Shown here: piece after piece, positions 1 to 64,000 of the stretch
Layout of the letters: each line of letters starts with the position of its first letter
How positions within the stretch are numbered: position 1 is the stretch's first letter
From: a virus
Strand: one strand, 5' to 3'
IMG/VR virus record: IMGVR_UViG_3300044940_000489
Span: 55,537 to 119,536 of that record
Length of the DNA: 64,000 bases
Program-made: the position numbers and the translations under genes
The notes under the pieces: generated by a model
The model's input: only the letters and a program-made list of their open reading frames with translations
Databases searched by the model: none
Told to the model about the DNA's origin: nothing

Positions 1-864
1 ACTTTTTTGGCCGTGAACAACAGAGTGCGTTCCAGAGTGCAAGATGTCTTTGACTGGCATCCATCTACTAATTACTATGCCATGCCCTGCTTCTTGACCG
101 GGAATCTTGTCTCCCCTCTCATGAGCAAACCGATTGGCCATATCCCAATCGCTTGTCCAGGACGATAGCGGCGCTACAGGAATCTTGAGATGCTTATTAT
201 CGACTTCATTAGAAATATGATCGTGAGCCAAAGCATTTTTTATGTGTTTTGCATAATTGCCGCCAACCCCACGATGAACTAGTACATGAGGCTCTCCACC
301 GATATTCTTTTTTTTCAGAAAATCGTCATTCATTACGTGGCGCTGGACTTCTTGGGCATAAGCTTTTAAATGCGGCAGAATATGGGACTCAGATTCTCCT
401 GTATTGCCGCGATGATCTTTAATAGATTCATGGGCTCCTGTCAGCATTGACTTAACAGTGGCGAAATGCTTGGGGTCTACGGCCTTTTCATATCCATTCC
501 ACCAATCTGCGGCCTGCTTAAGTGGCTCATACTGCTCTGTATATTTAAAGTTGGGATGCCCCATAAACTTTTCTTGCTCATAATGAGAATCTCTAGATGC
601 ATACGCCAATCTATTTAAGGTTTCTGCACTTAGATTTTCAGGCAAATTACTAGCAAGCTCAAAAAGAAACCCGGTTCCCAAATCTGGCTTACGCTCAATC
701 CTATTTAATACCATGTTAATTGCGTATTCAGGCATTTCTCCCGAGGACGGCAGCCTTTGAAGGGCATCCCAGTTAGTTGGCAGGCGTAATGCAGTGTTTA
801 TGGCACTATCCCAATCGCCGTTTTCAATATGCTGATACATTTGTTTTTCTAAGTCTCTATACAT
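1..864 (-). CDS. ADP-ribosyltransferase-like polyvalent protein, C-terminus outside window
   Basis: The frame is open for 288 codons from an ATG at 864 and leaves the window. The start overlaps the stop of the upstream gene as TAATG. The N-terminal half is helical. Near residues 196-200 comes VHRGVG, and about 40 residues later SSWTSDWDMANRFA. This spacing and composition fit the Arg (block 1) and S-T-S (block 2) elements of R-S-E mono-ADP-ribosyltransferases, which phages carry as head-packaged effectors. The E-x-E catalytic block would lie downstream of position 1 and cannot be seen. It is last of a chain of overlapping genes with large polyvalent proteins, so ejection into the host with the DNA is plausible (inference). 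Confidence 0.6.
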   Translation of the reverse strand, partial: MYRDLEKQMYQHIENGDWDSAINTALRLPTNWDALQRLPSSGEMPEYAINMVLNRIERKPDLGTGFLFELASNLPENLSAETLNRLAYASRDSHYEQEKFMGHPNFKYTEQYEPLKQAADWWNGYEKAVDPKHFATVKSMLTGAHESIKDHRGNTGESESHILPHLKAYAQEVQRHVMNDDFLKKKNIGGEPHVLVHRGVGGNYAKHIKNALAHDHISNEVDNKHLKIPVAPLSSWTSDWDMANRFAHERGDKIPGQEAGHGIVISRWMPVKDILHSGTHSVVHGQKS

Positions 865-3800
865 TAGGCCCACCTGTGGGTAGAGTACTTAATTATATCA
901 TTCCATGGCATATCTATGTCAACATTTTCTACATTTTCTAGTAGATTTTTAAGCTTTTCAATTTGATCTGGGTCCAATTTTTCTTTCTTTTTGAGAGTAT
1001 CTGACCAAGTTGATTTGCCCTTAAGATATGGGTTGTGCTGCGTTTCAAGTTCGCCGTATTTAGAGGGCTTATAGCCCATCTTTTTAGGGTGCTGATTATA
1101 AGTAAATTGCATATGGGCTGGCACTGGCATAGGGAAGGATATTGGGTAAGATTCAATTTCAGATTCACTCAGTAGGGGCCGCTGCTGTCTTATAATTTCT
1201 TTTGACTTGGCTTCCCAGTTTTCTGGAGTCATGCCCTGCTGCTTAATCCAGTTTTTGGCGTGGTTGACCGTTGCCGGGGGAAGTCTATCGCCAACAGATA
1301 GATCATTATTGATTATTTTTCCAATGTCCTGTAAATTGATGTACCCGGAACTTGACATTCCTGACAGATCAGCTTTTTCTTTACTGTCCCAAATGTGAAC
1401 CTTACTGCCAACTCGATTATTGTCTCTTAAGTGCTGCAGGAACGCCTCATGGAGTATTTCATTTGGATGCTTGTTATTAAAAAGTATCTCATTTATTTTA
1501 TTATAATGCTCTTCTGGCCACTTGGCATGCGCGTTTGCGTAAGCTTGCTCGGCCTGCTGTTGGTTAATTTGGCCTGAGCTTAATGCGTCCTTTATCTGCT
1601 TTTGTGCCTGCTTGATAAATGACTGACCAAAATCAGACTGAATTTCATCTATATGTGTATTGCCTTGTTGATCTTGAGTATAGCGAACCCATCCAATAGT
1701 ATTATCAAGAACTGGATGTTTTGAGCGCTTCGATGCCTCTTGCATGTTCTTAAAAGTTCCCCAAACTCCCGACTCTTTCATCTTGTCTGCATGTTCTTTT
1801 GTGAAGTTTAACTGAAATACCTCAGATGGCTCATATGTATGGCGCTGCTCTTCCAGGGCATTCTCATATGCCTGCTCGTGCGTTACACCGTAATCGCCAG
1901 AATCGAAGTTGTCCATATGGCGATCTTTGGCCGATTGAACTTCGCGCTCATAAGAATCTTTATCTAGATACTTGTCGTCCTTCTCTGCCAAATAATCGTA
2001 ATCATCTAAATTGAAGCCGTCTTCCCAGTCTCGTCTGGCATCGTCTAGCGCCTGTTCATATTCTTCATGAGAGTCGAAGTCAGTCTCGTCAAAATCCGGC
2101 TTAAATTGTTTATTATGATATTTTTTGATTTTACCATAATCAAGAAAATCACTCTTGTGTACGCCATAATCTTCTGGATTAAAAGCTTCTAAGTGATCTG
2201 ACAGCATATCCTCAAGGTATCGAGGGCTATCTTCTGAGCCATAGCTCGTTTTACTAAAACCAAATTTCATCTTGGGCTGAGCGTCTATGTGCCTCTGAAT
2301 GTCTTCGTGATGAATATGTCCGGTGCCATCCAATAGATGCGATATTCCTAGGGCTTGCGGGGAGTGTCCGGCCAGCTCCAGATCTTTTTTGTGCATTTTC
2401 CCCTCGGAACCATTATTTATAATGTGGTCTCTTGCTGACCTAAGTTTATTAGTTCCTAAGGCAAATTCAACTTGGTTTGGATCTGTATATATTCCTCTTT
2501 CTCTTAGTTTCTTGGACAAGTGCGTCCTATAATGTGGGCTTACTTGGCGATGAGCAAGCATCAGCTGATCCTCAGTTGTTTTGGGATTGTTGCCAAGCTT
2601 AAGCCAAAACGAATCGTCTTTATAGGGATGTTTTCGGGCCAAAACAGTATTAATTGCCTTTTCAATATGTCTAGGCTCGGCATTAGGGTGATTAATAGCG
2701 TAATTGTTTGCTCTAGTGTCGCCGTGCGAAGCCAGCCAGTTGAGCTGCCAATCATCAAGATTTGCATCCTCATGCACGGGAACGCTTGAGGGTAGGGCTC
2801 CAGAGCTGGAGCTGAGTGCCTTCTGTACTTTGGCTATCCATGCAGCACGGTCCCTATCGATCGCTGGCTTTATGTGCCTGCTATGTTCTGCATTGGGGTG
2901 TATATGTATGCTTTTTCTAATATCTTCATCTGAGTGAGAAGCAATGACATCTAGTACTTCTGGAGAATACTTGCCTCGATACGTTGGATTGTCTAGAAGA
3001 TCATGTAGCCTTGCTTGAGCCTCATCTTTTTCCCAGGAAAATTCTAAATTTTTAAGCGGCTCTAATTTTTGATAAAGATCATTTAATTTACTCTCAAATA
3101 ATTCTGGATCTTGAAATGTTCTGGCTGAGTGCTCTGGCATCGGCCATCCGTTACGGACCCTTGTTGCGGCTTCGTCTTTTATTAAGTCCTCAGTCTTATA
3201 GAGGTACGCCCTTAGCTTTTTAACATCTGAAGCCATAGCCCTATTGGGATCTGGGCTACCCATAGGTTTAATAGACAGATTAACCGACGGTAATCCATTT
3301 AAGTTTTGCCAAGCCTTATGGGCGTTCTGAGATACCGCGTAGTCGCTTTCTAGTCTGCCGTGATGCGCCAAAGCAGCTGCGTATGCGAGCTTACCGTGAC
3401 CGTGCCCAGCATGTTGTGGATTTACGTGAGACTCTGTGACTATTGGTTCATTTGTGTATGGCTCGATACTAACTTGGACTCTCGCCATATGAGTATCGTG
3501 TGGATGCTTAGAATCCGAAACAGCGTGATAAAAAATAGGAGATTTTTCTGGGCCATAATGTCCAGCAAAAGTATGATGATACAATCCGTTTTTAAGCTGC
3601 TTTGAGGACACGTGTTTATACGATTTAGGTATATCGTGCCAGCCGTCAAAGGACTCTAAGTTAGTGTTCTCAACCGGTGCCTTTTGTAGCTTCTCAAACT
3701 CCATATCAAAGTCTGCATCGTCAATTGACTTTTTAAGCTTAGGGGGGCTTAGGTCAATCTGATGTCCGTGATTCTCAGATGCAGGGGCCTCTTTTAGCGC

Positions 3801-6710
3801 AGAATCGTGGCCATAAACGGGCATGCCATAGCCTTCGTTCATAATTTCCTTGGCAGACATGCGAGCGGCCACAAGATTAGCATTATGCTTCTGCTCTTTC
3901 TCTTCTGGATTCATTCTTTTAAACCCAGAACTTGATCCCTCAATGTAACTAGATACTGAAGGATAGTTCCTTAGGGCATGTGTGGGGTCTAAATTAGAAA
4001 GCCGCTGATGGTGCTCACGAAACTTTGTCGTATGGTGATCTGCTAGTTTTTGGTGCAAATCAATGGTATCTGCGTCCATCGGAACGCGCCGATCGGATAT
4101 TCCAGCCATAGGCGGATAGACTTTGGCTGCAGCTAAATTTTTATGAGCCTGAGCCAGCCAAGCGTGCGTATCCATTCCTGCTGCATGATCCTCAAGGAGT
4201 GCACCGACTGGAGTTCCAGTTGTTTTTCTTCCAATCTTTTTACGGCCCCCTTCAGTAAGGGGAAGCTCTTTATTATGGACTGGCTTAAAGCCCATAGATC
4301 TAGGCACTTTCTGGTAGCTCTCTTTATACACCGTATGCACTTTGTCAGCATTTGTGTGAGATGCCTTAGATTCTGGCGAGTGAGTGGATATTATGTTCAC
4401 TCCGTTATCTTTGGCCATCGAAATTACTTTGTTGATAAGAGCTTCTCGCCAGTTCTTATGGTAATTAATAATCTTGTTGACGTGCTCGGCCTCTTCAGAC
4501 TTATCATTTTGATCCAAATAATCTCTGGCTGCAGATCCGAAATCTGACTGAACTTCATCAATCATCCAGTGTCCTGGCTCATGAGTATCTACTCGTGCCC
4601 AAGCAATCGTATTAAGATTAGTGGGATGACCGGATCTTTGCGATACTTCTTGAATTTTTTGAAATATTTTGTACGTGTTTGGATCTGCCTTAATTGGAGC
4701 AATAGACTCATTTGAGTGGTCTAGGCGAACGACAACCTGATCTCGATTGTTAATATTCTGCATCTTACTGCCATCCCATACTCCGTAAGAAATATTATAG
4801 TTGGTTTTAGGAATGGAGTCGCGAATCTTCTGCAATTCTTGTGAGGATAGTTTTCCTTTTTCTCCAAAGATCTTTTTCCAATTATCTTTAATATTTGGAT
4901 GTATTTTATTTAAATGTCCAATATCAATAGAGCCGCCATTAGCGTCCGCATAATGCTGTGCCAATTCTAAATGATGCTGTAGATCACCGTAAGCGTGCGT
5001 ATTATTGCGATTTGGTATCAGCTCATCAAGTTTAGGTTTTAATGCAGCTTCTTTTTTAGCGGCCTCTAGGCGGGCCCTCTCTTCGGCAGTCCGTTTTTTA
5101 TTTTCAATGTGCTCATTAACAGCCGGGAGCTTATCTTTCAGATGTTCAGGGAGAAAATCATAGTCTAGGTGCGCATTCTCCATTCTTTCGTCATGCATTC
5201 TTCTGGCTATTCTAGACACATCATCGGATATTGATTCTGAATGGCCTTCATAAATTCTATCCATAGTCCGATCATCTAGGTGATCTTGTGGATTGGCACG
5301 CCTGGCCTCTAAAGCAGAATTATAGGCTTCCTGGGCCTCATCTCTTCGGGCATCATAATCGGGATGGTCTTCAATGGAGTACGTGAAATCGTCGTCATCT
5401 GTTTGCCAATTATAATTTTCAGCAAGATGATTGTTGATCCATTCGTCTTGTTCCATTCCATCCATTAGATCTGAGTCTTCTACGTTGTCTCTTATGTATT
5501 CACTTAATGGGTACTCTTCTTCTGCCTGATCTCTGGCATCTTCATAATAGTAATCATAGCTATTCTGAAAATCGTTTTGATTTTGAATCTTTGTTTTAAG
5601 CTGTTCTAAATCGTATCCGTGCTCATGGTTATCGTTTGCCCATTTATTGTGCATTTCAATTTGATGTTGTGGGTCTATATGCTTATTATGAAATAATGCC
5701 CATTTTTGCTCAAAATTGCCATGACGTTTAATATAATCAATATGTTCTGGCGTTAAATGTGGCGAATTCCTAAGTATTTCCTTAGAAATGTCCGTTTTAT
5801 ATCCAAAGCCCGGGCTCATTAAATTATAATTTGTATCCGGCGAAGAGGCCATCTCTTCCGCATCATCTATATCATATAGCTTAGCACCTTCATGCCCTAT
5901 ATATTTAGATATTATAGAATTTCTGTATGAGTGATCTTCTTCTCCAAGTAAATTTTTTGATGGTTTAATGGATGACAGTAGTTGTGGGAAAGCAGTAGCT
6001 CCTGCTTTGTTGTTATCTAGTATGTGCTTAATGTGCCTATTTTCGAGCAGATTTTTGGATGGGTCATTATGTTTTGAGTATTTATTAAGTGCTGCAACAT
6101 CATTAGATTTTAATTTGTAATTAGTATTATATATAAGATGGTCGGCCAAGTCTTTATCGAAGAGCTTATGATTAATAAATTGGGATAAATCAATGTCCTT
6201 ATCGGCACCGGTCTTAAAAATTTTAATTACATGATCTTTATTTAAGTTTTTTTGATCCGCTAGTGGAGTCAGATGCTCTCGGTAGGTTGAAATTGGAAAT
6301 GAATCATGATTATCAATTATATGATGAATTGCCTCTGAAGATATTGGATAATCATTAATAATGTGCCGCAATCTGCCTTCATCAATATCCACATGTTTTG
6401 AGGTGGGTTTAACGCCGCCTTGCGACTGCGCAATGTGCGACAAAACTTTAGCCAGAGCCAAATCATTATTTTTCTCGTTATTGTGTCTAGACTCATTTAG
6501 GTATTTTTTTAGTTGTGATATATCAAAATCGCTATGTCCGTAAGCGCCGGCCAATAAGTTGATATATTCTTTATCGGTCATTTTGTGTCGGAAATACGCC
6601 GGGATGGCAGTATCGTCTGGTTTCCAAATAGCTTCGCCACTCTTGTCTTGTAGTGTGGGGTGCTTCAATTTGGCAATATATTTTGGTTCTGGAACTTTAA
6701 ATTTAGCCAT
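864..6710 (-). CDS. Giant 1948-residue polyvalent virion-associated protein
   Basis: The largest gene in the window. It is hydrophilic and rich in His, Asp, Glu and Lys, with no signal peptide. The first ~400 residues and roughly residues 1230-1500 contain irregular helical repeats with recurring HPNAE or HxTPEHI turns, like HEAT or variant repeats. Two related modules each contain IDE(V/I)QSDFG, near residues 715 and 1687, followed by a Trp-containing helix; this signature occurs in phage polyvalent proteins. Between them, near residue 1095, VNPQHAGHGHGKLAYAAALA resembles the acetyl-CoA loop of a GNAT domain. Acidic Asp/Tyr/Glu-rich linkers separate modules. It is coupled by overlaps to both neighbours. 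An injected internal protein is a reasonable inference; no enzyme activity is proven. Confidence 0.7.
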   Translation of the reverse strand: MAKFKVPEPKYIAKLKHPTLQDKSGEAIWKPDDTAIPAYFRHKMTDKEYINLLAGAYGHSDFDISQLKKYLNESRHNNEKNNDLALAKVLSHIAQSQGGVKPTSKHVDIDEGRLRHIINDYPISSEAIHHIIDNHDSFPISTYREHLTPLADQKNLNKDHVIKIFKTGADKDIDLSQFINHKLFDKDLADHLIYNTNYKLKSNDVAALNKYSKHNDPSKNLLENRHIKHILDNNKAGATAFPQLLSSIKPSKNLLGEEDHSYRNSIISKYIGHEGAKLYDIDDAEEMASSPDTNYNLMSPGFGYKTDISKEILRNSPHLTPEHIDYIKRHGNFEQKWALFHNKHIDPQHQIEMHNKWANDNHEHGYDLEQLKTKIQNQNDFQNSYDYYYEDARDQAEEEYPLSEYIRDNVEDSDLMDGMEQDEWINNHLAENYNWQTDDDDFTYSIEDHPDYDARRDEAQEAYNSALEARRANPQDHLDDRTMDRIYEGHSESISDDVSRIARRMHDERMENAHLDYDFLPEHLKDKLPAVNEHIENKKRTAEERARLEAAKKEAALKPKLDELIPNRNNTHAYGDLQHHLELAQHYADANGGSIDIGHLNKIHPNIKDNWKKIFGEKGKLSSQELQKIRDSIPKTNYNISYGVWDGSKMQNINNRDQVVVRLDHSNESIAPIKADPNTYKIFQKIQEVSQRSGHPTNLNTIAWARVDTHEPGHWMIDEVQSDFGSAARDYLDQNDKSEEAEHVNKIINYHKNWREALINKVISMAKDNGVNIISTHSPESKASHTNADKVHTVYKESYQKVPRSMGFKPVHNKELPLTEGGRKKIGRKTTGTPVGALLEDHAAGMDTHAWLAQAHKNLAAAKVYPPMAGISDRRVPMDADTIDLHQKLADHHTTKFREHHQRLSNLDPTHALRNYPSVSSYIEGSSSGFKRMNPEEKEQKHNANLVAARMSAKEIMNEGYGMPVYGHDSALKEAPASENHGHQIDLSPPKLKKSIDDADFDMEFEKLQKAPVENTNLESFDGWHDIPKSYKHVSSKQLKNGLYHHTFAGHYGPEKSPIFYHAVSDSKHPHDTHMARVQVSIEPYTNEPIVTESHVNPQHAGHGHGKLAYAAALAHHGRLESDYAVSQNAHKAWQNLNGLPSVNLSIKPMGSPDPNRAMASDVKKLRAYLYKTEDLIKDEAATRVRNGWPMPEHSARTFQDPELFESKLNDLYQKLEPLKNLEFSWEKDEAQARLHDLLDNPTYRGKYSPEVLDVIASHSDEDIRKSIHIHPNAEHSRHIKPAIDRDRAAWIAKVQKALSSSSGALPSSVPVHEDANLDDWQLNWLASHGDTRANNYAINHPNAEPRHIEKAINTVLARKHPYKDDSFWLKLGNNPKTTEDQLMLAHRQVSPHYRTHLSKKLRERGIYTDPNQVEFALGTNKLRSARDHIINNGSEGKMHKKDLELAGHSPQALGISHLLDGTGHIHHEDIQRHIDAQPKMKFGFSKTSYGSEDSPRYLEDMLSDHLEAFNPEDYGVHKSDFLDYGKIKKYHNKQFKPDFDETDFDSHEEYEQALDDARRDWEDGFNLDDYDYLAEKDDKYLDKDSYEREVQSAKDRHMDNFDSGDYGVTHEQAYENALEEQRHTYEPSEVFQLNFTKEHADKMKESGVWGTFKNMQEASKRSKHPVLDNTIGWVRYTQDQQGNTHIDEIQSDFGQSFIKQAQKQIKDALSSGQINQQQAEQAYANAHAKWPEEHYNKINEILFNNKHPNEILHEAFLQHLRDNNRVGSKVHIWDSKEKADLSGMSSSGYINLQDIGKIINNDLSVGDRLPPATVNHAKNWIKQQGMTPENWEAKSKEIIRQQRPLLSESEIESYPISFPMPVPAHMQFTYNQHPKKMGYKPSKYGELETQHNPYLKGKSTWSDTLKKKEKLDPDQIEKLKNLLENVENVDIDMPWNDIIKYSTHRWA

Positions 6711-7321
6711 TATTCTTTACCAAAAGCTCTACCTAAATGATATAAAAACATGTGATCGTGGTGCCCAATTTTTTGGGCATGATCTTTAGCCTCTTGTATG
6801 GCTATTGATCTATTGTGTCTGTGCGCTTCCTGAAGTCGCCTAATTTCATCAGAGACGATTCCTAGTTCTTTATCCCACTCGCTCTTTTTAAGTTTATTAG
6901 ATTGATCTCCAAAATTAAAGTTTAACTTAAAGTGAACTGGACCTTCGTCCGTGTGCATGACAGAGTGGTCTCCATCTGGTTTTTCTTTATAAAACTGCAC
7001 TCCACTTCCATGCACAGAAGTACCAGCTTGAGGTCCATTCAAATATTTAAGTTCGTGTTTATTGTCCATTGAATGTATGACTGACTCCTGCCCTAGTTGT
7101 CTAGCCATTTCAGTCAGTCCTTTTACATTCTTTGGGTGCCTGACAAGAATAGAGCGCTCGTGCTTCCCATCATAATGACCATGCAAATCTAGTGCATCCT
7201 CTCCTGATTGCCTTAGAAACTTTACGGCCTCTTCAGTGCTGGGTACGCCGGAAGCGGTCACCTGATGCTTCGGATTTTCTACAGAGAAAATAAAATAATG
7301 TCCAGGCAATACATGCTTCAT
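6710..7321 (-). CDS. Hypothetical 203-residue protein of polyvalent cluster
   Basis: ATG at 7321 overlaps the preceding gene (ATGA), and its stop overlaps the next start. The central part (about residues 55-125) has alternating strands with LTEMARQLGQESVIHS and a YLNGPQAG turn, vaguely like small DUF3293-type folds, though I cannot confirm this. The C-terminus is a charged helix with EIRRLQEAHRHN. Neither signal peptide nor membrane segment is present. Its place between two polyvalent proteins suggests a partner or chaperone of them. Confidence 0.6.
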   Translation of the reverse strand: MKHVLPGHYFIFSVENPKHQVTASGVPSTEEAVKFLRQSGEDALDLHGHYDGKHERSILVRHPKNVKGLTEMARQLGQESVIHSMDNKHELKYLNGPQAGTSVHGSGVQFYKEKPDGDHSVMHTDEGPVHFKLNFNFGDQSNKLKKSEWDKELGIVSDEIRRLQEAHRHNRSIAIQEAKDHAQKIGHHDHMFLYHLGRAFGKE

Positions 7322-8769
7322 GGCATTTCCTCTCTGTGTACTGGAATGCTATGGAACAATGCGACCACATTAGGAAGTGTACTTTTAGAGTTGTAAAACC
7401 CGTGATAGCCTGCGTCTCTTATTTTGCCTAAAACCATGTCTGAATTGTAAGCCCCATTATTTGCGTCAACAGCCGCCTTAATGTGTCCCTCATGGTCATT
7501 TGCAAGATCATAGAGCTTATGCGTTTCAGGCAAAGTTACATGATATTTGCTTACTGCACCTTGAGTTACCAAATGCTCTGGCTCAGAATCGGCCCTATAG
7601 AAATAGCTTCTGCGTACTTCTGGAACTCCGTGCCTCGTTTCTTGGGACGGAGCGCCTGTTCCCATGTAATTGGGGTCAATCTGTTTGAGGCCCTTAACTC
7701 TTGAGAAATGTATTAAATTTACTGGAGCGGATTCGCTTCTCTGGAGCTGTTCTGTGGCCGGCCTAAAATTATTAAGCAAGAATCCAGCTTTAGGGTGATA
7801 CCTAAGCAGTCCTTCCTCAAGCATTTTAATGACCAATTGCCCCTCCGGAGAATTCCTATTATTTAAGGATTCGTGCCCATGACTGCCGCTATGCCTAACC
7901 ATTATATCGCTAATTGGCTTATTTTTCAAATATTTAGATTGATCTTCTTTAACGTATGGCGTAACTAGATGTTTGTGATCGTGATAGGCTTTAGACCAAT
8001 GTGGACGACTATCTTCTAGTAAATGTTGGACAAGATTTAGCTCTGCGTTTCCTCGCCCTGGATAGCCACTTTGTCCTGCAGGATTGCCATTGCCGCTTCG
8101 ATCTCTTCCTCGCTCCAAATCATATTCAAGTCCTGGCCGTAAGCCTCTACTACGGATCGGATCTCTTCCTTGGTCATCTCTGATACTTTTTTGGACATTT
8201 GGTGACTCCTTTATATTAAAAATGAAGTCTGTTGGTCCTGTAGCAAGTCCGTGCCGCTGCTTAGCCGTAATCTTCAGTTGATTGGGCTTGCTTGTATCTA
8301 TATTAAAGTTATCATCGTTTAAAAGCAAGCTTTTTAGGTGTCTGGCTCTCAAAACGTGACGGTTCTTTTCGCGGTCATGGGTCGGTATAACGTGCCTATT
8401 GGGGTCTTTTTGTATTCTTTGAATTACTGCTTCCATAGCTTTTTTATGCTGCGGAGTAGGCATTTTATTCAGCACGGATTGTATCAATTTGGGATCATTA
8501 ATATACTTATCGTGATTGCTTGCAATTTCTGGTCCATGTTGCCATACCCACTGATTGTTCCAGCGGACAGACTCATACCCTTTGGTGGGATGAGTTTGCT
8601 GGGCCCCAGTTGGGAATTCTCCCGCTTTTTCTAATGGCTCTTCTTCGTAAAGCGAAATTATGACTTTTGTCGTATAATTTTTTTTTATAGGCTCAGGCCT
8701 GTTGACTTCTTGTGCGGCCAACTCTTGTAGTTTCTTAATTTTAAGAATAAGATCCCGCACGTTCGCCAT
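7318..8769 (-). CDS. Polyvalent protein with C-terminal ART-like phage domain
   Basis: 483 residues. The N-terminal ~250 residues are helical and basic, including an Arg/Gly-rich stretch near 205-240. From about residue 355 the sequence has the arrangement HFSRVKGLKQIDP, then GTGAPSQE, a YFYRAD strand, a KLYDLANDHEG segment and finally GYHGFYNSKSTLPNVVALF. That order (xGLxxLDP, GTGA, YFY, LYD, agYxG, VVALF) recurs in ADP-ribosyltransferase-like domains of phage polyvalent proteins. The canonical R-S-E residues are not obvious, so activity is unproven. It is the first gene of the overlapping chain running left to position 1. Confidence 0.6.
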   Translation of the reverse strand: MANVRDLILKIKKLQELAAQEVNRPEPIKKNYTTKVIISLYEEEPLEKAGEFPTGAQQTHPTKGYESVRWNNQWVWQHGPEIASNHDKYINDPKLIQSVLNKMPTPQHKKAMEAVIQRIQKDPNRHVIPTHDREKNRHVLRARHLKSLLLNDDNFNIDTSKPNQLKITAKQRHGLATGPTDFIFNIKESPNVQKSIRDDQGRDPIRSRGLRPGLEYDLERGRDRSGNGNPAGQSGYPGRGNAELNLVQHLLEDSRPHWSKAYHDHKHLVTPYVKEDQSKYLKNKPISDIMVRHSGSHGHESLNNRNSPEGQLVIKMLEEGLLRYHPKAGFLLNNFRPATEQLQRSESAPVNLIHFSRVKGLKQIDPNYMGTGAPSQETRHGVPEVRRSYFYRADSEPEHLVTQGAVSKYHVTLPETHKLYDLANDHEGHIKAAVDANNGAYNSDMVLGKIRDAGYHGFYNSKSTLPNVVALFHSIPVHREEMP

Positions 8770-8779
8770 GGCCTGTCTC

Positions 8780-9661
8780 TTAAATATGTGACATGAAAAT
8801 TTTGCTACCGAAGTAAGATTTGATACTTTGCTCCAGCTCTGCGATTTGCTTCTCTAGATCCTGTGCCCTCAGTGCGAACTGCTGGTTTCCCGGTCCACCC
8901 AAAGACTGAGAGGCCCCATCAATTCCGATGCTTTTAGAGTTATATTTATTAGTCGGCCCCAGCATGCTCAATATCATGAGAGCGGCTCGATATCCAATCA
9001 AGTTATTAATAGGCCCAGGTACGGCATTATCGTCAAATCCAGTGGTGAACTTTACATACCAGAAGGCTGGCATAAATCTTAATTGCTGAAATACAGTTAG
9101 AAGTGCTGCTGCTGCTCCATTATAAGAACCAACCTGCCCAACTCCTGTATAAGATGTTTGCAGAGGAATCGTATGTATTACGCCTTTATGGCCCATGCTG
9201 TCAATATCAAGCCATGCAAGGGGCATTCTGTAAATAAGTTTACCGTCTTCTTCGCCAGCTGCAGGGGATGAGTTCTCAGTAGATTCGCTCTCTACCGTTC
9301 TAATGGATACTTCTTCAATAGAATAAATATTGGGGTATCCTAAGTCTAATTGGCCAAAGCCTTGGGACCACTTAGTTCTATCAAACTCAAGCCTTACTGC
9401 TCTCTGCGTTTGAAAAATATCAACTTTACACCGAAGCTCTACTTCGCCAGCTGCTTTTCGGATGATCGATTTAAGAGTGTCATCCGACATTACTTCACCT
9501 GTCAATGGCGACTTAAGTGGAATTCCAAAAAGAAATTCTGCCTTGAGCCTCTCTGGCGAAAGGAAGCTCTCTGCTCGCGAATAGCCACCGGCTCCGCCAT
9601 CGGTAGCCCTGGATGGCCAAGCACTGGCAATTCTTTTCTTGCTTTTAGAATAGTCAGCCAT
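8780..9661 (-). CDS. Probable neck or head-tail connector virion protein
   Basis: 293 residues, with a GGAG Shine-Dalgarno five bases before the ATG. It has a helical N-terminus, a beta-rich centre (VELRCKVDIFQTQRAVRLEF, SIEEVSIRTV), and a C-terminal helix (QDLEKQIAELEQSIKSYFGS). No transmembrane segment or catalytic motif is visible. Size, position next to small virion genes and general character resemble phage neck or head-completion proteins, but the call rests on context. Confidence 0.5.
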   Translation of the reverse strand: MADYSKSKKRIASAWPSRATDGGAGGYSRAESFLSPERLKAEFLFGIPLKSPLTGEVMSDDTLKSIIRKAAGEVELRCKVDIFQTQRAVRLEFDRTKWSQGFGQLDLGYPNIYSIEEVSIRTVESESTENSSPAAGEEDGKLIYRMPLAWLDIDSMGHKGVIHTIPLQTSYTGVGQVGSYNGAAAALLTVFQQLRFMPAFWYVKFTTGFDDNAVPGPINNLIGYRAALMILSMLGPTNKYNSKSIGIDGASQSLGGPGNQQFALRAQDLEKQIAELEQSIKSYFGSKIFMSHI

Positions 9662-9670
9662 TTAGGCTCC

Positions 9671-10084
9671 TTAGCACTGGTATCGAGAATTATCGGAATT
9701 AGAAACTAGTATAACTTGTTGTCCAAGGCCTTTTTTGATGTTTGAGCCTTCGGTTAGTGTAATCCTAAGATTTGTTCCGCCAAGAGATTGCGTTTCTAGT
9801 GCAGTAAGCGAAAACTCCCAGATTGATGGATCTAGTGAGAATGGCTGTGTGGCGGATTTAGTCACTGTACCCGCAGAGTCAACGGATTGGATAACGGCTT
9901 CCAAAGTAGCCCCAGAAGCTGGCATATATCGGTCGCCAAGAAGATTCTGCTGCCTAACAGTATCCAGATCAACTAGCTGGAACCTAACCGTTGCAGTCTC
10001 ACCCGTCTCAATCGATAGTTGATTAAGATACTTTAAATTATTAATCGTAGACGCGCTATCTATGATTCTTAATCCTAATTTCAT
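9671..10084 (-). CDS. Small beta-rich virion protein
   Basis: 137 residues made of alternating strands with Gly/Thr/Ser turns (TATVRFQLVDL, TLEAVIQSVDSAG, LRITLTEGSN), as in immunoglobulin-like phage decoration or baseplate modules. A purine-rich GGCGGAA lies just before the ATG. Ten bases separate it from the probable neck gene. I do not recognise the family. Confidence 0.5.
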   Translation of the reverse strand: MKLGLRIIDSASTINNLKYLNQLSIETGETATVRFQLVDLDTVRQQNLLGDRYMPASGATLEAVIQSVDSAGTVTKSATQPFSLDPSIWEFSLTALETQSLGGTNLRITLTEGSNIKKGLGQQVILVSNSDNSRYQC

Positions 10085-10093
10085 GAATTCCGC

Positions 10094-10393
10094 CTATGCA
10101 GTAATGGTTAGCGCCTTTAGAATTAGCGTAATGAGAGTACCGGCACTGGCCGTTACGATTGCCACAAGGAGCTTGTTTTGAACTTTATTGCTTTCATTGA
10201 GCTGTTTAAGCTGGGCGGCGTAATTTTCTTCATTTGCCTCTAGCTGAACAACCCGTCCAGTAAGCCGGGTCAGGGCATCGGCTACCTTTTCATTAAGGCT
10301 ATCGTATCGGCGCTGCTGCTCTTCAAGCTTTCCGATCCTGAATTCAAGGAATCGGGCCTCAAGCTGCTCCAGCTTTTTAGTATCGTCAGACAT
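10094..10393 (-). CDS. Coiled-coil protein with C-terminal membrane anchor (XhlA/holin-like)
   Basis: 99 residues. Residues ~5-70 form a continuous charged coiled coil (RIGKLEEQQRRYDSLNEKV and onward). The last ~28 residues are a hydrophobic helix (KLLVAIVTASAGTLITLIL) with a short tail. This coiled coil plus C-terminal anchor plan is that of XhlA-type lysis-associated proteins. No endolysin gene is visible nearby, so lysis is only a possibility; a virion or membrane tether is the alternative. Confidence 0.5.
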   Translation of the reverse strand: MSDDTKKLEQLEARFLEFRIGKLEEQQRRYDSLNEKVADALTRLTGRVVQLEANEENYAAQLKQLNESNKVQNKLLVAIVTASAGTLITLILKALTITA

Positions 10394-10462
10394 TTAAAAG
10401 TATCCCGTTTAAGTAGTCAGAATTACTTTTAAATATTAAGTTTTGGGCTTAAATATTGGATT

Positions 10463-10648
10463 TTATTGATTTTTATTGGCATCCTGAAATGCCATATTTA
10501 TCTCATTTTCAATATACTTAAATAGTTCGGATAGTTCAGATTCCATGGCCTGGGCGGACTCTTCTGCCATTAGGTCAAGGATTTCGGTCTCATTGAAGTC
10601 AGTGGATTGGTCTGTTTGGGTATCCTCTTTTATTACTACTTTTGGCAT
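10463..10648 (-). CDS. Small acidic protein
   Basis: 61 residues starting MPKVVIKEDTQ, preceded by AGGGGG ten bases upstream. An in-frame upstream ATG at 10702 exists, but the segment it would add is read as a different small ORF and lacks an SD. The protein is acidic and helical (ILDLMAEESAQAMESELSEL). Function unknown. Confidence 0.5.
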   Translation of the reverse strand: MPKVVIKEDTQTDQSTDFNETEILDLMAEESAQAMESELSELFKYIENEINMAFQDANKNQ

Positions 10649-10662
10649 ATTGGAAGTGCCCC

Positions 10663-10737
10663 CTATGCAATAAATATAGCAAAGGCACCCAAATAAATCC
10701 ATAGAAATTGACCGTCTGGATCAAAATAAGACATCAT
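10663..10737 (-). CDS. 24-residue membrane micropeptide candidate
   Basis: Frame from ATG-ATG at 10737 to TAG at 10663. A short polar head, MMSYFDPDGQF, is followed by one hydrophobic helix, LWIYLGAFAIFIA. It overlaps the upstream micropeptide by 17 bases in another frame and ends 14 bases before the next gene. No strong SD is visible, so translation would have to be coupled. Called from reading the sequence, not from homology. Confidence 0.35.
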   Translation of the reverse strand: MMSYFDPDGQFLWIYLGAFAIFIA

Positions 10738-10795
10738 AGCTGAAAACCATCATAATAAGTAGCAATATAGCTATAATGAATTGAAATATCCCCAT
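10721..10795 (-). CDS. 24-residue membrane micropeptide candidate
   Basis: Its ATG (10795) overlaps the stop of the upstream gene as TAATG, the junction also used elsewhere in this genome. It encodes MGIFQFIIAILLLIMMVFSY plus four residues, a single transmembrane helix. The stop-start overlap and hydrophobic content make it a plausible gene despite its size. Confidence 0.4.
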   Translation of the reverse strand: MGIFQFIIAILLLIMMVFSYDVLF

Positions 10796-11115
10796 TATTG
10801 ACCCAATTTCATTGCGGCACTCTCAAGATTATCTAGGATTCCGCTATTGATTAGAGCCTCGGCTTTAAACGGCCCAGCTACAAAATTACCGGAAAGTCTT
10901 CGCCCTTCTTCAAAAATACTGGTAGTGGGTACCGTCTTGTTAATAGATATTTCTACTAAAAAGCTGGAATCGGGGCTTAACTTCTCGCTCGAAGTGAAGA
11001 CTTGGATTTTAATATCATTGCGCTCTCTAATCCAGAGAAATCCCTTCTCATTTTCTGAAGCTACATCATACTTATTGAATTCTTTGAACATTAAGTAATC
11101 ATTTATATTCTTCAT
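10795..11115 (-). CDS. Hypothetical 106-residue protein
   Basis: Start chosen at MKNINDYLMF (11115): AAAGGA lies about ten bases upstream and the ATGA overlaps the preceding stop. The longer frame from 11160 lacks an SD. Mixed alpha/beta, no recognised motif (FLWIRERNDIKIQVF, VEISINKTVP). Part of a chain of five overlapping small genes. Confidence 0.55.
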   Translation of the reverse strand: MKNINDYLMFKEFNKYDVASENEKGFLWIRERNDIKIQVFTSSEKLSPDSSFLVEISINKTVPTTSIFEEGRRLSGNFVAGPFKAEALINSGILDNLESAAMKLGQ

Positions 11116-11405
11116 TCTAGCGCAATCCTTTCGGTGGGGTCGTCCCACTGCGTTGCCCATAATTTTATAGACATAGACTCATTTTCTGACATTTTATTTT
11201 TTAAGAGCCATACAGCCGGAAGCTGCACAGCATCTTCCTCCTGTATCAGCCCCCTATTTCTGGTATATCTTTCTTCCCAAATCCAATATCCAGAAAATGT
11301 CATGAAATAATCAATAATTCTGCCATCGTCTTCTGTCCAGCTTACGAATTGAACGACATCGTCTTTAACAACAATTTCTACTCGCTCTTCCCATCCTGGC
11401 GCCAT
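11112..11405 (-). CDS. Hypothetical 97-residue protein
   Basis: Trp-rich small protein (VSWTEDDGRIIDYF, SGYWIWEERY, LWATQWDD). Overlaps the downstream gene by ATGA and the upstream gene by 28 bases. No family recognised; the compact Trp/acidic composition suggests a small soluble beta domain. Confidence 0.5.
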   Translation of the reverse strand: MAPGWEERVEIVVKDDVVQFVSWTEDDGRIIDYFMTFSGYWIWEERYTRNRGLIQEEDAVQLPAVWLLKNKMSENESMSIKLWATQWDDPTERIALE

Positions 11406-11608
11406 ACTTCAGTCTCCGGTAATCTTTCTAAATTGATAGTTGATATAAGAACCATCTTATCCCATTTCTTTATGTAAAGCGACTGTGATTCTGAAATATC
11501 TATATCAACCAAAATGCCTGCTTGCGGAGGAACAAGTCTTGTATAGTGCAGGTCATTAACTGCCAGTGCGACACCGTGCTTTTCGTCATTATAGTAATAG
11601 ACCTTCAT
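11378..11608 (-). CDS. Hypothetical 76-residue protein
   Basis: Starts MKVYYYNDEKHG. Beta-rich, with a hydrophobic core of alternating Val/Ile/Leu (GILVDIDISESQSLYIKKW). Four-base overlap with the upstream gene. Function unknown. Confidence 0.5.
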   Translation of the reverse strand: MKVYYYNDEKHGVALAVNDLHYTRLVPPQAGILVDIDISESQSLYIKKWDKMVLISTINLERLPETEVWRQDGKSE

Positions 11609-11832
11609 ATTAAGCGTCCTGGATATTTTTGGCCATTTTGGTCCTCAATAATCTCATGCCATTTTGGAATTTGATGATTTTTTGCAGCCGCCTGAACGGC
11701 AGCAATCATATATCTCTCAAGATGGGACGCTTGAGAAAGTATTGCTTCTTTAAGCTTTGGCTCAATAGTCTCTGATGAGTTTATGAGCATAACTATATTG
11801 GCGGTTCCATTAAACTCTAAGGGGATTTTCAT
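11605..11832 (-). CDS. Hypothetical 75-residue protein
   Basis: Beta start (MKIPLEFNGTANIVMLINS) followed by a helical middle (IEPKLKEAILSQASHLERYM). Four-base overlaps at both ends tie it into one transcription unit with its neighbours. Function unknown. Confidence 0.5.
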   Translation of the reverse strand: MKIPLEFNGTANIVMLINSSETIEPKLKEAILSQASHLERYMIAAVQAAAKNHQIPKWHEIIEDQNGQKYPGRLI

Positions 11833-12113
11833 TTCGTCATCCCCTTAATCTTACTTTCCACTTTAAGGCCAATCTCGTGGCAAAAAGCGGTTAGATCCGA
11901 TTCCGACGCATTGATAGAAATATAATTTCTTTTGTGTGCATCCAATATAGTTTCTGCACAGGCCGCTTTTGCTGCCGAGCCGGAAATAGCTACGGCTACG
12001 GTCATATTATTAAATAACGAGAATCGATCATTCTGAATGGCTGGTTCTTTTTTGTTAAGAATATATGTCATGGCACTAAAAAAAGTGACGATTGCAAATA
12101 CTACGTATTTCAT
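11829..12113 (-). CDS. Small membrane or exported protein
   Basis: 94 residues with an N-terminal hydrophobic helix (MKYVVFAIVTFFSAMTYIL) that could be a membrane anchor or uncleaved signal, then an Ala-rich soluble part with two Cys. The SD AAGGAG is six bases before the ATG and directly abuts the RE end of a 45-bp IS605-like scar (12126-12170), so the insertion sits in its 5' leader. Confidence 0.55.
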   Translation of the reverse strand: MKYVVFAIVTFFSAMTYILNKKEPAIQNDRFSLFNNMTVAVAISGSAAKAACAETILDAHKRNYISINASESDLTAFCHEIGLKVESKIKGMTK

Positions 12114-12125
12114 TTATAGCTCCTT

Positions 12126-12170
12126 CTGACATACTACCCCGCCTAAAGGCATGGGGTTTTTGGTTCTATC
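12126..12170 (-). mobile_element. 45-bp IS605-like LE/RE fusion scar
   Basis: Read on the minus strand it begins GATAGAACCAAAAA, like the left ends at 56326, 57793 and 63642. It continues into the hairpin CCCCATGCC-TTTA-GGCGGGG and ends TATGTCAG, like the right ends at 56606 and 58078. The flank before it is ATTAT, as at the other copies. Nothing lies between the ends. Recombination between the nearly identical LE and RE hairpins would produce this. Confidence 0.7.
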
Positions 12171-12283
12171 ATAATACCAATAAAAAAACTAGTGGTCAAG
12201 GTTTATTCTTTTGCGTATTATTTTGATTCTATTTATTGCTTTTGGCGAAAAACTGCATAATAATGTGTTTATACGGAGGTATT

Positions 12284-12514
12284 ATGATTCAATTCATTAT
12301 AGACAAGCCACTGGCATTTATTGGAATAGTTATCTTGATCTGGGCCCTTATTAATATCTTTTACTTGTACTTTGCAAATAAAAAGACTGACGGAGGCGCA
12401 TCTTCGCTTATTAATAGATATATGACCTATAAGCTATTTAAAAGATACAATTCCAGGCAGTACGAGGAAATGACCAGAGATCTAAATACCAGAAAGTCTT
12501 ATGAAGAAGCGTAA
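12284..12514 (+). CDS. Small single-pass membrane protein heading Q/L-repeat array
   Basis: 76 residues from MIQFIIDKPLAF, with GGAGG four bases upstream. A transmembrane helix spans about residues 9-30 (AFIGIVILIWALINIFYLYF), followed by a basic soluble tail. The last residues (RKSYEEA) overlap the start of the first repeat gene by the same 14 bases that link the repeat genes, so it is probably the lead gene of that operon. Confidence 0.6.
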   Translation: MIQFIIDKPLAFIGIVILIWALINIFYLYFANKKTDGGASSLINRYMTYKLFKRYNSRQYEEMTRDLNTRKSYEEA

Positions 12515-12674
12515 GCAGATTAATGGATATTTGAGGAATCAGTTGACAAATCAGCTGTGGTATCGGTTGGGTGGACAGCTTTGGGGACAGTTGGGGAGGC
12601 AGTTGTGGGATCAGTTGTGGGATGAGTTAGGGCAGCCCCTTTATAGGGGCATTAAATATTATGAAGAAACGTAA
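12501..12674 (+). CDS. Q/L/W-repeat protein 1 of tandem array
   Basis: 57 residues: basic head MKKRKQINGYL, then four-residue repeats of the type (D/G/R)QL(W/G), and a tail RGIKYYEET. Starts 14 bases before the end of the previous gene inside the shared ATGAAGAAGCGTAA. The encoding DNA has a 12-base period built on GATCAGTTGGGG. No homologue recognised; a helix with Leu every fourth position is expected. Confidence 0.55.
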   Translation: MKKRKQINGYLRNQLTNQLWYRLGGQLWGQLGRQLWDQLWDELGQPLYRGIKYYEET

Positions 12675-12774
12675 ACATGTTAATGGGCAGTTGTGGGATC
12701 AGTTGGGGAGTCAGTTTGGGGAGCAGTTGAGGTATCGGCTTTATAAAGGCATTAAGTATTATGAAGAAGCGTAG
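12661..12774 (+). CDS. Q/L/W-repeat protein 2 of tandem array
   Basis: The shortest member (37 residues): MKKRKHVNGQLWDQLGSQFG, then the RYRLYKGIKYYEEA end. Same head and tail as its neighbours with only about four central repeats, so repeat number is what varies. Overlaps both neighbours by 14 bases. Confidence 0.5.
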   Translation: MKKRKHVNGQLWDQLGSQFGEQLRYRLYKGIKYYEEA

Positions 12775-12928
12775 GCATTTGAGGGATCGGTTGTGGTATC
12801 AGTTGAGGGATCAGTTGGGGGATCGGTTAGGTGGTCAGTTGTGGGGACAGTTGTGGGATCAGTTGCAGGTGCCGTTTTTGGGACAGTTGATGAATCAGCT
12901 TTATAAAGGTATTAAGTCTTATGAATAA
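12761..12928 (+). CDS. Q/L/W-repeat protein 3 of tandem array
   Basis: 55 residues, MKKRRHLRDRLWYQLRDQLG and onward. The repeat register breaks at LQVPFLGQLMNQ near residue 36-46, the only Pro/Phe interruption in the family. Ends LYKGIKSYE with TAA in place of the usual YEE(T/A), eight bases into the next gene. Confidence 0.5.
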   Translation: MKKRRHLRDRLWYQLRDQLGDRLGGQLWGQLWDQLQVPFLGQLMNQLYKGIKSYE

Positions 12929-13106
12929 GCGTAGGCAGTTGAGGGATCGGTTGAGGGATCAGTTGAGGGATCGGTTGGGGGATCAGTTAGGTGTTCACTT
13001 GTGGGGACAGCTGTGGCATCAGTTGGGTGGACAGCTTTGGGGACAGTTTGGGGAGCAGTTGAGGCATCGGCTTTATAAAGGCATTAAGTATTATGAAGAA
13101 ACGTAA
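12921..13106 (+). CDS. Q/L/W-repeat protein 4 of tandem array
   Basis: 61 residues starting MNKRRQLRDRLRDQLRDRLG, more Arg-rich in its first repeats than its paralogues, then LW/GQL repeats and the LYKGIKYYEET tail. Linked to the next gene by the 14-base ATG...TAA overlap. Confidence 0.55.
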   Translation: MNKRRQLRDRLRDQLRDRLGDQLGVHLWGQLWHQLGGQLWGQFGEQLRHRLYKGIKYYEET

Positions 13107-13302
13107 GAAGATTGTTGGGCGGTTGGAGGATCAGTTGGGGTATCAGTTGGGGGATCAGTTGAGGGATCAGTTGTTGTCTCAGTTGAGGGATCAGTTGCGG
13201 AATCAGTTGTGGGGTCAGTTGGGGAATCAGTTGTGGCCTCAGTTGTGGGATCAGTTGAAGTATCGGCTTTATAAAGGCATTAAGTATTATGAAGAAACGT
13301 AA
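13093..13302 (+). CDS. Q/L/W-repeat protein 5 of tandem array
   Basis: 69 residues with a MKKRKKIVGRL head, about 13 four-residue repeats and the KYRLYKGIKYYEET tail. A 95-bp stretch (13142-13236) is identical to 13350-13444 in the next gene, showing a recent duplication or gene conversion. Confidence 0.55.
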   Translation: MKKRKKIVGRLEDQLGYQLGDQLRDQLLSQLRDQLRNQLWGQLGNQLWPQLWDQLKYRLYKGIKYYEET

Positions 13303-13555
13303 GCCAATTAATAAGCATTTGGCGAATCAGCTGTGGGATCAGTTGGGGGATCAGTTGGGGGATCAGTTGAGGGATCAGTTGTTGTCTCAGTTGAGGGATC
13401 AGTTGCGGAATCAGTTGTGGGGTCAGTTGGGGAATCAGTTGTGGGATCAGTTGGGGGATCAGTTGGGTGGACAGCTTTGGGGACAGTTGGGGGATCAGTT
13501 GCGGGGTCGCCTTTATAAAGACATTAAGAATTATGCAGAAGCGTCAAGCAATTAG
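13289..13555 (+). CDS. Q/L/W-repeat protein 6 of tandem array (longest)
   Basis: 88 residues: MKKRKPINKHLANQ head and about 18 (D/G/S/R)QL(G/W/R/L) repeats. The tail has drifted to LYKDIKNYAEASSN. The drift is informative: no intact gene follows, so the RBS and start normally embedded in the tail are no longer needed. A short ATG frame at 13533 (13 codons, MQKRQAISQHPYK) looks like the decayed head of a seventh copy. Confidence 0.6.
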   Translation: MKKRKPINKHLANQLWDQLGDQLGDQLRDQLLSQLRDQLRNQLWGQLGNQLWDQLGDQLGGQLWGQLGDQLRGRLYKDIKNYAEASSN

Positions 13556-13591
13556 TCAACATCCATATAAATAATACAGACCAATAAAGAA

Positions 13592-13735
13592 TTGACAAAT
13601 ACAAAAAAATTAGTATTCTATACTTGTTAGCGCATGTTCTTTCCATGCGTCTAACTGGGCAAAAGGGACAAGGAAGATGGGGGGCCTACGGAAGGGCCAT
13701 TTTATACCCGGCACATGATGTGACCGGTTTTTTTA
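13592..13735 (+). ncRNA. Candidate small RNA or transcription attenuator leader
   Basis: A TTGACA box (13592-13597), 16-base spacer and TATTCT (13614-13619) form a sigma70-like promoter. The predicted transcript opens with an 11-bp hairpin (GTTAGCGCATG against CATGCG-T-CTAAC, loop TTCTTTC, 13626-13655) and has a small GGCC stem (13683-13698). It ends with CCGGCACA-TGA-TGTG-A-CCGG and seven T (13708-13734), a textbook intrinsic terminator. A 13-codon ORF, MGGLRKGHFIPGT (ATG 13677), lies inside. Length is about 105 nt. Either a stand-alone sRNA or an attenuator before the endonuclease gene at 13773. Confidence 0.55.
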
Positions 13736-13772
13736 TTGCCTAAATATCGTTTTTATGGCATACTTATAGCAC

Positions 13773-15371
13773 ATGAAGCACGACCCAAAAATCTTTATTC
13801 CCAAAATCAAAGAGCTTGCAGGTCAGGGCCTAACGACCATGGCAATCGCCAATGCACTAAAAGAAACTTTTGAAAACGCGCCAACAAGAATGACAATAGC
13901 CTCTTGGGTTAAGAAGTTTAATATTCCAGTTAGGACTAAAGAAGACCATGACAAGCAAAGATATAATGAGGTACTCGAACTTCTGAAGAATGGTGTCAGG
14001 ACTAATGAAATTAGAGAGCGCGGATATAGCCACGAACTTATAGCCAAGGTGTCCAGGGAGCAGAAGCTTGAGAGGCCAGGGCGCGCAGAGGCAGCCGAGG
14101 AGCGAGCGCTTAGCAAAGAGGAAGTGCTTGAGCGATTGCCTAAAGACCAGAAGTATGAGTACTTGGGCAGGGAATACGGTAAGTACAAGATCATGGCTGA
14201 AGATGGCACCGTGTTTTATAAGAGTGCCACTCGACTTCATCAGGGGCAGCCGAAGCAGGTGCGAAGTGCCAGTGCTTTTGCAAAAAAGCTTTTTAATCAA
14301 ACTGGGAAGACATTGGTCGATGAAAGTTTTACTGGTGTAAAGAACCAAGCCTCGGCAATATGTCCAAGCGGCAAGCATATTATTACGTATGCAATGGCTG
14401 AGGGCGCTCTGCAAAATTACAATTGTCCACATTGCAACAATACAGGCATTTCTCGGGCTGAGCGAGAGCTGTCTGCATGGATAGAATCTTTTGGATTAGT
14501 TACAGAGAGGTATAAAATACCTAAAGAAGAAATATCTCCTGGTAAGCATAAGGAGATTGACATATACATACCATCCATGAAGATAGGCATCGAGTACTGT
14601 GGCCTATACTATCACTCAGAAAAGCCCAGAGCCGATAAGGTAGGTGATCTGGAGTACTTGTCATATTTAAATGAAATAAAAAACAAGCACAACACAAAGA
14701 GACTGCTGTGCCAGAAAAATGGGATAAGACTTATAACGGTTTTTGAAGATGAATGGATATCCAGGCAGGATCAGGTTAAGGGCTACCTAAAGTCTGTATT
14801 TGGGGTCAATAGCGAGAAGGTAGATGCCAGGAAATGCACAGTGGAGCTATTGGACACGAAGGTAGCAAATAGATTCATAGACGAATACCATATACAAGGA
14901 TCTGCTTCGACAACAGTTGAAGCGGCTTTTGGACTTAAGATCAATGACAAGATTGTTGGAGTTATAACTGGCAACAGGCACCATAGATCTTTGGGGTCCG
15001 GCACGCTAGTACTTGGGCGTTTATGCTTTTTATCCGGCGTGAGCGTGCGCGGAGGATCGTCAAGGCTGCTGTCTGCCCTTATCAAATGGGGACAAGATAA
15101 TGGGTACGGCAAGATCGTCTCATGGTCTGACAATAGATGGTCAGAGGGCAGAGTATACGAGGCTTTAGGATTTGAATTAGAGGACGAAAGTGGTCCAGAT
15201 TATAGTTACGTTAGGGCTGGCGTGAGGGATCGTAGATTCGCCAAACAGTCACTCAAGAAGACTGCTGAAGAACGGAATGGGAACCAGACTGAGCGAGAGC
15301 TTAGGATGTCGCAGGGATATTTTAGAATATGGGACTGCGGCAAGAAGCGCTGGGCTATTCGCATAAAATAA
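13773..15371 (+). CDS. Free-standing homing endonuclease, Vsr-like (EDxHD type)
   Basis: 532 residues. The N-terminus (about 1-60) has helix-turn-helix-like segments (TTMAIANALKETF, TIASWVKKFNI). The centre has a CPHC motif and then the nuclease core: KEIDIYIPSMKIGIEYCGLY, YHSE, a Lys/His helix, and GIRLITVFEDEW. This order is that of Vsr-like/I-Bth0305I-type phage homing endonucleases. The C-terminal ~170 residues (from NRFIDEYHIQGSA) look GNAT-like, including GLKINDKIVGVITG and GYGKIVSWSDNRWSEG, a domain often fused to such enzymes. It sits alone, inverted, next to the capsid operon, as mobile endonucleases often do. Confidence 0.75.
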   Translation: MKHDPKIFIPKIKELAGQGLTTMAIANALKETFENAPTRMTIASWVKKFNIPVRTKEDHDKQRYNEVLELLKNGVRTNEIRERGYSHELIAKVSREQKLERPGRAEAAEERALSKEEVLERLPKDQKYEYLGREYGKYKIMAEDGTVFYKSATRLHQGQPKQVRSASAFAKKLFNQTGKTLVDESFTGVKNQASAICPSGKHIITYAMAEGALQNYNCPHCNNTGISRAERELSAWIESFGLVTERYKIPKEEISPGKHKEIDIYIPSMKIGIEYCGLYYHSEKPRADKVGDLEYLSYLNEIKNKHNTKRLLCQKNGIRLITVFEDEWISRQDQVKGYLKSVFGVNSEKVDARKCTVELLDTKVANRFIDEYHIQGSASTTVEAAFGLKINDKIVGVITGNRHHRSLGSGTLVLGRLCFLSGVSVRGGSSRLLSALIKWGQDNGYGKIVSWSDNRWSEGRVYEALGFELEDESGPDYSYVRAGVRDRRFAKQSLKKTAEERNGNQTERELRMSQGYFRIWDCGKKRWAIRIK

Positions 15372-15375
15372 AAAA

Positions 15376-15400
15376 GCCAGGATTTCTCCTGGCTTTCTAT
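15376..15400. terminator. Bidirectional intrinsic terminator between converging genes
   Basis: GCCAGG-ATTTCT-CCTGGC, a perfect 6-bp stem. On the minus strand it is followed by TTTTTTATTTT, ideal for ending the incoming endonuclease-antisense side of the capsid transcript. On the plus strand it is followed by TTTCTATT. It lies between the endonuclease stop (15371) and the capsid stop (15427). Confidence 0.75.
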
Positions 15401-15426
15401 TATACCGATCTTGCGATCAATATTAA

Positions 15427-16818
15427 TTAGGGGAGTACGTTGTCAACAAGGATGCTGAAGCGTGGCAACTTAGCAACCACACAAGCAAAGCGGAAGAACG
15501 CTTTAGGCTTGCTAAGGTCGGTCATTGCAAGCTCAACAGACTTGTAAGGAGACAACTCGTGAATCTCGATTCCTCGCATATCAAGAGCGAATGCAGTGAT
15601 ACCTTGGCTCAATCGGTTGTTCAAGTCGATGAAGGATACTGCAGACAAAGCATTAGCCTTGATTCGTCCAACCAATGATTTGCGAGTTCCGCCGGCAGCT
15701 GTGCGGTACACGTTAAAGTAACGCGCAACGACGCCAGAAGCAGGAGTGATTGTCAGAGTCACTTGGTTACCGGCTGCAGCGATAGTAACTGCTAGGTCAG
15801 CAGAAGCTGGGCTTTCGCCAAGATCACCGACTGCAGAAACTGAATAAGTGTAGACTTCAGCTGCAGCAAAGCTAGTGCTTCCAGCAGACTGTGCAGCAGC
15901 TACAGTTGGAGCGCCAGGAGTGCCAACGCGAGCGCGTGCAGGAGCAGTCTTAGCAGACAAGAACCGGCTAGATTCCAAAGCGATAGCTCCACCAGCCACG
16001 AATTGCTCTTTCAAAGAAGCGCCAGTGGCGTTTTGAGGAGAGCCCGCAAGAACAATGCGCTCTTTGTTGAAGGCGATCTTGTTGTATGCAGAGTGTGTCA
16101 ATGGATCAAGATACAGCTTCTCAGGAGCACCGTGGTTCATTTGAGCACGTGCATAAACGTCTTCGATTGTAGACTGTGACAGAACTCCACCTTGGTTAAT
16201 GGCTACAGAACCGTCAGCTCCGTATTCATTAAACATAAGATCTTGAGTGCTGGTTTCAGAATCAGAAACTCGGATTTGAGGATCAAGACCCATCATTCCT
16301 GGCTCGTCTGCAGACATAGCAAGAGGGTTTCCATCAAAAAGACCAGCGTTAGAGTACATAGCTTTGCCACGGAAAAGGTGGAATTCGATGTCTCCAGCGA
16401 TCTTAAGAGCAGCGTCAGCTTCAACGCGATCTTCAGCTTTTACGCCGTCGAAGGCTTGAATCATGTTAGCTTGCATAGTGAATCGGCGGACATGCACATA
16501 GTACGCCATAGGGACTACAGCACGTACGAATGAGCTTGTCTCTTCTTGTCCAACTGCACCTTCTAGTACAGCTGATCCACCGAATATACCGTAGTCAAGC
16601 TGACGGTTGTACTGGACAAGCGTTCCTTTAGCGGGAACAACTTTTAGCTGCTTTTGCAGTTTAATTTTGCTGTCATCAAATGTTGCAACATTCATGACAG
16701 GGCTCAGGTCTTCCATCTGAAGAGCGGAACCTTGAGTAAGAGCACCAGGAGCAGCGTTGTATCCGCCCGCTTCAAGCGCCTTTTTTAGTTCTTCTAATTT
16801 TTGAATTTCTGTAGACAC
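15427..16818 (-). CDS. Major capsid protein, HK97-like, with Ig-like insertion
   Basis: 463 residues from a GTG start with AAGGAG seven bases upstream. The head of the gene (residues 1-34) contains a segment also found in the protease tail, so it is probably a removable N-terminal part. The body has capsid-like features: FDDSKIKLQKQLKVVPAKGT, an E-loop-like LDYGIFGGSAVLEG, and a C-terminal DMRGIEIHELSPYKSVELA. Residues ~300-395 (PGAPTVAAAQ to FNVYRTAAGG) have the strand pattern of an Ig or FN3-like domain inserted before the final capsid strands, likely displayed on the surface. Position after scaffold and protease genes supports the call. Confidence 0.85.
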   Translation of the reverse strand: MSTEIQKLEELKKALEAGGYNAAPGALTQGSALQMEDLSPVMNVATFDDSKIKLQKQLKVVPAKGTLVQYNRQLDYGIFGGSAVLEGAVGQEETSSFVRAVVPMAYYVHVRRFTMQANMIQAFDGVKAEDRVEADAALKIAGDIEFHLFRGKAMYSNAGLFDGNPLAMSADEPGMMGLDPQIRVSDSETSTQDLMFNEYGADGSVAINQGGVLSQSTIEDVYARAQMNHGAPEKLYLDPLTHSAYNKIAFNKERIVLAGSPQNATGASLKEQFVAGGAIALESSRFLSAKTAPARARVGTPGAPTVAAAQSAGSTSFAAAEVYTYSVSAVGDLGESPASADLAVTIAAAGNQVTLTITPASGVVARYFNVYRTAAGGTRKSLVGRIKANALSAVSFIDLNNRLSQGITAFALDMRGIEIHELSPYKSVELAMTDLSKPKAFFRFACVVAKLPRFSILVDNVLP

Positions 16819-16830
16819 AGCACTTCTCCT

Positions 16831-17646
16831 TTATTGGCTTACTATTTTAAGAACTTGTGAATTACGTTTTTTTGTTGCAAAGTAATCAAGCATGGCTTCT
16901 CTTTCAGACTTGCTCAATACAGCCATCTTCTTTGGATCGGCTGATACTTTAACAAGCTTTTCGTGAAGCTCGGCGTCGGTAATTTCCTCATTTTTCTTAA
17001 GAGGAGCGTCGTCGCCTTTCTTGACATAATCGACTGCGTCGATGTTTGTGATAGCTTTACTTACTGGACGTGAAGCCATTTTTTCAATGATTTCACTCAT
17101 AAGCTTGATAGACTCCTTAGCTTCAGCCAATTCTTTTTCGGCCTTAGCTAGGCGACCATCTTCTCGCTTTTCAGACATCGCTAGCGGAGCCGGCTTGTCT
17201 TTGGAAGCTTCTTCTTTGGCTGGGGCCATTTCAGGAGCTTCTTCAGCTTTCGGACTGCGTTCTGACATTTCCGCTTCAATCGCTGCCTTAAGAGACGCAA
17301 GCATTTCATCGTCAAGATCCTTTACCATTTCTTCTAAAGATGCTTCCTCTTGCTCAGCTTCTGCTGGAGCTTTAGGTGCATCTTCTTCGGCTTCTGGTGC
17401 TTGGTTTTCGTATGAAGAATGTTCTTCATCCGCCTTCGCAACGGCTGATTGTTCCATTTCCTCTTTGGATTCTTCCTTAGATTCTTCGGATTCTACAGCC
17501 GATTTTTCTTTTTTGGACTCTTCTTTGCTTTCTTCCTTAGACTCTTCAGCTTTTTTTAGGCTAGCTTCTTCGGATTTTAGCAATTTGTCCAGATCTTTTG
17601 AAACTTCTGCGAGAAGTTTCTCCAGATCGTATTTTTCTGCTGACAT
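16831..17646 (-). CDS. Capsid scaffolding protein
   Basis: 271 residues from MSAEKYDLEK (ATG 17646, AAAGGAG seven bases upstream; an in-frame start at 17679 has no SD). Very Glu/Lys/Ala/Ser-rich with repeated EESKEESK blocks (residues ~25-60), a long coiled coil (EKELAEAKESIKLMSEII) and a basic C-terminus. Highly charged, helical, ending in a small basic domain, and directly upstream of the capsid gene: the usual scaffold plan. It would be degraded by the protease encoded two genes upstream during head maturation. Confidence 0.8.
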   Translation of the reverse strand: MSAEKYDLEKLLAEVSKDLDKLLKSEEASLKKAEESKEESKEESKKEKSAVESEESKEESKEEMEQSAVAKADEEHSSYENQAPEAEEDAPKAPAEAEQEEASLEEMVKDLDDEMLASLKAAIEAEMSERSPKAEEAPEMAPAKEEASKDKPAPLAMSEKREDGRLAKAEKELAEAKESIKLMSEIIEKMASRPVSKAITNIDAVDYVKKGDDAPLKKNEEITDAELHEKLVKVSADPKKMAVLSKSEREAMLDYFATKKRNSQVLKIVSQ

Positions 17647-17679
17647 GTGCCAACTCCTTTCTGGTTGAATATATTCCAA

Positions 17680-18165
17680 TTATTGTCCAGAAAGTGGCCA
17701 CTGAAGGTCAGGCTCGATTCGGTCAATCAAAACGCAAGTAGAGCTTGTGTTAACAGTTCCGTCAGCCAAGAACAAAGAAAGAGCTGGCTCAACAGCTAGG
17801 TCTGTGAGGTACAGCTCAACTTTAATTCCTAGGCGGAACAGCTCATTCAAAATTCTAGCTTGATTTGAAGCAGTAAGCTGAGAAGCGATTGGCGTAGCGC
17901 TATCTCCTTCAGAGATCATCTGAGCGACCATTGGAGTGTACACTTTTTGTGCTCCACCAACAATGTCGGAAAACTGTGTACCCTGAGCTACGATGCGGAT
18001 AACAGCTTTTTGTTCAGTAGACGACCATGAAGAATCCTGTTGGATTTCCAAGCGAGCACCAGCGGCATCAACCGAGTCACGGACGATGTATCCAGCAGGC
18101 ATGCGCTTTGAAAGTCGGTCTTTCAAAGAACGAACTAGGCTTTGCGATTTTGCTATAGCAGACAT
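17680..18165 (-). CDS. Structural protein in capsid operon
   Basis: 161 residues, SD GCAAGGAG upstream of ATG. A basic N-terminal helix (SQSLVRSLKDRLSKRM) precedes an alpha/beta body (QKAVIRIVAQGT, VELYLTDLAVEPALSLFL). No motif recognised. Lying between protease and scaffold genes it may be a head decoration, vertex or assembly factor. Confidence 0.5.
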   Translation of the reverse strand: MSAIAKSQSLVRSLKDRLSKRMPAGYIVRDSVDAAGARLEIQQDSSWSSTEQKAVIRIVAQGTQFSDIVGGAQKVYTPMVAQMISEGDSATPIASQLTASNQARILNELFRLGIKVELYLTDLAVEPALSLFLADGTVNTSSTCVLIDRIEPDLQWPLSGQ

Positions 18166-18245
18166 TTAATTACTCCTTGCGGGTGTGTATGTATTGGAAT
18201 AATACCGGATTATTAGTAAGTTATTTTACTAAATAGCCAATATTA

Positions 18246-19187
18246 TTATTGTTTTTTAAATTTTAAGTAAAAAGCTTCGGCCTCTTGTTCGTACTTGGCC
18301 AAATACCTCTTTTTTAAGGCCTCTAGGATTTTATCCAAGTCCTTATCATTCGCCCCGGGCAAAGCCTTCTTAAGCTCTGCTCGTGTAGGCATTTTGCGGA
18401 ACATTTTAGTTAGCCTGCCCAGCTCAGATTCGCCTTGTAGGGCCGATCCCTGAGTTAGGCTGCTGGGCGCTGCATTTGCCCCGCCAGCAGTCAGAGTCTT
18501 TTTTAGCTTGGCATGTGCTTCAGCCAATCTATCTATCCGACTCATACTTCCCTGCAATACGAATTGCATATCAATAGATTTGTAAAGAGGCTCTATGACT
18601 CCCTCGGCAGCCTCATGTTTTGCCATTGGCTTGGGGGCTCCTGGAGCAGAGTGATCCTCTACTATATCCATTGTAGCGGTTCTATTGCATGGCTTTATAG
18701 TAGCAGCCATTCCGCGAATAATAGTTTTCTTTAAGATATTGCCGTCCCTTTTAAGGGTACTGCCCTCAACACTTAGGCCCAGTCTGAACGGTGCGTCGGA
18801 ACGATTAAGTGCCCTAGCAATACTGGCGGCGGCCCTAGCGTTATCATGCGCATCTGGTCCATCCCAAATTTCTAGCTTTCCATAAATAAGGGGTCGCTGA
18901 ATTTTGGACCAGGCCTTAAGTTCCCTTTCGTTGGCGCAGTCTTCTTTAGAGAAGATCTTTTTTGCGTCAAGCACCCTGCCTATGATGGATGAGAACCCCT
19001 TTGCATGATCTGGCGTATCGGCTTTCTCAATGTCTTTTGGAGAAATATGCTCAGTATTAACTAAGGCCTTTCCGGACTTAAGCTCTGATATATCTGCACC
19101 CGAAATATCAAGAATTTCCCCAGAAGTATCGGGCACTTCCGATCCAAATACACCTTCTAGGATAAGGTTTTTCTTAAGAGAAGACAT
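18246..19187 (-). CDS. Prohead protease with scaffold-like tail
   Basis: 313 residues. The serine protease core has NTEH with His47, and GLSVEG with Ser139, in the order and spacing of herpes-assemblin-like phage prohead proteases, with further core pieces RPLIYGKLEIWD and IIRGMAATIKPCN. Residues ~205-313 form a helical, charged tail. Within it residues 228-251 match the capsid N-terminus at 19 of 24 positions, up to and including TQGSALQ. The tail is probably a delivery segment removed by self-cleavage. Located upstream of scaffold and capsid as in other head operons. Confidence 0.85.
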   Translation of the reverse strand: MSSLKKNLILEGVFGSEVPDTSGEILDISGADISELKSGKALVNTEHISPKDIEKADTPDHAKGFSSIIGRVLDAKKIFSKEDCANERELKAWSKIQRPLIYGKLEIWDGPDAHDNARAAASIARALNRSDAPFRLGLSVEGSTLKRDGNILKKTIIRGMAATIKPCNRTATMDIVEDHSAPGAPKPMAKHEAAEGVIEPLYKSIDMQFVLQGSMSRIDRLAEAHAKLKKTLTAGGANAAPSSLTQGSALQGESELGRLTKMFRKMPTRAELKKALPGANDKDLDKILEALKKRYLAKYEQEAEAFYLKFKKQ

Positions 19188-19250
19188 ATTTAATATATTA
19201 GGTTTTAGGCTTAAGTCATTGTATTTATTGTATTATTTTGATATTTTGAA

Positions 19251-19303
19251 TAAAAAACTAGACTTTATTATTTTTTTACGAGATACTGGCTTTAACAAGG
19301 GGG
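19251..19303 (+). promoter_or_regulatory. 53-bp promoter repeat, copy 1
   Basis: TAGACT (19259-19264), exactly 17 bases, GATACT (19282-19287), then an AAGGGGG ribosome site at the end. It differs from copy 2 at only 4 of 53 positions. Each box matches the sigma70 consensus at four of six bases; it may instead be read by the phage sigma factor encoded at 29682. Confidence 0.65.
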
Positions 19304-19310
19304 TATGCAT

Positions 19311-19586
19311 ATGATGCACGAAATAAAAATAAACGAAACAACTAACCTTATTGATGTTGTTAGCTACAAAACCGACCTTGTTAATGAAAAGATTGTTCGA
19401 GTAGTATTGAATGAATCTAACGGCATGACTAAGCAGCAAGCAGTGACCTACATGATGGCGCTTGGCATTAATTCTTTAGAAATCGCCTTGGCTCTGGATG
19501 AGATGGAGCACAACGGACATAATGTGGCAAGCTTCGGTGCTCAGGGTAACTTTGTGTTTTCTGCGTTTGAAGGTTTTAGGAACTAA
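19311..19586 (+). CDS. Hypothetical 91-residue protein behind promoter repeat
   Basis: Start chosen at ATG 19311 (MMHEIKIN), seven bases after AAGGGGG; an ATG at 19305 is too close to the SD. Residues 40-75 are helical (MTKQQAVTYMMALGINSLEIALALDEM), reminiscent of a small winged-helix or adaptor. First gene of a plus-strand island inside a minus-strand region. Function unknown. Confidence 0.55.
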   Translation: MMHEIKINETTNLIDVVSYKTDLVNEKIVRVVLNESNGMTKQQAVTYMMALGINSLEIALALDEMEHNGHNVASFGAQGNFVFSAFEGFRN

Positions 19587-19587
19587 T

Positions 19588-19875
19588 ATGTCTAAGGTTA
19601 TTAAGCTTTTTAGTAATAATATCTATGATTTCGCCCAAGCAAATAAGCTGTCATTGGTATGCCGATGGAATGCCGATACTTTGACCTGGGAAGCCGCGTT
19701 TGATAGATGTTTGCTCAAAACGCCTGATACCGGCGCCTACTTGAGCGGCAAGATTGGACTTGGCAAAACGGCACATGAGGCTATCAGTGAGTACTGGAAT
19801 ATTATAAATGGGAATACATTAGTGCTAGAGCCATTTGGCGGCAGCAAAAGAAGAAAAGAAATACCGGTTATTTAG
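19588..19875 (+). CDS. Hypothetical 95-residue protein
   Basis: Starts MSKVIKLFSNNIYDF directly after the previous stop. The middle contains WNADTLTWEAAFDRCLL and GKTAHEAISEYW, with the look of a small alpha/beta protein; GLGKT is not a full P-loop. Function unknown. Confidence 0.5.
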   Translation: MSKVIKLFSNNIYDFAQANKLSLVCRWNADTLTWEAAFDRCLLKTPDTGAYLSGKIGLGKTAHEAISEYWNIINGNTLVLEPFGGSKRRKEIPVI

Positions 19876-19884
19876 GAGAGAAAT

Positions 19885-20145
19885 GTGGTGAAAAATTATA
19901 AGTATATAGTCGAGTTTCCAAAAAGTTTTGAGGCTAACACATTAGATGAGATTATAGAAAGAACTGGGTGGAGCAAGGGTACAATACAGAGAATTTTGAA
20001 TGGCAATTCCAGGATTCCTGTCGAAATTAGAAGATCCGGAAAACCTAGCAGCATTATGAATAAATTTAGGGCCAAAAACACAAAAACACCTAATGATGAG
20101 CTACCTTTGGGGTCTGGCAATATCAAAACGATACGGGAAGATTAA
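19885..20145 (+). CDS. Putative small HTH DNA-binding protein
   Basis: GTG start (19885, or the next codon GTG 19888) behind AGGAG. Residues ~18-40 (LDEIIERTGWSKGTIQRILNG) have the helix-turn-helix pattern of small repressors, followed by a basic, Pro-containing tail. It could regulate the twin promoters around it (inference). Confidence 0.55.
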   Translation: MVKNYKYIVEFPKSFEANTLDEIIERTGWSKGTIQRILNGNSRIPVEIRRSGKPSSIMNKFRAKNTKTPNDELPLGSGNIKTIRED

Positions 20146-20195
20146 AAAACTAGACTTTATTATTTTTGTGCGAGATACTTGTTTTAACAAGGGGG
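20143..20195 (+). promoter_or_regulatory. 53-bp promoter repeat, copy 2
   Basis: TAGACT (20151-20156), 17 bases, GATACT (20174-20179), ending in AAGGGGG. The TAA of the HTH gene lies within its first bases. Nearly identical to copy 1, including the shared ACAAGGGGG leader, so the two flanking transcripts are probably controlled together. Confidence 0.65.
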
Positions 20196-20199
20196 ATGT

Positions 20200-20487
20200 A
20201 TGGGATTGATATTTGGTAGCAGAAAGAAACTGATTGTTACACTGGCAGCACTCGTTCCTGCCGCTGCAATTGTTGATATGCTTCTTTTGAAATTGTTATT
20301 TGGTGAAGGGGTCGATAATTTTGCTAATGGCGTAATTATCGCTGGAGCTGTATTGGCAGTAGTAAATTCTACTGTATTGGGCATTATGAATCTAGTCGAG
20401 GCGAAGCGAGATGCGGATGCAATTAAAAGAGCTATGGAGCAGTCTTTTGAGGAAGACTACGAGTCGGATTCCGAGGAGACGGCCTAA
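20200..20487 (+). CDS. Two-helix membrane protein
   Basis: 95 residues from an ATG five bases after GGGGG. Two hydrophobic helices (about 10-33, VTLAALVPAAAIVDMLLLKLLF; about 43-63, VIIAGAVLAVVNSTVLGIM) precede an acidic C-terminus (EEDYESDSEE). Its stop overlaps the convergent gene by four bases. Possibly a membrane remodelling or superinfection protein; unknown. Confidence 0.55.
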   Translation: MGLIFGSRKKLIVTLAALVPAAAIVDMLLLKLLFGEGVDNFANGVIIAGAVLAVVNSTVLGIMNLVEAKRDADAIKRAMEQSFEEDYESDSEETA

Positions 20488-20507
20488 CGGTCTCCTCTTT
20501 GCTTTTT
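20473..20507 (+). terminator. Intrinsic terminator overlapping gene end
   Basis: GAGGAGAC (20473-20480), a nine-base loop, GTCTCCTC (20490-20497), then TTTGCTTTTTA. The hairpin starts inside the last codons of the membrane protein gene and also covers the 3' end of the convergent minus gene. Confidence 0.75.
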
Positions 20508-22322
20508 ATACTCGTCGTAATCCTTACCTTTATATACAATTTTACTGCCTTCAAATCCGAATCCTGGCATTAAGACGGTTAGAATATCGCGACAATTGCT
20601 GGAAACAATGCCACGAGCCACAAAAGATGCGTCCTCTTCTACGGTTAGGCAATAGACTCTTCCATTGTTTCTAGTTCGGCCATATTTTATGGACAGTATT
20701 TTTGTTTCTTGAAATGAATATATTCCATCGTGATTGTTCAGTATATTTTGTATATCGGCAATAACTCTATCTTTTTTAATGTCCGAAGATTTTTTAAAGC
20801 CGTACCTTAATACGGACCAGCCTTGATTTTTAAGCCATGAGTCCCTGGCTTGATCTTTTGCTATCCTGTCTCCTTCATGGTATTTGCCATCTATCTCAAT
20901 TGCTATTTTATCCTCTACTAATGCTATATCTATGCAGTATCTGCCGACTTGATATTCCATTTCAACAGTTTTCTGTCTATAAAAATCTTTAATCCAAGAA
21001 TATACGTAACGCTGCTTTTTTGATATGCGAGTTGAGGCAGAGGCCTGCATCATCTGCGGCAATCTAGATATTAGTTTATCTCTTTGTTGCGCCCTTCTCT
21101 CTTCATTCCAATACTGTGACGCAAAATAAGACCTGGCACCATTTTCATATGCTTTTAAAATGCCCTGAGAGCAATTTGCCGCCCGAATACTTTTCTGTTC
21201 TATGGATAGCGTATCGTGGTAATGCTTGACTTGGGCACGCATCAGTTCATTGAAGCATGCCTGAGAGCATGTTTTGGACATTTCAAAGCCTACGGAATGC
21301 TTGAATTTGGTTTGCTTTCCACAAACCACACACGGATAATTCAACTGAATAAATTTATCTTCTTCCGTTAAATCTTTTGCTTCTATCCAGCCTCTCTGGG
21401 TTAAAAATTTATGGTCGGGAGTGACATGGTGTGCAAATCTTCTGCCATTATACTCATAATGAATTATCATGTTTTTTTTGTTGGTATATGGCTCATTAAT
21501 AACGCCCACAACTTTTTTAAATTTACCTGTATGCGTTAGTACCTTTTCTCCAACTTTAACATTTTTAATTGCCTTCCAGCCTGTCTCGGTTAAAACTGGC
21601 ATGCGCCCCTCTGTAAAACAATTGGGATGGGTCGGGCTTACGCTAGCATCTGGATTTTTCCAGTGTCCGGGACTGCCCGAAAGTTCACTCATCTTGTAGA
21701 CTTTAGGCGTAATTTTGTCTGGCATTGTCCAAAGGCGCCAGCAGATCCGGCAACGCTTTTCATCGAGTACGCCAATCTTAAAAACGACAGGGTCGTCGAT
21801 GCCAACCGATTTAGCTGCACCCAAAATGCCATCGAACGCACCTATATTTTGTGCATTATGAAGTTCATGGGTGACCAGAACGTCTGCAGCCTTCTTAATC
21901 TTGTCTCTTTGATCCTTTAATTCTTTTGAGATAGAAGCTAGGATCTTTTGTCCCTCTGGCTGCCTAATGTAATCTTCTGGCTTCTGATTCTTTATCTTAG
22001 CTTCTACGGTCAAATTGTCGATTTTTTCGCCAACAATCCTAGTAGTGTCTGCTATTGCTTTTTGCTCTAGGGCATCTATATACTTTTCTGCAATATCCTT
22101 AAGCTTGCTAATAGACTTATCATCTGGCCGCCCAGGCTTTATATCATTAACTGTATTGGCATGAGAATACAGATGCCCTATTGTAGTATTGGGATCAAAG
22201 TTCTTTAATAAAAACAAGAACTGAGTGGAAACTTTATCTGGTCCCAAAAGATGCATCTTAAGGGACGAGAACGTCTTCTTTATATTATCTTCTATTATTT
22301 TTTGTAGCTGCTTAGTCAGCAC
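20484..22322 (-). CDS. MuF-type minor head protein with intein
   Basis: 612 codons from a GTG start with AGGAG upstream. The host protein is residues 1-234 plus 577-612 (270 residues): a helical N-terminus, then VLDEKRCRICWRLW and the HPN/CRD junction of the SPP1 gp7/MuF fold. These proteins bind the portal and DNA inside the head. Residues 235-576 are an intein inserted exactly between Asn and Cys of the conserved HPNC motif. It follows the portal gene, as expected for this family. A working head protein requires splicing. Confidence 0.85.
   Translation of the reverse strand: MLTKQLQKIIEDNIKKTFSSLKMHLLGPDKVSTQFLFLLKNFDPNTTIGHLYSHANTVNDIKPGRPDDKSISKLKDIAEKYIDALEQKAIADTTRIVGEKIDNLTVEAKIKNQKPEDYIRQPEGQKILASISKELKDQRDKIKKAADVLVTHELHNAQNIGAFDGILGAAKSVGIDDPVVFKIGVLDEKRCRICWRLWTMPDKITPKVYKMSELSGSPGHWKNPDASVSPTHPNCFTEGRMPVLTETGWKAIKNVKVGEKVLTHTGKFKKVVGVINEPYTNKKNMIIHYEYNGRRFAHHVTPDHKFLTQRGWIEAKDLTEEDKFIQLNYPCVVCGKQTKFKHSVGFEMSKTCSQACFNELMRAQVKHYHDTLSIEQKSIRAANCSQGILKAYENGARSYFASQYWNEERRAQQRDKLISRLPQMMQASASTRISKKQRYVYSWIKDFYRQKTVEMEYQVGRYCIDIALVEDKIAIEIDGKYHEGDRIAKDQARDSWLKNQGWSVLRYGFKKSSDIKKDRVIADIQNILNNHDGIYSFQETKILSIKYGRTRNNGRVYCLTVEEDASFVARGIVSSNCRDILTVLMPGFGFEGSKIVYKGKDYDEYKKQRGDR
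20595..21620 (-). other. Intein (342 residues) with PD-(D/E)XK/DUF559-like endonuclease
   Basis: Starts with Cys235 (CFTEGRMPVLTETGW, block A), block B HHVTPDHKFLT, and ends VYCLTVEEDASFVARGIVSSN before Cys577 (+1). The penultimate residue is Ser, not the usual His. Between the splicing blocks are a CxxC pair (CVVCGKQ) with a later Cys pair and a nuclease domain (about 435-525). The nuclease contains YCIDIALVEDKIAIEIDGKY, H482 and GWSVLRYGF, as in DUF559/Vsr-like nucleases. No LAGLIDADG motif is seen. Confidence 0.85.
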
Positions 22323-22331
22323 AGATCGCTC

Positions 22332-24416
22332 CTAGTGGTTGTGACCTTCGTGCGGGTCCTTGCCTGTCAGAGCTTCTTCGATAGAATTAATCATGTCTTT
22401 CGACTGTTCGTCAAGTTCCTTAAGAATTTTAGCCTTAGCCAGCTTATGCTTTTTCAGCAGCTCTTTTCTTGTGACTGGCAACTTGGACTCTGACTTATTC
22501 AGACTTTCGCCCAGCTGTGCTATTGCAGAATCTAGATCTGATGACTCGTTTTCTTCTTGCTCTGGCTGCTGCTCTTGCTGCTGGGCACCTTGTTCTGGCT
22601 GTTGGGCCCCTTGCTGTTGCTGAAGTGCCGCCTGCTGCTGCATAGTAGCTTGTTGCATTTCGGCTTGCTTTTTCATGATGAAAACTTGAATGCTTGTTTG
22701 ATCGCCCATGCAATATGCAAGTTCTGGGTCCTGGTCGGCAGCTTTAAATTGTTCGCCGCCGAAAGCTTTTAAGATCTGGCCCTTAGTGTAATATTTTTCA
22801 AGAACCTGCAAATAAGCAGGATTCATTGGGAACTGGCCAGCCAATGGAACCGCGTCTTTTTCAACCCTCTCCATGATATCGTTCATGGAAAGATAGAGGG
22901 CCTGGTCCTGCTGAAGTCTAGTTGCTTCCTTTTCTGGAGAATCAGCGTCCAGCCCCTCTAAATCAATTCTTAGATATTTTGACCACTGTTCGTTAATTTT
23001 TGGCAAAAGACGCTCATTGAAAAAGTCTTCATAGAGCATAAGAAGCGGCCTTAGCCCAATGTCTCGGGCGGCCATAAGCTTCCACTCATTGTTGGATTCA
23101 GATAGAGACTGGCTATTGGTTCCGCGTGAAAGGTATGAAAGAGCCGCGACTTCGTCAGGAGACATCTGGTAGGCAGCGAAAATCATACGTTTATTCAAGT
23201 CGGCAAGGTACTGGAATTCCATATCCCTATTGCCGCCGTCTAGTGGCTGGATTTCTAGAGCATCGTCTACTCCCATTCCAAACACCGGAACACGCCATGC
23301 AGAGTTGACTGAATTTATATGGGCCTGCATTTGCAATTTAATATTGTCAATATCTTGCTTGCTCAAATCATTTGATTTAAAGATCATTACGTTTCTGGCA
23401 GCTCTGCCATTAACGAAATACATCTTATTATGAGAAGTTAAATTGATGTGGGTTGTAACGGCGGACAATATGCGCTCTACTGGGGATACTGGATATCCAT
23501 TTCGATTGATATCCGTAGAGGGATTCATATTCATAACTACAAGTTCTTCATCTGTAAAAACTTGTCGCGGAATTCCATCAATTACCTGAACCCAAGAATA
23601 TTCGTCTCTACTAAAACGGTCAACATCGACCAGAAGATTGCCCTCACCTTTAATTTTTTGTAAAAGTGCTCGGGCTTCTTTTCTAATATTAAGGGCTTCA
23701 GCAGACTCCCCGCGCTGCTTTTGAACTTGATGAATAGTAAGTGCATCGACTGATCGCCAACTGTGGAAGTCGCCTTTTCCGTCTTTTCGGATTTCTGCTG
23801 CGAATGAGCCGCCAAGCAATGCATCTTCGATTGTTGACATCAAGAATTGACCCAGCCCCTGTCGCTCCGTGTCTTTGAGACCATCTGTGCGGCCACAATT
23901 AACCATAAGCTCTCTTAGGGCCGGTATGGCTTCTTTTTTAAGTTCTTCAATTTGCTCTTTAGTAAGTTGTCGGACTGCTTCTGGCTTAATATTAACTGCA
24001 AATCCAACATCAAAGCGATTGGCTCTTGGCCGTGAAAACATTAGCATTTGGCGGGCCCGAACTGGCAATATAACGCCGCCAATCAATTCTTCGGTGTCCC
24101 TTAGCCTCTTGAGAATGTCTACAGGTATAAGATTTTGTCTTCTTCTGAAGATAGAGGAGAGATTCCCCTCTTGCTTATTGGGATCTACATCAAAACTAAG
24201 CTGCTGGGCGCTTTCAATGTCTCTAGATTTTTTTAGAACCTCTAGAATTGAAGCGATAGTATCACCGCCACCGTTTTGACGGATAGGCATCATAGTAATG
24301 AGTCCAGCTTTAATGCCGTCAGCGGATTCAGTTTTTTGTAAGTTTTCTTTCAGCAAGTCCTGAACTGCTTCGCGAATCAGTTCTGCTGAGATATCTTTTT
24401 TATTATTTTCAGACAT
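22332..24416 (-). CDS. Portal protein
   Basis: 694 residues. Portal-like core between about 100 and 480: VDRFSRDEYSWVQVIDG, NRNGYPVSPVERILSAVTTH, a long helix HINLTSHNKMYFVNG, and DLNKRMIFAAYQMSPDEVAALS followed by a Ser/Asn-rich loop. The C-terminal ~130 residues are Gln-rich (many QQ pairs) and then Lys/Glu helices. It forms the dodecameric DNA channel at one capsid vertex. Lies next to the MuF gene and near TerL, the standard head order. Confidence 0.85.
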   Translation of the reverse strand: MSENNKKDISAELIREAVQDLLKENLQKTESADGIKAGLITMMPIRQNGGGDTIASILEVLKKSRDIESAQQLSFDVDPNKQEGNLSSIFRRRQNLIPVDILKRLRDTEELIGGVILPVRARQMLMFSRPRANRFDVGFAVNIKPEAVRQLTKEQIEELKKEAIPALRELMVNCGRTDGLKDTERQGLGQFLMSTIEDALLGGSFAAEIRKDGKGDFHSWRSVDALTIHQVQKQRGESAEALNIRKEARALLQKIKGEGNLLVDVDRFSRDEYSWVQVIDGIPRQVFTDEELVVMNMNPSTDINRNGYPVSPVERILSAVTTHINLTSHNKMYFVNGRAARNVMIFKSNDLSKQDIDNIKLQMQAHINSVNSAWRVPVFGMGVDDALEIQPLDGGNRDMEFQYLADLNKRMIFAAYQMSPDEVAALSYLSRGTNSQSLSESNNEWKLMAARDIGLRPLLMLYEDFFNERLLPKINEQWSKYLRIDLEGLDADSPEKEATRLQQDQALYLSMNDIMERVEKDAVPLAGQFPMNPAYLQVLEKYYTKGQILKAFGGEQFKAADQDPELAYCMGDQTSIQVFIMKKQAEMQQATMQQQAALQQQQGAQQPEQGAQQQEQQPEQEENESSDLDSAIAQLGESLNKSESKLPVTRKELLKKHKLAKAKILKELDEQSKDMINSIEEALTGKDPHEGHNH

Positions 24417-24441
24417 ACCTATTCCATATTAGAATAGCAGG

Positions 24442-25437
24442 TTATTCAGCTGAGGCAACTAATACTTTAAGTGAGGAAAGCGACAGATTTTTAATAACTA
24501 GACTAAAAGCAGAGCCCTGCTTTAATAAAAGCGCCGGCTTTTCTGGATTACCAATGACTTCGGGCTCGATCTCGCTGAGGTCTCCTATATCGCCATTAAA
24601 TCTAGCCGCACACTTATCTTGGGCAGCAATTAAAACAAATTTTTTCGCAGATGAGTAGAAAACAAGTCCAGAGACTCCGGGCGTGACGGACGTTTCTAGT
24701 GGAATCCCATTAGGTGCAGCGACTGAGATCTCGAACCAAGAGGGCGTAACCTCTGTGATAGAGTAAGTCCCAAACACTGATGAGGAGAATCCTGCGCTAA
24801 TTTTAACTTTATCGCCGACCTGTATTTGATTGCCAACGGTTCCATTGCTATACACCAGAAAATCAGAGGCTGTGTTCACGGTAAAAGTCTGTGCAACAGC
24901 GTTTAGATTTTGATATGTCAAAGAAGTAGCAGTTTTTGAAAGTATCGTAAACTTCCCTCTATTTGCGATAGATGCTCCGGAAAGTGGAAGTAGATTCAAA
25001 ATGTCGCCAACTTGTACCGATGTGGTATCGATTGGAGTGCCTCCAGTATTGGTAAGAGTTGCTATCGGGCCGTTAACTGTGATTGCAAAGACAGAGGTAT
25101 TATCAATGCCAATAGCCCTATCATTTCTAAAAACCGGATTTGTTCCAGAGACGTATGTAAATCTATAAATATTTTTATTGGGGTCAGGCTTTGAGCTAGT
25201 AAAGGCCGTATCCGAAGCTATCGCGGTAGTGCGAGTTCCATCAAAAACTGTAACTGTGGCGCTAGGTGGAATCAGGAAGGACTCGGAAATTGCTTCTTGT
25301 ACCGGCAAACCTGCGACCTTGTATTGCAAGTCAAAATTGCGAACCAATGGATTGTTAGAGGCGTTTAAGTCCTCGTAAGCAATTGAATTTACTTGAAGAT
25401 TTAGCTTGCCCAAAATAAACTCCTCATTTTTAAACAC
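24442..25437 (-). CDS. Beta-rich virion structural protein
   Basis: 331 residues composed of alternating strands and Ser/Thr/Gly turns (SATVTVFDGTRTTAIASD, VQVGDILNLLPLSGASIANR, IQVGDKVKISAGF). The two VGD segments suggest a duplicated small barrel. Between portal and terminase genes; a head fibre, decoration or connector protein is likely. Family not recognised. Confidence 0.55.
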   Translation of the reverse strand: MFKNEEFILGKLNLQVNSIAYEDLNASNNPLVRNFDLQYKVAGLPVQEAISESFLIPPSATVTVFDGTRTTAIASDTAFTSSKPDPNKNIYRFTYVSGTNPVFRNDRAIGIDNTSVFAITVNGPIATLTNTGGTPIDTTSVQVGDILNLLPLSGASIANRGKFTILSKTATSLTYQNLNAVAQTFTVNTASDFLVYSNGTVGNQIQVGDKVKISAGFSSSVFGTYSITEVTPSWFEISVAAPNGIPLETSVTPGVSGLVFYSSAKKFVLIAAQDKCAARFNGDIGDLSEIEPEVIGNPEKPALLLKQGSAFSLVIKNLSLSSLKVLVASAE

Positions 25438-25487
25438 TTAAAAATTAAGTTTAATAACTAAATATTTGTAAATACTAAGCTTTTTGA

Positions 25488-27377
25488 TTAATCTATACTC
25501 CAAAATACGCCTTTTCCCTGAGATTCTTGAGTATTTGTTGCGGCAGTGCCCTCATTAAGACTTTGCTTAATTTGATTACTCAGCCACTGCTCTTGCTGCT
25601 TCCTAATCTTTTCGCCTTCTTCTGCGGCCATAGCATGGCGCTGCTGAGCCGTCATGACCCCAAATGGTAATGGCGACGCTGGGGTTTCTCCCGAAATAAG
25701 CCCATTCTTTTTGTCCCATCGATTCTGGGCTGCGTATCTTAAAGCAGAAATACTATCATCAAATATATCATTTACTTTATCAGTCAGGTCGCCAGATCCG
25801 TCGTGCTTAAAATGATATTTTTCAAAGTTTGCAATAAGCGAATCGCATCGTCCCGACACCCCAAACAGTTTTGTTGAGCCAACTGTGGGGGATAGCTTGC
25901 CACGTATTAATGTGATGCCTTTTTCTATATCTTTAGTAAAATTAGTCACAACGGCACAGAACTTGCCACTTGCAATCATTTTGTTCATGGCTGGAGCTTC
26001 TGTATCTGGGAATAGATGCGTAAATTGATATTTTTTATGAAGTCGCTTCACCAATTCTAATACTTCCTGCGGCTCTAGTCCGGCCTCTTCAACACTGGCC
26101 ATAATATATGCATTCTCTCTTGAATCTTCATAAACCACTACTACAGCCGTGGGGTGCGTATATCCATGGTCCAGACCTGCATACTTTTTCACTCCTGCTT
26201 CATTCATTACACGTATTAAATCGTCTTCAGTGAAGCCCTCAGGAGCTTGATTGCCACTGAATATTTCATATATTTCTGCAGGAGTTTTTTCAAATACATC
26301 TCTCTTGAATTTAGGGAATACTTGACCTTCGGCAGATGGAGAAATACTCATACTTTGAGAGAGCCACCATTCAAGGGACGGGGCCTGCTTAAATTGCTGA
26401 ATCACGGACTGTACTGGCCTCATACTTCGGCAAGTGGAGGTTTGTTTCTTAAGATCGCCTGCACACTGGGCCCTTAGCGGACAAGTGTAGCACCCCTTAT
26501 AGGCGCTTACTTTGGTTAGTTTAGATTGCTGCTCAGGATTCAGTTTTTGGTATTCTGACTCAATGTAGGCAGTGTTCTCTAAAGCATCGACATACATTTC
26601 TAGTGGTTCAGTGGTCGAAAGAGAATCCGGGCACCGCCTAGTATTTTCAAAAACTGTCCAAAAACGAAATTCTACTCCTGACTTATCTTTCTTTTCATAC
26701 TCCTGCTCAATGACTGTATATTTGCCTTTTCTTGAGCTAATCCCAAATTTAACCCATGGCTTTCCGTCGTGAGTATAGATAGGAATACCCGATACGTCCT
26801 CATACGCTTTTACCTTATCAGGGGATAGCGAGCCAAGCTCATCCAATGATACGGCAGGCTGATGCGGACCTTGTACTGACATAGGTGAAATTGGCAAAAT
26901 TTCGACCTCTACTTCTTCTTCGTCAATTACAAATACAGTTTTTTCTTGAGTAGGCTTATCTTTTAGGTAGTCCTTAATGTATTTTCTATTAACGAATTTA
27001 GTAAAATACTGATAAGCACGCTTGGCTTGCGCTTTAGTACCACCAAGATGTACTACGCCGCGCTTAAAGTGAAGTGGTAAAAGAATTTGCAGAACAGCGG
27101 CAGAAAGAGTTTTTTGCGAAGATCGTCCGGCAATATAGAATACAGATTTTGGCTCTAGGGCCTCATTATCACAGCAAAACTGATAAATTTCCCATACCAT
27201 ATCTAGAGGATTCGTTGTGGCAAATCTAGATACAGTACAGTCTGCTAGATCTACGTTTAAGAAGAATAGTAGCCAATTCTTAAGATCCTCTCGGGTCTTA
27301 ATGCGTTTTTTAAGCAGTGACCTTATAAACTTGTCTCTTTCCTCATTTGGAAGAAAGTTCAAGGCATTGTCACTCAT
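25488..27377 (-). CDS. Terminase large subunit
   Basis: 629 residues. ATPase domain: AGRSSQKT at 83-90 in the Walker A position (an atypical P-loop lacking the usual final GK[ST]) and VSLDE at 176-180 as Walker B. Nuclease domain: Asp403 in GLDHGYTHPT, Asp458 in LFPDTE and Asp540/541 in DIFDDSISALRY, fitting the RNase H-like triad. Between them, Cys296, 299, 305 and 316 form a likely metal site. It drives ATP-dependent packaging through the portal and cuts the concatemer. Overlaps the TerS gene by eight bases. Confidence 0.9.
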   Translation of the reverse strand: MSDNALNFLPNEERDKFIRSLLKKRIKTREDLKNWLLFFLNVDLADCTVSRFATTNPLDMVWEIYQFCCDNEALEPKSVFYIAGRSSQKTLSAAVLQILLPLHFKRGVVHLGGTKAQAKRAYQYFTKFVNRKYIKDYLKDKPTQEKTVFVIDEEEVEVEILPISPMSVQGPHQPAVSLDELGSLSPDKVKAYEDVSGIPIYTHDGKPWVKFGISSRKGKYTVIEQEYEKKDKSGVEFRFWTVFENTRRCPDSLSTTEPLEMYVDALENTAYIESEYQKLNPEQQSKLTKVSAYKGCYTCPLRAQCAGDLKKQTSTCRSMRPVQSVIQQFKQAPSLEWWLSQSMSISPSAEGQVFPKFKRDVFEKTPAEIYEIFSGNQAPEGFTEDDLIRVMNEAGVKKYAGLDHGYTHPTAVVVVYEDSRENAYIMASVEEAGLEPQEVLELVKRLHKKYQFTHLFPDTEAPAMNKMIASGKFCAVVTNFTKDIEKGITLIRGKLSPTVGSTKLFGVSGRCDSLIANFEKYHFKHDGSGDLTDKVNDIFDDSISALRYAAQNRWDKKNGLISGETPASPLPFGVMTAQQRHAMAAEEGEKIRKQQEQWLSNQIKQSLNEGTAATNTQESQGKGVFWSID

Positions 27378-28008
27378 CTTCTGGCTCCTTGGAATTTTTT
27401 CCAGCCAATGCGGCCAGTATCTGAGATTGCATGCTGTCTGTTATCTTTATGTTTTCGGCGCCCTGAACATTAACATTTACGGATGATTGAGTCTTGATCT
27501 CTTGCTTCGTAACTCTCTCTTCTCCTGTAATCTTCTGTAATATCTCAATTAAAGTTTTGTAGCTGGTAGAGCCCGTAACGAATGTCTCGGGCTTGTCCTC
27601 TTCTTTGCCGGTTTGCATATATCTCATCATTTTTTCATTTTCAGATTTATGCACAACAGACAGCTGATTAGTAATAAATTCGATAGCCTCAAGCTTATGC
27701 TTAAGCAGGCGCTCCCTGGTTCTGGAAGCCAATTCCTCCATGTATCTTTCTTTTTGGGAATCCCAATCGTATTTTTTTCTACAGTATAGGATATCCACCT
27801 CTGTGAATGGCGGATTGGCCTTAGCAATACTCGCACAAGAGTATCCCTCAAGGTAAAGGGCCATCATTTGGGCAGATAAAGTCGCGCCAACCGGCCTTAC
27901 GCCGGTTTCTTTGGCTTCCTCCAGAAGAGCTATCTCCCGCTCCGTAAAGCTATCTGGATAGGCCGTGCCTTCAGCGTCACTTTTTATGGTTATATTTTTG
28001 TTCGTCAT
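27370..28008 (-). CDS. Terminase small subunit
   Basis: 212 residues. Residues ~45-85 (LSAQMMALYLEGYSCASIAK, then a turn and ILYCRKKYDW) form an HTH-type DNA-binding segment. A long helix (MEELASRTRERLLKHKLEAIEF) follows, suited to ring oligomerisation, then a Ser/Thr/Val-rich C-terminus. Placed immediately upstream of TerL and overlapping it, as terS usually is. Recognition of the packaging site is inferred from the family. Confidence 0.75.
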   Translation of the reverse strand: MTNKNITIKSDAEGTAYPDSFTEREIALLEEAKETGVRPVGATLSAQMMALYLEGYSCASIAKANPPFTEVDILYCRKKYDWDSQKERYMEELASRTRERLLKHKLEAIEFITNQLSVVHKSENEKMMRYMQTGKEEDKPETFVTGSTSYKTLIEILQKITGEERVTKQEIKTQSSVNVNVQGAENIKITDSMQSQILAALAGKNSKEPEDE

Positions 28009-28426
28009 AATACATTTCTACTGTGGTATCTGGCCACAGCATATCTTGCGTCCATGTTTCCAAATTAATAAAAGCCTGTTTCATTTCGTTTTTATATTTC
28101 TTTCCTGGGGCGTATATCAGCTTAAGCGGAGAAAACTTGCTTCTTTTTACGGGCTTTGTTTCATAAGACACAGAGCCGTCGATTTCGACTGTGCCCTCAG
28201 CCGATAGCTTGTAGTATTTCTTAGTATAAACCCAATATGTAACTTTTTTTAAGTTGGGCTCTACCATTGCATATCCGTCAATAGAGATATTGCAGCAAGC
28301 TATGGGCCAATACTTCAGCTGTAACTCGTGAAACGAGTGCAATACTCCGTATTTCGTAAAAAGCAACTTTGCTAGCATGTACTGGTTTTGCCGAGATTCG
28401 GAACTAACTTCTGAAGCCTTAGCCAT
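27977..28426 (-). CDS. Hypothetical 149-residue protein
   Basis: AGGGA lies before the ATG. Overlaps the SbcD-like gene by 55 bases and TerS by 32 bases. Mixed alpha/beta, Tyr and Lys-rich (KKVTYWVYTKKYYKLSAEG, VEMYYDEQKYNHKK). The first part (QNQYMLAKLLFTKYGVLHSF) is helical. Family not recognised. Confidence 0.5.
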   Translation of the reverse strand: MAKASEVSSESRQNQYMLAKLLFTKYGVLHSFHELQLKYWPIACCNISIDGYAMVEPNLKKVTYWVYTKKYYKLSAEGTVEIDGSVSYETKPVKRSKFSPLKLIYAPGKKYKNEMKQAFINLETWTQDMLWPDTTVEMYYDEQKYNHKK

Positions 28427-29406
28427 ATAGATTCCCTTATATTTTGTGGTTCTTCAATAATATTAAATACATAATAATGCAGCAACTGTTCTATTGTATT
28501 TTTTCCTGCATCAGCGTCAATCTTGCTATTAAATGTTTTCAATATATTTGGAACTATCTTTAAATTTTGAGCAGATTCCAAATCTTTTGATATATTTTTA
28601 CAAAACTCTTCCGTCCCAGTCAGAGTGACTCTAATTTTAGATAGCGGATCATTATTGTTTTTAAGGGCTGACACTATTGAACTGCTATCTTGTCCTTCCA
28701 CTATTTCGGCCCTATACTGGGTTCTTACCCAGCCTAAAGTACTAACTGGGATTAGCGAGTCCGAGTCCGAGTAATGTATAAAAATATTTTTAGATTCTTT
28801 CGATCCCAGTTGAAAAAACTCGGCTGAGCTTACTGGCCTTGGTGTCCCTATATATGTAATATTGGCTACGGATTGCGATGAATGTATATGTCCTGCTATA
28901 ACCCTTTTGTACTGAGACACAGATTCTACTGAGAAACCGTCTGGGGCATAGAATCCATTCTCGTAAGTGGCGCCGTTAAAAGTTTGATGACAAACTAAAT
29001 ATTGTGCGTCAGGCAGTAATTTTTTAAAATCGTCTTCTGAATGAGTGAATCCTATTAATCCATACGGCCCCAGTACCAATGGGCCGCTATTTTCATCAAT
29101 TACGGTTACTAAATGCGAAAGGGTCTGCCGCACTGCATTAATTTTAGTAGACGTAGGGGAGCTGCCATCATGATTTCCTGCAAGTATATAAATTGCATTA
29201 CTTTTGGAAAGCCTGCGCAGATTGTCTTGGAGCAGATCCACTACTTCTTGCCTTACAACCGAATGGGTATGGAATATATCCCCTAAAAACACAATGGCGT
29301 CAACTGCATGCTCTGTTGCAGTTTTTTCAATAAGTTTAAAGAGATTGGAAGTCTCCTCTAGATTATTTACTTGTACATGTAAGTCGCCGACCAATAGTGC
29401 CTTCAA
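28372..29406 (-). CDS. SbcD/Mre11-like exonuclease subunit (gp47-like)
   Basis: 344 residues from a TTG start with AGAGG upstream. Calcineurin-like phosphoesterase motifs in order: VGDLHVQ, VFLGDIFHT, LAGNHDG, VCHQTF and AGHIHS. These give the two-metal site that degrades DNA ends together with the SbcC/Rad50 ATPase. Its partner gene is at 36771 on the opposite strand, so the complex needs both divergent operons. In T4 the equivalent pair is gp47/gp46. Confidence 0.85.
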   Translation of the reverse strand: MKALLVGDLHVQVNNLEETSNLFKLIEKTATEHAVDAIVFLGDIFHTHSVVRQEVVDLLQDNLRRLSKSNAIYILAGNHDGSSPTSTKINAVRQTLSHLVTVIDENSGPLVLGPYGLIGFTHSEDDFKKLLPDAQYLVCHQTFNGATYENGFYAPDGFSVESVSQYKRVIAGHIHSSQSVANITYIGTPRPVSSAEFFQLGSKESKNIFIHYSDSDSLIPVSTLGWVRTQYRAEIVEGQDSSSIVSALKNNNDPLSKIRVTLTGTEEFCKNISKDLESAQNLKIVPNILKTFNSKIDADAGKNTIEQLLHYYVFNIIEEPQNIRESIWLRLQKLVPNLGKTSTC

Positions 29407-29407
29407 G

Positions 29408-29698
29408 TTAAGCCTCTTTTTTTTGAACAGCTACAGCTAAGCTAATAGGCAACAGCACAAACTCGACTCCATTCAAAGAAGATATTTTTTGTACAGTTGG
29501 GTGATTATAAATATCCCCACGAAAATACACAATATCGCCTCGCTTGAGGTCGTTTGGTCCATCCATTACCAATTCGGAGCTTACTAAATCTCTGAAAAGC
29601 TTGTCCGTCCTAACAAATCTAGCATTAGCGCTCTCAACCTGCTGTGCATGATTAAATTGAATAGGCTTAATAGCGATATTGTCATGTAATGTCTTCAT
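29408..29698 (-). CDS. GroES-like co-chaperonin
   Basis: 96 residues, AAGGGAG before ATG. Opens MKTLHDNIAIKP like Cpn10 (LHDRVLVKP), and ends DLKRGDIVYFRGDIYN ... GVEFVLLPISLAVAVQ, the VKxGDxVLF and EYLIxxxxDILAVI strands of GroES. The central part (residues 15-40) takes the place of the mobile loop but is unusual, as in T4 gp31. It would cap the phage GroEL encoded at 33698 or the host GroEL. Overlaps the sigma factor gene by 17 bases. Confidence 0.75.
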   Translation of the reverse strand: MKTLHDNIAIKPIQFNHAQQVESANARFVRTDKLFRDLVSSELVMDGPNDLKRGDIVYFRGDIYNHPTVQKISSLNGVEFVLLPISLAVAVQKKEA

Positions 29699-30695
29699 GC
29701 TTAATGACTCCCTTTAGGACTAGTATTTTTTTTTGAACAATAGACATTTTATCAATATTTTCAGATATTTGCAACAGTAAATTTTTAGCTTCTACAAGAT
29801 CATATGCAGAGGCAGCCTCGCCGTTATCTAAGTCCACGAAATCAGACACTAAATGGTCCTCGTATCCGTTTATTGGTGCATCTAGCGAAAAGTACTTGGT
29901 GGAATTAATTAGATCTGCTATATCTTCTTCTGCTATTTTTAAGACTTCCGACAATTCCGGTACGTTAATTGATCCAGTCTGCTTTTGAAGTGCCTTTTTT
30001 AATGAGTAGAGCTTCTTTTGGCCATGGCTGCCAAGCGTAGCAGCGGAAGAATGCGAGGTTTGAACTGTTAGCAGATGGCTTAATATGAATCCAACGGCCA
30101 TTTGATGGAACTTAGAGTTGGCTCCGAGCACATATTTGTCTACCGCATTTAGTAATCCCTCGTTGGCTGCGGATATAAAATCTGAAAAATCAACTGATCC
30201 CGATTTATTTTTAGAACTGAAGACCTTTGCCTTATTAAGTGCCATGTACAAGTATTGATTTATAATCTCATTACGAATAACTGACATTTCATTCATTAGC
30301 TTAGACACTTTATCTTTTTTTGGGCCGGATACGCCCTCTAATTTTCTCATTGCAAAGGCACAGAATCTAAAATTGATGGGCAATCGGTACATATCTTTCA
30401 TGTTGGCCCTTTTAATTGCCTTATTGACTACTGGCATAAAATTAGAAAGGCGCTCTCTAAAATATCCTCTGGCCTCTCTCAGGTCCGAGGACTCTACGTT
30501 AATGTAGTAAACGAAGGCTCTGTAAACTTCTCGTCCTTCTTTAAAGGATCGTAGGCACTTGGCAAATTCTTTTTCTAATTTAATAAGATTTTTAAATTTA
30601 TCATTCGTATCAAAATCAGTACTATATTGCGCCTCTGCGGCCAATTCTTTTAGGTATAATTGCAAAATATTGATTTCTTCGGCTTGATTTTTCAT
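29682..30695 (-). CDS. Phage sigma factor, sigma70 family
   Basis: 337 residues. Residues ~130-240 correspond to region 2: EIINQYLYMALNKAKVF, DFSDFISAANEGLLNAVDKY and SKFHQMAVGFILSHLLTVQ. A region 3-like helical part follows (ELSEVLKIAEEDIADLI, SLDAPI), then a short C-terminal helical end. Region 4 seems reduced. It likely redirects host RNA polymerase to phage promoters such as the two 53-bp repeats (inference). The N-terminal ~120 residues are unlike standard sigma factors. Confidence 0.75.
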   Translation of the reverse strand: MKNQAEEINILQLYLKELAAEAQYSTDFDTNDKFKNLIKLEKEFAKCLRSFKEGREVYRAFVYYINVESSDLREARGYFRERLSNFMPVVNKAIKRANMKDMYRLPINFRFCAFAMRKLEGVSGPKKDKVSKLMNEMSVIRNEIINQYLYMALNKAKVFSSKNKSGSVDFSDFISAANEGLLNAVDKYVLGANSKFHQMAVGFILSHLLTVQTSHSSAATLGSHGQKKLYSLKKALQKQTGSINVPELSEVLKIAEEDIADLINSTKYFSLDAPINGYEDHLVSDFVDLDNGEAASAYDLVEAKNLLLQISENIDKMSIVQKKILVLKGVIKHEDIT

Positions 30696-32149
30696 GTGAT
30701 TTCCGTACGAGATACTGGCCCCACCTCTTTATAGTAGCCTTCGCGTACCATGGCGTGATTGCGTAGCTGGGGCACATCTTTAATAATAAAATCAACAATT
30801 TTGGCCTCAGTCTTGCCAGACGCGGCATGTATTCTGGTGCTGCGTCCGATGGGCCCCTGCTTTACCTTGGTTCCTGCCCTATTACCTTGCCAATTAATAG
30901 TTAGCCTTACTGGAAGAAAATTGGTACCAGTCGAGACGGCGGAAGTCCCGACAACGCACATGATCTTGCCTTTATTAAAGTCTTCGCAAATCTGAGTGAC
31001 ATCTGAATCTCCGGATGCATACTGATAAGCCGTGCGCATGTGCTTTTTTAAGAGATGTTCTTGGCTATGCTCATCTACAAGGATTAAAGTTGGCATTCCT
31101 GCATTTACAGCCTTTTCTGCCATATCGGATATAATTCTTGCTATAGTTTCATTATTATATAAATGCACTTGATTCATCTTCACCATATTATTGCTGTTGT
31201 ACTCTGGATTAGGTGAGCCGACCTCAATCATTAGAGTAGACAACTTTGCCAGGAATCCTTCTTCTTGAAGCTCCTGAATAGTTTTAAGATACACGCAAGG
31301 GCCGATAATGGCTTCTAAAAGCGTATTTTTGCCGTCATTTCTCTCTGGCGTTGCAGTTGTAAACCATCTGTAAGGAACTTTAGAGAGCAGGTCATGGCAT
31401 ACTTTTTCAAAAGTATTGGCCGGTGTCAGGTGGCATTCGTCGAATATCATGGCATCAAAATTAGAGATATACTTAAATGACTCACTATTCTCTGTGACTC
31501 TAACCAGAGACTGTGCCGTTGCTACGACAATTTTTTTGTCGTACTGCTTTTTACTTCCACCGTACATGCCAACATTTTTCTTTCCAAATGCCCTTATAAG
31601 GTCTTCGTGTAGCTGATCGCATATAGAACTTGATGGAGCGATAACTATTGTCTTAAGTCCCAATCTTTTGACCAAATTAGTTATAACGATACTTTTGCCC
31701 GAACCAGTCGGAAGGCTTACGTGCGAATGCGGATTTTCTAGCAATCGCTCAACCGCAGCCTCCTGATAATAATACATAGAATATTTTGGAACTTCGTTCC
31801 ATGGTATTAGTTTAGGCTGTGGGTATACGACATTATTTTCAACTTGGCAGTCAAAACTTGCTTTAAGTCTATTCGCCAATCCAGGATATGTCCATAGCCC
31901 GTACTCGTCTTCAAATAGAACCGTTTTAACGAGCTGCTTATTAAGATTGGATAACTGATTTTCTACCCACTCATTGCCATATCTTTGACGCAAATAAAAA
32001 TTTTTTTTGAGATTTTTAATTTGCATCTCAACAGTTTTGTCTTTAAAAGACAGCATTTTTCTTAAAGAGTCTACCTGGGACTGTGAATCCACATATATTC
32101 TCATTTTTATGGGCGTCTCTATAATAATTTTCACCCTGTGGATCTCCAA
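30692..32149 (-). CDS. UvsW-like SF2 DNA helicase
   Basis: 485 residues, TTG start (32149), with a possible ATG at 32104. Motif I LPTGSGKS, Ia IVIAPSSSICDQL, II DECH, III TTATPERN, and motif VI QGPIGRSTR, with a small N-terminal domain of ~110 residues as in T4 UvsW. Such helicases remodel recombination intermediates and R-loops and shift replication to the recombination mode. Part of the TerL-to-sigma minus operon; overlaps its upstream gene by 19 bases. Confidence 0.85.
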   Translation of the reverse strand: MEIHRVKIIIETPIKMRIYVDSQSQVDSLRKMLSFKDKTVEMQIKNLKKNFYLRQRYGNEWVENQLSNLNKQLVKTVLFEDEYGLWTYPGLANRLKASFDCQVENNVVYPQPKLIPWNEVPKYSMYYYQEAAVERLLENPHSHVSLPTGSGKSIVITNLVKRLGLKTIVIAPSSSICDQLHEDLIRAFGKKNVGMYGGSKKQYDKKIVVATAQSLVRVTENSESFKYISNFDAMIFDECHLTPANTFEKVCHDLLSKVPYRWFTTATPERNDGKNTLLEAIIGPCVYLKTIQELQEEGFLAKLSTLMIEVGSPNPEYNSNNMVKMNQVHLYNNETIARIISDMAEKAVNAGMPTLILVDEHSQEHLLKKHMRTAYQYASGDSDVTQICEDFNKGKIMCVVGTSAVSTGTNFLPVRLTINWQGNRAGTKVKQGPIGRSTRIHAASGKTEAKIVDFIIKDVPQLRNHAMVREGYYKEVGPVSRTEIT

Positions 32150-33516
32150 TAAGGTAAGTTTTTATATCTCTTAACTTCAGAAAAATTCTTTAAAAAGCTA
32201 TTAAGCTGCTGCTTATATTTATTACGATTATATCTAATTTCTAGTATTGACTCAAATTTTTTCTGCTTTGTAGAGTAATGTGTATTGTATGCAAAATATA
32301 ATTCTCTGGGATTTTCTACTAGGGAAGATTCAGCAGCATGGGCTTCTGCTCGCTTAAATAAATACTCAGCGGCAAAATCAAACGCCATGGCAATTTTATT
32401 TTTAGTTTCAGAGTTTTTAGCCGCCATAAATACTTTTTCAATATTATTGAATGTTATTCGGCGCTTAGGCTTGTAAATCGCTTTGCTGCTTGCCACTCTT
32501 ATTTGGTATGTCCTAGACCTAACTCCTGGGCAAAATGTCGCATCTGTGCATATACGCCACTTTAATTTAACTGCCGCATCAGACAGCATCTTATACCCTG
32601 TATGGAACCATTTCTTTTCTAGTGCTGCGTTTATCTCTACTGGACGTTTAACGCGATTTTGAATAGTAGACATTAAAGCCAGATATTTTAAGTACCTCAA
32701 ACAACTTTTAACTGTAATCCTGTACTTAGCTAGCTGTTCAGAAAAATCCTCCGGAAAATAGCCATTTTTTTTAATAATTTTAAATTTTAATATTTTTTCA
32801 CATTCATTATAAAGCCTTTCTGCAGCTGACCTGAACGCCTTTTCGTCTTTAAAATACCTTAGAAAGACTCCTGCGTTATTGGCATTGCAGTATCTCAGAA
32901 CTTCCTCTACTGTCAATTTTTTAGCCATTTTTATGGCTGTATCCTGATTTTTAATAAAATATTCAAAATGAGTTCTTTTTCCTAAAATGCCTTTTACAAG
33001 CTTCGGCTTAGATAGCATATATTCGATTTTAGGTACAAAGTATTTAAAAAACGAATCTCGATTAAATACTTTAAAATATTTAGGAAATCCAGATTTTGAA
33101 AGATCAACTTGAGCCTCTACCAGTTTATCTCTTAGTACTCTAAATAAAGCATATAGGGCCATTGTATTAATATTAATTTTATTGTCTTTAAACTCAAAAA
33201 TCTCAGAATTAGATCTATTTAAATCTATTAGATTTCTATTCATTTCCCCCGTAAACCAATAATGAAGGGCGTAAGACTTCTTGCTATGAAAAAATGGCCT
33301 AATAAGTTCTCCATGCTTTAAAGAGCTGTAGTACCCTTTAAAAAAGAAATCAAATAACTTTTTTTCATATATTAAAGAATCCCTTCCATCTGAATCAGTT
33401 TTAAACATAGGGTGATGCATTTGAGCAAAAATAGCCAAATGAGCATTATTAAGATCTTCTTTAAAAGAACTTAAAGAATATGAAAGTAGGTATTCTTCTA
33501 ATTGCATTCCCCTCAA
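32131..33516 (-). CDS. Basic hypothetical 461-residue protein
   Basis: Start probably TTG 33516, six to seven bases after AAAGGAGG; ATG 33507 is the alternative. Lys/Tyr/Phe-rich and helical throughout (LFDFFFKGYYSSLKHGELI, YLALMSTIQNRVKRP). No catalytic motif recognised. The high basic charge suggests nucleic acid binding. First gene of the long minus-strand operon, behind a 9-bp hairpin. Confidence 0.55.
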   Translation of the reverse strand: MRGMQLEEYLLSYSLSSFKEDLNNAHLAIFAQMHHPMFKTDSDGRDSLIYEKKLFDFFFKGYYSSLKHGELIRPFFHSKKSYALHYWFTGEMNRNLIDLNRSNSEIFEFKDNKININTMALYALFRVLRDKLVEAQVDLSKSGFPKYFKVFNRDSFFKYFVPKIEYMLSKPKLVKGILGKRTHFEYFIKNQDTAIKMAKKLTVEEVLRYCNANNAGVFLRYFKDEKAFRSAAERLYNECEKILKFKIIKKNGYFPEDFSEQLAKYRITVKSCLRYLKYLALMSTIQNRVKRPVEINAALEKKWFHTGYKMLSDAAVKLKWRICTDATFCPGVRSRTYQIRVASSKAIYKPKRRITFNNIEKVFMAAKNSETKNKIAMAFDFAAEYLFKRAEAHAAESSLVENPRELYFAYNTHYSTKQKKFESILEIRYNRNKYKQQLNSFLKNFSEVKRYKNLPYWRSTG

Positions 33517-33531
33517 ACCACCCCTCCTTTA

Positions 33532-33558
33532 CCTCATAGAGGTATCCTTTCTATGAGG
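33532..33558. promoter_or_regulatory. 9-bp inverted repeat in divergent intergenic region
   Basis: CCTCATAGA-GGTATCCTT-TCTATGAGG, a perfect 9-bp stem with a 9-base loop. In the minus transcript it would sit just before the AAAGGAGG of the gene starting at 33516. It could be an operator, a 5' UTR hairpin or an RNA stability element. No T-tract follows, so it is not a terminator. Confidence 0.5.
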
Positions 33559-33632
33559 ATGGTGCATTTTTACGCTTAAACACAGTATTAACATAAATGA
33601 TTACCCAGTCAACCATAACAGTTAATTTTTTG

Positions 33633-33660
33633 TTGATTAGATCTTAAAAAATGGTAATAT
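33633..33660 (+). promoter_or_regulatory. Candidate promoter of groEL/replication operon
   Basis: TTGATT (33633-33638), 16 bases, TAATAT (33655-33660), about 40 bases before the groEL start, in the only sizeable divergent gap of the region (33517-33697). An AAGGAG follows at 33680. Assigned by eye. Confidence 0.45.
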
Positions 33661-33697
33661 AAACATAACGATAGACTTATAAGGAGATTTATACTAC

Positions 33698-36460
33698 ATG
33701 AAAGAATTTGCTAAATCAAAAACCGCAAGCAAAACAATAACTTCTGATTCAAATAAGATTCAGAAGGTAGTATTAGAGACCCTTCATCAGGCTAGTCAGC
33801 TCGTAGGCTCAACCTTGGGTCCTAACGGCAAAATCGTTTTAATTGAGCGTCAAGAAAATATTGGGCCATATGTTACCAAAGACGGTATTACAGTTTTTAA
33901 TTCCATGGCTTTTGCAGATCCCACGAAACAGGCAATTCTAGAAGCAGCTAGGGATAGTTCTTCAAAAACTAATGTGGAGGCAGGTGATGGACCACAGCCA
34001 TTATATAGTAAAGTTTTGACTCCAAGCGGCTTTGTCCAAATGAAGGACGTATCCGTTGGCATGAAAATTAGCGGAACAAACGGAACTACTCAGACCGTTT
34101 TGGGGGTATATCCAAAAGGCCTAAAAGAAATATACGAAGTTGAATTTGAGAATAAGGGCGTAGTCGAGTGCTGTGAAGATCATATTTGGTCGGTATCGTA
34201 TAATAAAAATAATAAAAATAAGACAACCAAAGAACTTTACAGGGATTATGTAAAAACAAGTGGCGGATATAAGAAATATAAGTATTTCGTGCCACGAACT
34301 GTAGTTGAATTTAAGAGCAGCGAGACAGCAATGCCACTGGACCCATACCTAGTAGGACTATTGATTGGGGGCGTGACGGTAAGGGATTCTGGAAGCTTTG
34401 AGCTATTTTTAGGCGCTGACAAAAAACATATTATTGAAAAATTAGTTGTTCCAGCAGGTATTACTAAGTCTGTTCAATTTATTAAAGACGAAAATTATTA
34501 TAGAGTGCAGCTTGCAGGAACTGACAAGCACAATCGCTCTATTCAGCATATTTTGAAGCAAATAGGGCTCAAAAATGCCCCCAGCAGCACAAAGCATATA
34601 CCACAAGCTTATTTATACAGCTCAATGACTGCTAGAAAACAATTGCTACAGGGCCTTATAGATTCTGACGGGTACATCAATAAGAAAGGCATGTTTGAGT
34701 TTAATACTACATCAGAACAATTCGCACATGATGTCAAGCAGCTTTGCAGCAGCTTGGGCCTTACTACGCTTATTAGCAGGAAAAACCGCTCTAAAGTTAA
34801 TCCTGATACTACGAGCATTCGCATTGCTCAATTGAAAGGCCATAAATTAGGAGACAAGATTATTCGCATCACTCCAACCGGACGCTTTACGGAAATGCAA
34901 TGCATCAAGGTAAGCAATCCGGACAGCCTGTACATAACTGATAACTATGTCGTCACTCACAATACTACTTCCGCTACAATTTTGGCAGAAGCCCTTATTA
35001 GGCTTGGATTGAACTATCTGCGCGAAAATCCTAGGGTTTCCACTCAAAAGGTAATGAGAGAGCTTGAGCAGGCGTATAATGAGTTTGTTGTGCCATTTAT
35101 CCAAGACAACGCCATTAAGATTACCACTGAAAACGACGAGGACCTTTTAAAGAAGGTAGCCCTTGTAGCCACTAACTACGACCAAGAAATGTCAGAAGCA
35201 GTAATTCAGGGATTTGGCGAAGTTGGGCACAGCGGGAATATTACTATCGCAGAGGCTCCCGGAGTTAGTGGTTTTGAAGTTGAAAAGGTAGAGGGCTTCC
35301 ACATTGCAAAGGGATTTGAAGAGACTTGCGGTCGTTTTATTGAAGAGTTTATTAACGACAAGGGCAATTACAGAACCCTGCTCGAGCGCCCCAAGTTCTT
35401 GCTTTATAATGGTAAAATTAACGATATTAGCCAAATCATGAAAGTTCTTGAGATTTTTGGCGATGCGTCAGATAGCGTTAAGTACGGAAAGAACGCCATT
35501 AGCCCCAACTTAGTTGTCGTAGCGCATCACTTCTCTGAGTCTGTCCTGGCTATTCTGGCAGCTAATTTTAGAAACCCCACTTCAATAAACGTATTGCCTC
35601 TGAAGACTCCAATGACGATTCAGGCTAATAGCCCATATCATTTCTTGCTAGATCTGGCAGCTTTTGCCGGAGCCACAGTTTTTGACCCGCTTTCTAGACC
35701 GCTAGAAACAGTGGAAATTGCCGATCTTGGCCTCGATACTATGCAGCTATTCGAGTTTGGTCGATTTAAGAGTACTGTAATAGGTCGCCCAGAAGAGATG
35801 TTTTTAATGCCACGAGTTGAGGAGCTGCAGCATCAGCACAGAAACGCCGAAAGCAGTATGGACGCAGAGCTTCTTAATGAGCGAATTGCCATCCTTACGG
35901 GCGGGATTGCACGAATTAAAGTACTGGGAAGCTCCGAAGCCGAGCTTAAGGAAAAGCGCCACAGGGTGGAAGATGCTGTTGCGTCTATTAAGGGTGCCAT
36001 TAAATACGGAGTTCTTCCAGGATGCGCAAAGACCATGCTTACGCTGTCCAAATTGATTAGCGCCAATGAAGATCTGCCTCGCTCAGTCAGGCACATTATG
36101 GGCAAGGCTTTTGCTGAGCCATTCCGTCGTATTTTGGATAACGGAGGCTATCACGCAGATGAGATTAAAGAAGTGGCGCAAAAGATTACATCGCAAAACT
36201 TCTATTATACCTACGACGCTCTAAATCAGAAGTTTGGCGATGCCATTGAGCTTGGAATCTTGGATTCGGCAGCAGCAGTTAATATGGCCATCAAAAATAG
36301 CTTGTCTGTGTCTAAAATGCTAATGGGACTAAGCGGAGTCGTTGTCTTTACTAGGGATGCAGAGCTTGAGCGCCAAGAAGCCAGGGACTACTATTCTGAA
36401 CAAAGAGCTATGAAGGAAGCAATTGAAAATCAAGAACGAGACATGTGGCAGCCAGATTAG
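33698..36460 (+). CDS. groEL: GroEL-like chaperonin interrupted by intein
   Basis: 920 codons. The host part (596 residues after removal of residues 99-422) matches GroEL: GSTLGPNGKIVLIE, YVTKDGITVFNSM, the ATP-site motif AGDG/TTSATILAEAL, GGIARIKVLGSSEAELKEKR and RVEDAVASIKGA with the catalytic-type Asp. The intein splits the AGDGTT phosphate-binding loop, so unspliced protein cannot bind ATP. It is longer than bacterial GroEL (~545), with extra residues in the apical region and a charged end. Phage chaperonins fold capsid and other virion proteins. First gene of the plus-strand replication block; the GroES-like gene is 4 kb away on the other strand. Confidence 0.9.
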   Translation: MKEFAKSKTASKTITSDSNKIQKVVLETLHQASQLVGSTLGPNGKIVLIERQENIGPYVTKDGITVFNSMAFADPTKQAILEAARDSSSKTNVEAGDGPQPLYSKVLTPSGFVQMKDVSVGMKISGTNGTTQTVLGVYPKGLKEIYEVEFENKGVVECCEDHIWSVSYNKNNKNKTTKELYRDYVKTSGGYKKYKYFVPRTVVEFKSSETAMPLDPYLVGLLIGGVTVRDSGSFELFLGADKKHIIEKLVVPAGITKSVQFIKDENYYRVQLAGTDKHNRSIQHILKQIGLKNAPSSTKHIPQAYLYSSMTARKQLLQGLIDSDGYINKKGMFEFNTTSEQFAHDVKQLCSSLGLTTLISRKNRSKVNPDTTSIRIAQLKGHKLGDKIIRITPTGRFTEMQCIKVSNPDSLYITDNYVVTHNTTSATILAEALIRLGLNYLRENPRVSTQKVMRELEQAYNEFVVPFIQDNAIKITTENDEDLLKKVALVATNYDQEMSEAVIQGFGEVGHSGNITIAEAPGVSGFEVEKVEGFHIAKGFEETCGRFIEEFINDKGNYRTLLERPKFLLYNGKINDISQIMKVLEIFGDASDSVKYGKNAISPNLVVVAHHFSESVLAILAANFRNPTSINVLPLKTPMTIQANSPYHFLLDLAAFAGATVFDPLSRPLETVEIADLGLDTMQLFEFGRFKSTVIGRPEEMFLMPRVEELQHQHRNAESSMDAELLNERIAILTGGIARIKVLGSSEAELKEKRHRVEDAVASIKGAIKYGVLPGCAKTMLTLSKLISANEDLPRSVRHIMGKAFAEPFRRILDNGGYHADEIKEVAQKITSQNFYYTYDALNQKFGDAIELGILDSAAAVNMAIKNSLSVSKMLMGLSGVVVFTRDAELERQEARDYYSEQRAMKEAIENQERDMWQPD
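33992..34963 (+). other. Class-3-like (WCT) intein, 324 residues, in GroEL
   Basis: Runs from Pro99 to Asn422. It lacks the N-terminal Cys/Ser nucleophile: it begins PQPLYSKVLTPSGFVQM. Block B is CCEDHIWSV with Trp164, block F begins MQCIKV with Cys402, and the +1 residue is Thr423: the Trp-Cys-Thr set that defines class 3 inteins. It ends YVVTHN with His-Asn. The endonuclease region has YLVGLLIGGVTV and LLQGLIDSDGYI as the two LAGLIDADG positions; the first has Gly where the catalytic acid should be. Confidence 0.85.
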
Positions 36461-36483
36461 AAACTTTTTAATAGGGGATAGCT

Positions 36484-36771
36484 ATGCTTATTAAATATAA
36501 ATGCAATCTTTGCGATAATGAAATTCAAAAGTATTTTCATAAAACTGATAAGCAGGCCAATTTTCTTAATTGCCAATGTGGTGGCGTTCTTGAGCGCCAA
36601 GTTCCAGATTTTGGAACAACTAGCCTAGAATACGTTGACAATGGAGTGTCTGCAAAAAGGGTGGAGCTAAGAAAAGATGCCGTGCTACGCGCAAAAGAGC
36701 GTGGCGATAAATATATTGAGGCTAAGGCTAATGCTGCTACAGTTTTAGGCAAAAAAGAAGGCCAAGACTGA
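36484..36771 (+). CDS. Zinc-ribbon protein
   Basis: 95 residues. Cys pairs CNLC near residue 7 and CQC near residue 30 form an FmdB-like zinc ribbon. A basic helix (VELRKDAVLRAKERGDKYIEAKANAATVL) ends the protein. One-base overlap with the next gene. Probably DNA or protein binding; function unknown. Confidence 0.6.
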   Translation: MLIKYKCNLCDNEIQKYFHKTDKQANFLNCQCGGVLERQVPDFGTTSLEYVDNGVSAKRVELRKDAVLRAKERGDKYIEAKANAATVLGKKEGQD

Positions 36772-38948
36772 TGCGCATTGCACTAAAAAAAATAAACATA
36801 TCTGGATTCCTGGATATAGATCAGGATCAAGAGTACATCTTTGAGCAGAGCGGCATGGTTGGAATATTTGGAAAAAACTGCGACACCGGCTCATCTAATG
36901 GAGCCGGAAAAACGTCATTTATTACAGCCATACCTGCGGCAATATATGGAACAGCCTATATACCGTATTCAGTTAAAGATCTCAAAAATCGCTATTTAGA
37001 TATTAGTCCAAGAATCCTGCTCGAAATGGAAATAGATGGGGAGCCTTTTATTATTGACCGAACCTTTGGTGGAGCAGTCAAGATTAAAAAGGGCAGCTCT
37101 GACTGGGAGAGCGGAACGGCCAAAGACATGCAAGAGCGCATTAACAAAGCAATTGGACTAACGCCAGACCAGTTACTGGCCCTGACCCTTAGGTCACAGG
37201 GCAATTTTGGCGGCTTCTTGCTTATGAAAGATTCTGAAAAGAAAGATTTCTTGTCTGGTTTTTTTGAGCTGGATCTATTAGAAAAAGCGCACGAGGAAGT
37301 GCAGCGCCAGCTAAAGTCTGCTATGCCAGTACTGGATTCAATAAATAAAGATTTAATTTGGGAAAATAGCCAACTAGATGCTTGCTCTAAGCAAGTGGAT
37401 GCCCTGCTCAGCGAAGTCAAATCCCTTAGCAATCTAGACAAAAAGAACTGGATTAATAATATTTTAAGTCAAATCCACAAAAATAATATTTCTGTAAAAG
37501 AGCTAAAACTAAAGCTGAACTCAGTACAGGACTCCCCTGAGATACGAGAAATATTACTGGCATGCGAGGATATCGTCAGGCAAATAAATGAAAAGCAATC
37601 TGAGATATCGTCACTAAAGCAGCAGCTTACTCCAGAAAGCGACACGCCAGCGCCCATCCCGGAAAATCTGTCATCGGCGTTGCATCGAAAGAGTACTGAG
37701 CTAGATGAAGCAAAGCAGCGCTTGCATCAAAAGCTTAAAATATCAGAATTATTACAGTCACAGAAGAGATCTGTTGCGGTCATGTCTGAAAAAAAAGCTT
37801 CCGCTTCCTCTGAATTGTTGGCAGCCCAAAAGCAGCTGGAGAGCCTTAGGCATCAGCAGAAATGTTATACTTGCCATCAGCCCCTGCCGGAATCATTATA
37901 CGAGGACCAACTTGCTATTATTAACAGAAAAATTGATGAGTTAAATTCAATTATTGAGCAATTCGATCAGCAAATTGCTGGGGCAAACTTGTCAAAACTA
38001 GAGGCCGTCCTAGAGTCTTTTAGTGACGCAGAGAAAAATATCCAGTCTATTCAGGACGAGCTTGCGATGATAAACGCAGAAATAATTTCATTTCAAAAAA
38101 ATTCTTTAAATACTCTTGCAAAAATATCAAATGATTCTATTAAATCTAGAATATTGGGTGCACAGCAAGTAATAGCGTCTCTTGAAAGAACTCTCATTAC
38201 TCAAAAAAACACCGCATCAGAATTAGCCCGTCAGGCAACAAGATCAATAGAATCAGATATTGCCAGGCTTGAGGGGGACACATCTTCGCTCCAAAAAGAA
38301 TTAGAAAACCATCAAAAGTACCTTGCTCTAGTTAGAGAGCGCCTGGATTATGAACAAAAACGATTAAACCTGAGTCAGGACAAGATCCGGGGACTGGCGG
38401 ACAAGCATGCTTCCACAAGTGCCGAAATCGAGATTCTTCAGAAGACGGCTGAGGCACTGTCAAAGAACGGTTTTGTAGGATATTTATTTGATGGAATTCT
38501 TGCAGAGCTTAATTCCGGCACAAATCAGATTCTTAAAAGTATGCCGCTAGTGTCTAATTTTTCTTTGTATTTCTCGCCAGATAAAGTGTCTCAGTCAAGT
38601 GGTAATATCAGCAAGGTCATATCGTATCAAATCTACTCAGGAAATCATCCAGTAAACTTTGAATCTTTATCAGGGGCCGAAAAGATATGCGTCGTAATGG
38701 CAGTAGATGAGGCACTGGACGACGTTTTGTCCAGGCGCCTGGGAGTAAAAACTGGATGGAAAATCCTTGACGAGCAGCTTATGTACGTAGACGAGCAGAA
38801 CAAATCTGCTATACTGGACTTCCTATCTAATAGGTATTCCGACCGCTCGATTTATATTGTGGATCATGCATCTGAATTTAATGCGGCTTTAGAAAAAAGA
38901 GTATATATTATTAAAGAAAACGGCATAGCCAGCATAAGGTCAGCATGA
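36771..38948 (+). CDS. SbcC/Rad50-like ATPase (gp46-like)
   Basis: 725 residues. Walker A region GIFGKNCDTGSSNGAGKTSF near the N-terminus, long coiled coils on either side of a zinc hook CYTC (Cys365, Cys368), an ABC signature SLSGAEK near 630 and a Walker B KILDEQL near 665. It is the ATPase partner of the SbcD-like nuclease at 28372, processing DNA ends for recombination-dependent replication. The hydrophobic residues before the Walker B Asp are less regular than usual. Confidence 0.85.
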   Translation: MRIALKKINISGFLDIDQDQEYIFEQSGMVGIFGKNCDTGSSNGAGKTSFITAIPAAIYGTAYIPYSVKDLKNRYLDISPRILLEMEIDGEPFIIDRTFGGAVKIKKGSSDWESGTAKDMQERINKAIGLTPDQLLALTLRSQGNFGGFLLMKDSEKKDFLSGFFELDLLEKAHEEVQRQLKSAMPVLDSINKDLIWENSQLDACSKQVDALLSEVKSLSNLDKKNWINNILSQIHKNNISVKELKLKLNSVQDSPEIREILLACEDIVRQINEKQSEISSLKQQLTPESDTPAPIPENLSSALHRKSTELDEAKQRLHQKLKISELLQSQKRSVAVMSEKKASASSELLAAQKQLESLRHQQKCYTCHQPLPESLYEDQLAIINRKIDELNSIIEQFDQQIAGANLSKLEAVLESFSDAEKNIQSIQDELAMINAEIISFQKNSLNTLAKISNDSIKSRILGAQQVIASLERTLITQKNTASELARQATRSIESDIARLEGDTSSLQKELENHQKYLALVRERLDYEQKRLNLSQDKIRGLADKHASTSAEIEILQKTAEALSKNGFVGYLFDGILAELNSGTNQILKSMPLVSNFSLYFSPDKVSQSSGNISKVISYQIYSGNHPVNFESLSGAEKICVVMAVDEALDDVLSRRLGVKTGWKILDEQLMYVDEQNKSAILDFLSNRYSDRSIYIVDHASEFNAALEKRVYIIKENGIASIRSA

Positions 38949-39319
38949 CTAGCGAAATCGATATTGTAACAGGTCTTTGGGACGGTATTACGGACGAAAC
39001 GGAACTGTTTGTACCAATACAGGATGCCCCAAATAAAAAGAACGCAGTCCGAGCGTTTTATGGCGACATATATAAAAATATAATAAGGATACCGGCATTT
39101 CTAGACAAAGCAGAGTGCGATAGATTCTGCATAAAAATTAGCAGTGGTCCAAACAAAAAGCTAAAAACTTACAAAACTACGTATTTCCAGCTCTGTAATA
39201 GCATGGACAGAGTTAGCCGCCACTATTCGGAAAAGCATTTAGAGTGCTGGTTGACTGGAATGACCATGATTGGTAAAGTTATCAGAGTGCAGCAGATATG
39301 GAGCGAATTTATACAATAA
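38945..39319 (+). CDS. Hypothetical 124-residue protein
   Basis: ATGA overlap with the SbcC gene. Basic alpha/beta protein with several Cys (AECDRFCIKISSG, YFQLCNSMDR, LECWLTG) that do not form a clear zinc motif. Location implies a role in DNA metabolism. Family not recognised. Confidence 0.5.
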   Translation: MTSEIDIVTGLWDGITDETELFVPIQDAPNKKNAVRAFYGDIYKNIIRIPAFLDKAECDRFCIKISSGPNKKLKTYKTTYFQLCNSMDRVSRHYSEKHLECWLTGMTMIGKVIRVQQIWSEFIQ

Positions 39320-39331
39320 AGGAGCGATAAA

Positions 39332-39619
39332 ATGCAAGATTCACCAACAGAGATGAAAATCAAAAAATTAGAGAAAAAGCTGGATGCAGACTTTATGCTG
39401 GAAGTTCAAAAGTCTGACCCCCAGTCCCTGAAAGACAAGGTACTGAAGTACAGTCGAGAAGTCCAAAATATTGAAGATTCTATGAAAGGCGACGCTAAGC
39501 TTCAGGCCCTTAAGGAGCAGGTGAAGGATTTGGCTGGCGGTTACCGAGATGCCATCAAGTTTACAAAAGCAAGACTTGAGTATACCCTTGCCGTAATGAA
39601 GCTAAACGGAGTAGAGTAA
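39332..39619 (+). CDS. Small coiled-coil protein
   Basis: 95 residues, AAAGGAG before the ATG. Continuous heptad-rich helix (KIKKLEKKLDADFMLEV, LKEQVKDLAGGYRDAIKF). Ends directly against the TTG start of the RuvC-like gene, so translation is probably coupled. Function unknown; may be an accessory factor of the resolvase or SbcCD. Confidence 0.5.
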   Translation: MQDSPTEMKIKKLEKKLDADFMLEVQKSDPQSLKDKVLKYSREVQNIEDSMKGDAKLQALKEQVKDLAGGYRDAIKFTKARLEYTLAVMKLNGVE

Positions 39620-40183
39620 TTGAGAGTTTTGTCATTCGACCCTGCGGGCGAAAAATTTGGAATAGCAGGAGTTCAGAAGACGGATGACAAGTTATCCGTC
39701 TTCTTTCATTACCTGCTGGCCGCACCAGATGATTTTAGCTCATCTCAAAAAGGCACATATATGGCTCATGCTGCCTCAGCTATAGTGGGCATTATTAAAC
39801 CCGATTATATTGTATCTGAGAAGCCATGGGGGGTCGGATACAGCATGCAATCGCTTAAGGAGCTTATTGGAGCCCTTAAGGCAGAGATCTGGAATGACAT
39901 TAAATGGCAGGGCGTCAGTGAGGCGCGTAGGGCCGTACTTGGCGAAGGTTGGGGCGGAGCAAATAAGGCGGAAACGGCCATGTGGCTTTTGCAGTACCCT
40001 TGGGACATATCTTCTAAGCGGTTTATTAATGAGCAATTAAACGCAGCAAATGAAAATAATAAAGATGGATTTGACATTTTAGATGCATTATTGCACGCCG
40101 TGTGCTATCTTATAATCGAGCACGGCCTGGTACCAGTGCACAAGCCCCAAAAGGCTTCCAAAAAGAAAAGGAGGGCTACATGA
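39620..40183 (+). CDS. RuvC-like Holliday junction resolvase
   Basis: 187 residues from a TTG start touching the previous stop. RNase H fold with the acidic set in order: Asp in LSFDPAGEKFG, Glu in IVSEKPWG and Asp pair in FDILDALLHA. RuvC-family enzymes cut four-way junctions; in phages this resolves recombination concatemers before packaging. A basic tail (KPQKASKKKRRAT) likely adds DNA affinity. Confidence 0.75.
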   Translation: MRVLSFDPAGEKFGIAGVQKTDDKLSVFFHYLLAAPDDFSSSQKGTYMAHAASAIVGIIKPDYIVSEKPWGVGYSMQSLKELIGALKAEIWNDIKWQGVSEARRAVLGEGWGGANKAETAMWLLQYPWDISSKRFINEQLNAANENNKDGFDILDALLHAVCYLIIEHGLVPVHKPQKASKKKRRAT

Positions 40184-40959
40184 GCGGAATATTTGATGAA
40201 TCTGAATATGCCTCTCAAGCCGATTCAGTATTAGATGAAGTCCAATCATCGACTAATGGAGCGGCGGAAGAAAATGGCATCTTATCCGAGGCAATCGCCA
40301 GAATAGAAGAGGCCAATCTGTGGCGATCTTTGGTTTCACAAGAAGTATTCCCTCCCGGATCAGCTCGTGACGAGATTCGCAACAGGGCAAATGCGAAGCT
40401 TAAAATGATCGGGATGACTGAAATTTCTGAGCTTCTTGGAATGTCAAAAAAGTCCCCACAGGCTGTGGCCGCTGAACTGCCATTTAGCAATGCCGAGATG
40501 GAAAATTTAAAGTTTTTGGCCACTTTAGACAGCGAGCAAATAAGGGCTCTTCATGTACTAGTAAACAAAGTATTGAAGCGAGAGCAGTCCGTGCCTGCTC
40601 AGCCAGAGTACAGGCCCGGCGTTAATTTAATAACCCCAGAGCCTGGACCTAAAGTAAATTCAGTCTCTGCCGCACCTAGCCATGCTCAAGCCAAGGTTTC
40701 AACAAATAAAGCTACATCGCCCAAGAAGCCTAAAGCCCCTAAAGGGCAGACTCGACCGGTCGGAGCAAAGCCTCTTCCTATGGTTAGTGCAGACGAGCAA
40801 ATTATGAAGGGCGCTATCAGAGCATCCGCTCCGGTACTTGGCGGGGATCAAGTGGCCAATAGCATGCTTAGTGCTACAATACAGCAGCTTACAAAAGGAA
40901 ACATTTTAGTTGATGCCGGTTCGGCATCCGGGGAGGACGATCCAAATGAGCGATTCTAA
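40180..40959 (+). CDS. Hypothetical 259-residue protein in recombination cluster
   Basis: ATG 40180 behind AGGAGG; the longer frame from 40102 lies inside the resolvase gene and is rejected. N-terminal ~150 residues are acidic and helical (LLGMSKKSPQAVAAELPF, NAEMENLKFLATLDSEQ). Residues ~155-215 are a Pro/Ala/Lys-rich linker, and the end is a small Ala/Gly-rich domain. Could be a replication scaffold; unknown. Confidence 0.5.
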   Translation: MSGIFDESEYASQADSVLDEVQSSTNGAAEENGILSEAIARIEEANLWRSLVSQEVFPPGSARDEIRNRANAKLKMIGMTEISELLGMSKKSPQAVAAELPFSNAEMENLKFLATLDSEQIRALHVLVNKVLKREQSVPAQPEYRPGVNLITPEPGPKVNSVSAAPSHAQAKVSTNKATSPKKPKAPKGQTRPVGAKPLPMVSADEQIMKGAIRASAPVLGGDQVANSMLSATIQQLTKGNILVDAGSASGEDDPNERF

Positions 40960-41494
40960 AACAACACAAAAATCAACAAAAAGCTACCTAGAGCAATTTT
41001 CTGACCTACAAAAGAATATGGAATCCGTATTCCAGATTCTGCTTAGGCAGCAGCAGATGATACAGTCTCTAGAGCAGCAGCTTGCAAACGTAGACAGATT
41101 TGCGGCTGCGACTGGCGATATGGCCGAAGCTATTGTAAGCCTTATGGAAAACGGTAAGGCTGTGACCAAGTCGTCTGTACTAGATACTGTGTCTAGGCTC
41201 GAAATCGACAGAATGAAGATCCAGGTTCAGAAGCAGATTGATGAAAAGAAAATTGTTGCTATTGAATCTGTTGAGTCCCCGGAATCTCTCCTTTCAATTG
41301 AAAGTGACTCCGAGTTCGGATTCGTCTTTAATACCGCCGCCCGACTTGAAGAAGTCCTTGGGGAATCGCTTATTGGCAAAAAAGTTGGAGATGCAGTCAA
41401 GAGCTTCAAAATCACGGCTATCTATAAAGTTAATCAGCCTCAGCCAGAGCCATCGGTCGCAGAAGTAAAAGAATCTGCACCCGAACAGCAATAA
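40946..41494 (+). CDS. Hypothetical 182-residue coiled-coil protein
   Basis: ATG 40946 with GGAGG nine bases upstream, overlapping the previous gene by 14 bases. N-terminal coiled coil (MESVFQILLRQQQMIQSLEQQL), then DRMKIQVQKQIDEKKIV and a small domain near the C-terminus (SLIGKKVGDAVKSFKITAIY) that looks like a KOW or FKBP-type barrel strand pattern. Function unknown. Confidence 0.5.
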   Translation: MSDSKTTQKSTKSYLEQFSDLQKNMESVFQILLRQQQMIQSLEQQLANVDRFAAATGDMAEAIVSLMENGKAVTKSSVLDTVSRLEIDRMKIQVQKQIDEKKIVAIESVESPESLLSIESDSEFGFVFNTAARLEEVLGESLIGKKVGDAVKSFKITAIYKVNQPQPEPSVAEVKESAPEQQ

Positions 41495-41517
41495 TTTGTG
41501 AGATTAGGGGTTTTGAA

Positions 41518-43143
41518 ATGAGCAAGGGGCATCAGACAGGCGACGCATTTCCGAAACAGACCATAATCGATGCGTATGCATCTTTAGTAAGAAATGTTAG
41601 CAAATTCCCCACAAGGTCTGATCTGGGAGCCATGGGCGTCTCAAGAGATCAGGTGCGCCATCATTTTGGTACATATGCGAATCTTAGGGAGGCAGTAAAA
41701 AAAGCCTACCCCGAGCTGTTTCGTGGTATTGTATCCGAAAATGACATCATGTCTGCAGAAAATATTGCCAATCTTAAGGCCAAGGTTAAGAAGCACAAGC
41801 GCTTTGTAATTACTACTGCAGTAAACGGACAAGAAGTACACACAGGTTTTTTGGATACTATTAAAAGTTATTGCAAAAAGAACAACGCAATGCTGCTGAT
41901 TATGCCAAGCCACGACCCTGCCCATAATCTGGATAACTCAATTGAGTGGCATTTTGATGAACAGATCGCCTCTGCAAGCCTTGTTTTTTCTGAGCTGTAC
42001 CTGAATTCTAACATTCATCTAAGTTCGATCAGGATTACTGCCAAACAAATTAATCCGCATACTGGATTGGCTAGGTTTGTTCAGGGCGAAGGAAGTGCTA
42101 TTTTCGGCTCGCCCAAGCAAAATTTGGATTACATCCCAGTTTCTAACGTAAAATACCCGCACGCTCTAATGTCCACAGGCGCTATTACCATACCCAATTA
42201 TAGTACTAGCCGTGGAAACAGCTTGCGTAGCGCTTTTATAGCGCAATACGACCACGTTATCGGTGCCATTATTGTAGAGATTCAGGACGACAAGATTTAT
42301 CATTTCAGGCAAGTGCAGGCGGCCCCAGATGGCAGCTTCGCGGATCTAGGAAAGTTATACAAGCCTTCAGGCAAGGTAGAAAAGATCCAGACTAAGCTTA
42401 TTATGGGCGATTACCATGCAGGGCAGCATGACCCTAGTGCGGTAAAGTCCTGGTCCGAACTTGCCGACTACGTCCAAGCTGACGAAGTCTTTTTTCATGA
42501 CCTATTTAACGGACTGTCCGTAGATCATCACTCCCAACATAAAATAATAACTTTGGCAAAAAGATCCAAAGAAGGAAGACTGTCTTTGGAAAGTGAACTT
42601 GAGATTACGGGCCGAGAACTTGATTATTGGGCCAATAAAAAGAGCGTAAAGCGATTGACTATCATTAAGTCTAATCATGACGAGTTTTTGGACCGATGGG
42701 CGCAGGAGGCGCGTTTTAGCCGAGATCCGTTTAATTTTGAGGCAGGATGCAAAATCGCAGCATCTATGGCAGAGGGCGGTGATGCCCTGGAAACTGGACT
42801 CAAGCTGTACGCCAAAATTAAAAATTGGAACAAGCTGCTATTTCTAAAAAGAGACCAGGACTACAAAATAGCCGATATCGTGTGTGGTGCCCATGGAGAC
42901 AAGGGGCCTAATGGTAGTCGAGGAACTAAAGCCAATCTGGAGAATTCTTACGGCAAATGCGTTATTGGGCATTCGCACACGCCAGGAATTTTACGTGGAG
43001 TTTGGCAAGTTGGAACGACTAGCCTGTTTGATTTAGACTACAACGTGGGCCCTTCCTCTTGGATGCATACCTCTTGCCTGGTATACCCAAATGGACAAAG
43101 GCAGCTAATAAACTCAATACAGGGCTCCTGGCGAGTAAAATAA
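41518..43143 (+). CDS. A1-like metallophosphoesterase with N-terminal HTH
   Basis: 541 residues. Residues ~15-65 resemble a DNA-binding domain (PTRSDLGAMGVSRDQVRHHF). The C-terminal half has calcineurin-like metal motifs in order: LIMGDYHAG, HDLFNG, IKSNHDEFLDRW, VCGAHGDKG and VIGHSHTPG. The layout resembles T5 A1-type DNA-transfer phosphoesterases more than SbcD. Likely a phage nuclease acting on host or phage DNA early in infection (inference). Confidence 0.65.
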   Translation: MSKGHQTGDAFPKQTIIDAYASLVRNVSKFPTRSDLGAMGVSRDQVRHHFGTYANLREAVKKAYPELFRGIVSENDIMSAENIANLKAKVKKHKRFVITTAVNGQEVHTGFLDTIKSYCKKNNAMLLIMPSHDPAHNLDNSIEWHFDEQIASASLVFSELYLNSNIHLSSIRITAKQINPHTGLARFVQGEGSAIFGSPKQNLDYIPVSNVKYPHALMSTGAITIPNYSTSRGNSLRSAFIAQYDHVIGAIIVEIQDDKIYHFRQVQAAPDGSFADLGKLYKPSGKVEKIQTKLIMGDYHAGQHDPSAVKSWSELADYVQADEVFFHDLFNGLSVDHHSQHKIITLAKRSKEGRLSLESELEITGRELDYWANKKSVKRLTIIKSNHDEFLDRWAQEARFSRDPFNFEAGCKIAASMAEGGDALETGLKLYAKIKNWNKLLFLKRDQDYKIADIVCGAHGDKGPNGSRGTKANLENSYGKCVIGHSHTPGILRGVWQVGTTSLFDLDYNVGPSSWMHTSCLVYPNGQRQLINSIQGSWRVK

Positions 43144-43148
43144 TACTT

Positions 43149-43466
43149 ATGAAGTATGGCCGCAAAGTTAGGCGCGGCAGATCTGAGCAGGATAATGATG
43201 AAAATCTGCGCGGAATGCTACGCGAATTGCAAAAAATAAATAAACAGCTGCTGGCTGAAAATAAATACCTTAAGAAGCAGCTAGCAATGGCAAATAACAT
43301 ACTGAACCAAGACTCGGAGTCAGTTCAGTCGGTTACACATGCCAAATCTGAAAAAAAGTGCCCAAAGTGCGGAAGTACGAGTTTTAGTGAAGTATCAATT
43401 TGGAATCCAAATGGAGAAATAGAATTTTTAGTGTGTCAAAAATGTTTACACCGAGAGAAGAAATAG
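43149..43466 (+). CDS. Coiled-coil zinc-ribbon protein
   Basis: 105 residues from MKYGRKVRRGRSEQ. Basic head, coiled coil (LRELQKINKQLLAENKYLKKQ), and a C-terminal zinc ribbon with CPKCG and CQKC separated by about 22 residues. Such small zinc-ribbon proteins often bind nucleic acid or RNA polymerase. Start chosen because the longer frame overlaps the previous gene by 85 bases. Confidence 0.55.
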   Translation: MKYGRKVRRGRSEQDNDENLRGMLRELQKINKQLLAENKYLKKQLAMANNILNQDSESVQSVTHAKSEKKCPKCGSTSFSEVSIWNPNGEIEFLVCQKCLHREKK

Positions 43467-43870
43467 AAAATAAACTTTCTAGCTCAGATTTGTATATATA
43501 TGATTCAATGGTATATAATGCTGGCCTAATTTTTAAAAGTATATCTACATATGAGCAAGGCATATTCGATTGCGAATATGATATAGAAATTCTTACAAAT
43601 TTTGTGTCTTCTAATATGGAAGCGGCTAACCACCTGAAAACACTACAAGTGCCGCCAATAAATAAGATTAAGCAGATTAAAAAAGAAATAGAAACAGCTA
43701 ATAAGCAAATAAAAAACATAAAAGAGCAGATCGTTAAATTCCGCTATATTTTAGATGAGAAGAAAAAAGAACTTGAAGAAATAACGAATAAAATAAACAG
43801 GTTTCTGGCCTCAAGACTGGAAAGCAAAGTAATTGATTATGAAGCGTTTAGATCAAAAAGAAATAAATAG
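43442..43870 (+). CDS. Hypothetical coiled-coil protein
   Basis: 142 residues from MFTPREEIENKL, overlapping the zinc-ribbon gene by 25 bases. Half of it is one long coiled coil (KIKQIKKEIETANKQIKNIK onward). No motif otherwise; precedes the polymerase genes. Function unknown. Confidence 0.5.
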   Translation: MFTPREEIENKLSSSDLYIYDSMVYNAGLIFKSISTYEQGIFDCEYDIEILTNFVSSNMEAANHLKTLQVPPINKIKQIKKEIETANKQIKNIKEQIVKFRYILDEKKKELEEITNKINRFLASRLESKVIDYEAFRSKRNK

Positions 43871-44090
43871 AATGATTAGGCAGGACATTGATTTTATCAA
43901 TTCTAAAAAGTATAACTATTCGCTTAAACAATACATGGCCTCATTTCGAGGGCAGAATTCAGATCATAAAATCGCCACACTTCTTAATATGAGTCAATCC
44001 GAGCTTAAGCAAGAAATGAATAATATTTTAAAAATTTATCGACAATCGTTGAATCTTAATGTATCATCAAAAGATGAGCAAAAATTTTAA
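43839..44090 (+). CDS. Hypothetical 83-residue protein
   Basis: ATG 43839 (a TTG two codons earlier is possible). Basic, helical, with an HTH-like segment (DHKIATLLNMSQSELKQEM). Overlaps the previous gene by 32 bases and the polymerase start by 17. Possibly a small DNA-binding protein. Confidence 0.45.
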   Translation: MKRLDQKEINRMIRQDIDFINSKKYNYSLKQYMASFRGQNSDHKIATLLNMSQSELKQEMNNILKIYRQSLNLNVSSKDEQKF

Positions 44091-47000
44091 AGATCTTACG
44101 ATTTTCGGACCGCACAATCACCCGCTTTCTTTAGATTCCGGAAATACCGTAGAAGGCTTCCTTAGGTCTGCAGCCGTTGATTTTGGAAGAAAAGCCATTG
44201 CAGTTACTGACCATGGAACTCTAGGTGCCATAATCGAGGCACACGATTTTTCTCAAAAACTTCTAAAAAAGAATATTGATATCAAAGTAGTTCCAGGAAT
44301 AGAGCTATATCTTATGCCTGAGCCGTTTGATGACACCGCCGGCTTTAACAAAGACGGAACACCTAAGTTTAACTACTATCACCTAACCGTTCATTTGGAT
44401 GATTTCGACGCATATTTGGACGCCTGTAAACTGTCTCGATCGGCTTTTGATAAAGCAGTGTGGAAGGGCGGCGAATTAAAACCAATGACTACATTTGAAG
44501 AGCTGCGCAGCCTATCTGGCAAAATTACCATATTTAGTGGCTGCATGGTTTCTCCAGTCATGAAGCCCATACTTAAGGGGCGCCAGGATGTCGCCGAGCG
44601 CTATTTTCAGGAGCTTATGGCAATTGCCGGACCAGGGCGTATGTTCATAGAAATATTGCCATATGAAGTCTCTAAAAATTGGAATCGCCAGACAAAGACT
44701 TTTGAGCCAATTAAAAATGAGTGCATACCAGACGGTCACCTTCAGATCGCATGCAATAAGTGGGGATTTTACTTGTCAGAAAAGTACAACATTCCCCTTG
44801 TAATCTCGGAAGACGCGCACTATGCACACGAATCTGAAAAACCCATACAAGATCTTAGACTCAATAAAGATGGCCAAGACAATTGGAAAATGTCGGACGC
44901 TAACTGCCTACACCATACAGACTGGCTATATCAAGAACTAAATAGGCTTCATCCCGAATATATAAATGAATCTAAGTTCTTAGAGATGGTAGACAACGGC
45001 TGGAAAAGCTTTGAAAATTTTAAAAGCTTTAGCCCTAAATTTAAGCACGCCTTACCAAAAATAGATATCCCACACTCCTGCGGCGAACATTGCACTAAGC
45101 ACAACAACCCTGACGATGCCATGGTGGGGTATATAGTTAATAAGATTATACAAAAGAATAAATTCGATATTAAAGATCCTGTATATATGAACAGGCTAAA
45201 GCAAGAGATTGATGCGCTTGCATACAACGGCAAAATCAATATCTTGCCATATTTCCTAGTCTTGGAAGAGATAGTTGATTGGTGCGCCGCAAATGATGTT
45301 CTGGTTGGGCCGGGACGGGGCTCTGCAGCTGGCTCCCTTCTGACATTTGGTCTAGGGATTACATCAGTAGATCCTATTAAAGAGGGGCTGAGTTTTGAGC
45401 GGTTTTTTGATGTAAGCCGCGTTGAAGAGGGGCTTGCTGATATAGACACTGACTTTAGTAATAAAAATAAAGTGGTGGAATTTGTAAAAAATCGATGGGG
45501 AGACAAATTTGCATTTTTGGGCACAGGGACAACATTCAAGACTAAATCGGCATTGAAGGACATCGACCGATTGCTCTATGGGTCCGTTCGAGAAGAAACT
45601 GACAGAATTTGTAAACTTATACCACAAAGCCCACAGGGGGTTAATGAAGAGGATTTTCTGCGCGGATACAAGGACGCTGACGGTAACTGGCAAGAAGGAG
45701 AGCTTCATAAAAATATGGAGCTTCGGGCTTATCTTGAAAATAACGTCCAATCCGCCGCCATGCTGTTTAAGATGGTAGGCCTAATTAGACAAATGGGCCG
45801 TCACGCTGCAGGAGTTCTGATAGCCGACAGGCCAATACACGAGTTTATCCCAGTCATGAAGATCAGTGATGAGATCACTACTCAGCTATTGCCAAAATGG
45901 GTAGAAAAGTGCGGAGGGGTAAAGTACGACTTGCTGGGACTAAATACTCTAGAAGACATACGGATATGCCTTAAAAATATTGAAAAACGTCATGGCCTAA
46001 AGCTAGATCCATGGAATTTGCCCGACGATCCCAAAATATGGGAGGCAGCGGCTAGAGATCCGGAGACCGTTTTCCAATTGCATACAGAAACGGTACGCCC
46101 AGGACTAAGAATGATGAAGCCTCGAAGCGTACAGGAAAGCGCCATTCTTACGGCAGTATTCCGTCCGGGAGCAATGGACGCCCCTTCCGTAGAAGATCCA
46201 CAAGTTACAATGGATAAAATCTTTTTAAATCGATGGACCGGGGCCGCAAGAACTTGGTACATTCACCAAGACTTAGAGCCAATTTTAGGTAATACTAAGG
46301 GCGTAATTGTATTTCAAGAGCAGATCATGGAGATTGCCCATAAGCTTGGCGGCTTAACTATGCCGGAAACGCAGAAACTAAGAAAGGCAATTTCTAAAAA
46401 GGCTTCTGATGACCTGATTATATTACTGAATAAGGTGCAGGATAATTTGGTCGCCAATCGCGGATGGACAGAAAAGCAGGCAGAAGCCGTTTGTGACCAG
46501 ATGAAGGCATCGGGCAAATATGCCTTCAATAAAGCTCATTCAGTTAGCTATATGTATGTAGCCAGGGCTTGTGCTTATTTTAAGTACTACTACCCGCTTG
46601 AGTGGTGGGCCGCCGTACTGACAAATGCGTCTAAAGACGATCTTAAAAAGTATTGGCCTAAAATTTCTAGCTTTACTAGACTGCCGGATATTAACCAATC
46701 AACCGAAGAGTTTCGCATAGTGGATGGCGATGACTCCCAGCCCTATCTACTTTCACCTCTTAATATGATTGAAGGTGTAGGGCCAGCTGCATATAATGAG
46801 ATTATTGCCAAAAGACCCTTCATAAATTTTGAAGACTTTCTCTCAAAAGTTGATCGTCGGGTTGTTAATAAAAGGGTCGCATTTAAGCTAATTCTAAGCG
46901 GCTGTTTAGACCAGTACTTTGGACCGAAAGTAACAGACCTAGAAAAGCTGCAAGAATATATGGCCCTAAAGGCCAAGCTGGAGGGCAAAAAGGTACCAGA

Positions 47001-47490
47001 AGCTATTCCTGATGAATTTAGGCAAATTACCGCCCTAAAAAGAGAGCTGATAAGAAAGAGCGTATTTAAGATCTATAGTGGCGATTTACTAGAGGCCGCC
47101 ACTCCGACTATGCTATTAAATAATATGGCCGAATGGAGCGACAGCAGAAAGCAGCTTTTATATGTAAAGAATCGAAAAATCCCCATAGTGGATATAAACG
47201 GCTACAACGCCAGAATGGATAACTTTGCGGACGACATCTTCGCCGTAGTGGCGTTTGTTGCAGAGACAAAAGAAGTGAGGTATTCTAATAACACTAAGAC
47301 CATGATGAAATTTGTCTTAGAAATAGAGGATCACAGAATAGAGGCAGTTAAGTGGCCGGAATGGAAGAAAACGCATCACGGTATTGATTTCTCGCCAGAC
47401 GAAAGCGCCTGCCTATTAATTATGAAAAAAAGATCAGGTTCAGATCAAGTTAGTATTTTAGAAGCATTTAAAATAGAGGAGATTGTATGA
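44074..47490 (+). CDS. dnaE: DNA polymerase III alpha subunit (DnaE-like)
   Basis: 1138 residues from ATG 44074 (an in-frame ATG at 44059 is less likely). N-terminal PHP domain with HNHPLSLDSG and AVTDHGTLGA. The C-family palm has PGRGSAAGSLLTFGLGI and DIDTDF (Asp456, 458, 460), then RQMGRHAAGVLIAD and the FNKAHSVSYMYVA finger-type motif. A C-terminal helix-hairpin-helix (MIEGVGPAAYNEI) and OB-like part (IFAVVAFVAETKEVRYS) follow. It is the phage replicative polymerase. No beta clamp, clamp loader or epsilon-like proofreader is visible in this window; proofreading may come from the PHP domain or elsewhere. Confidence 0.92.
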   Translation: MSKNFKDLTIFGPHNHPLSLDSGNTVEGFLRSAAVDFGRKAIAVTDHGTLGAIIEAHDFSQKLLKKNIDIKVVPGIELYLMPEPFDDTAGFNKDGTPKFNYYHLTVHLDDFDAYLDACKLSRSAFDKAVWKGGELKPMTTFEELRSLSGKITIFSGCMVSPVMKPILKGRQDVAERYFQELMAIAGPGRMFIEILPYEVSKNWNRQTKTFEPIKNECIPDGHLQIACNKWGFYLSEKYNIPLVISEDAHYAHESEKPIQDLRLNKDGQDNWKMSDANCLHHTDWLYQELNRLHPEYINESKFLEMVDNGWKSFENFKSFSPKFKHALPKIDIPHSCGEHCTKHNNPDDAMVGYIVNKIIQKNKFDIKDPVYMNRLKQEIDALAYNGKINILPYFLVLEEIVDWCAANDVLVGPGRGSAAGSLLTFGLGITSVDPIKEGLSFERFFDVSRVEEGLADIDTDFSNKNKVVEFVKNRWGDKFAFLGTGTTFKTKSALKDIDRLLYGSVREETDRICKLIPQSPQGVNEEDFLRGYKDADGNWQEGELHKNMELRAYLENNVQSAAMLFKMVGLIRQMGRHAAGVLIADRPIHEFIPVMKISDEITTQLLPKWVEKCGGVKYDLLGLNTLEDIRICLKNIEKRHGLKLDPWNLPDDPKIWEAAARDPETVFQLHTETVRPGLRMMKPRSVQESAILTAVFRPGAMDAPSVEDPQVTMDKIFLNRWTGAARTWYIHQDLEPILGNTKGVIVFQEQIMEIAHKLGGLTMPETQKLRKAISKKASDDLIILLNKVQDNLVANRGWTEKQAEAVCDQMKASGKYAFNKAHSVSYMYVARACAYFKYYYPLEWWAAVLTNASKDDLKKYWPKISSFTRLPDINQSTEEFRIVDGDDSQPYLLSPLNMIEGVGPAAYNEIIAKRPFINFEDFLSKVDRRVVNKRVAFKLILSGCLDQYFGPKVTDLEKLQEYMALKAKLEGKKVPEAIPDEFRQITALKRELIRKSVFKIYSGDLLEAATPTMLLNNMAEWSDSRKQLLYVKNRKIPIVDINGYNARMDNFADDIFAVVAFVAETKEVRYSNNTKTMMKFVLEIEDHRIEAVKWPEWKKTHHGIDFSPDESACLLIMKKRSGSDQVSILEAFKIEEIV

Positions 47491-48269
47491 ATAATGCCGA
47501 GTCAATTAAGCAATTGAGGCAAAAGTACACTGAGACAAAATTTGCAGCAGAAATCGAGCTGCAGCAAATTCCACAGAGCACTAGGCCCGGATGGGAAGCC
47601 AAGAAGCGACGCGCAGCCGAAGAGCTACCCAAATTGTCTCTTGATCTGGCCGAATCCATCTTAAGTAACTCAGTGGCTATGCTTCTGTCATCAGATATGC
47701 CGAATCAAGATAAATTCATTGAATATCTGAAAAGCCAAGAGTCCAATACAATAGTTATCGACAATAATGCGTTGGCGGAGTTCTTCTTTAAAAATGTCTT
47801 TCAAGAAAATCGCTCCGATTCATACTCATTTGGGAGCGAGACGGCTGCAAAAATTAACAACTTGCTATACGAAGTTGGCATTCAATTACAATTAGTCGCG
47901 ATTGACGTTATTATGATACCAGGAACGCTGTCCGGCACAGTAAAGGGCCGCAAGGCTGCAGTGGATCGCTTGCGTCAGATTTTCTCGGCAACATATGGGG
48001 ACTCTTTTGAATTTGCCTACCTTAATGCCCAGATTAAGCAGTTGATTTTAAACAATTTATCTGCCGATCGGATGGCGGTAGTCATCACAAATGCTAATAT
48101 GTCTACAGCATCAAAATTATCTAGCGTTATGAGCAGAGTGGTGACAGTGTCTTCTAATGGCGGGAACGGCAAGGTACTAGTTTCGGAAGAGGATACGCCA
48201 GATGCCGTGCTAAAAGCTATTGTGGGCTCATTATCCAAAAAAAGAAAAGTTGACTCTAAAACAAATTAA
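47487..48269 (+). CDS. Hypothetical 260-residue protein
   Basis: ATGA overlap with the polymerase. N-terminal helices, then alternating strands (NTIVIDNNALAEFFFKN, LQLVAIDVIMIPG, RMAVVITNANMSTASKL). The end is very basic (SLSKKRKVDSKTN). Placement suggests a polymerase accessory factor. Family not recognised. Confidence 0.5.
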   Translation: MNNAESIKQLRQKYTETKFAAEIELQQIPQSTRPGWEAKKRRAAEELPKLSLDLAESILSNSVAMLLSSDMPNQDKFIEYLKSQESNTIVIDNNALAEFFFKNVFQENRSDSYSFGSETAAKINNLLYEVGIQLQLVAIDVIMIPGTLSGTVKGRKAAVDRLRQIFSATYGDSFEFAYLNAQIKQLILNNLSADRMAVVITNANMSTASKLSSVMSRVVTVSSNGGNGKVLVSEEDTPDAVLKAIVGSLSKKRKVDSKTN

Positions 48270-48325
48270 TAATATTCTTATTTTAAGACACACTAAATAA
48301 CGCCCAAAGCGGCAAGGAGTATAAG

Positions 48326-49297
48326 ATGTCTATTGGTAAGTATGATCCAAATAAAGTTGACCGTCCCACATACGTTAAAAAGAAGTATTTTAACGTACAG
48401 CCAGGCAGCAATGTCTATCGCATTCTTCCGCCTTTTGGCTCACTTAAAGACAGTGGCCAAATCGCCTTCTATCGCGCAGTAATTTTTGTACAGTCCACAA
48501 AAGGGAAGCGGCCAGTTCCAACAATTATGAAAAAGGGTCGAGACGGCAGTATTATTACGCGATGCCCGCTTTTTGACAAAGTCGAAGCACTTAGCAAGTC
48601 AGTAGAGGCAATGGCAGCAGATCCCAATACAGATCCAACCGTGCTTGAAAACCGCAAAAAAATGGTTCAGTCGCTGTCACTTGACCGTGGCTATTATCTG
48701 AATGTCATCAACCAGGCAGGAGAGATTGGCGTACTAAAGATTCGATATACTGCATTCCAAAGCCTAAAGAAACGCCTAGAAGAACTTGCTTCTATGGGCG
48801 TTGATCCGATCAATCCGGGTCCAAATAACGGCGTATATTTTGATTTTAAGCGATACAAAGACGAAAAAGGCAAGACAGTGTACGAGGTTGTCCCTCTGCA
48901 GCGATCTTACAAAGATCCCAATACTGGCCGGTTAATTTCAGAAATGGCAATGGCACCAATTGATGATACTGTGGTCGCTCGCATGGAAAAAGAAGCATTC
49001 GATCTAAAGACTATGCACCGAACCTTTACAGAAGAAGAGATGTCACTCATTGCCACTCTCGATCCTAATACTATAGACCGAGTATTCGCGGCTCCACAAG
49101 AGTCTCGCGAAAGCCTCACTCCAGATGAGTTCGAGGCTGACGGTGAAGAAGAGGCAGCCAGCTTGGCTGTTCCTGCACAAACAACTAATGTAGCTACAGC
49201 CGGAAGACTATCTGCGCCAGTAGCCGCCACTGCGGTAGCACAGCCGATGTCGTCGCAAAGCGTTGTAGATATGTTTTTGTCAGGAAATAACAAGTAA
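48326..49297 (+). CDS. gp32-like single-stranded DNA-binding protein
   Basis: 323 residues, AAGGAG before ATG. A basic N-terminus (YDPNKVDRPTYVKKKYFNV) leads to NVYRILPPFGSL, the start of the OB-fold core of gp32-type proteins, with a long alpha/beta core to about residue 230. An acidic stretch (EFEADGEEEAASL) and an Ala/Thr-rich linker end in a conserved-looking tip (VVDMFLSGN), typical of SSB tails that recruit other replication proteins. Directly upstream of the UvsX region. Confidence 0.75.
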   Translation: MSIGKYDPNKVDRPTYVKKKYFNVQPGSNVYRILPPFGSLKDSGQIAFYRAVIFVQSTKGKRPVPTIMKKGRDGSIITRCPLFDKVEALSKSVEAMAADPNTDPTVLENRKKMVQSLSLDRGYYLNVINQAGEIGVLKIRYTAFQSLKKRLEELASMGVDPINPGPNNGVYFDFKRYKDEKGKTVYEVVPLQRSYKDPNTGRLISEMAMAPIDDTVVARMEKEAFDLKTMHRTFTEEEMSLIATLDPNTIDRVFAAPQESRESLTPDEFEADGEEEAASLAVPAQTTNVATAGRLSAPVAATAVAQPMSSQSVVDMFLSGNNK

Positions 49298-49821
49298 TGA
49301 AAAACGCGTCTAGCTCATTAATAGGCGAACAGAAGATGCTTGAGGTTCCCCGAGGCCGGGGAACCGGTTCTCCAATTGCTTTTAATGCAACGCCAATTTA
49401 TGATGCCGTTAATCAAATCGATCAGGTGAGGCGGGCTACGGCCATAACATCCCCAGATCTAATGGCTACTTTTAATATGGCAATGCACACCACATCCAAG
49501 CTAATCTCGCTAATCGAGCTAGAAAAATCATATGCGGAGGCATCGCTAAGAGAGGCCAAGGCTGTTGCTATCCTGGATAGGGCGGATGCAATGCTTGCAG
49601 CAAGGAATATGAAGTCCACGGCAGACCTGCGGGAAGCCGTAGTAAATCTAGATCCAGATGTTGTTGGCGCCAAAGAGAGACTGGACAATCTTACTGCGAT
49701 GCTCACTTTCTTTACAAATACATATTATGAGCTTAGGGAAGCTTTATACAGTACTAAAAAAATATGCGATATTTATCTAAAATTACCTAACGACCCGAAT
49801 ACAGGGGGAGAGCGTCAATGA
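49297..49821 (+). CDS. Possible recombination mediator (UvsY-like by position)
   Basis: 174 residues lying between SSB and UvsX genes with one- and four-base overlaps. Helical, with LEKSYAEASLREAKAVAILDR, and a C-terminal helix pair (AKERLDNLTAMLTFFTNTYY). UvsY-type mediators are small, helical and load UvsX onto gp32-coated DNA. Sequence resemblance is weak, so the call depends on order and shape. Confidence 0.45.
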   Translation: MKNASSSLIGEQKMLEVPRGRGTGSPIAFNATPIYDAVNQIDQVRRATAITSPDLMATFNMAMHTTSKLISLIELEKSYAEASLREAKAVAILDRADAMLAARNMKSTADLREAVVNLDPDVVGAKERLDNLTAMLTFFTNTYYELREALYSTKKICDIYLKLPNDPNTGGERQ

Positions 49822-50855
49822 GTAGCGTAAATAAATGGATTAATCAGCTTAAAAAACATGCTGCAGCAGTAGACTATGAGGAGTCAGTAAACAGAAAACA
49901 AGTAGTGGCTAAGTCTTCTAGTCCTGGAATTAATTACTTGTTTGGCAAAGCTCATGGGATTAAGCCTGGATATACTGCAATGATTTATGGCCCAGCCAAA
50001 TCTGGTAAATCTTTGTTTTCATTAGATTTTGCGGCACAGCTGCACAGAGACGACCCTAATGCTATCGTGCTTCATTTTGATACAGAATACAGAGAAACAG
50101 TAACAACTTGGGCCCCTAAGTTCGGGATCGACATGAGCAGAATCGTCTCCTACTCTACCAACAATCCAGAGGAGATTTTTGATTTTATTGCTGACGACGT
50201 GCAGGCGATGCTCCAGGAGGGTGCCCCGATTAAGATGATTATTATTGACTCTCTTGCGATGATTAAGTATCCAAAAGAAGCAAATGCGGAGTCCACTACT
50301 AACCTGCTGATAGGTGACGGCGCTGCCTATTTGGCACGCGGCATGAAAGCTATCTTGCCAGTTATCCGTAAGCACGGCATCTACACCATCTTGTGTCAAC
50401 ACGTTAGGGCGAATATGGACCCCAATACTTCCAAATACCGTCCATATGTAATCCCAGGAGGATTCGCTTTAAAGCATTCGGTCGAGTACTGGATGCTGTG
50501 TCAAAAAATCGAATCTAAAGATACAAAGGTTTTTGATACAGATAAGAAAGACGGCTCCGGAAATCCCATCCAAACTGGACACGCAATTCGTGTAAAGATG
50601 GAAGAAAATTCTTTAGGTCCACAAAACAGGGCTATTGAAGTAAATCTTTCATACCAGAACGGTCTCGTTGACCATCATTTGGAAGTGGCTGAACTGGCCA
50701 AGAATATGGGCATCGTAGAGCGACCCAACAACGTCACCTACATTTTTGGCGAGTATAAATGGCGAGGATTCGAGGACTTTGCCAATGCCATTAAGGCGGA
50801 CGAGGCTCTTGCAAGCCAGCTTATTGAAAAAATTAAACAGCAAGATATTACTTAA
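49818..50855 (+). CDS. UvsX/RecA-like recombinase
   Basis: 345 residues. Walker A GPAKSGKS near residue 58, HFDTEYRE at the catalytic Glu region, Walker B MIIIDSLAMI and loop-2-like region RANMDPNTSKYRPYVIPGG. This is the RecA core as in T4 UvsX. It catalyses strand invasion, which in such phages starts replication forks. The C-terminus (residues 290-345) is a small helical domain. Confidence 0.88.
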   Translation: MSSVNKWINQLKKHAAAVDYEESVNRKQVVAKSSSPGINYLFGKAHGIKPGYTAMIYGPAKSGKSLFSLDFAAQLHRDDPNAIVLHFDTEYRETVTTWAPKFGIDMSRIVSYSTNNPEEIFDFIADDVQAMLQEGAPIKMIIIDSLAMIKYPKEANAESTTNLLIGDGAAYLARGMKAILPVIRKHGIYTILCQHVRANMDPNTSKYRPYVIPGGFALKHSVEYWMLCQKIESKDTKVFDTDKKDGSGNPIQTGHAIRVKMEENSLGPQNRAIEVNLSYQNGLVDHHLEVAELAKNMGIVERPNNVTYIFGEYKWRGFEDFANAIKADEALASQLIEKIKQQDIT

Positions 50856-50881
50856 AATGATATAATTATACGTGGTGTTCG

Positions 50882-51868
50882 ATGGAAAACAAGCTCAGGC
50901 TATTTTTTGAAAAATATAAAATAGTACCCGAGCAAGAGACGGCGCGAAGTTTTCTATTCGACTGCCCAGCCTGCTCAGGCAAAAAGAAGTTATATATTCA
51001 AAAAAAGGATGGCAGAGCCGCCTGCTTTAAGCAAGGAAATCCTGGTCAATGCCCATCTCCTGGGAGCACAGCGGTTTACGCTCTCAGCCTTCTGACCAAT
51101 CTCAGCATCAAGCAATGTAAGGAAGAGCTGTTTGGAGATGTGCCCCAAATACATGAATCTTTAGACGTTAAGCTCGATATCAGCACGGACACAGCCAGAA
51201 CAGAATTGCAGCCGTTAAAACCAGAGCAAATTCCAGCCGACCTGGCGCTCCCCGGCATGCCCGAATTTAATGCGGGACTATCCTACCTGGAGGGACGTGG
51301 ACTGGATTTGGCTACTATAAAAAAATACGGAATAGGTTATTCGCCAAATATGCGCAGAGTAATATTCCCTGTAATTATGAATAAAAAAATGTATGGATGG
51401 CAGGGACGCGCTATTGATAAAGTGGATAAGGCTTACCGGATGTATAATCTACCTGGAGAATGGAAGGCCCGAAGTCTTATGTTTTATGATAATATACTGA
51501 AGTCAGACTTTGCAATTCTAGCAGAGGGGCCGGTATCTGCGCTAAAGTTCGCTAAAGTCGGAAGATTCGTCGCGTCCATGGGAAAAGAAGTGAGTCGCGC
51601 TCAGTTAGAATTACTAGCGAATGCGGGAATTAAGAAGCTATACTTGGCTCTTGATAGGGATGCGTTTGACAAAAACGATAAGATTAGATATTCTATGAGT
51701 GCTCTTGGCGTGGAATGCTATAAAATTCCCGTCCCAGATCATAGAGATGATTTTGGCGACTGCACTTATGAGGAGTGCGAGAAAGCTTTTGGTGAGTCTG
51801 TAATGCTTCAGGATGCCTTAAGCACGGGCGAATGGGATATCAAATTAGATACTAAGAGGTTGTTTTAA
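50882..51868 (+). CDS. DnaG-like primase
   Basis: 328 residues. N-terminal zinc finger with Cys28, Cys31, Cys48 and Cys57 (CPAC ... CFKQGNPGQC). A short linker follows, then the catalytic core with VIFPVIMNKKMYGWQGRAID, TOPRIM Glu in LAEGPVSALK near residue 215 and DRDAFDK near 258. It makes RNA primers at the fork and is encoded one base from the DnaB helicase it should contact. It lacks the long helicase-binding domain of bacterial DnaG. Confidence 0.85.
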   Translation: MENKLRLFFEKYKIVPEQETARSFLFDCPACSGKKKLYIQKKDGRAACFKQGNPGQCPSPGSTAVYALSLLTNLSIKQCKEELFGDVPQIHESLDVKLDISTDTARTELQPLKPEQIPADLALPGMPEFNAGLSYLEGRGLDLATIKKYGIGYSPNMRRVIFPVIMNKKMYGWQGRAIDKVDKAYRMYNLPGEWKARSLMFYDNILKSDFAILAEGPVSALKFAKVGRFVASMGKEVSRAQLELLANAGIKKLYLALDRDAFDKNDKIRYSMSALGVECYKIPVPDHRDDFGDCTYEECEKAFGESVMLQDALSTGEWDIKLDTKRLF

Positions 51869-53562
51869 TGGCCCTTATCCAGAACGATAAAGATATAGCA
51901 TTGCCTTTCAATGAGGCGTTTCAAGAATCTATAATTGGGCACTGTTTAAATGATTACAAGTTCTTTATACAGTGTAACGACAAGTTAAAGCCACAATGGT
52001 TCACGGCTAATCCCCTCATAGCGAACATTTTTGAGCAAATGCAGAAATCCTACAGGGCCAATAATGTGGCGGTCCGGTCAGCCGAAGAGCTTATGAATGA
52101 ACGCTTCTTCTTGCTTCAAAGCGAATCGGACCAGCAGAAGTACCGAGCTATTCTACAGAAAGCCGAATGGCAAGCTGGCGTGAAGGGCTTTGATCTGGGG
52201 AAGGTCAAAAAACAGCTTACGGGGTTTATCCGGCTGTGTCTATTCAAAGAAGCAATCGAAGGGGCGGCCCAAAAATACCGCTCATCTGGTCTTGATGACG
52301 CATACAGCTGGACTAAGGAGCGAATCAACCTAATTAAAGAAGCCTCTTTTGAGGATGACGCCCAGGTAATGTCGTTCTTACATCCACAAGAATGGCTCGC
52401 AGACGAACTGAAAGAATCCTCGGGCGCTATTTCCACGGGAAATAGGAAACTAGATTTCGCGCTTGGAGGCGGACTCTTTAAGGGCGAGACCACTGCAATT
52501 ATGGCCCCTGTGAATCAGGGGAAAAGCTCGTTCATGATTACGATTGCTAGGCACGCCATAAAGCAGGGCAAAAAAGTTCTTTGGCTAACTCATGAAGATA
52601 ACCCTAAAAAATTACGCCGCAAGATGCTCGCAGCGTTTTTAGGAGTATCCAAAAATACCCTCTCTAACCCAAAGAGCCTGGAAGATCCGCAGTTTAAAAA
52701 GGACATTAATGCGGCGGCATTCTATATTGACCAGCACCTGACCTATATCCCGTATAGTAAGATTTCTGGTATGTATATAGAAGACGTGGCGCAGGAGATC
52801 GAGAAAAGGCACAACGACCTGATTACCTCTACTGGGAAAGGCTACGACCTTATCGTAGATGATTATCCTAAAAAATTAAAAACTCGCAACAGAAATGCCG
52901 AAATGTACAGGACAGAGCTTGCTGAGGTTTACGACGTTTTTAATCACATAGCAATTAATCTAGACGTACATTGCTTTGTGGCCATTCAGACTAACCGCGA
53001 AGGACTCAAGCAAAATCTCGGCAAAGTAAAAAGTGACCAGCTGATCGGCATGGATTTGGTGGATGAGTCGTATGGCATTGCCCAAAACATGGGGAATATC
53101 ATTACGTTGAATCGTAGCCCAGAGGATAAGGTTTTAAATTTGGCTAGACTATCTATCACAAAGTCTCGCAATGATATTACTGACATTGCAGTTGTAACTC
53201 GTACCGCGTATGCCTGCACATTGACTCACGGCGATAAAGAAATGTTTACACCGGACTGCAATTTCTATCTACCAGATCCCGAGAACGCCCTAAAAAAGCG
53301 ATTGGTTGACTACAAGATAAGGATGCTGCCGGACTTCCCTTATAAAAATAGGGGTCATGCGTTAGATACTGGAGAATTCAGAATGCTCGCTTCCTGGGGG
53401 CAGGCGGATAACCGCGTAAGGCCATCGAGCGAAGTCAACGATCTGCTCTGTAAGATTGAGTCGGGCGAAATTAACGATAATGAAGATTATAATAATTTTG
53501 TTAATCAATTTATTTTAGATCCAAACAGAAACCATGAAATTGTGAAGGGAAAGACGGTGTAA
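51868..53562 (+). CDS. dnaB: DnaB-like replicative helicase
   Basis: 564 residues. The N-terminal helical domain (ESIIGHCLNDYKFFIQCNDK) matches DnaB-type primase-interacting domains. The RecA-like core has Walker A APVNQGKSSF near 213, WLTHEDNP, Walker B LIVDDYPK, VAIQTNREG and the NRSPEDKVLNLARLSITKSR end region. It unwinds DNA at the fork as a hexamer. Its start overlaps the primase stop by one base. Confidence 0.88.
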   Translation: MALIQNDKDIALPFNEAFQESIIGHCLNDYKFFIQCNDKLKPQWFTANPLIANIFEQMQKSYRANNVAVRSAEELMNERFFLLQSESDQQKYRAILQKAEWQAGVKGFDLGKVKKQLTGFIRLCLFKEAIEGAAQKYRSSGLDDAYSWTKERINLIKEASFEDDAQVMSFLHPQEWLADELKESSGAISTGNRKLDFALGGGLFKGETTAIMAPVNQGKSSFMITIARHAIKQGKKVLWLTHEDNPKKLRRKMLAAFLGVSKNTLSNPKSLEDPQFKKDINAAAFYIDQHLTYIPYSKISGMYIEDVAQEIEKRHNDLITSTGKGYDLIVDDYPKKLKTRNRNAEMYRTELAEVYDVFNHIAINLDVHCFVAIQTNREGLKQNLGKVKSDQLIGMDLVDESYGIAQNMGNIITLNRSPEDKVLNLARLSITKSRNDITDIAVVTRTAYACTLTHGDKEMFTPDCNFYLPDPENALKKRLVDYKIRMLPDFPYKNRGHALDTGEFRMLASWGQADNRVRPSSEVNDLLCKIESGEINDNEDYNNFVNQFILDPNRNHEIVKGKTV

Positions 53563-53563
53563 T

Positions 53564-54004
53564 ATGAATAAAGTACTTAAAATGTCACTTATTGGCCTTA
53601 TCCTTTTTGCCCTGGGCGCGGCCTTGGGTAGATACTTGGCTCCAGAAAAAGTTGAAGTATTTAAAGAAGAGGTTATTAAAGAGGTCGAAGTAGTCAAGAA
53701 GGACGTGGTTTACGTAGAAAAAAAGATAACTCGGCCAGACGGAACAATTGAAGAAGAGCGGCGCATTGAGGACAAGTCCGAAACGGAGCGAAGCCGAGAT
53801 CAAGCAAGCAGGGAGTCCAAGATTGTGCAGAATGCCAAACCTCAATGGAAGGTGTCTGGGTTGGTAGAAACAAGCTACTTGAAAAAAAATTCTAGTCCAG
53901 TATATGGCATTAGCGTGGAGCGCCGTATTGCAGGCCCAATTTTTGTAGGGGCTTGGAGCACAACCGGGTCCAATTTTGGAGTATCCGTAGGGCTGGAATT
54001 TTAA
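53564..54004 (+). CDS. Single-pass membrane protein with coiled-coil stalk
   Basis: 146 residues. N-terminal hydrophobic helix (LIGLILFALGAALGRYL), then an acidic/basic stalk (VEVFKEEVIKEVEVVKKDVV) and a small Gly/Trp beta end domain (VGAWSTTGSNFGVSVGLEF). The stalk and end domain should be on the periplasmic or outer side. Function unknown; spanin or envelope protein are possibilities. Confidence 0.5.
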   Translation: MNKVLKMSLIGLILFALGAALGRYLAPEKVEVFKEEVIKEVEVVKKDVVYVEKKITRPDGTIEEERRIEDKSETERSRDQASRESKIVQNAKPQWKVSGLVETSYLKKNSSPVYGISVERRIAGPIFVGAWSTTGSNFGVSVGLEF

Positions 54005-54005
54005 C

Positions 54006-54257
54006 ATGAACCGGTGGAGCCCTATTAAATTTACGCATCATGAAATGGCGACTATAGCTGAAATAAAGAAGGCAATAGATAAGGGCTCTATTGGGCAAGC
54101 CAGCCTTAAAGAGACCGCACTAAATGTCTACATGCAGACCCCCGGCAGTTTATTCGGGGGCGAATATCTGGTAGAATATTCTTGGACTACTGCAGTTTTG
54201 GTTTATTTAAAAAATAAAGGCTTTAAAGTGGTGCCGGATGAACAAACGGAAGAGTAG
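54006..54257 (+). CDS. Hypothetical 83-residue protein
   Basis: Small soluble protein (ATIAEIKKAIDKGSIG, YLVEYSWTTAVLVYLKNKG). Starts one base after the previous stop and overlaps the next gene by 20 bases. Not recognised. Confidence 0.45.
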   Translation: MNRWSPIKFTHHEMATIAEIKKAIDKGSIGQASLKETALNVYMQTPGSLFGGEYLVEYSWTTAVLVYLKNKGFKVVPDEQTEE

Positions 54258-54468
54258 AGTTATCCCAATTACTTATCGCGGAGAAGAGCTAGATAGCTCT
54301 AATCAGGCCTCTCTTTCATTTGATGCTATTGGAGTAAACGATTACTATCTTATAGATAGATTTTTAAACGGTTTTGAATTTGAAATTAGCTATCTGGATG
54401 ATGCAATAGGTGATCCGATAGCGAATCTTAATTTATATACACACGATCCTATTGATGGTTCCGACTAA
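54238..54468 (+). CDS. Hypothetical 76-residue protein
   Basis: MNKRKSRVIPITYRGEEL start, acidic beta-type body ending in DPIDGSD. Followed by a 64-base AT-rich gap before the AAA+ gene with no clear terminator. Function unknown. Confidence 0.45.
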   Translation: MNKRKSRVIPITYRGEELDSSNQASLSFDAIGVNDYYLIDRFLNGFEFEISYLDDAIGDPIANLNLYTHDPIDGSD

Positions 54469-54532
54469 ATAAGAATTAAAGCTTATATTTTGAAAAACGC
54501 TTAATAAAATATAAAACACAACGGTGAATAAA

Positions 54533-55537
54533 ATGTCTGTTAGCTCTAAAACCTCAAAATCGTTTAAAGTTAAAAAAATAACACAAATTAAAGACTTGCA
54601 GATAGGCGAAGATCTCCCCACTTCTGATCTGTGCATTACAAACGACGATACAATTCTTCAATTTGATTTTATTGAGCCCGAAGAGGACATGGTACCCAAA
54701 GTAACTGTAAAGCCCGGCGTATTCACTATACTTAAGAATTCTGTTGGCATTTCTTTGATACCTACAAAAATGGAAACGGGCAATGCTCTGGAATCAGTAG
54801 ATAATACGGCTCGAATAAAAAAAGAGCTGGAGAGTTTTTATGGCAAACTTCATATATATGAGGAACTTCAGCTGCCAAAGAAGCGAGCAATCTTGCTATA
54901 CGGTGAACCAGGAACAGGCAAAACCTTTTCTATCAAAAAAGCAGTGAACGACCTAATATCTCAAGATCCGGGGGTAACCGTTCTGATTTGGCCAACTTCC
55001 GAGATTAGCTCAGAGGTAGTTTCCAAATTTCTAAGCTTCGCCGCCGACTATACAAAAGACGTAACTAAGGTCGTTTTAATTATGGAAGATATCGGAGGAT
55101 CTGAAGAAGAGGTGTCAAGTCGGGTTCGCGAAGTAAGCTCCGGGATCTTGCAGCTTCTTGATGGAGTTAATGTAGTATTCAGATTGCCAACTTTTATTAT
55201 TGCAACGACTAATTTTCCGCAAAAACTGCTATCCAACCTGGCTGACAGGCCGGGACGGTTCGATGAGCTTATTGATATGCCACCTCCTCCACTGGAGCAA
55301 AAAATAGCTCTTTTAGAGTTTATTGCCAAAAGGCTACTTTCGGATGAAGAAAAAAATGCTCTTAAAATGAAGGGGGCAGACAAGCTCAGTATCGCCCACT
55401 TAAAAGAGATTATTGTCAGGACTAGAATTCATGACAAAACAATTAATCAAGTTGTTAAAGAAATGATTGAGCACAGGGCCAAGTTTGAAGCGGGGTTTGA
55501 AAAGCGACAAAAAATGGGCTTTTTTGACGAGGATTAA
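54533..55537 (+). CDS. AAA+ ATPase (Bcs1/proteasomal-ATPase-like core)
   Basis: 334 residues from ATG 54533 (an in-frame GTG at 54524 is less likely). Residues 1-85 form a divergent N-domain; Walker A GEPGTGKT near 124, Walker B LIMEDIGG near 183, sensor 1 IATTNFP and the arginine-finger-type LADRPGRFDELI follow, then a helical lid. It sits directly upstream of a ClpP-like peptidase with no gap, so it may be that peptidase's unfoldase, although it lacks an obvious ClpP-docking IGF loop. Confidence 0.75.
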   Translation: MSVSSKTSKSFKVKKITQIKDLQIGEDLPTSDLCITNDDTILQFDFIEPEEDMVPKVTVKPGVFTILKNSVGISLIPTKMETGNALESVDNTARIKKELESFYGKLHIYEELQLPKKRAILLYGEPGTGKTFSIKKAVNDLISQDPGVTVLIWPTSEISSEVVSKFLSFAADYTKDVTKVVLIMEDIGGSEEEVSSRVREVSSGILQLLDGVNVVFRLPTFIIATTNFPQKLLSNLADRPGRFDELIDMPPPPLEQKIALLEFIAKRLLSDEEKNALKMKGADKLSIAHLKEIIVRTRIHDKTINQVVKEMIEHRAKFEAGFEKRQKMGFFDED

Positions 55538-56350
55538 ATGAGCACTATTAAAGCTTACACAGAAGAGAGCTTAATGAGCGGCATCGACGAGGCGCGGCGA
55601 AGAATATTCTTCGGAAAGCATCTCAGTGGAGATCCGGATGATACGACGGATTTTACGCAGGCTTCGGTAGAATTGGCAGTAAGAGCAATCCACAAAATGG
55701 CTTCAGACGCGCCGCATAAGCCAATAGAAATTCACATGAATTCCTATGGAGGCGACCCCACAGCCATGCTGTACCTCATGGACGTGATCCTTTCTTGTGC
55801 GTGCCAAATTAAATTTTTTGGTGGGGGCGCAATCGCAAGCTCAGCGACCTGGATTATGGCTGTATGCGATGAAAGGTACTTGTACCCAAATGCCATGATC
55901 TTAATTCACGCCGGTTCGAGTGCGCTTGAGGGCTCACATACTGATCTAGTCATTACCGTTGACAATGAAAAGAGACTGCAGGACCACTTAGAGTCCATAT
56001 ATGCCAATAATTCTAGAATGCCAAAAAGCTTCTGGCATGCAGTAGCTAAAAGGGACCTATGGCTGACGGCTGAGGAAACCATTGCACTGGGGCTGGCCGA
56101 TAAGCTTATTTTGCCCAAAAAGCGGGGGAACTTACGAAAAATAAGGCAGGCCCACTTAGGCCAAAAAAGCAATACGGCAAAAATGAAGAAATTAGTAGTT
56201 AAGTTGTTCGAGCGGATACAGCTGCCATTTGATGTGGAAAATATTACATTGAACGCACCTCCACAAGAGGAGGCCGATCCAAATGTGACCGTTGACTTGA
56301 CAGAGGCCGATAAATTGAGTATTATGATAGAACCAAAAGAAAACCCATGA
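55538..56350 (+). CDS. ClpP-like serine protease
   Basis: 270 residues. ClpP/crotonase fold: IEIHMNSYGGDPTAMLYLMD, catalytic Ser102 in AIASSATW, His in MILIHAGSS, and the DLWLTAEETIALGLAD helix with the Asp. The ~75-residue C-terminal extension is unusual for ClpP. The last eight residues (MIEPKENP) are encoded by the left end of an IS605-like insertion (56326), so the original C-terminus has been replaced. Possible roles: head maturation or regulated proteolysis with the adjacent AAA+ protein. Confidence 0.8.
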   Translation: MSTIKAYTEESLMSGIDEARRRIFFGKHLSGDPDDTTDFTQASVELAVRAIHKMASDAPHKPIEIHMNSYGGDPTAMLYLMDVILSCACQIKFFGGGAIASSATWIMAVCDERYLYPNAMILIHAGSSALEGSHTDLVITVDNEKRLQDHLESIYANNSRMPKSFWHAVAKRDLWLTAEETIALGLADKLILPKKRGNLRKIRQAHLGQKSNTAKMKKLVVKLFERIQLPFDVENITLNAPPQEEADPNVTVDLTEADKLSIMIEPKENP

Positions 56351-56606
56351 CTTTAGTCGTGGGATGAATTTTTAAAAACTTAATAATATGTTAGTGGCGT
56401 TAATAAGTTTGGTGTAGTATAATATATAATGTGGTACTACCCATGATAGGGACATACTAGCAGCAAACAATATAAACAATTCGCATTAATGCGAACACTT
56501 GGTGGAGAGGGCAGCCTACCAAGTATAAATAAAGCCTGTGGAGCGATCAACGGTAGTTGGAGCAATGAAGCAGGAACCCCATGACTTTAGTCGTGGGAGC
56601 TGTCAG
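56326..56606 (+). mobile_element. IS605-family TnpB-less element, copy 1 (281 bp)
   Basis: Left end GATAGAACCAAAAGAAAACC preceded by ATTAT. LE hairpin CCCATGAC-TTTA-GTCGTGGG. The next ~85 bases are like those before tnpB at 63642, including AATAAGTTTGGTGTAGTAT. The tnpB frame is gone: an ATG at about 56428 runs into a stop after five codons. The 3' part (56500-56606) holds the omega-RNA-like structure: stem CTTGGTGG/CCTACCAAG, hairpin CAAC-GGTA-GTTG, CCTG/CAGG pairing and the RE hairpin, ending TGTCAG. It cannot move alone; a TnpA or TnpB would have to act in trans. Confidence 0.75.
56497..56606 (+). ncRNA. Omega-RNA (TnpB guide RNA)-like scaffold, copy 1
   Basis: From ACACTTGGTGG to the RE terminus. 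Compared with copy 2 (57971-58078), most positions are identical, and a T-A pair in the first stem is A-T in copy 2. The bases after TGTCAG (TGAAAATAATAAGGAGATTC) would be the guide in the known IS605/TnpB arrangement. Confidence 0.6.
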
Positions 56607-56629
56607 TGAAAATAATAAGGAGATTCCAG

Positions 56630-57181
56630 ATGGAAATAAACAGCAATAATTCCGAAGCTACAACACAATCTGATGCGCAGGCGACCACAGAGGTTACTGC
56701 AGCAAGTTCAGAGACTGCCACAGCGGCTACTGATACGGCTACCAATAAAACCGCTAGACAGATAAAAAATATTCGACGGAATCAAAAGAGATCACAAAAG
56801 GTGTGGTCTTTTTATATGCAAAAAGAGTCGAATCGAAGGCGCAAGCTCAAAACTCAATTAGAGGTACTTAGGGGCCAAATCGGCACTAAGAATTTTAAAC
56901 TACTTAAGACGTTGGCCACAACAGTCTCAGAGGCCACTAAAGACGAAAATGGCAATATAACTTCACCAGAATCTCGAAGCATTAATTATGAAATGCTCCT
57001 GAAAGAGGGGAAAAATTTAATTGTAATGCTAAGAGAAGAGCGCATGCGAGAAGGCAAGAGAAGCAGAAAGACCGGCACGTCTCGAAATAGGGCCCGCCAT
57101 AATTCTGCCTTCAGGTTCCTTTCTGCCAGAAACCTGGCGGCCTCGTCTGAGGAAGTGACTAAAACTGTAAAATCTGAATAA
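56630..57181 (+). CDS. Hypothetical basic 183-residue protein
   Basis: ATG 56630 with AAGGAG seven bases upstream; the upstream in-frame GTG at 56606 is created by the RE junction. Residues 1-40 are Thr/Ala/Ser/Glu-rich and disordered-looking. The rest is strongly basic and helical (KNIRRNQKRSQKVWSF, MLREERMREGKRSRKTGTSR), consistent with nucleic acid binding or DNA condensation in the head. Family unknown. Confidence 0.5.
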   Translation: MEINSNNSEATTQSDAQATTEVTAASSETATAATDTATNKTARQIKNIRRNQKRSQKVWSFYMQKESNRRRKLKTQLEVLRGQIGTKNFKLLKTLATTVSEATKDENGNITSPESRSINYEMLLKEGKNLIVMLREERMREGKRSRKTGTSRNRARHNSAFRFLSARNLAASSEEVTKTVKSE

Positions 57182-57441
57182 TGGGCCTGAGTTTCATAGC
57201 CATACCGATAATAGGCTCCGTAATCATGATGATTCTCGGGATCTCCTGGGAAGAGGCATTTTTACTTATGGGGCCCCTAATGTTAATCATTATTAGCCGC
57301 TATCTAACGACTAAAGCAATTGAAGAGCAGATTGCAGAAGAGCTTTCTGCCAAAAAATCTGAATGTCCGCCACACGAATGGCTCACTTCAGATGGAATAA
57401 TTAAATGCAAAAAATGCTTATTTAGAGTGGGTATCGACTAA
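57181..57441 (+). CDS. Two-helix membrane protein with zinc knuckle
   Basis: 86 residues, TAATG start overlap. Two close hydrophobic helices (FIAIPIIGSVIMMILGI and AFLLMGPLMLIIISRYL), then a cytoplasmic Glu/Lys linker and a CPPHEW ... CKKC metal motif. Function unknown. Confidence 0.5.
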   Translation: MGLSFIAIPIIGSVIMMILGISWEEAFLLMGPLMLIIISRYLTTKAIEEQIAEELSAKKSECPPHEWLTSDGIIKCKKCLFRVGID

Positions 57442-57776
57442 TGTCTGAGCTTAAAAGCACCGGAATTAGGGTGTCTAAAGAATTCGCCGAGTCCTTGGCT
57501 CGGAAAATTAAAGATATACGGTACCGCTACGATATACCTCCTAATGCCCCTCTAATGAAGGGCAAGCTCTTTTGGGACGACGAAACGGTCTTAGAAATGG
57601 TAGTCTCTTCCGTAACCTCTGGCGGCCTCTTAACAGACGAAGACATGATTGGGGCCAGCCTTAATTTTGACCCAGCTTTTATAAAAGACGGTAAATACGA
57701 CAAATTAATACACGCCTGCTTAACCAAGCTGGCACAAATCGACTACAAACGCGAAACCAGCCTTGACTTCCATTAA
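57441..57776 (+). CDS. Hypothetical 111-residue protein
   Basis: TAATG overlap with the previous gene. Soluble alpha/beta (GIRVSKEFAESLARKIKDIR, LFWDDETVLEMVVSSVTSGG). The stop lies 17 bases before the left end of element copy 2. Not recognised. Confidence 0.5.
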   Translation: MSELKSTGIRVSKEFAESLARKIKDIRYRYDIPPNAPLMKGKLFWDDETVLEMVVSSVTSGGLLTDEDMIGASLNFDPAFIKDGKYDKLIHACLTKLAQIDYKRETSLDFH

Positions 57777-57792
57777 TAAATAGTGCTATTAT

Positions 57793-58078
57793 GATAGAAC
57801 TAAAAGAAAGCCCATGCCTTTAGGCGTGGGATGAATTTTGAAACAAGGTAATATATAATAAGTTTCTTCAAAGTGATGTATAAATTAGTGACAGAGAACC
57901 AAATCACTAATTTATGCATTGAAGACAAAAGTCTTCAATATAATGAAGAATGTTGTATTAAAACAGAAACTTGGAGGAGAGGTCAGCCCTCCAAGTATAA
58001 ATAAAGCCTGTGGAGCGATCAACGGTAGTTGGAGCTATGAAGCAGGAACCCCATGACTTTAGTCGTGGGAGCTGTCAG
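57793..58078 (+). mobile_element. IS605-family TnpB-less element, copy 2 (286 bp)
   Basis: Same left end (GATAGAACTAAAAG, preceded by ATTAT) and right end (AGCTGTCAG) as copy 1. The LE hairpin is CCCATGCC-TTTA-GGCGTGGG, a paired change from GAC/GTC to GCC/GGC. The interior differs from copy 1: it has a 15-bp stem (57877-57891 with 57904-57918) and a competing 9-bp hairpin (57918-57939) but no tnpB. The omega-RNA-like 3' part is almost identical to copy 1. It fills the only >300-base gap without a gene in this block (57777-58084). Confidence 0.75.
57971..58078 (+). ncRNA. Omega-RNA-like scaffold, copy 2
   Basis: Stem CTTGGAGG/CCCTCCAAG (copy 1 has T-A where this has A-T), hairpin CAAC-GGTA-GTTG, CCTG/CAGG pairing, RE hairpin CCCATGAC-TTTA-GTCGTGGG and the TGTCAG end. 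The following AGGGCTATGTTTAATTTTAA would be its guide, which overlaps the start codon of the subtilase gene. Confidence 0.6.
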
Positions 58079-58084
58079 AGGGCT

Positions 58085-58972
58085 ATGTTTAATTTTAATA
58101 CGCCAGCAGCACTAAAGAAATTCCTGCGCAGAATAACATATATAAATACAGTGCTTTTCATAGTAGCCTCTATAATGATTCTTATGGCGCTTACTATGAA
58201 AACAGCTCATGGCGATGTCTGGCAGCACCGCCACTCTCCGCCTAAGCTCAGGCCAACTAAGGGGTCCATCACAGTAATGGTTGTTGATACTGGCGTAACG
58301 CCTAATAACCCCGTCATATCTCCATACTTGGTTAAGCCCGTTCAAATTCAAGATGTAGACACGCATGGCCATGGAACTCATGTAACGTCCCTAATTGTCG
58401 GGGGAGCCGGTACCATGAGAAAGGACGGGGAAGTTCATTTTAGTTCTTTGGTCTGCCCAGAAGTTCGCGTTATAGCCTGCAAATTTTATGATCCTAAAGC
58501 TATTACGAAAATTAATTTAGACAACAGCATTGCGTGTTTCCAGAAGGCTTTGGAGCTTAATGTAGATATAGTTAACTACTCGGCTGGCGGACCGGATTCC
58601 CTAGAGGAAGAGAGACTGGCTATAGAAAAGCTTCAGGAGAATGACATAATATTGGTAACTGCAGCGGGAAACGAGGGGTCAGATCTTAAAATATATCCAT
58701 ATTACCCAGCTAATTATCAATTAAAAAATATGGTAATAGTTGGGGCCTTGGGCCTCCCACCTAACAAGTTTAATGCGTATCAAAGATTTAAAAGCTCTAA
58801 TTTCGGAATATTTGGAATGTATTGGGAAATAGGCGAAGCAGTTTTGGGGTATAACCACTTGAACAAGCCGCAGTACATGACCGGAACATCTCAGGCCACC
58901 GCTTTAGCCACTAACCGCATACTAAGGCAAAGATGCGAGGAAATGAAACAGAAAGACAAAAAGGAGAAATAA
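58085..58972 (+). CDS. Membrane-anchored subtilisin-like protease (S8)
   Basis: 296 residues from ATG 58085, seven bases after element copy 2; the longer frame from GTG 58010 runs through the omega-RNA-like region and is rejected. Signal anchor at residues ~18-42 (YINTVLFIVASIMILMAL). Catalytic triad: Asp in VVDTGV (~68), His in GHGTHV (~97), Ser in TGTSQAT (~269), with oxyanion Asn in AAGNEG. Only about 270 residues of protease domain and no recognisable inhibitory propeptide. The catalytic part would face the periplasm or outside. Uncommon in phages. Confidence 0.85.
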   Translation: MFNFNTPAALKKFLRRITYINTVLFIVASIMILMALTMKTAHGDVWQHRHSPPKLRPTKGSITVMVVDTGVTPNNPVISPYLVKPVQIQDVDTHGHGTHVTSLIVGGAGTMRKDGEVHFSSLVCPEVRVIACKFYDPKAITKINLDNSIACFQKALELNVDIVNYSAGGPDSLEEERLAIEKLQENDIILVTAAGNEGSDLKIYPYYPANYQLKNMVIVGALGLPPNKFNAYQRFKSSNFGIFGMYWEIGEAVLGYNHLNKPQYMTGTSQATALATNRILRQRCEEMKQKDKKEK

Positions 58973-58973
58973 A

Positions 58974-59285
58974 GTGAACTACTTCGATAATGATATGCTA
59001 GCCGGTTTGGTTGTGGCCGCTTCTGCAGCCTTATTATTGGGCAAATGGATGCTTTTGGGGACCTTTATGAGGGAGATCCGAAGTCTCCGTTTTCTTAATG
59101 ATTCAGCCACGATGTCCGCATCATTAAGAATGGATGATATTGATACGGAGATTGACAAATTGAAGGCAGACATTGTATTATTAAAAAATCAACAAAGGAG
59201 CAATAATGAGTCATCCGGCGCACAATCCAAGTCAAAGCCTAGAGCATCTGGCTCTGGAAATCGCAAAAGCAAAAGCAGAAATTGA
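58974..59285 (+). CDS. Single-pass membrane protein
   Basis: 103 residues from a GTG start (AAGGAG seven bases upstream). One hydrophobic helix (MLAGLVVAASAALLLGKWML), then a coiled coil (MDDIDTEIDKLKADIVLLKN) and a basic Ser/Lys/Arg tail. The last 80 bases are shared with the next gene in another frame. Confidence 0.5.
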   Translation: MNYFDNDMLAGLVVAASAALLLGKWMLLGTFMREIRSLRFLNDSATMSASLRMDDIDTEIDKLKADIVLLKNQQRSNNESSGAQSKSKPRASGSGNRKSKSRN

Positions 59286-59571
59286 TTCTATGCGGCCTCT
59301 GTATGAAAAGCTTGACGCCCTCACGCTACAGTTTCGAGAGCTGGCTGGCGAGCAAGAAGTGTTAGTTCCGGACACCATAGTAGACTTGCCGGGGAGACCC
59401 TCTATCTCGGTTCCGGCACAGTTCATTAAAGTAGTAGATAATTTTATGGACAAAAATGTAGTTTTCCGTCCAGCCGCAGTTAGAAGATTTGAAGTGAATA
59501 CGGAGACCGAGATTCAACGCAAACTAAAAGTAGCAAAAGCTGCAAAAAAGCTAGAAAATGCTAAGATCTGA
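59206..59571 (+). CDS. Hypothetical 121-residue protein
   Basis: AAAGGAG eight bases before ATG 59206. Coiled-coil N-terminus (LEHLALEIAKAKAEIDSMRP), a beta middle (EVLVPDTIVDLPGRPSISV) and a Lys/Ala-rich end. Begins inside the 3' end of the previous gene; both frames look translated. Confidence 0.5.
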   Translation: MSHPAHNPSQSLEHLALEIAKAKAEIDSMRPLYEKLDALTLQFRELAGEQEVLVPDTIVDLPGRPSISVPAQFIKVVDNFMDKNVVFRPAAVRRFEVNTETEIQRKLKVAKAAKKLENAKI

Positions 59572-59923
59572 CGCCGAATATTTTATGAATAATTGGGACA
59601 AAAATGTCTCAAAGGTTTTTAGATGGCGGCGTCCCTTTGTGCCAGACGAGTATTTAGCTTTTTTTATAGATGAAAAAAATAGGTATAAGGTTAACGAATC
59701 GGTTTCAACTAAAACCATGAAGAGCCTTGATAAAAACGAAATGATTACATTGCTGGTAAGTGAAGAGCTGTATTTCATGAAAAATTATGATTTCTATTGC
59801 AATCTTTTGGAAATGAAAACTGGTGGATGCACATGTGGTGCATGGGCTCTTCCAGGATATGAAAATCTGCATAACAATCAATGCAATTTAAGATATAAAA
59901 ACTTAACGGAGGTGAAGAAATGA
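59558..59923 (+). CDS. Hypothetical 121-residue protein with Cys cluster
   Basis: Aromatic and basic N-terminus (YFMNNWDKNVSKVFRWRRPF), and a C-terminal GGCTCGAWALPG with a later Cys, perhaps a metal site. Overlaps both neighbours by a few bases. Unknown. Confidence 0.45.
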   Translation: MLRSDAEYFMNNWDKNVSKVFRWRRPFVPDEYLAFFIDEKNRYKVNESVSTKTMKSLDKNEMITLLVSEELYFMKNYDFYCNLLEMKTGGCTCGAWALPGYENLHNNQCNLRYKNLTEVKK

Positions 59924-60345
59924 AAGCCATAGTTTGGGTTGGCCTCAATCCTTCGCCCAAGAACACGACTCCAGAGACTGCTTTTGTAGGGTCTCCTAGC
60001 GGCAAAAACTTGGCCAAGTGGCAAGTTGAAGTAGACAAAAAAGTAAAAAGCCCCCTGCATCATAAAATGTATAATCTTTGTACAGTCGTCAGTTCTAGTG
60101 AGCGAGCTATTTCGCAAGAAATGGCAGACGTAGGGGCGATTGCCAGGATTTTGAAGCATTACAGAAATAATGACACAATCGTTGCGCTCGGCAATAAGGC
60201 CTCTAAGATACTCTTGGCAAACAATATCCCACACATTAAAATGCCTCATCCAAGTCCCGCAAATAGGCAGCTAAACAACCATGTTTTTATAAAAAATAAA
60301 CTAAAATATTTAAAAAATAATATTATGGGGAGTAAATTAAAATGA
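59920..60345 (+). CDS. Uracil-DNA glycosylase superfamily protein
   Basis: 141 residues. Opens IVWVGLNPSPKN, the GxNP motif of UDG-fold proteins, has IVALGNKASKILL in the middle and MPHPSPANRQLN at the end, matching the HPSP/A-N-R type motif of motif 2. It is shorter than most UDGs (~200). It may remove uracil from phage DNA or be a non-catalytic DNA-end binder; the acidic water-activating residue is not evident. Confidence 0.65.
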   Translation: MKAIVWVGLNPSPKNTTPETAFVGSPSGKNLAKWQVEVDKKVKSPLHHKMYNLCTVVSSSERAISQEMADVGAIARILKHYRNNDTIVALGNKASKILLANNIPHIKMPHPSPANRQLNNHVFIKNKLKYLKNNIMGSKLK

Positions 60346-60578
60346 AAAGATACAGAGTAATATGGAGTGTACAGACTAACGAATTCGTTGTACCAGAATT
60401 AATGGCTAAGCCCATCGGAAGCAACGAGGCATCCTTTGTTGATTTCGATGATCTGGATGAGGCGAGAGCCTTCCAAAAGGGTATCCGTGCGCTCTCCGAT
60501 AGATATGGCCAGATATATGGCATGTCTAAATTTATAGTAAACAATGGCCCATTGATAATTGATAGATTAGGCGAATAA
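60342..60578 (+). CDS. Hypothetical 78-residue protein
   Basis: ATGA overlap with the UDG-like gene. Beta-alpha-beta pattern (YRVIWSVQTNEFVV, DDLDEARAFQKGIRALSDRYG), as in small ferredoxin-fold proteins. Function unknown. Confidence 0.45.
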   Translation: MKRYRVIWSVQTNEFVVPELMAKPIGSNEASFVDFDDLDEARAFQKGIRALSDRYGQIYGMSKFIVNNGPLIIDRLGE

Positions 60579-60599
60579 ACCTAGATCGGTAAATACAAA

Positions 60600-61064
60600 A
60601 TGAGATTGCCGCTGGTTTTGCATCCTGATCCAAGACTTTTAATAAAAAGTACGCCAATTGAGGCGGCCAAGATTGCGCATGAAGTGGCGTTTGTCAGAGA
60701 TTTGGTAGAAACGATGATTTATGAGGGGGGCATTGGCATATCGGCCCCTCAAGTTGGACGAAATGTACAAATAATAGCTATATCTACGATTCAATCGGAC
60801 CCCAAGCACGGGATTCCAGCAACGGTAATGTTTAACCCAGAAATCACTTATTGCTCTGATAAAAAGAGCGTTTTCGATGAAGGATGCCTGTCATTTCCTG
60901 GGGAGTCCTGCCAAGTCACAAGAAGTTCATTAATACGCGTTAAATTTTTTGACTCGAATGGCAATTTGAGACATAATACATATGTAGGCATCACCGCTAT
61001 CTGTATTCAGCACGAGATCGACCATTTGCAAGGCATAACCATGAAAATGCGATCTAATAAATAA
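60600..61064 (+). CDS. def: Peptide deformylase
   Basis: 154 residues. All three PDF motifs are present: GIGISAPQVG (I), EGCLSFPG (II, metal Cys) and QHEIDHLQG (III, HExxH-type with both His). It removes the formyl group from nascent peptides. Length is normal for a short phage PDF, lacking the long C-terminal helix. Phage PDFs are thought to support heavy phage protein synthesis. No clear SD before the ATG. Confidence 0.92.
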   Translation: MRLPLVLHPDPRLLIKSTPIEAAKIAHEVAFVRDLVETMIYEGGIGISAPQVGRNVQIIAISTIQSDPKHGIPATVMFNPEITYCSDKKSVFDEGCLSFPGESCQVTRSSLIRVKFFDSNGNLRHNTYVGITAICIQHEIDHLQGITMKMRSNK

Positions 61065-61079
61065 TAGAAAGGACATGAT

Positions 61080-61472
61080 ATGTCTGACCAAACATCCGCT
61101 AAACGATCTGAGATTCTAACGCCAGTAGCTGGATTGTCCGTTTGGGAACTGACCCCAGATATGAAGCAGACACTGAGCGACCTGTCTAAAGAAGTATTTG
61201 GCAACAGCAGAGCCTGGGAAAAACTAATCAAAAAGGGCGAGCTGATCCAGGATACTGAAAATAAAAAAGCAAAGCGATGGGTTCCGCTAACCTTGGAAGA
61301 AGTCGCCACTAGGATGTTTATTATTAAAGAGCAAAGAGACTTGGAAGCCAAAATGGCGTCGGAGTCAGAAAAACAAGGAGAATCGAATGCTCAATCTAAT
61401 CAAGAAGTCGGCAGCAGCGCTGGCGATGATGGCACTGCTAGTTCCACAGTTGAGTCGGGCTCAGCTGACTGA
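61080..61472 (+). CDS. Hypothetical 130-residue protein
   Basis: AAAGGA before ATG. Helical N-terminal part (MKQTLSDLSKEVFGNSRAWE, LTLEEVATRMFIIKEQRDLE) and a Ser/Glu/Asp-rich low-complexity tail that is co-encoded with the signal peptide of the next gene over 86 bases. Unknown. Confidence 0.5.
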   Translation: MSDQTSAKRSEILTPVAGLSVWELTPDMKQTLSDLSKEVFGNSRAWEKLIKKGELIQDTENKKAKRWVPLTLEEVATRMFIIKEQRDLEAKMASESEKQGESNAQSNQEVGSSAGDDGTASSTVESGSAD

Positions 61473-61815
61473 AATTACTAATGCCAACGCAGAATCAATA
61501 CTAAAGCAGTCCAAGACTCTGGTACTGGTCTTGTTTTATGCCGATTTCTGCGGCTACTGCAAACAACTCGAAGCAGAACTGGTAAAGAGGCAGCCGCAGC
61601 TTAGCGGTAAGCTTCTGCTCGCAAAAGTAGATATCGTTTCCAATGGTATTGGGCTGCCAGCCGTACCCGTACTAGTTCTTTTTGATGGCGGATCGGCGGT
61701 TGATTCAGTAGTCGGGTTTAACCTTGAAGAAACGGATCGCCTGATTGCGCTGGCCACTAAAAGAGGAACAATTCCGCTTAGGCCTTCGCCAAACGCCAAA
61801 GAGGCAAGAAAATAG
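61387..61815 (+). CDS. Exported thioredoxin-like protein
   Basis: 142 residues, AAGGAG before ATG. Signal peptide (KKSAAALAMMALLVPQLSRA, cleavage near residue 25), then a thioredoxin fold with LVLFYADFCGYCKQLE (active site Cys55-Gly-Tyr-Cys58) and a cis-Pro-like loop AVPVLVLF. Likely a periplasmic disulfide reductase or isomerase. CGYC differs from the CGPC of thioredoxin and resembles DsbD/C-type or glutaredoxin-like sites. Confidence 0.8.
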   Translation: MLNLIKKSAAALAMMALLVPQLSRAQLTEITNANAESILKQSKTLVLVLFYADFCGYCKQLEAELVKRQPQLSGKLLLAKVDIVSNGIGLPAVPVLVLFDGGSAVDSVVGFNLEETDRLIALATKRGTIPLRPSPNAKEARK

Positions 61816-61818
61816 TAT

Positions 61819-62022
61819 ATGTGCATCATCTGCGTCGAGTTAGACAAGGAACGCATGACTAAAAACGAGGCCCTTCGCGCCATAGGAGAGCTATCTATGT
61901 CAGATAAGAATGACACAGAGCATTTGGAAGAGCTAAAGTCTTCACTAGAAGGCGCCCCTGAGCTTCCTCAGGGGTCTGGCGAGCTTTATGATAAGCTGCG
62001 GGCGGTTTGGCGAGGAATGTAG
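61819..62022 (+). CDS. Hypothetical 67-residue protein
   Basis: MCIICVELDKERM start with a CxxC. An alternative start at ATG 61855 has AAGGA four bases upstream and would remove the CxxC. Acidic, helical remainder (DTEHLEELKSSLEGAPEL). Unknown. Confidence 0.45.
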   Translation: MCIICVELDKERMTKNEALRAIGELSMSDKNDTEHLEELKSSLEGAPELPQGSGELYDKLRAVWRGM

Positions 62023-62030
62023 GTGGGGCC

Positions 62031-63035
62031 ATGTTTGACTTTGGATTTGGGGACTCTCCTGGCATAAGGTCACTGCTTAAGTCAATTCGCGGCAGTGGAA
62101 GAGTAGAGCTGGAAATTTCAGATCTATATTATCAACATAAAACTGGCAACGCACTGCTAGTCACTCATTTAAAAACACTGATTAGCAGATTTGCTGGTAA
62201 ATGCTATGACCACGTATTCGTTACCGCAGGTGCAGAGCACGCCATAAATACTTTGCTTAGAGCCCTTCGGCCAACGCTAACTAAAATAAAAAACACTAAT
62301 TTAACTGCTATCTCTTTTGAGTCCCCCTATTTCAGTCACTACGCCGATATGGCCGAAAGAGCCGGATATTTTCGCATAAGTGGCAGCTTGCCGGGCCTTG
62401 ATTACATTCGCCTTATTGATTCCCCATCTAACCCAGAGGGCAAAATCAGAGCCGATGATGGATCGGCCAGCACTATGGCCAAATATGTAATTTGGGATGG
62501 GGTTTATCATAATGACATTTACTGTAAAAACTTATATTTTAAGCCAGCTCATGATTTTTATGTAGGAAGCATTGGCAAGATGCTGGGCATACCTGGCATT
62601 CGATTGGGTTGGATTGCTTTCGATAATACTGTCAATAAAATCACTAAAAAGCCTGCGGACATTGCAATAGCCCACGAGATCTACTCTGAAACTTTAGGAG
62701 TTAGCGGAGCCTCCCAGATTGCTGCTATAAAAATTATTTCTGAGACGAACATGGATTGCTTCTTTAAGAACGCGGCCTCAACTGTGGACTCCAATAGAGA
62801 GCTTATGACGGGTCTGGAATATCTATCCGGGACAAAAGTTCCGGATAATGGGATGTTCTTTTATATGCAAACAGATAGCTCAATACGTGAGCTTTTTGAC
62901 AGGGTTGGGGTCACTTACATACCGGGCGAACAAATAGGAAGTACTGAGGATTTTATTAGGCTAAATTTGGCTCAAACAAATGATCTTACAAAGAAAATGG
63001 TAATGGCCATTAGATCGGCGGATCGTAAATGCTAA
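62031..63035 (+). CDS. PLP-dependent aminotransferase-like enzyme (fold type I)
   Basis: 334 residues from ATG 62031 behind AGGTGGGG. Motifs in order: HVFVTAGAEHAINTLLRAL (PLP phosphate region), SPSNPEGKI near 130, VIWDGVYHNDIYC (Asp and Tyr contacting PLP) and GSIGKMLGIPGIRLGW with the PLP Lys near 183, then a small C-terminal domain. Arg for substrate carboxylate lies in DFIRLNLAQ near the end. Shorter than the usual ~390. Aminotransferases are rare in phages; it could make a modified nucleotide or peptide, or supply an amino acid. Confidence 0.8.
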   Translation: MFDFGFGDSPGIRSLLKSIRGSGRVELEISDLYYQHKTGNALLVTHLKTLISRFAGKCYDHVFVTAGAEHAINTLLRALRPTLTKIKNTNLTAISFESPYFSHYADMAERAGYFRISGSLPGLDYIRLIDSPSNPEGKIRADDGSASTMAKYVIWDGVYHNDIYCKNLYFKPAHDFYVGSIGKMLGIPGIRLGWIAFDNTVNKITKKPADIAIAHEIYSETLGVSGASQIAAIKIISETNMDCFFKNAASTVDSNRELMTGLEYLSGTKVPDNGMFFYMQTDSSIRELFDRVGVTYIPGEQIGSTEDFIRLNLAQTNDLTKKMVMAIRSADRKC

Positions 63036-63358
63036 CTAGACTATCAATGATGGTAATCTTTTTTGTGACAGTATTAATTTTAGCGCTTAATATTCTTATG
63101 GTTACGCATTTAACTACAAAAACCGTCTACGATATGGACCATATAAGAGCGCAGCACGAAGAAGATATACGGAGCACAATAATGACATCTTGCATATACG
63201 GAACCAAATACAAACCAGAAGTAGCTGCCCCAAGCAAATATTGGGACGAAAATAGCAACGTATACTACTGCAATGAATTTATGAAACGGCAGATGGAAAA
63301 TAATTACCCAGCCATGGTCATGAGACTGGGGCAGGGCAGAAAGAGAGACAGGAAATGA
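63029..63358 (+). CDS. Signal-anchored small protein
   Basis: 109 residues with an N-terminal hydrophobic helix (SMMVIFFVTVLILALNILMV), then a soluble domain with two Cys (TSCIYGTKY, VYYCNEFM) that may form a disulfide outside the cytoplasm. Overlaps the aminotransferase gene by seven bases. Confidence 0.5.
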   Translation: MLTRLSMMVIFFVTVLILALNILMVTHLTTKTVYDMDHIRAQHEEDIRSTIMTSCIYGTKYKPEVAAPSKYWDENSNVYYCNEFMKRQMENNYPAMVMRLGQGRKRDRK

Positions 63359-63618
63359 TTGCACCAAAAGTTATTTTTAAGCTCATCCTGGTATGCGCAG
63401 AGCCTCATGTCGAAAATCTGACTAACGTGTGGACTCCACAGGATGAGCTGGAATTTGGCAAGGCAAAAATCGAGTGCTCGGTTCTAGCGGATACCCCATG
63501 TTTAGGGGTCTTCACCAAGACTTTGGACGGCAAGTACGACAAAACCTGCATTAAAAAAAGCCTATTTCAGTACGAATCATACGAAGTGCAGGAATTGCCC
63601 CCTGGATTTAAGAATTGA
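63355..63618 (+). CDS. Hypothetical 87-residue protein
   Basis: ATGA overlap with the previous gene. Starts MIAPKVIFKLILVCAEP, with three further Cys (KIECSVLADTPCLGVF, KTCIKK). Ends 23 bases before the left end of the tnpB element. Function unknown. Confidence 0.45.
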   Translation: MIAPKVIFKLILVCAEPHVENLTNVWTPQDELEFGKAKIECSVLADTPCLGVFTKTLDGKYDKTCIKKSLFQYESYEVQELPPGFKN

Positions 63619-63641
63619 TGATTAAGATCAATCTAATTTAT

Positions 63642-64000
63642 GATAGAACTAAAAGAAAACCCATGGCTTTAGTCGTGGGATGAATTTTGAAAAAATATAA
63701 TGATATAATAGTGGTGCTAATAAGTTTGGTGTAGTATAATATATATGATTAGATCGTATAAATATAGAATTTATCCAAATAAAGAGCAAGCCCAAAAACT
63801 AGAGCAGTTTTTTGGGACTACACGTTTTATTTATAATTGGGGTTTGGAACAAAAAACCAAACAATATCAACAAGATAAGGCAAATCTATCTTGTTTTGAT
63901 TTAATTAAAAAATTAACAAAACTTAAAAAACAAGAAGAATTTAGATGGTTAAAGGATGTTTATTCACAAAGTTTGCAAGCATCTTTGAGAAATTTGGATA
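63642..64000 (+). mobile_element. IS605-family element with tnpB, right end outside window
   Basis: Left end GATAGAACTAAAAGAAAACC after TTTAT, LE hairpin CCCATGGC-TTTA-GTCGTGGG, then TTAATA-rich sequence with AATAAGTTTGGTGTAGTAT shared with copy 1 and an ATG at 63745. No tnpA (Y1 transposase) is seen before tnpB, so it looks IS1341/IS605-OrfB-only. Confidence 0.8.
63745..64000 (+). CDS. tnpB: TnpB (IS605 OrfB) RNA-guided nuclease, partial
   Basis: The first 85 codons are present: MIRSYKYRIYPNKEQAQKLE, then FFGTTRFIYNWGLE and WLKDVYSQSLQASLRNLD. These are the typical N-terminal strand and helix motifs of TnpB (YRIYP, RFIYNW, QxLQxSLRNLD). The RuvC-like catalytic part lies outside the window. 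TnpB proteins cut DNA guided by omega-RNA made from their own right end; this one could also serve the two TnpB-less copies. Confidence 0.88.
   Translation, partial: MIRSYKYRIYPNKEQAQKLEQFFGTTRFIYNWGLEQKTKQYQQDKANLSCFDLIKKLTKLKKQEEFRWLKDVYSQSLQASLRNLD

What the first reader, a model, noticed from the sequence alone, without database searches (positions are those of the whole stretch)
56326..58078. Two TnpB-less elements that keep omega-RNA-like scaffolds
Copies 1 and 2 (281 and 286 bp) have full LE and RE and almost identical 3' ~108 bases, but no transposase or TnpB. The first stem of this part changes T-A to A-T between copies, and the LE hairpin GAC/GTC to GCC/GGC: compensatory changes that imply selection on RNA structure. 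In the known IS605 arrangement, the sequence after the RE is the guide, so the phage may express several guide RNAs served in trans by the TnpB at 63745.
Basis: partly seen in the sequence, partly recalled or inferred. Interest (0 to 1): 0.85.

Follow-up and report, generated by a model that had tools for sequence, protein, structure and literature searches.

The report
TnpB-less phage transposons carrying guide-RNA scaffolds
Two short, gene-less jumping elements in a phage genome keep the complete RNA scaffold that normally guides the DNA-cutting protein TnpB, so they could borrow the phage's TnpB to protect or spread themselves; the parts are verified in sequence, the activity is not.

Summary
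Copies 1 (56326-56606, 281 bp) and 2 (57793-58078, 286 bp) are TnpB-less IS200/IS605 elements (PATE/MITE class). The 119.5-kb phage record holds three more scaffold-bearing copies, one full tnpB and one cut by the contig end; a different phage has its own short copy. A sister strain with a filled site that is empty in the window gives the target (TTAT) and right end (TCAG).

The last 110 nt are a complete omega-RNA scaffold with ISDra2-like architecture. Covariation is strong, and the model hits the 3' end of many distant TnpB genes.

Within type-B copies the scaffold is no more conserved than the rest. Scaffold alleles are swapped between copies, and three right-end hairpins carry a broken pair. 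Recency and gene conversion could explain the conservation.

New: copies 1 and 2, and two others, sit on sigma70-like promoters whose -10 ends 0-7 nt from the insertion point (copies 1 and 2: the -10 is the target itself), so RNA would start inside the element. Most likely these are non-autonomous elements able to feed guides to the phage's TnpB in trans, each guide aimed only at its own empty site. Expression and loading are untested.

The parts
56326..56606 (+). Copy 1 (E7): TnpB-less IS200/IS605 element, type A (LE + tnpB promoter region + last tnpB codons + RE)
   Evidence: ends fixed by filled/empty comparison of E10
56322..56325 (+). Target site / TAM TTAT of copy 1
56297..56325 (+). Sigma70-like promoter TTGACA-17-TATTAT (11/12); -10 ends at the insertion point
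56344..56363 (+). LE hairpin of copy 1 (GAC/GTC type)
56497..56606 (+). Omega-RNA scaffold of copy 1 (stem1, PK strand, stems 2-4)
   Evidence: 138.8 bits
56578..56597 (+). RE hairpin = stem 4 of the scaffold, TTTA loop
56607..56622 (+). Guide position of copy 1 (TGAAAATAATAAGGAG), read from flanking phage DNA
   Evidence: 16-nt guide by analogy with ISDra2 (PMC8612924)
57793..58078 (+). Copy 2 (E8): TnpB-less element, type B
57789..57792 (+). Target site / TAM TTAT of copy 2
57763..57792 (+). Promoter-like TTGACT-18-TATTAT (10/12, TG before -10); -10 ends at the insertion point
57811..57830 (+). LE hairpin of copy 2 (GCC/GGC type)
57864..57950 (+). Internal three-way junction derived from the tnpB segment around the RuvC-II codons; contains a 16-bp hairpin 57876-57919
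57969..58078 (+). Omega-RNA scaffold of copy 2
   Evidence: 142.3 bits, best of all
58050..58069 (+). RE hairpin = stem 4 of copy 2
58079..58094 (+). Guide position of copy 2 (AGGGCTATGTTTAATT)
63642..64000 (+). Element E9 with tnpB from 63745, cut by contig end; complete in sister strain (L019)
59785..59808 (+). Empty TTAT + target that a tnpB element (E10) occupies at its right junction in strain 000568; its guide matches 19/20 here, 12/12 in the seed

Best explanation
The two features are non-autonomous IS200/IS605 elements (PATE class), internal-deletion derivatives of a TnpB-only element of the ISDra2 TnpB lineage, inserted 3' of TTAT. SHOWN in sequence: both ends; a complete 110-nt omega-RNA scaffold with the same helices and pseudoknot layout as ISDra2; a resident TnpB with the RuvC residues D186, E272 and D353; a guide-position flank; and a promoter-like sequence ending at the insertion point. 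INFERRED: (1) they move with a Y1 TnpA supplied in trans, because none is found in the record; (2) the captured phage promoter transcribes the element from its first nucleotides; (3) TnpB binds and trims this RNA in trans as it does its own mRNA; (4) the RNP cuts the element's own empty site (TTAT + guide) after excision or in a co-infecting phage, so repair restores or spreads the element. My split: PATE derivative with complete scaffold 0.95; transcribed 0.6; serves TnpB in trans with retention or drive as the outcome 0.45.
For: Elements and census. Empty/filled site giving TTAT and TCAG. TnpB intact and closest to ISDra2 among natural solved TnpBs (8bf8, E about 1e-65), catalytic residues aligned. 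Scaffold: 99.6% of cells paired, 4 pairs and 9 cells with two-sided change, 0/500 shuffles for cells and covariation score, none in slid controls. The model finds scaffolds at the 3' end of distant TnpB genes, and 26 of 27 pairs change on both sides over 29 sequences (alignment fitted to the structure). Stem 2 lies at -36..-33 against -35..-32 in ISDra2, and the 110-nt length compares with 116 nt of functional ISDra2 scaffold (PMC10097598) and 106 nt in AmaTnpB (PMC10278001). TnpB-less scaffolds score like tnpB-linked ones (136-142 bits against 141-142 in this phage). A second phage (L025) has its own TnpB and a TnpB-less copy sharing its lineage-specific stem 3, two compensatory pairs away from ours. 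Promoter placement: 4 of 8 left junctions against 4 of about 205 other intergenic TTAT sites, Fisher p 5.5e-5. TnpB-driven gene drive is shown on plasmids (PMC11870625).
Against: No RNA data. The scaffold is not more conserved than the internal region among type-B copies (3-7/110 against 1-4/129 in most pairs). Alleles are exchanged between copies, so recency and conversion suffice. A 46-bp derivative without scaffold exists (E2). The LE hairpin resembles a weak terminator, which could stop transcripts from the upstream promoter. No empty allele of copies 1 or 2 was found. No promoter-like site passes the same threshold before E3, E2, E9, E10 or the L025 copies. The promoter test is post hoc and assumes a sigma70-type consensus in an unknown host.
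Confidence: 0.5

Rival explanations
1. Ordinary PATEs. The scaffold is a passenger: the elements arose recently by internal deletion of tnpB, move through a TnpA in trans that needs only the end hairpins, and look conserved because they are young and homogenised by gene conversion. No RNA function of their own.
For: PATEs and terminal-only 52-bp forms are known in Haloquadratum (PMC3119063), and a Halanaerobium PATE keeps the last 58 nt of tnpB plus the RE (PMC7290912). The 46-bp E2 has the same nature. Equal or greater divergence in the scaffold than in the internal part. Conversion seen directly: E1 and its orthologue in strain 711 share flanks and body but differ at 7/110 in the scaffold. 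Broken stem-4 pair in three copies.
Against: In all six scaffold-bearing short copies of two phages the scaffold is complete; type-B and L025 copies retain tnpB 3' homology from the first base of stem 1; promoter placement is unexpected for a passenger unless open promoters are simply preferred targets.
Confidence: 0.4
2. The RNA is an inhibitor or decoy of TnpB: type-B copies keep the tnpB mRNA segment around the RuvC-II codons, perfected into hairpins, fused to the scaffold, and this titrates or inhibits TnpB, as the RuvC-II-adjacent region of AmaTnpB mRNA does in vitro.
For: Type-B internal region derives from about nt 753-848 of tnpB; whole-element RNA fold z -9.8; AmaTnpB mRNA nt 825-875, adjacent to RuvC-II, reduces cleavage (PMC10278001).
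Against: Copy 1 (type A) lacks this segment. The Ama effect was ascribed to complementarity with the omega-RNA, whereas here the segment folds on itself. ssDNA hairpin perfection by template switching would give the same pattern.
Confidence: 0.06
3. Domesticated regulatory elements: the insertions were kept for their effect on downstream phage genes (5' leaders of the mRNAs after 56606 and 58078).
For: They lie 0-7 nt downstream of promoter -10 sequences and are co-directional with the next gene.
Against: Same element types at unrelated genes; mosaics and a terminal-only form look like a mobile family in turnover; no sequence conserved beyond what mobility needs.
Confidence: 0.04

Closest known systems
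PATEs of Haloquadratum walsbyi (IS605-derived, PMC3119063)
   Same: TnpB-less, subterminal palindromes, no target duplication, internal core deletions, terminal-only form of about 50 bp (here 46 bp)
   Different: Here in a phage, with full-length omega-RNA scaffolds verified by covariation and a matching intact TnpB in the same genome
PATE-like sequence of Halanaerobium hydrogeniformans (PMC7290912)
   Same: LE hairpin + last 58 nt of tnpB + whole RE kept
   Different: Single copy described before omega-RNA was known; here several copies, two body types, promoter-proximal
ISDra2 TnpB-reRNA (PMC8612924, PMC10097598)
   Same: TnpB lineage, scaffold architecture, UUUA-loop RE hairpin, guide from the 3' flank
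   Different: TAM TTAT instead of TTGAT; right end TCAG; scaffold 110 nt; TnpB absent from the two elements; no tnpA found
IS200/IS605 plasmid gene drive by TnpB (PMC11870625)
   Same: Guide targets the element's own empty site in co-resident replicons
   Different: There the element carries TnpB; here TnpB would act in trans between elements of a phage

Membership tests
IS200/IS605-derived PATE | Subterminal palindromes at both ends, no inverted terminal repeats | tested here: met
IS200/IS605-derived PATE | No transposase or tnpB ORF, ends shared with a full-length relative | tested here: met
IS200/IS605-derived PATE | Insertion 3' of a short fixed target, no target duplication | tested here: met
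   TTAT at all mapped left junctions of this phage; right junction of the tnpB relative E10 against the empty site. No empty allele of copies 1 and 2 themselves was available.
IS200/IS605-derived PATE | Mobilised by a Y1 TnpA in trans | not testable with these tools
   No Y1_Tnp match in four records, which may be fragments; host genome unknown
TnpB omega-RNA | Scaffold with stem 1, pseudoknot, stems 2-4 ending at the RE | tested here: met
   pseudoknot CAGC/GCUG invariant here, so shown only as complementarity
TnpB omega-RNA | Expressed and bound by TnpB, flank used as guide | not testable with these tools
   needs RNA-seq and pull-down
Active TnpB nuclease (the partner) | RuvC D-E-D, zinc ribbon, OrfB_IS605 domains | tested here: met
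TldR (nuclease-dead TnpB regulator) | Loss of RuvC catalytic residues | tested here: not met
   residues intact

The most novel reading that the evidence does not exclude
Non-autonomous elements that parasitise both TnpA and TnpB: they insert at the -10 of phage promoters, so every insertion automatically expresses a new guide RNA that drives its own spread through co-infecting phage genomes with a TnpB encoded elsewhere, and type-B copies add a tnpB-derived RNA domain that modulates TnpB.
Probability: 0.15. Interest if true: 0.78.

Novelty: new variant of a known kind. Interest (0 to 1): 0.52.

Why it matters
TnpB guides are normally thought of in cis: the RNA is cut from the mRNA of the same element. 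If short elements supply scaffolds in trans, TnpB becomes a shared resource, and a genome holding one nuclease gene and several dispersed guide genes is one step from a CRISPR-like arrangement. The phage offers two body types, natural scaffold variants and a natural filled/empty pair, so trans loading can be tested directly. Insertion at promoter -10 sites would also explain how gene-less elements get transcribed.

Tried and rejected
Rfam gathering search of the window: nothing. Phage collection with copy 1: no match. Search for tnpA in this and three related records: none. Relatives of the upstream ClpP-like gene (42-59% identical in eight other contigs) to find the empty site of copy 1: no element seen there, but flanks too diverged to align. 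Guides tested for TTAT/TTAC targets elsewhere in the held sequence: only the E10 empty site. First pair count used a structure off by one column and is void (corrected). Idea that the element's own GAT creates a TATGAT -10 at every insertion: -35 matches too weak apart from E3 and E9, dropped. A model hit away from its TnpB in L067 turned out to be a second TnpB. TldR-like role rejected because the catalytic residues are present.

Full report
WHAT IS THERE. The window is bases 55537-119536 of a 119,536-bp IMG/VR virus record. The 110-nt 3' part occurs six times in the record: five TnpB-less elements (E1, E3, E4, E7 = copy 1, E8 = copy 2) and one full tnpB element (E5, 396 aa). A further tnpB element (E9) begins at 63642 and is cut by the contig end, but is complete in sister contig IMGVR_3300044993_000568. 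A 46-bp element (E2) consists of fused LE and RE sharing one hairpin.

ENDS. Contig 000568 carries an extra tnpB element (E10) that the window lacks. Its right junction reads TCAG|GATTTCTATTGC where the window reads TTAT|GATTTCTATTGC (59785). This fixes TTAT as target and TAM and TCAG as right end, with no duplication. Its left junction lies at another TTAT 114 bp upstream, so host sequence between the two sites was lost.

ORIGIN OF THE SHORT FORMS. Type A (copy 1, E3) is a simple internal deletion: LE, tnpB upstream region, then the last tnpB codons and RE. Type B (copy 2, E1, E4) keeps LE, about 100 nt of tnpB around the RuvC-II codons, and the 3' end from stem 1 on. L025:3871-4140, in a different phage (IMGVR_3300044994_000370), has a similar layout next to its own TnpB.

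OMEGA-RNA SCAFFOLD. The 110 nt fold into stem 1 (8 bp), a loop whose CAGC can pair with GCUG before the guide (pseudoknot), stem 2 CCUG/CAGG, stem 3, and stem 4 with a UUUA loop. This is the arrangement solved for ISDra2 (PMC10097598), with stem 2 one base off in register. Among 11 scaffolds (9 distinct), 99.6% of cells pair, 4 pairs show two-sided change, and slid controls show none. A covariance model without the pseudoknot finds the 3' end of many distant TnpB genes; there 26 of 27 pairs change on both sides (alignment fitted to the structure). Stem 3 changes from CAAC/GUUG here to UAGC/GCUA in L025, while the overlapping tnpB codons change N to S, G to V and W to stop. The RNA, not the protein tail, is conserved.

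IS THERE SELECTION IN THE SHORT COPIES? Not shown. Among type-B copies the scaffold differs at 3-7 of 110 sites (0 between E4 and the 711 orthologue of E1) and the internal part at 1-4 of 129. E1 in this record and its orthologue in strain 711 share flanks and body but differ at 7 scaffold sites, and the latter equals E3/E4. Scaffold alleles are therefore moved between copies by recombination or conversion. The stem-4 pair is broken in E3, E4 and the 711 copy.

PARTNER. The E5 TnpB matches OrfB_IS605, Cas12f1-like_TNB and HTH_OrfB_IS605. The closest natural solved relative of both E5 and E9 TnpBs is ISDra2 TnpB, and the D-E-D residues are kept. No Y1 TnpA was found in this record or in three related ones, which may be incomplete.

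TRANSCRIPTION. Copies 1 and 2 lie directly 3' of TTGACA-17-TATTAT and TTGACT-18-TATTAT, the TTAT of the -10 being the target site. The same scoring over 1,506 TTAT sites gives a score of 10 or more at 0.9% of them, but at 4 of the 8 mapped left junctions (E1, E4, E7, E8; E4's -10 ends 7 nt and E1's 3 nt upstream). Against other intergenic TTAT sites Fisher p is 5.5e-5. This is post hoc, rests on a rough gene call, and assumes a sigma70-like consensus. RNA would begin a few bases inside the element and run through scaffold, guide and next gene. Either promoters are preferred targets (open complexes expose single-stranded TTAT; my inference) or expressed insertions persist better.

GUIDES. No guide has a TTAT/TTAC target elsewhere in the held sequence except that of E10, which fits the empty window site 19/20 with a perfect 12-nt seed. 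The system, if active, is self-retention or drive, as shown for plasmids (PMC11870625).

JUDGEMENT. What the elements are is nearly certain; that their scaffolds are competent is likely; that they are used in trans is about an even bet. Published PATEs already include tnpB-tail-plus-RE forms (PMC3119063, PMC7290912), so this is a variant of a known kind. From memory and unchecked, gene-less IS605 relatives have been noted beside TnpB/IscB systems in Geobacillus work, and stand-alone omega-RNAs were reported for IscB; I found no paper in the held library testing trans supply for TnpB.

Noticed in passing
window 59640-59800; L018:2549 to L019:602: Sister strain 000568 carries a tnpB element with left and right junctions at two TTAT sites 114 bp apart; the host sequence between them is deleted. 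The window is the undeleted state.
   Followed up: partly
L010:1564-1610 (minus): 46-bp terminal-only element (E2): one hairpin serving as LE and RE, like the 52-bp PATEs of Haloquadratum.
   Followed up: partly
L009:3481-3763 and L020:13287-13570: Orthologous insertion in two strains with the same guide but different scaffold alleles: direct trace of gene conversion between copies.
   Followed up: yes
window 57864-57950: A tnpB segment around the RuvC-II codons has become a near-perfect three-way junction in type-B copies, where the parent gene has imperfect stems; quasipalindrome correction or RNA/ssDNA selection.
   Followed up: partly
L010:1896-1945: Repeated TATATAAT-like units expanded inside the type-A copy E3.
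   Followed up: no
L010:1610-1735 and 9130-9260: About 125-bp duplicated intergenic sequence flanks elements E2/E3 and the E5 tnpB, which has lost its LE hairpin; suggests recombination between element copies.
   Followed up: no
L010:2220-2385: Tandem repeat of GGGGATCAGTTG-like units (QLIPQL-type coding potential on the minus strand).
   Followed up: no
record coordinates 114717, 67707 and 69107 (window 59181, 12171, 13571): Other strong TTGACA/TATTAT promoter-like sites in intergenic DNA, uninserted TTAT targets of the same kind.
   Followed up: no
L025:1989-3167: TnpB of the second phage ends early (W to stop) because of the stem-3 compensatory changes, suggesting RNA constraint over the C-terminal tail.
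   Followed up: yes
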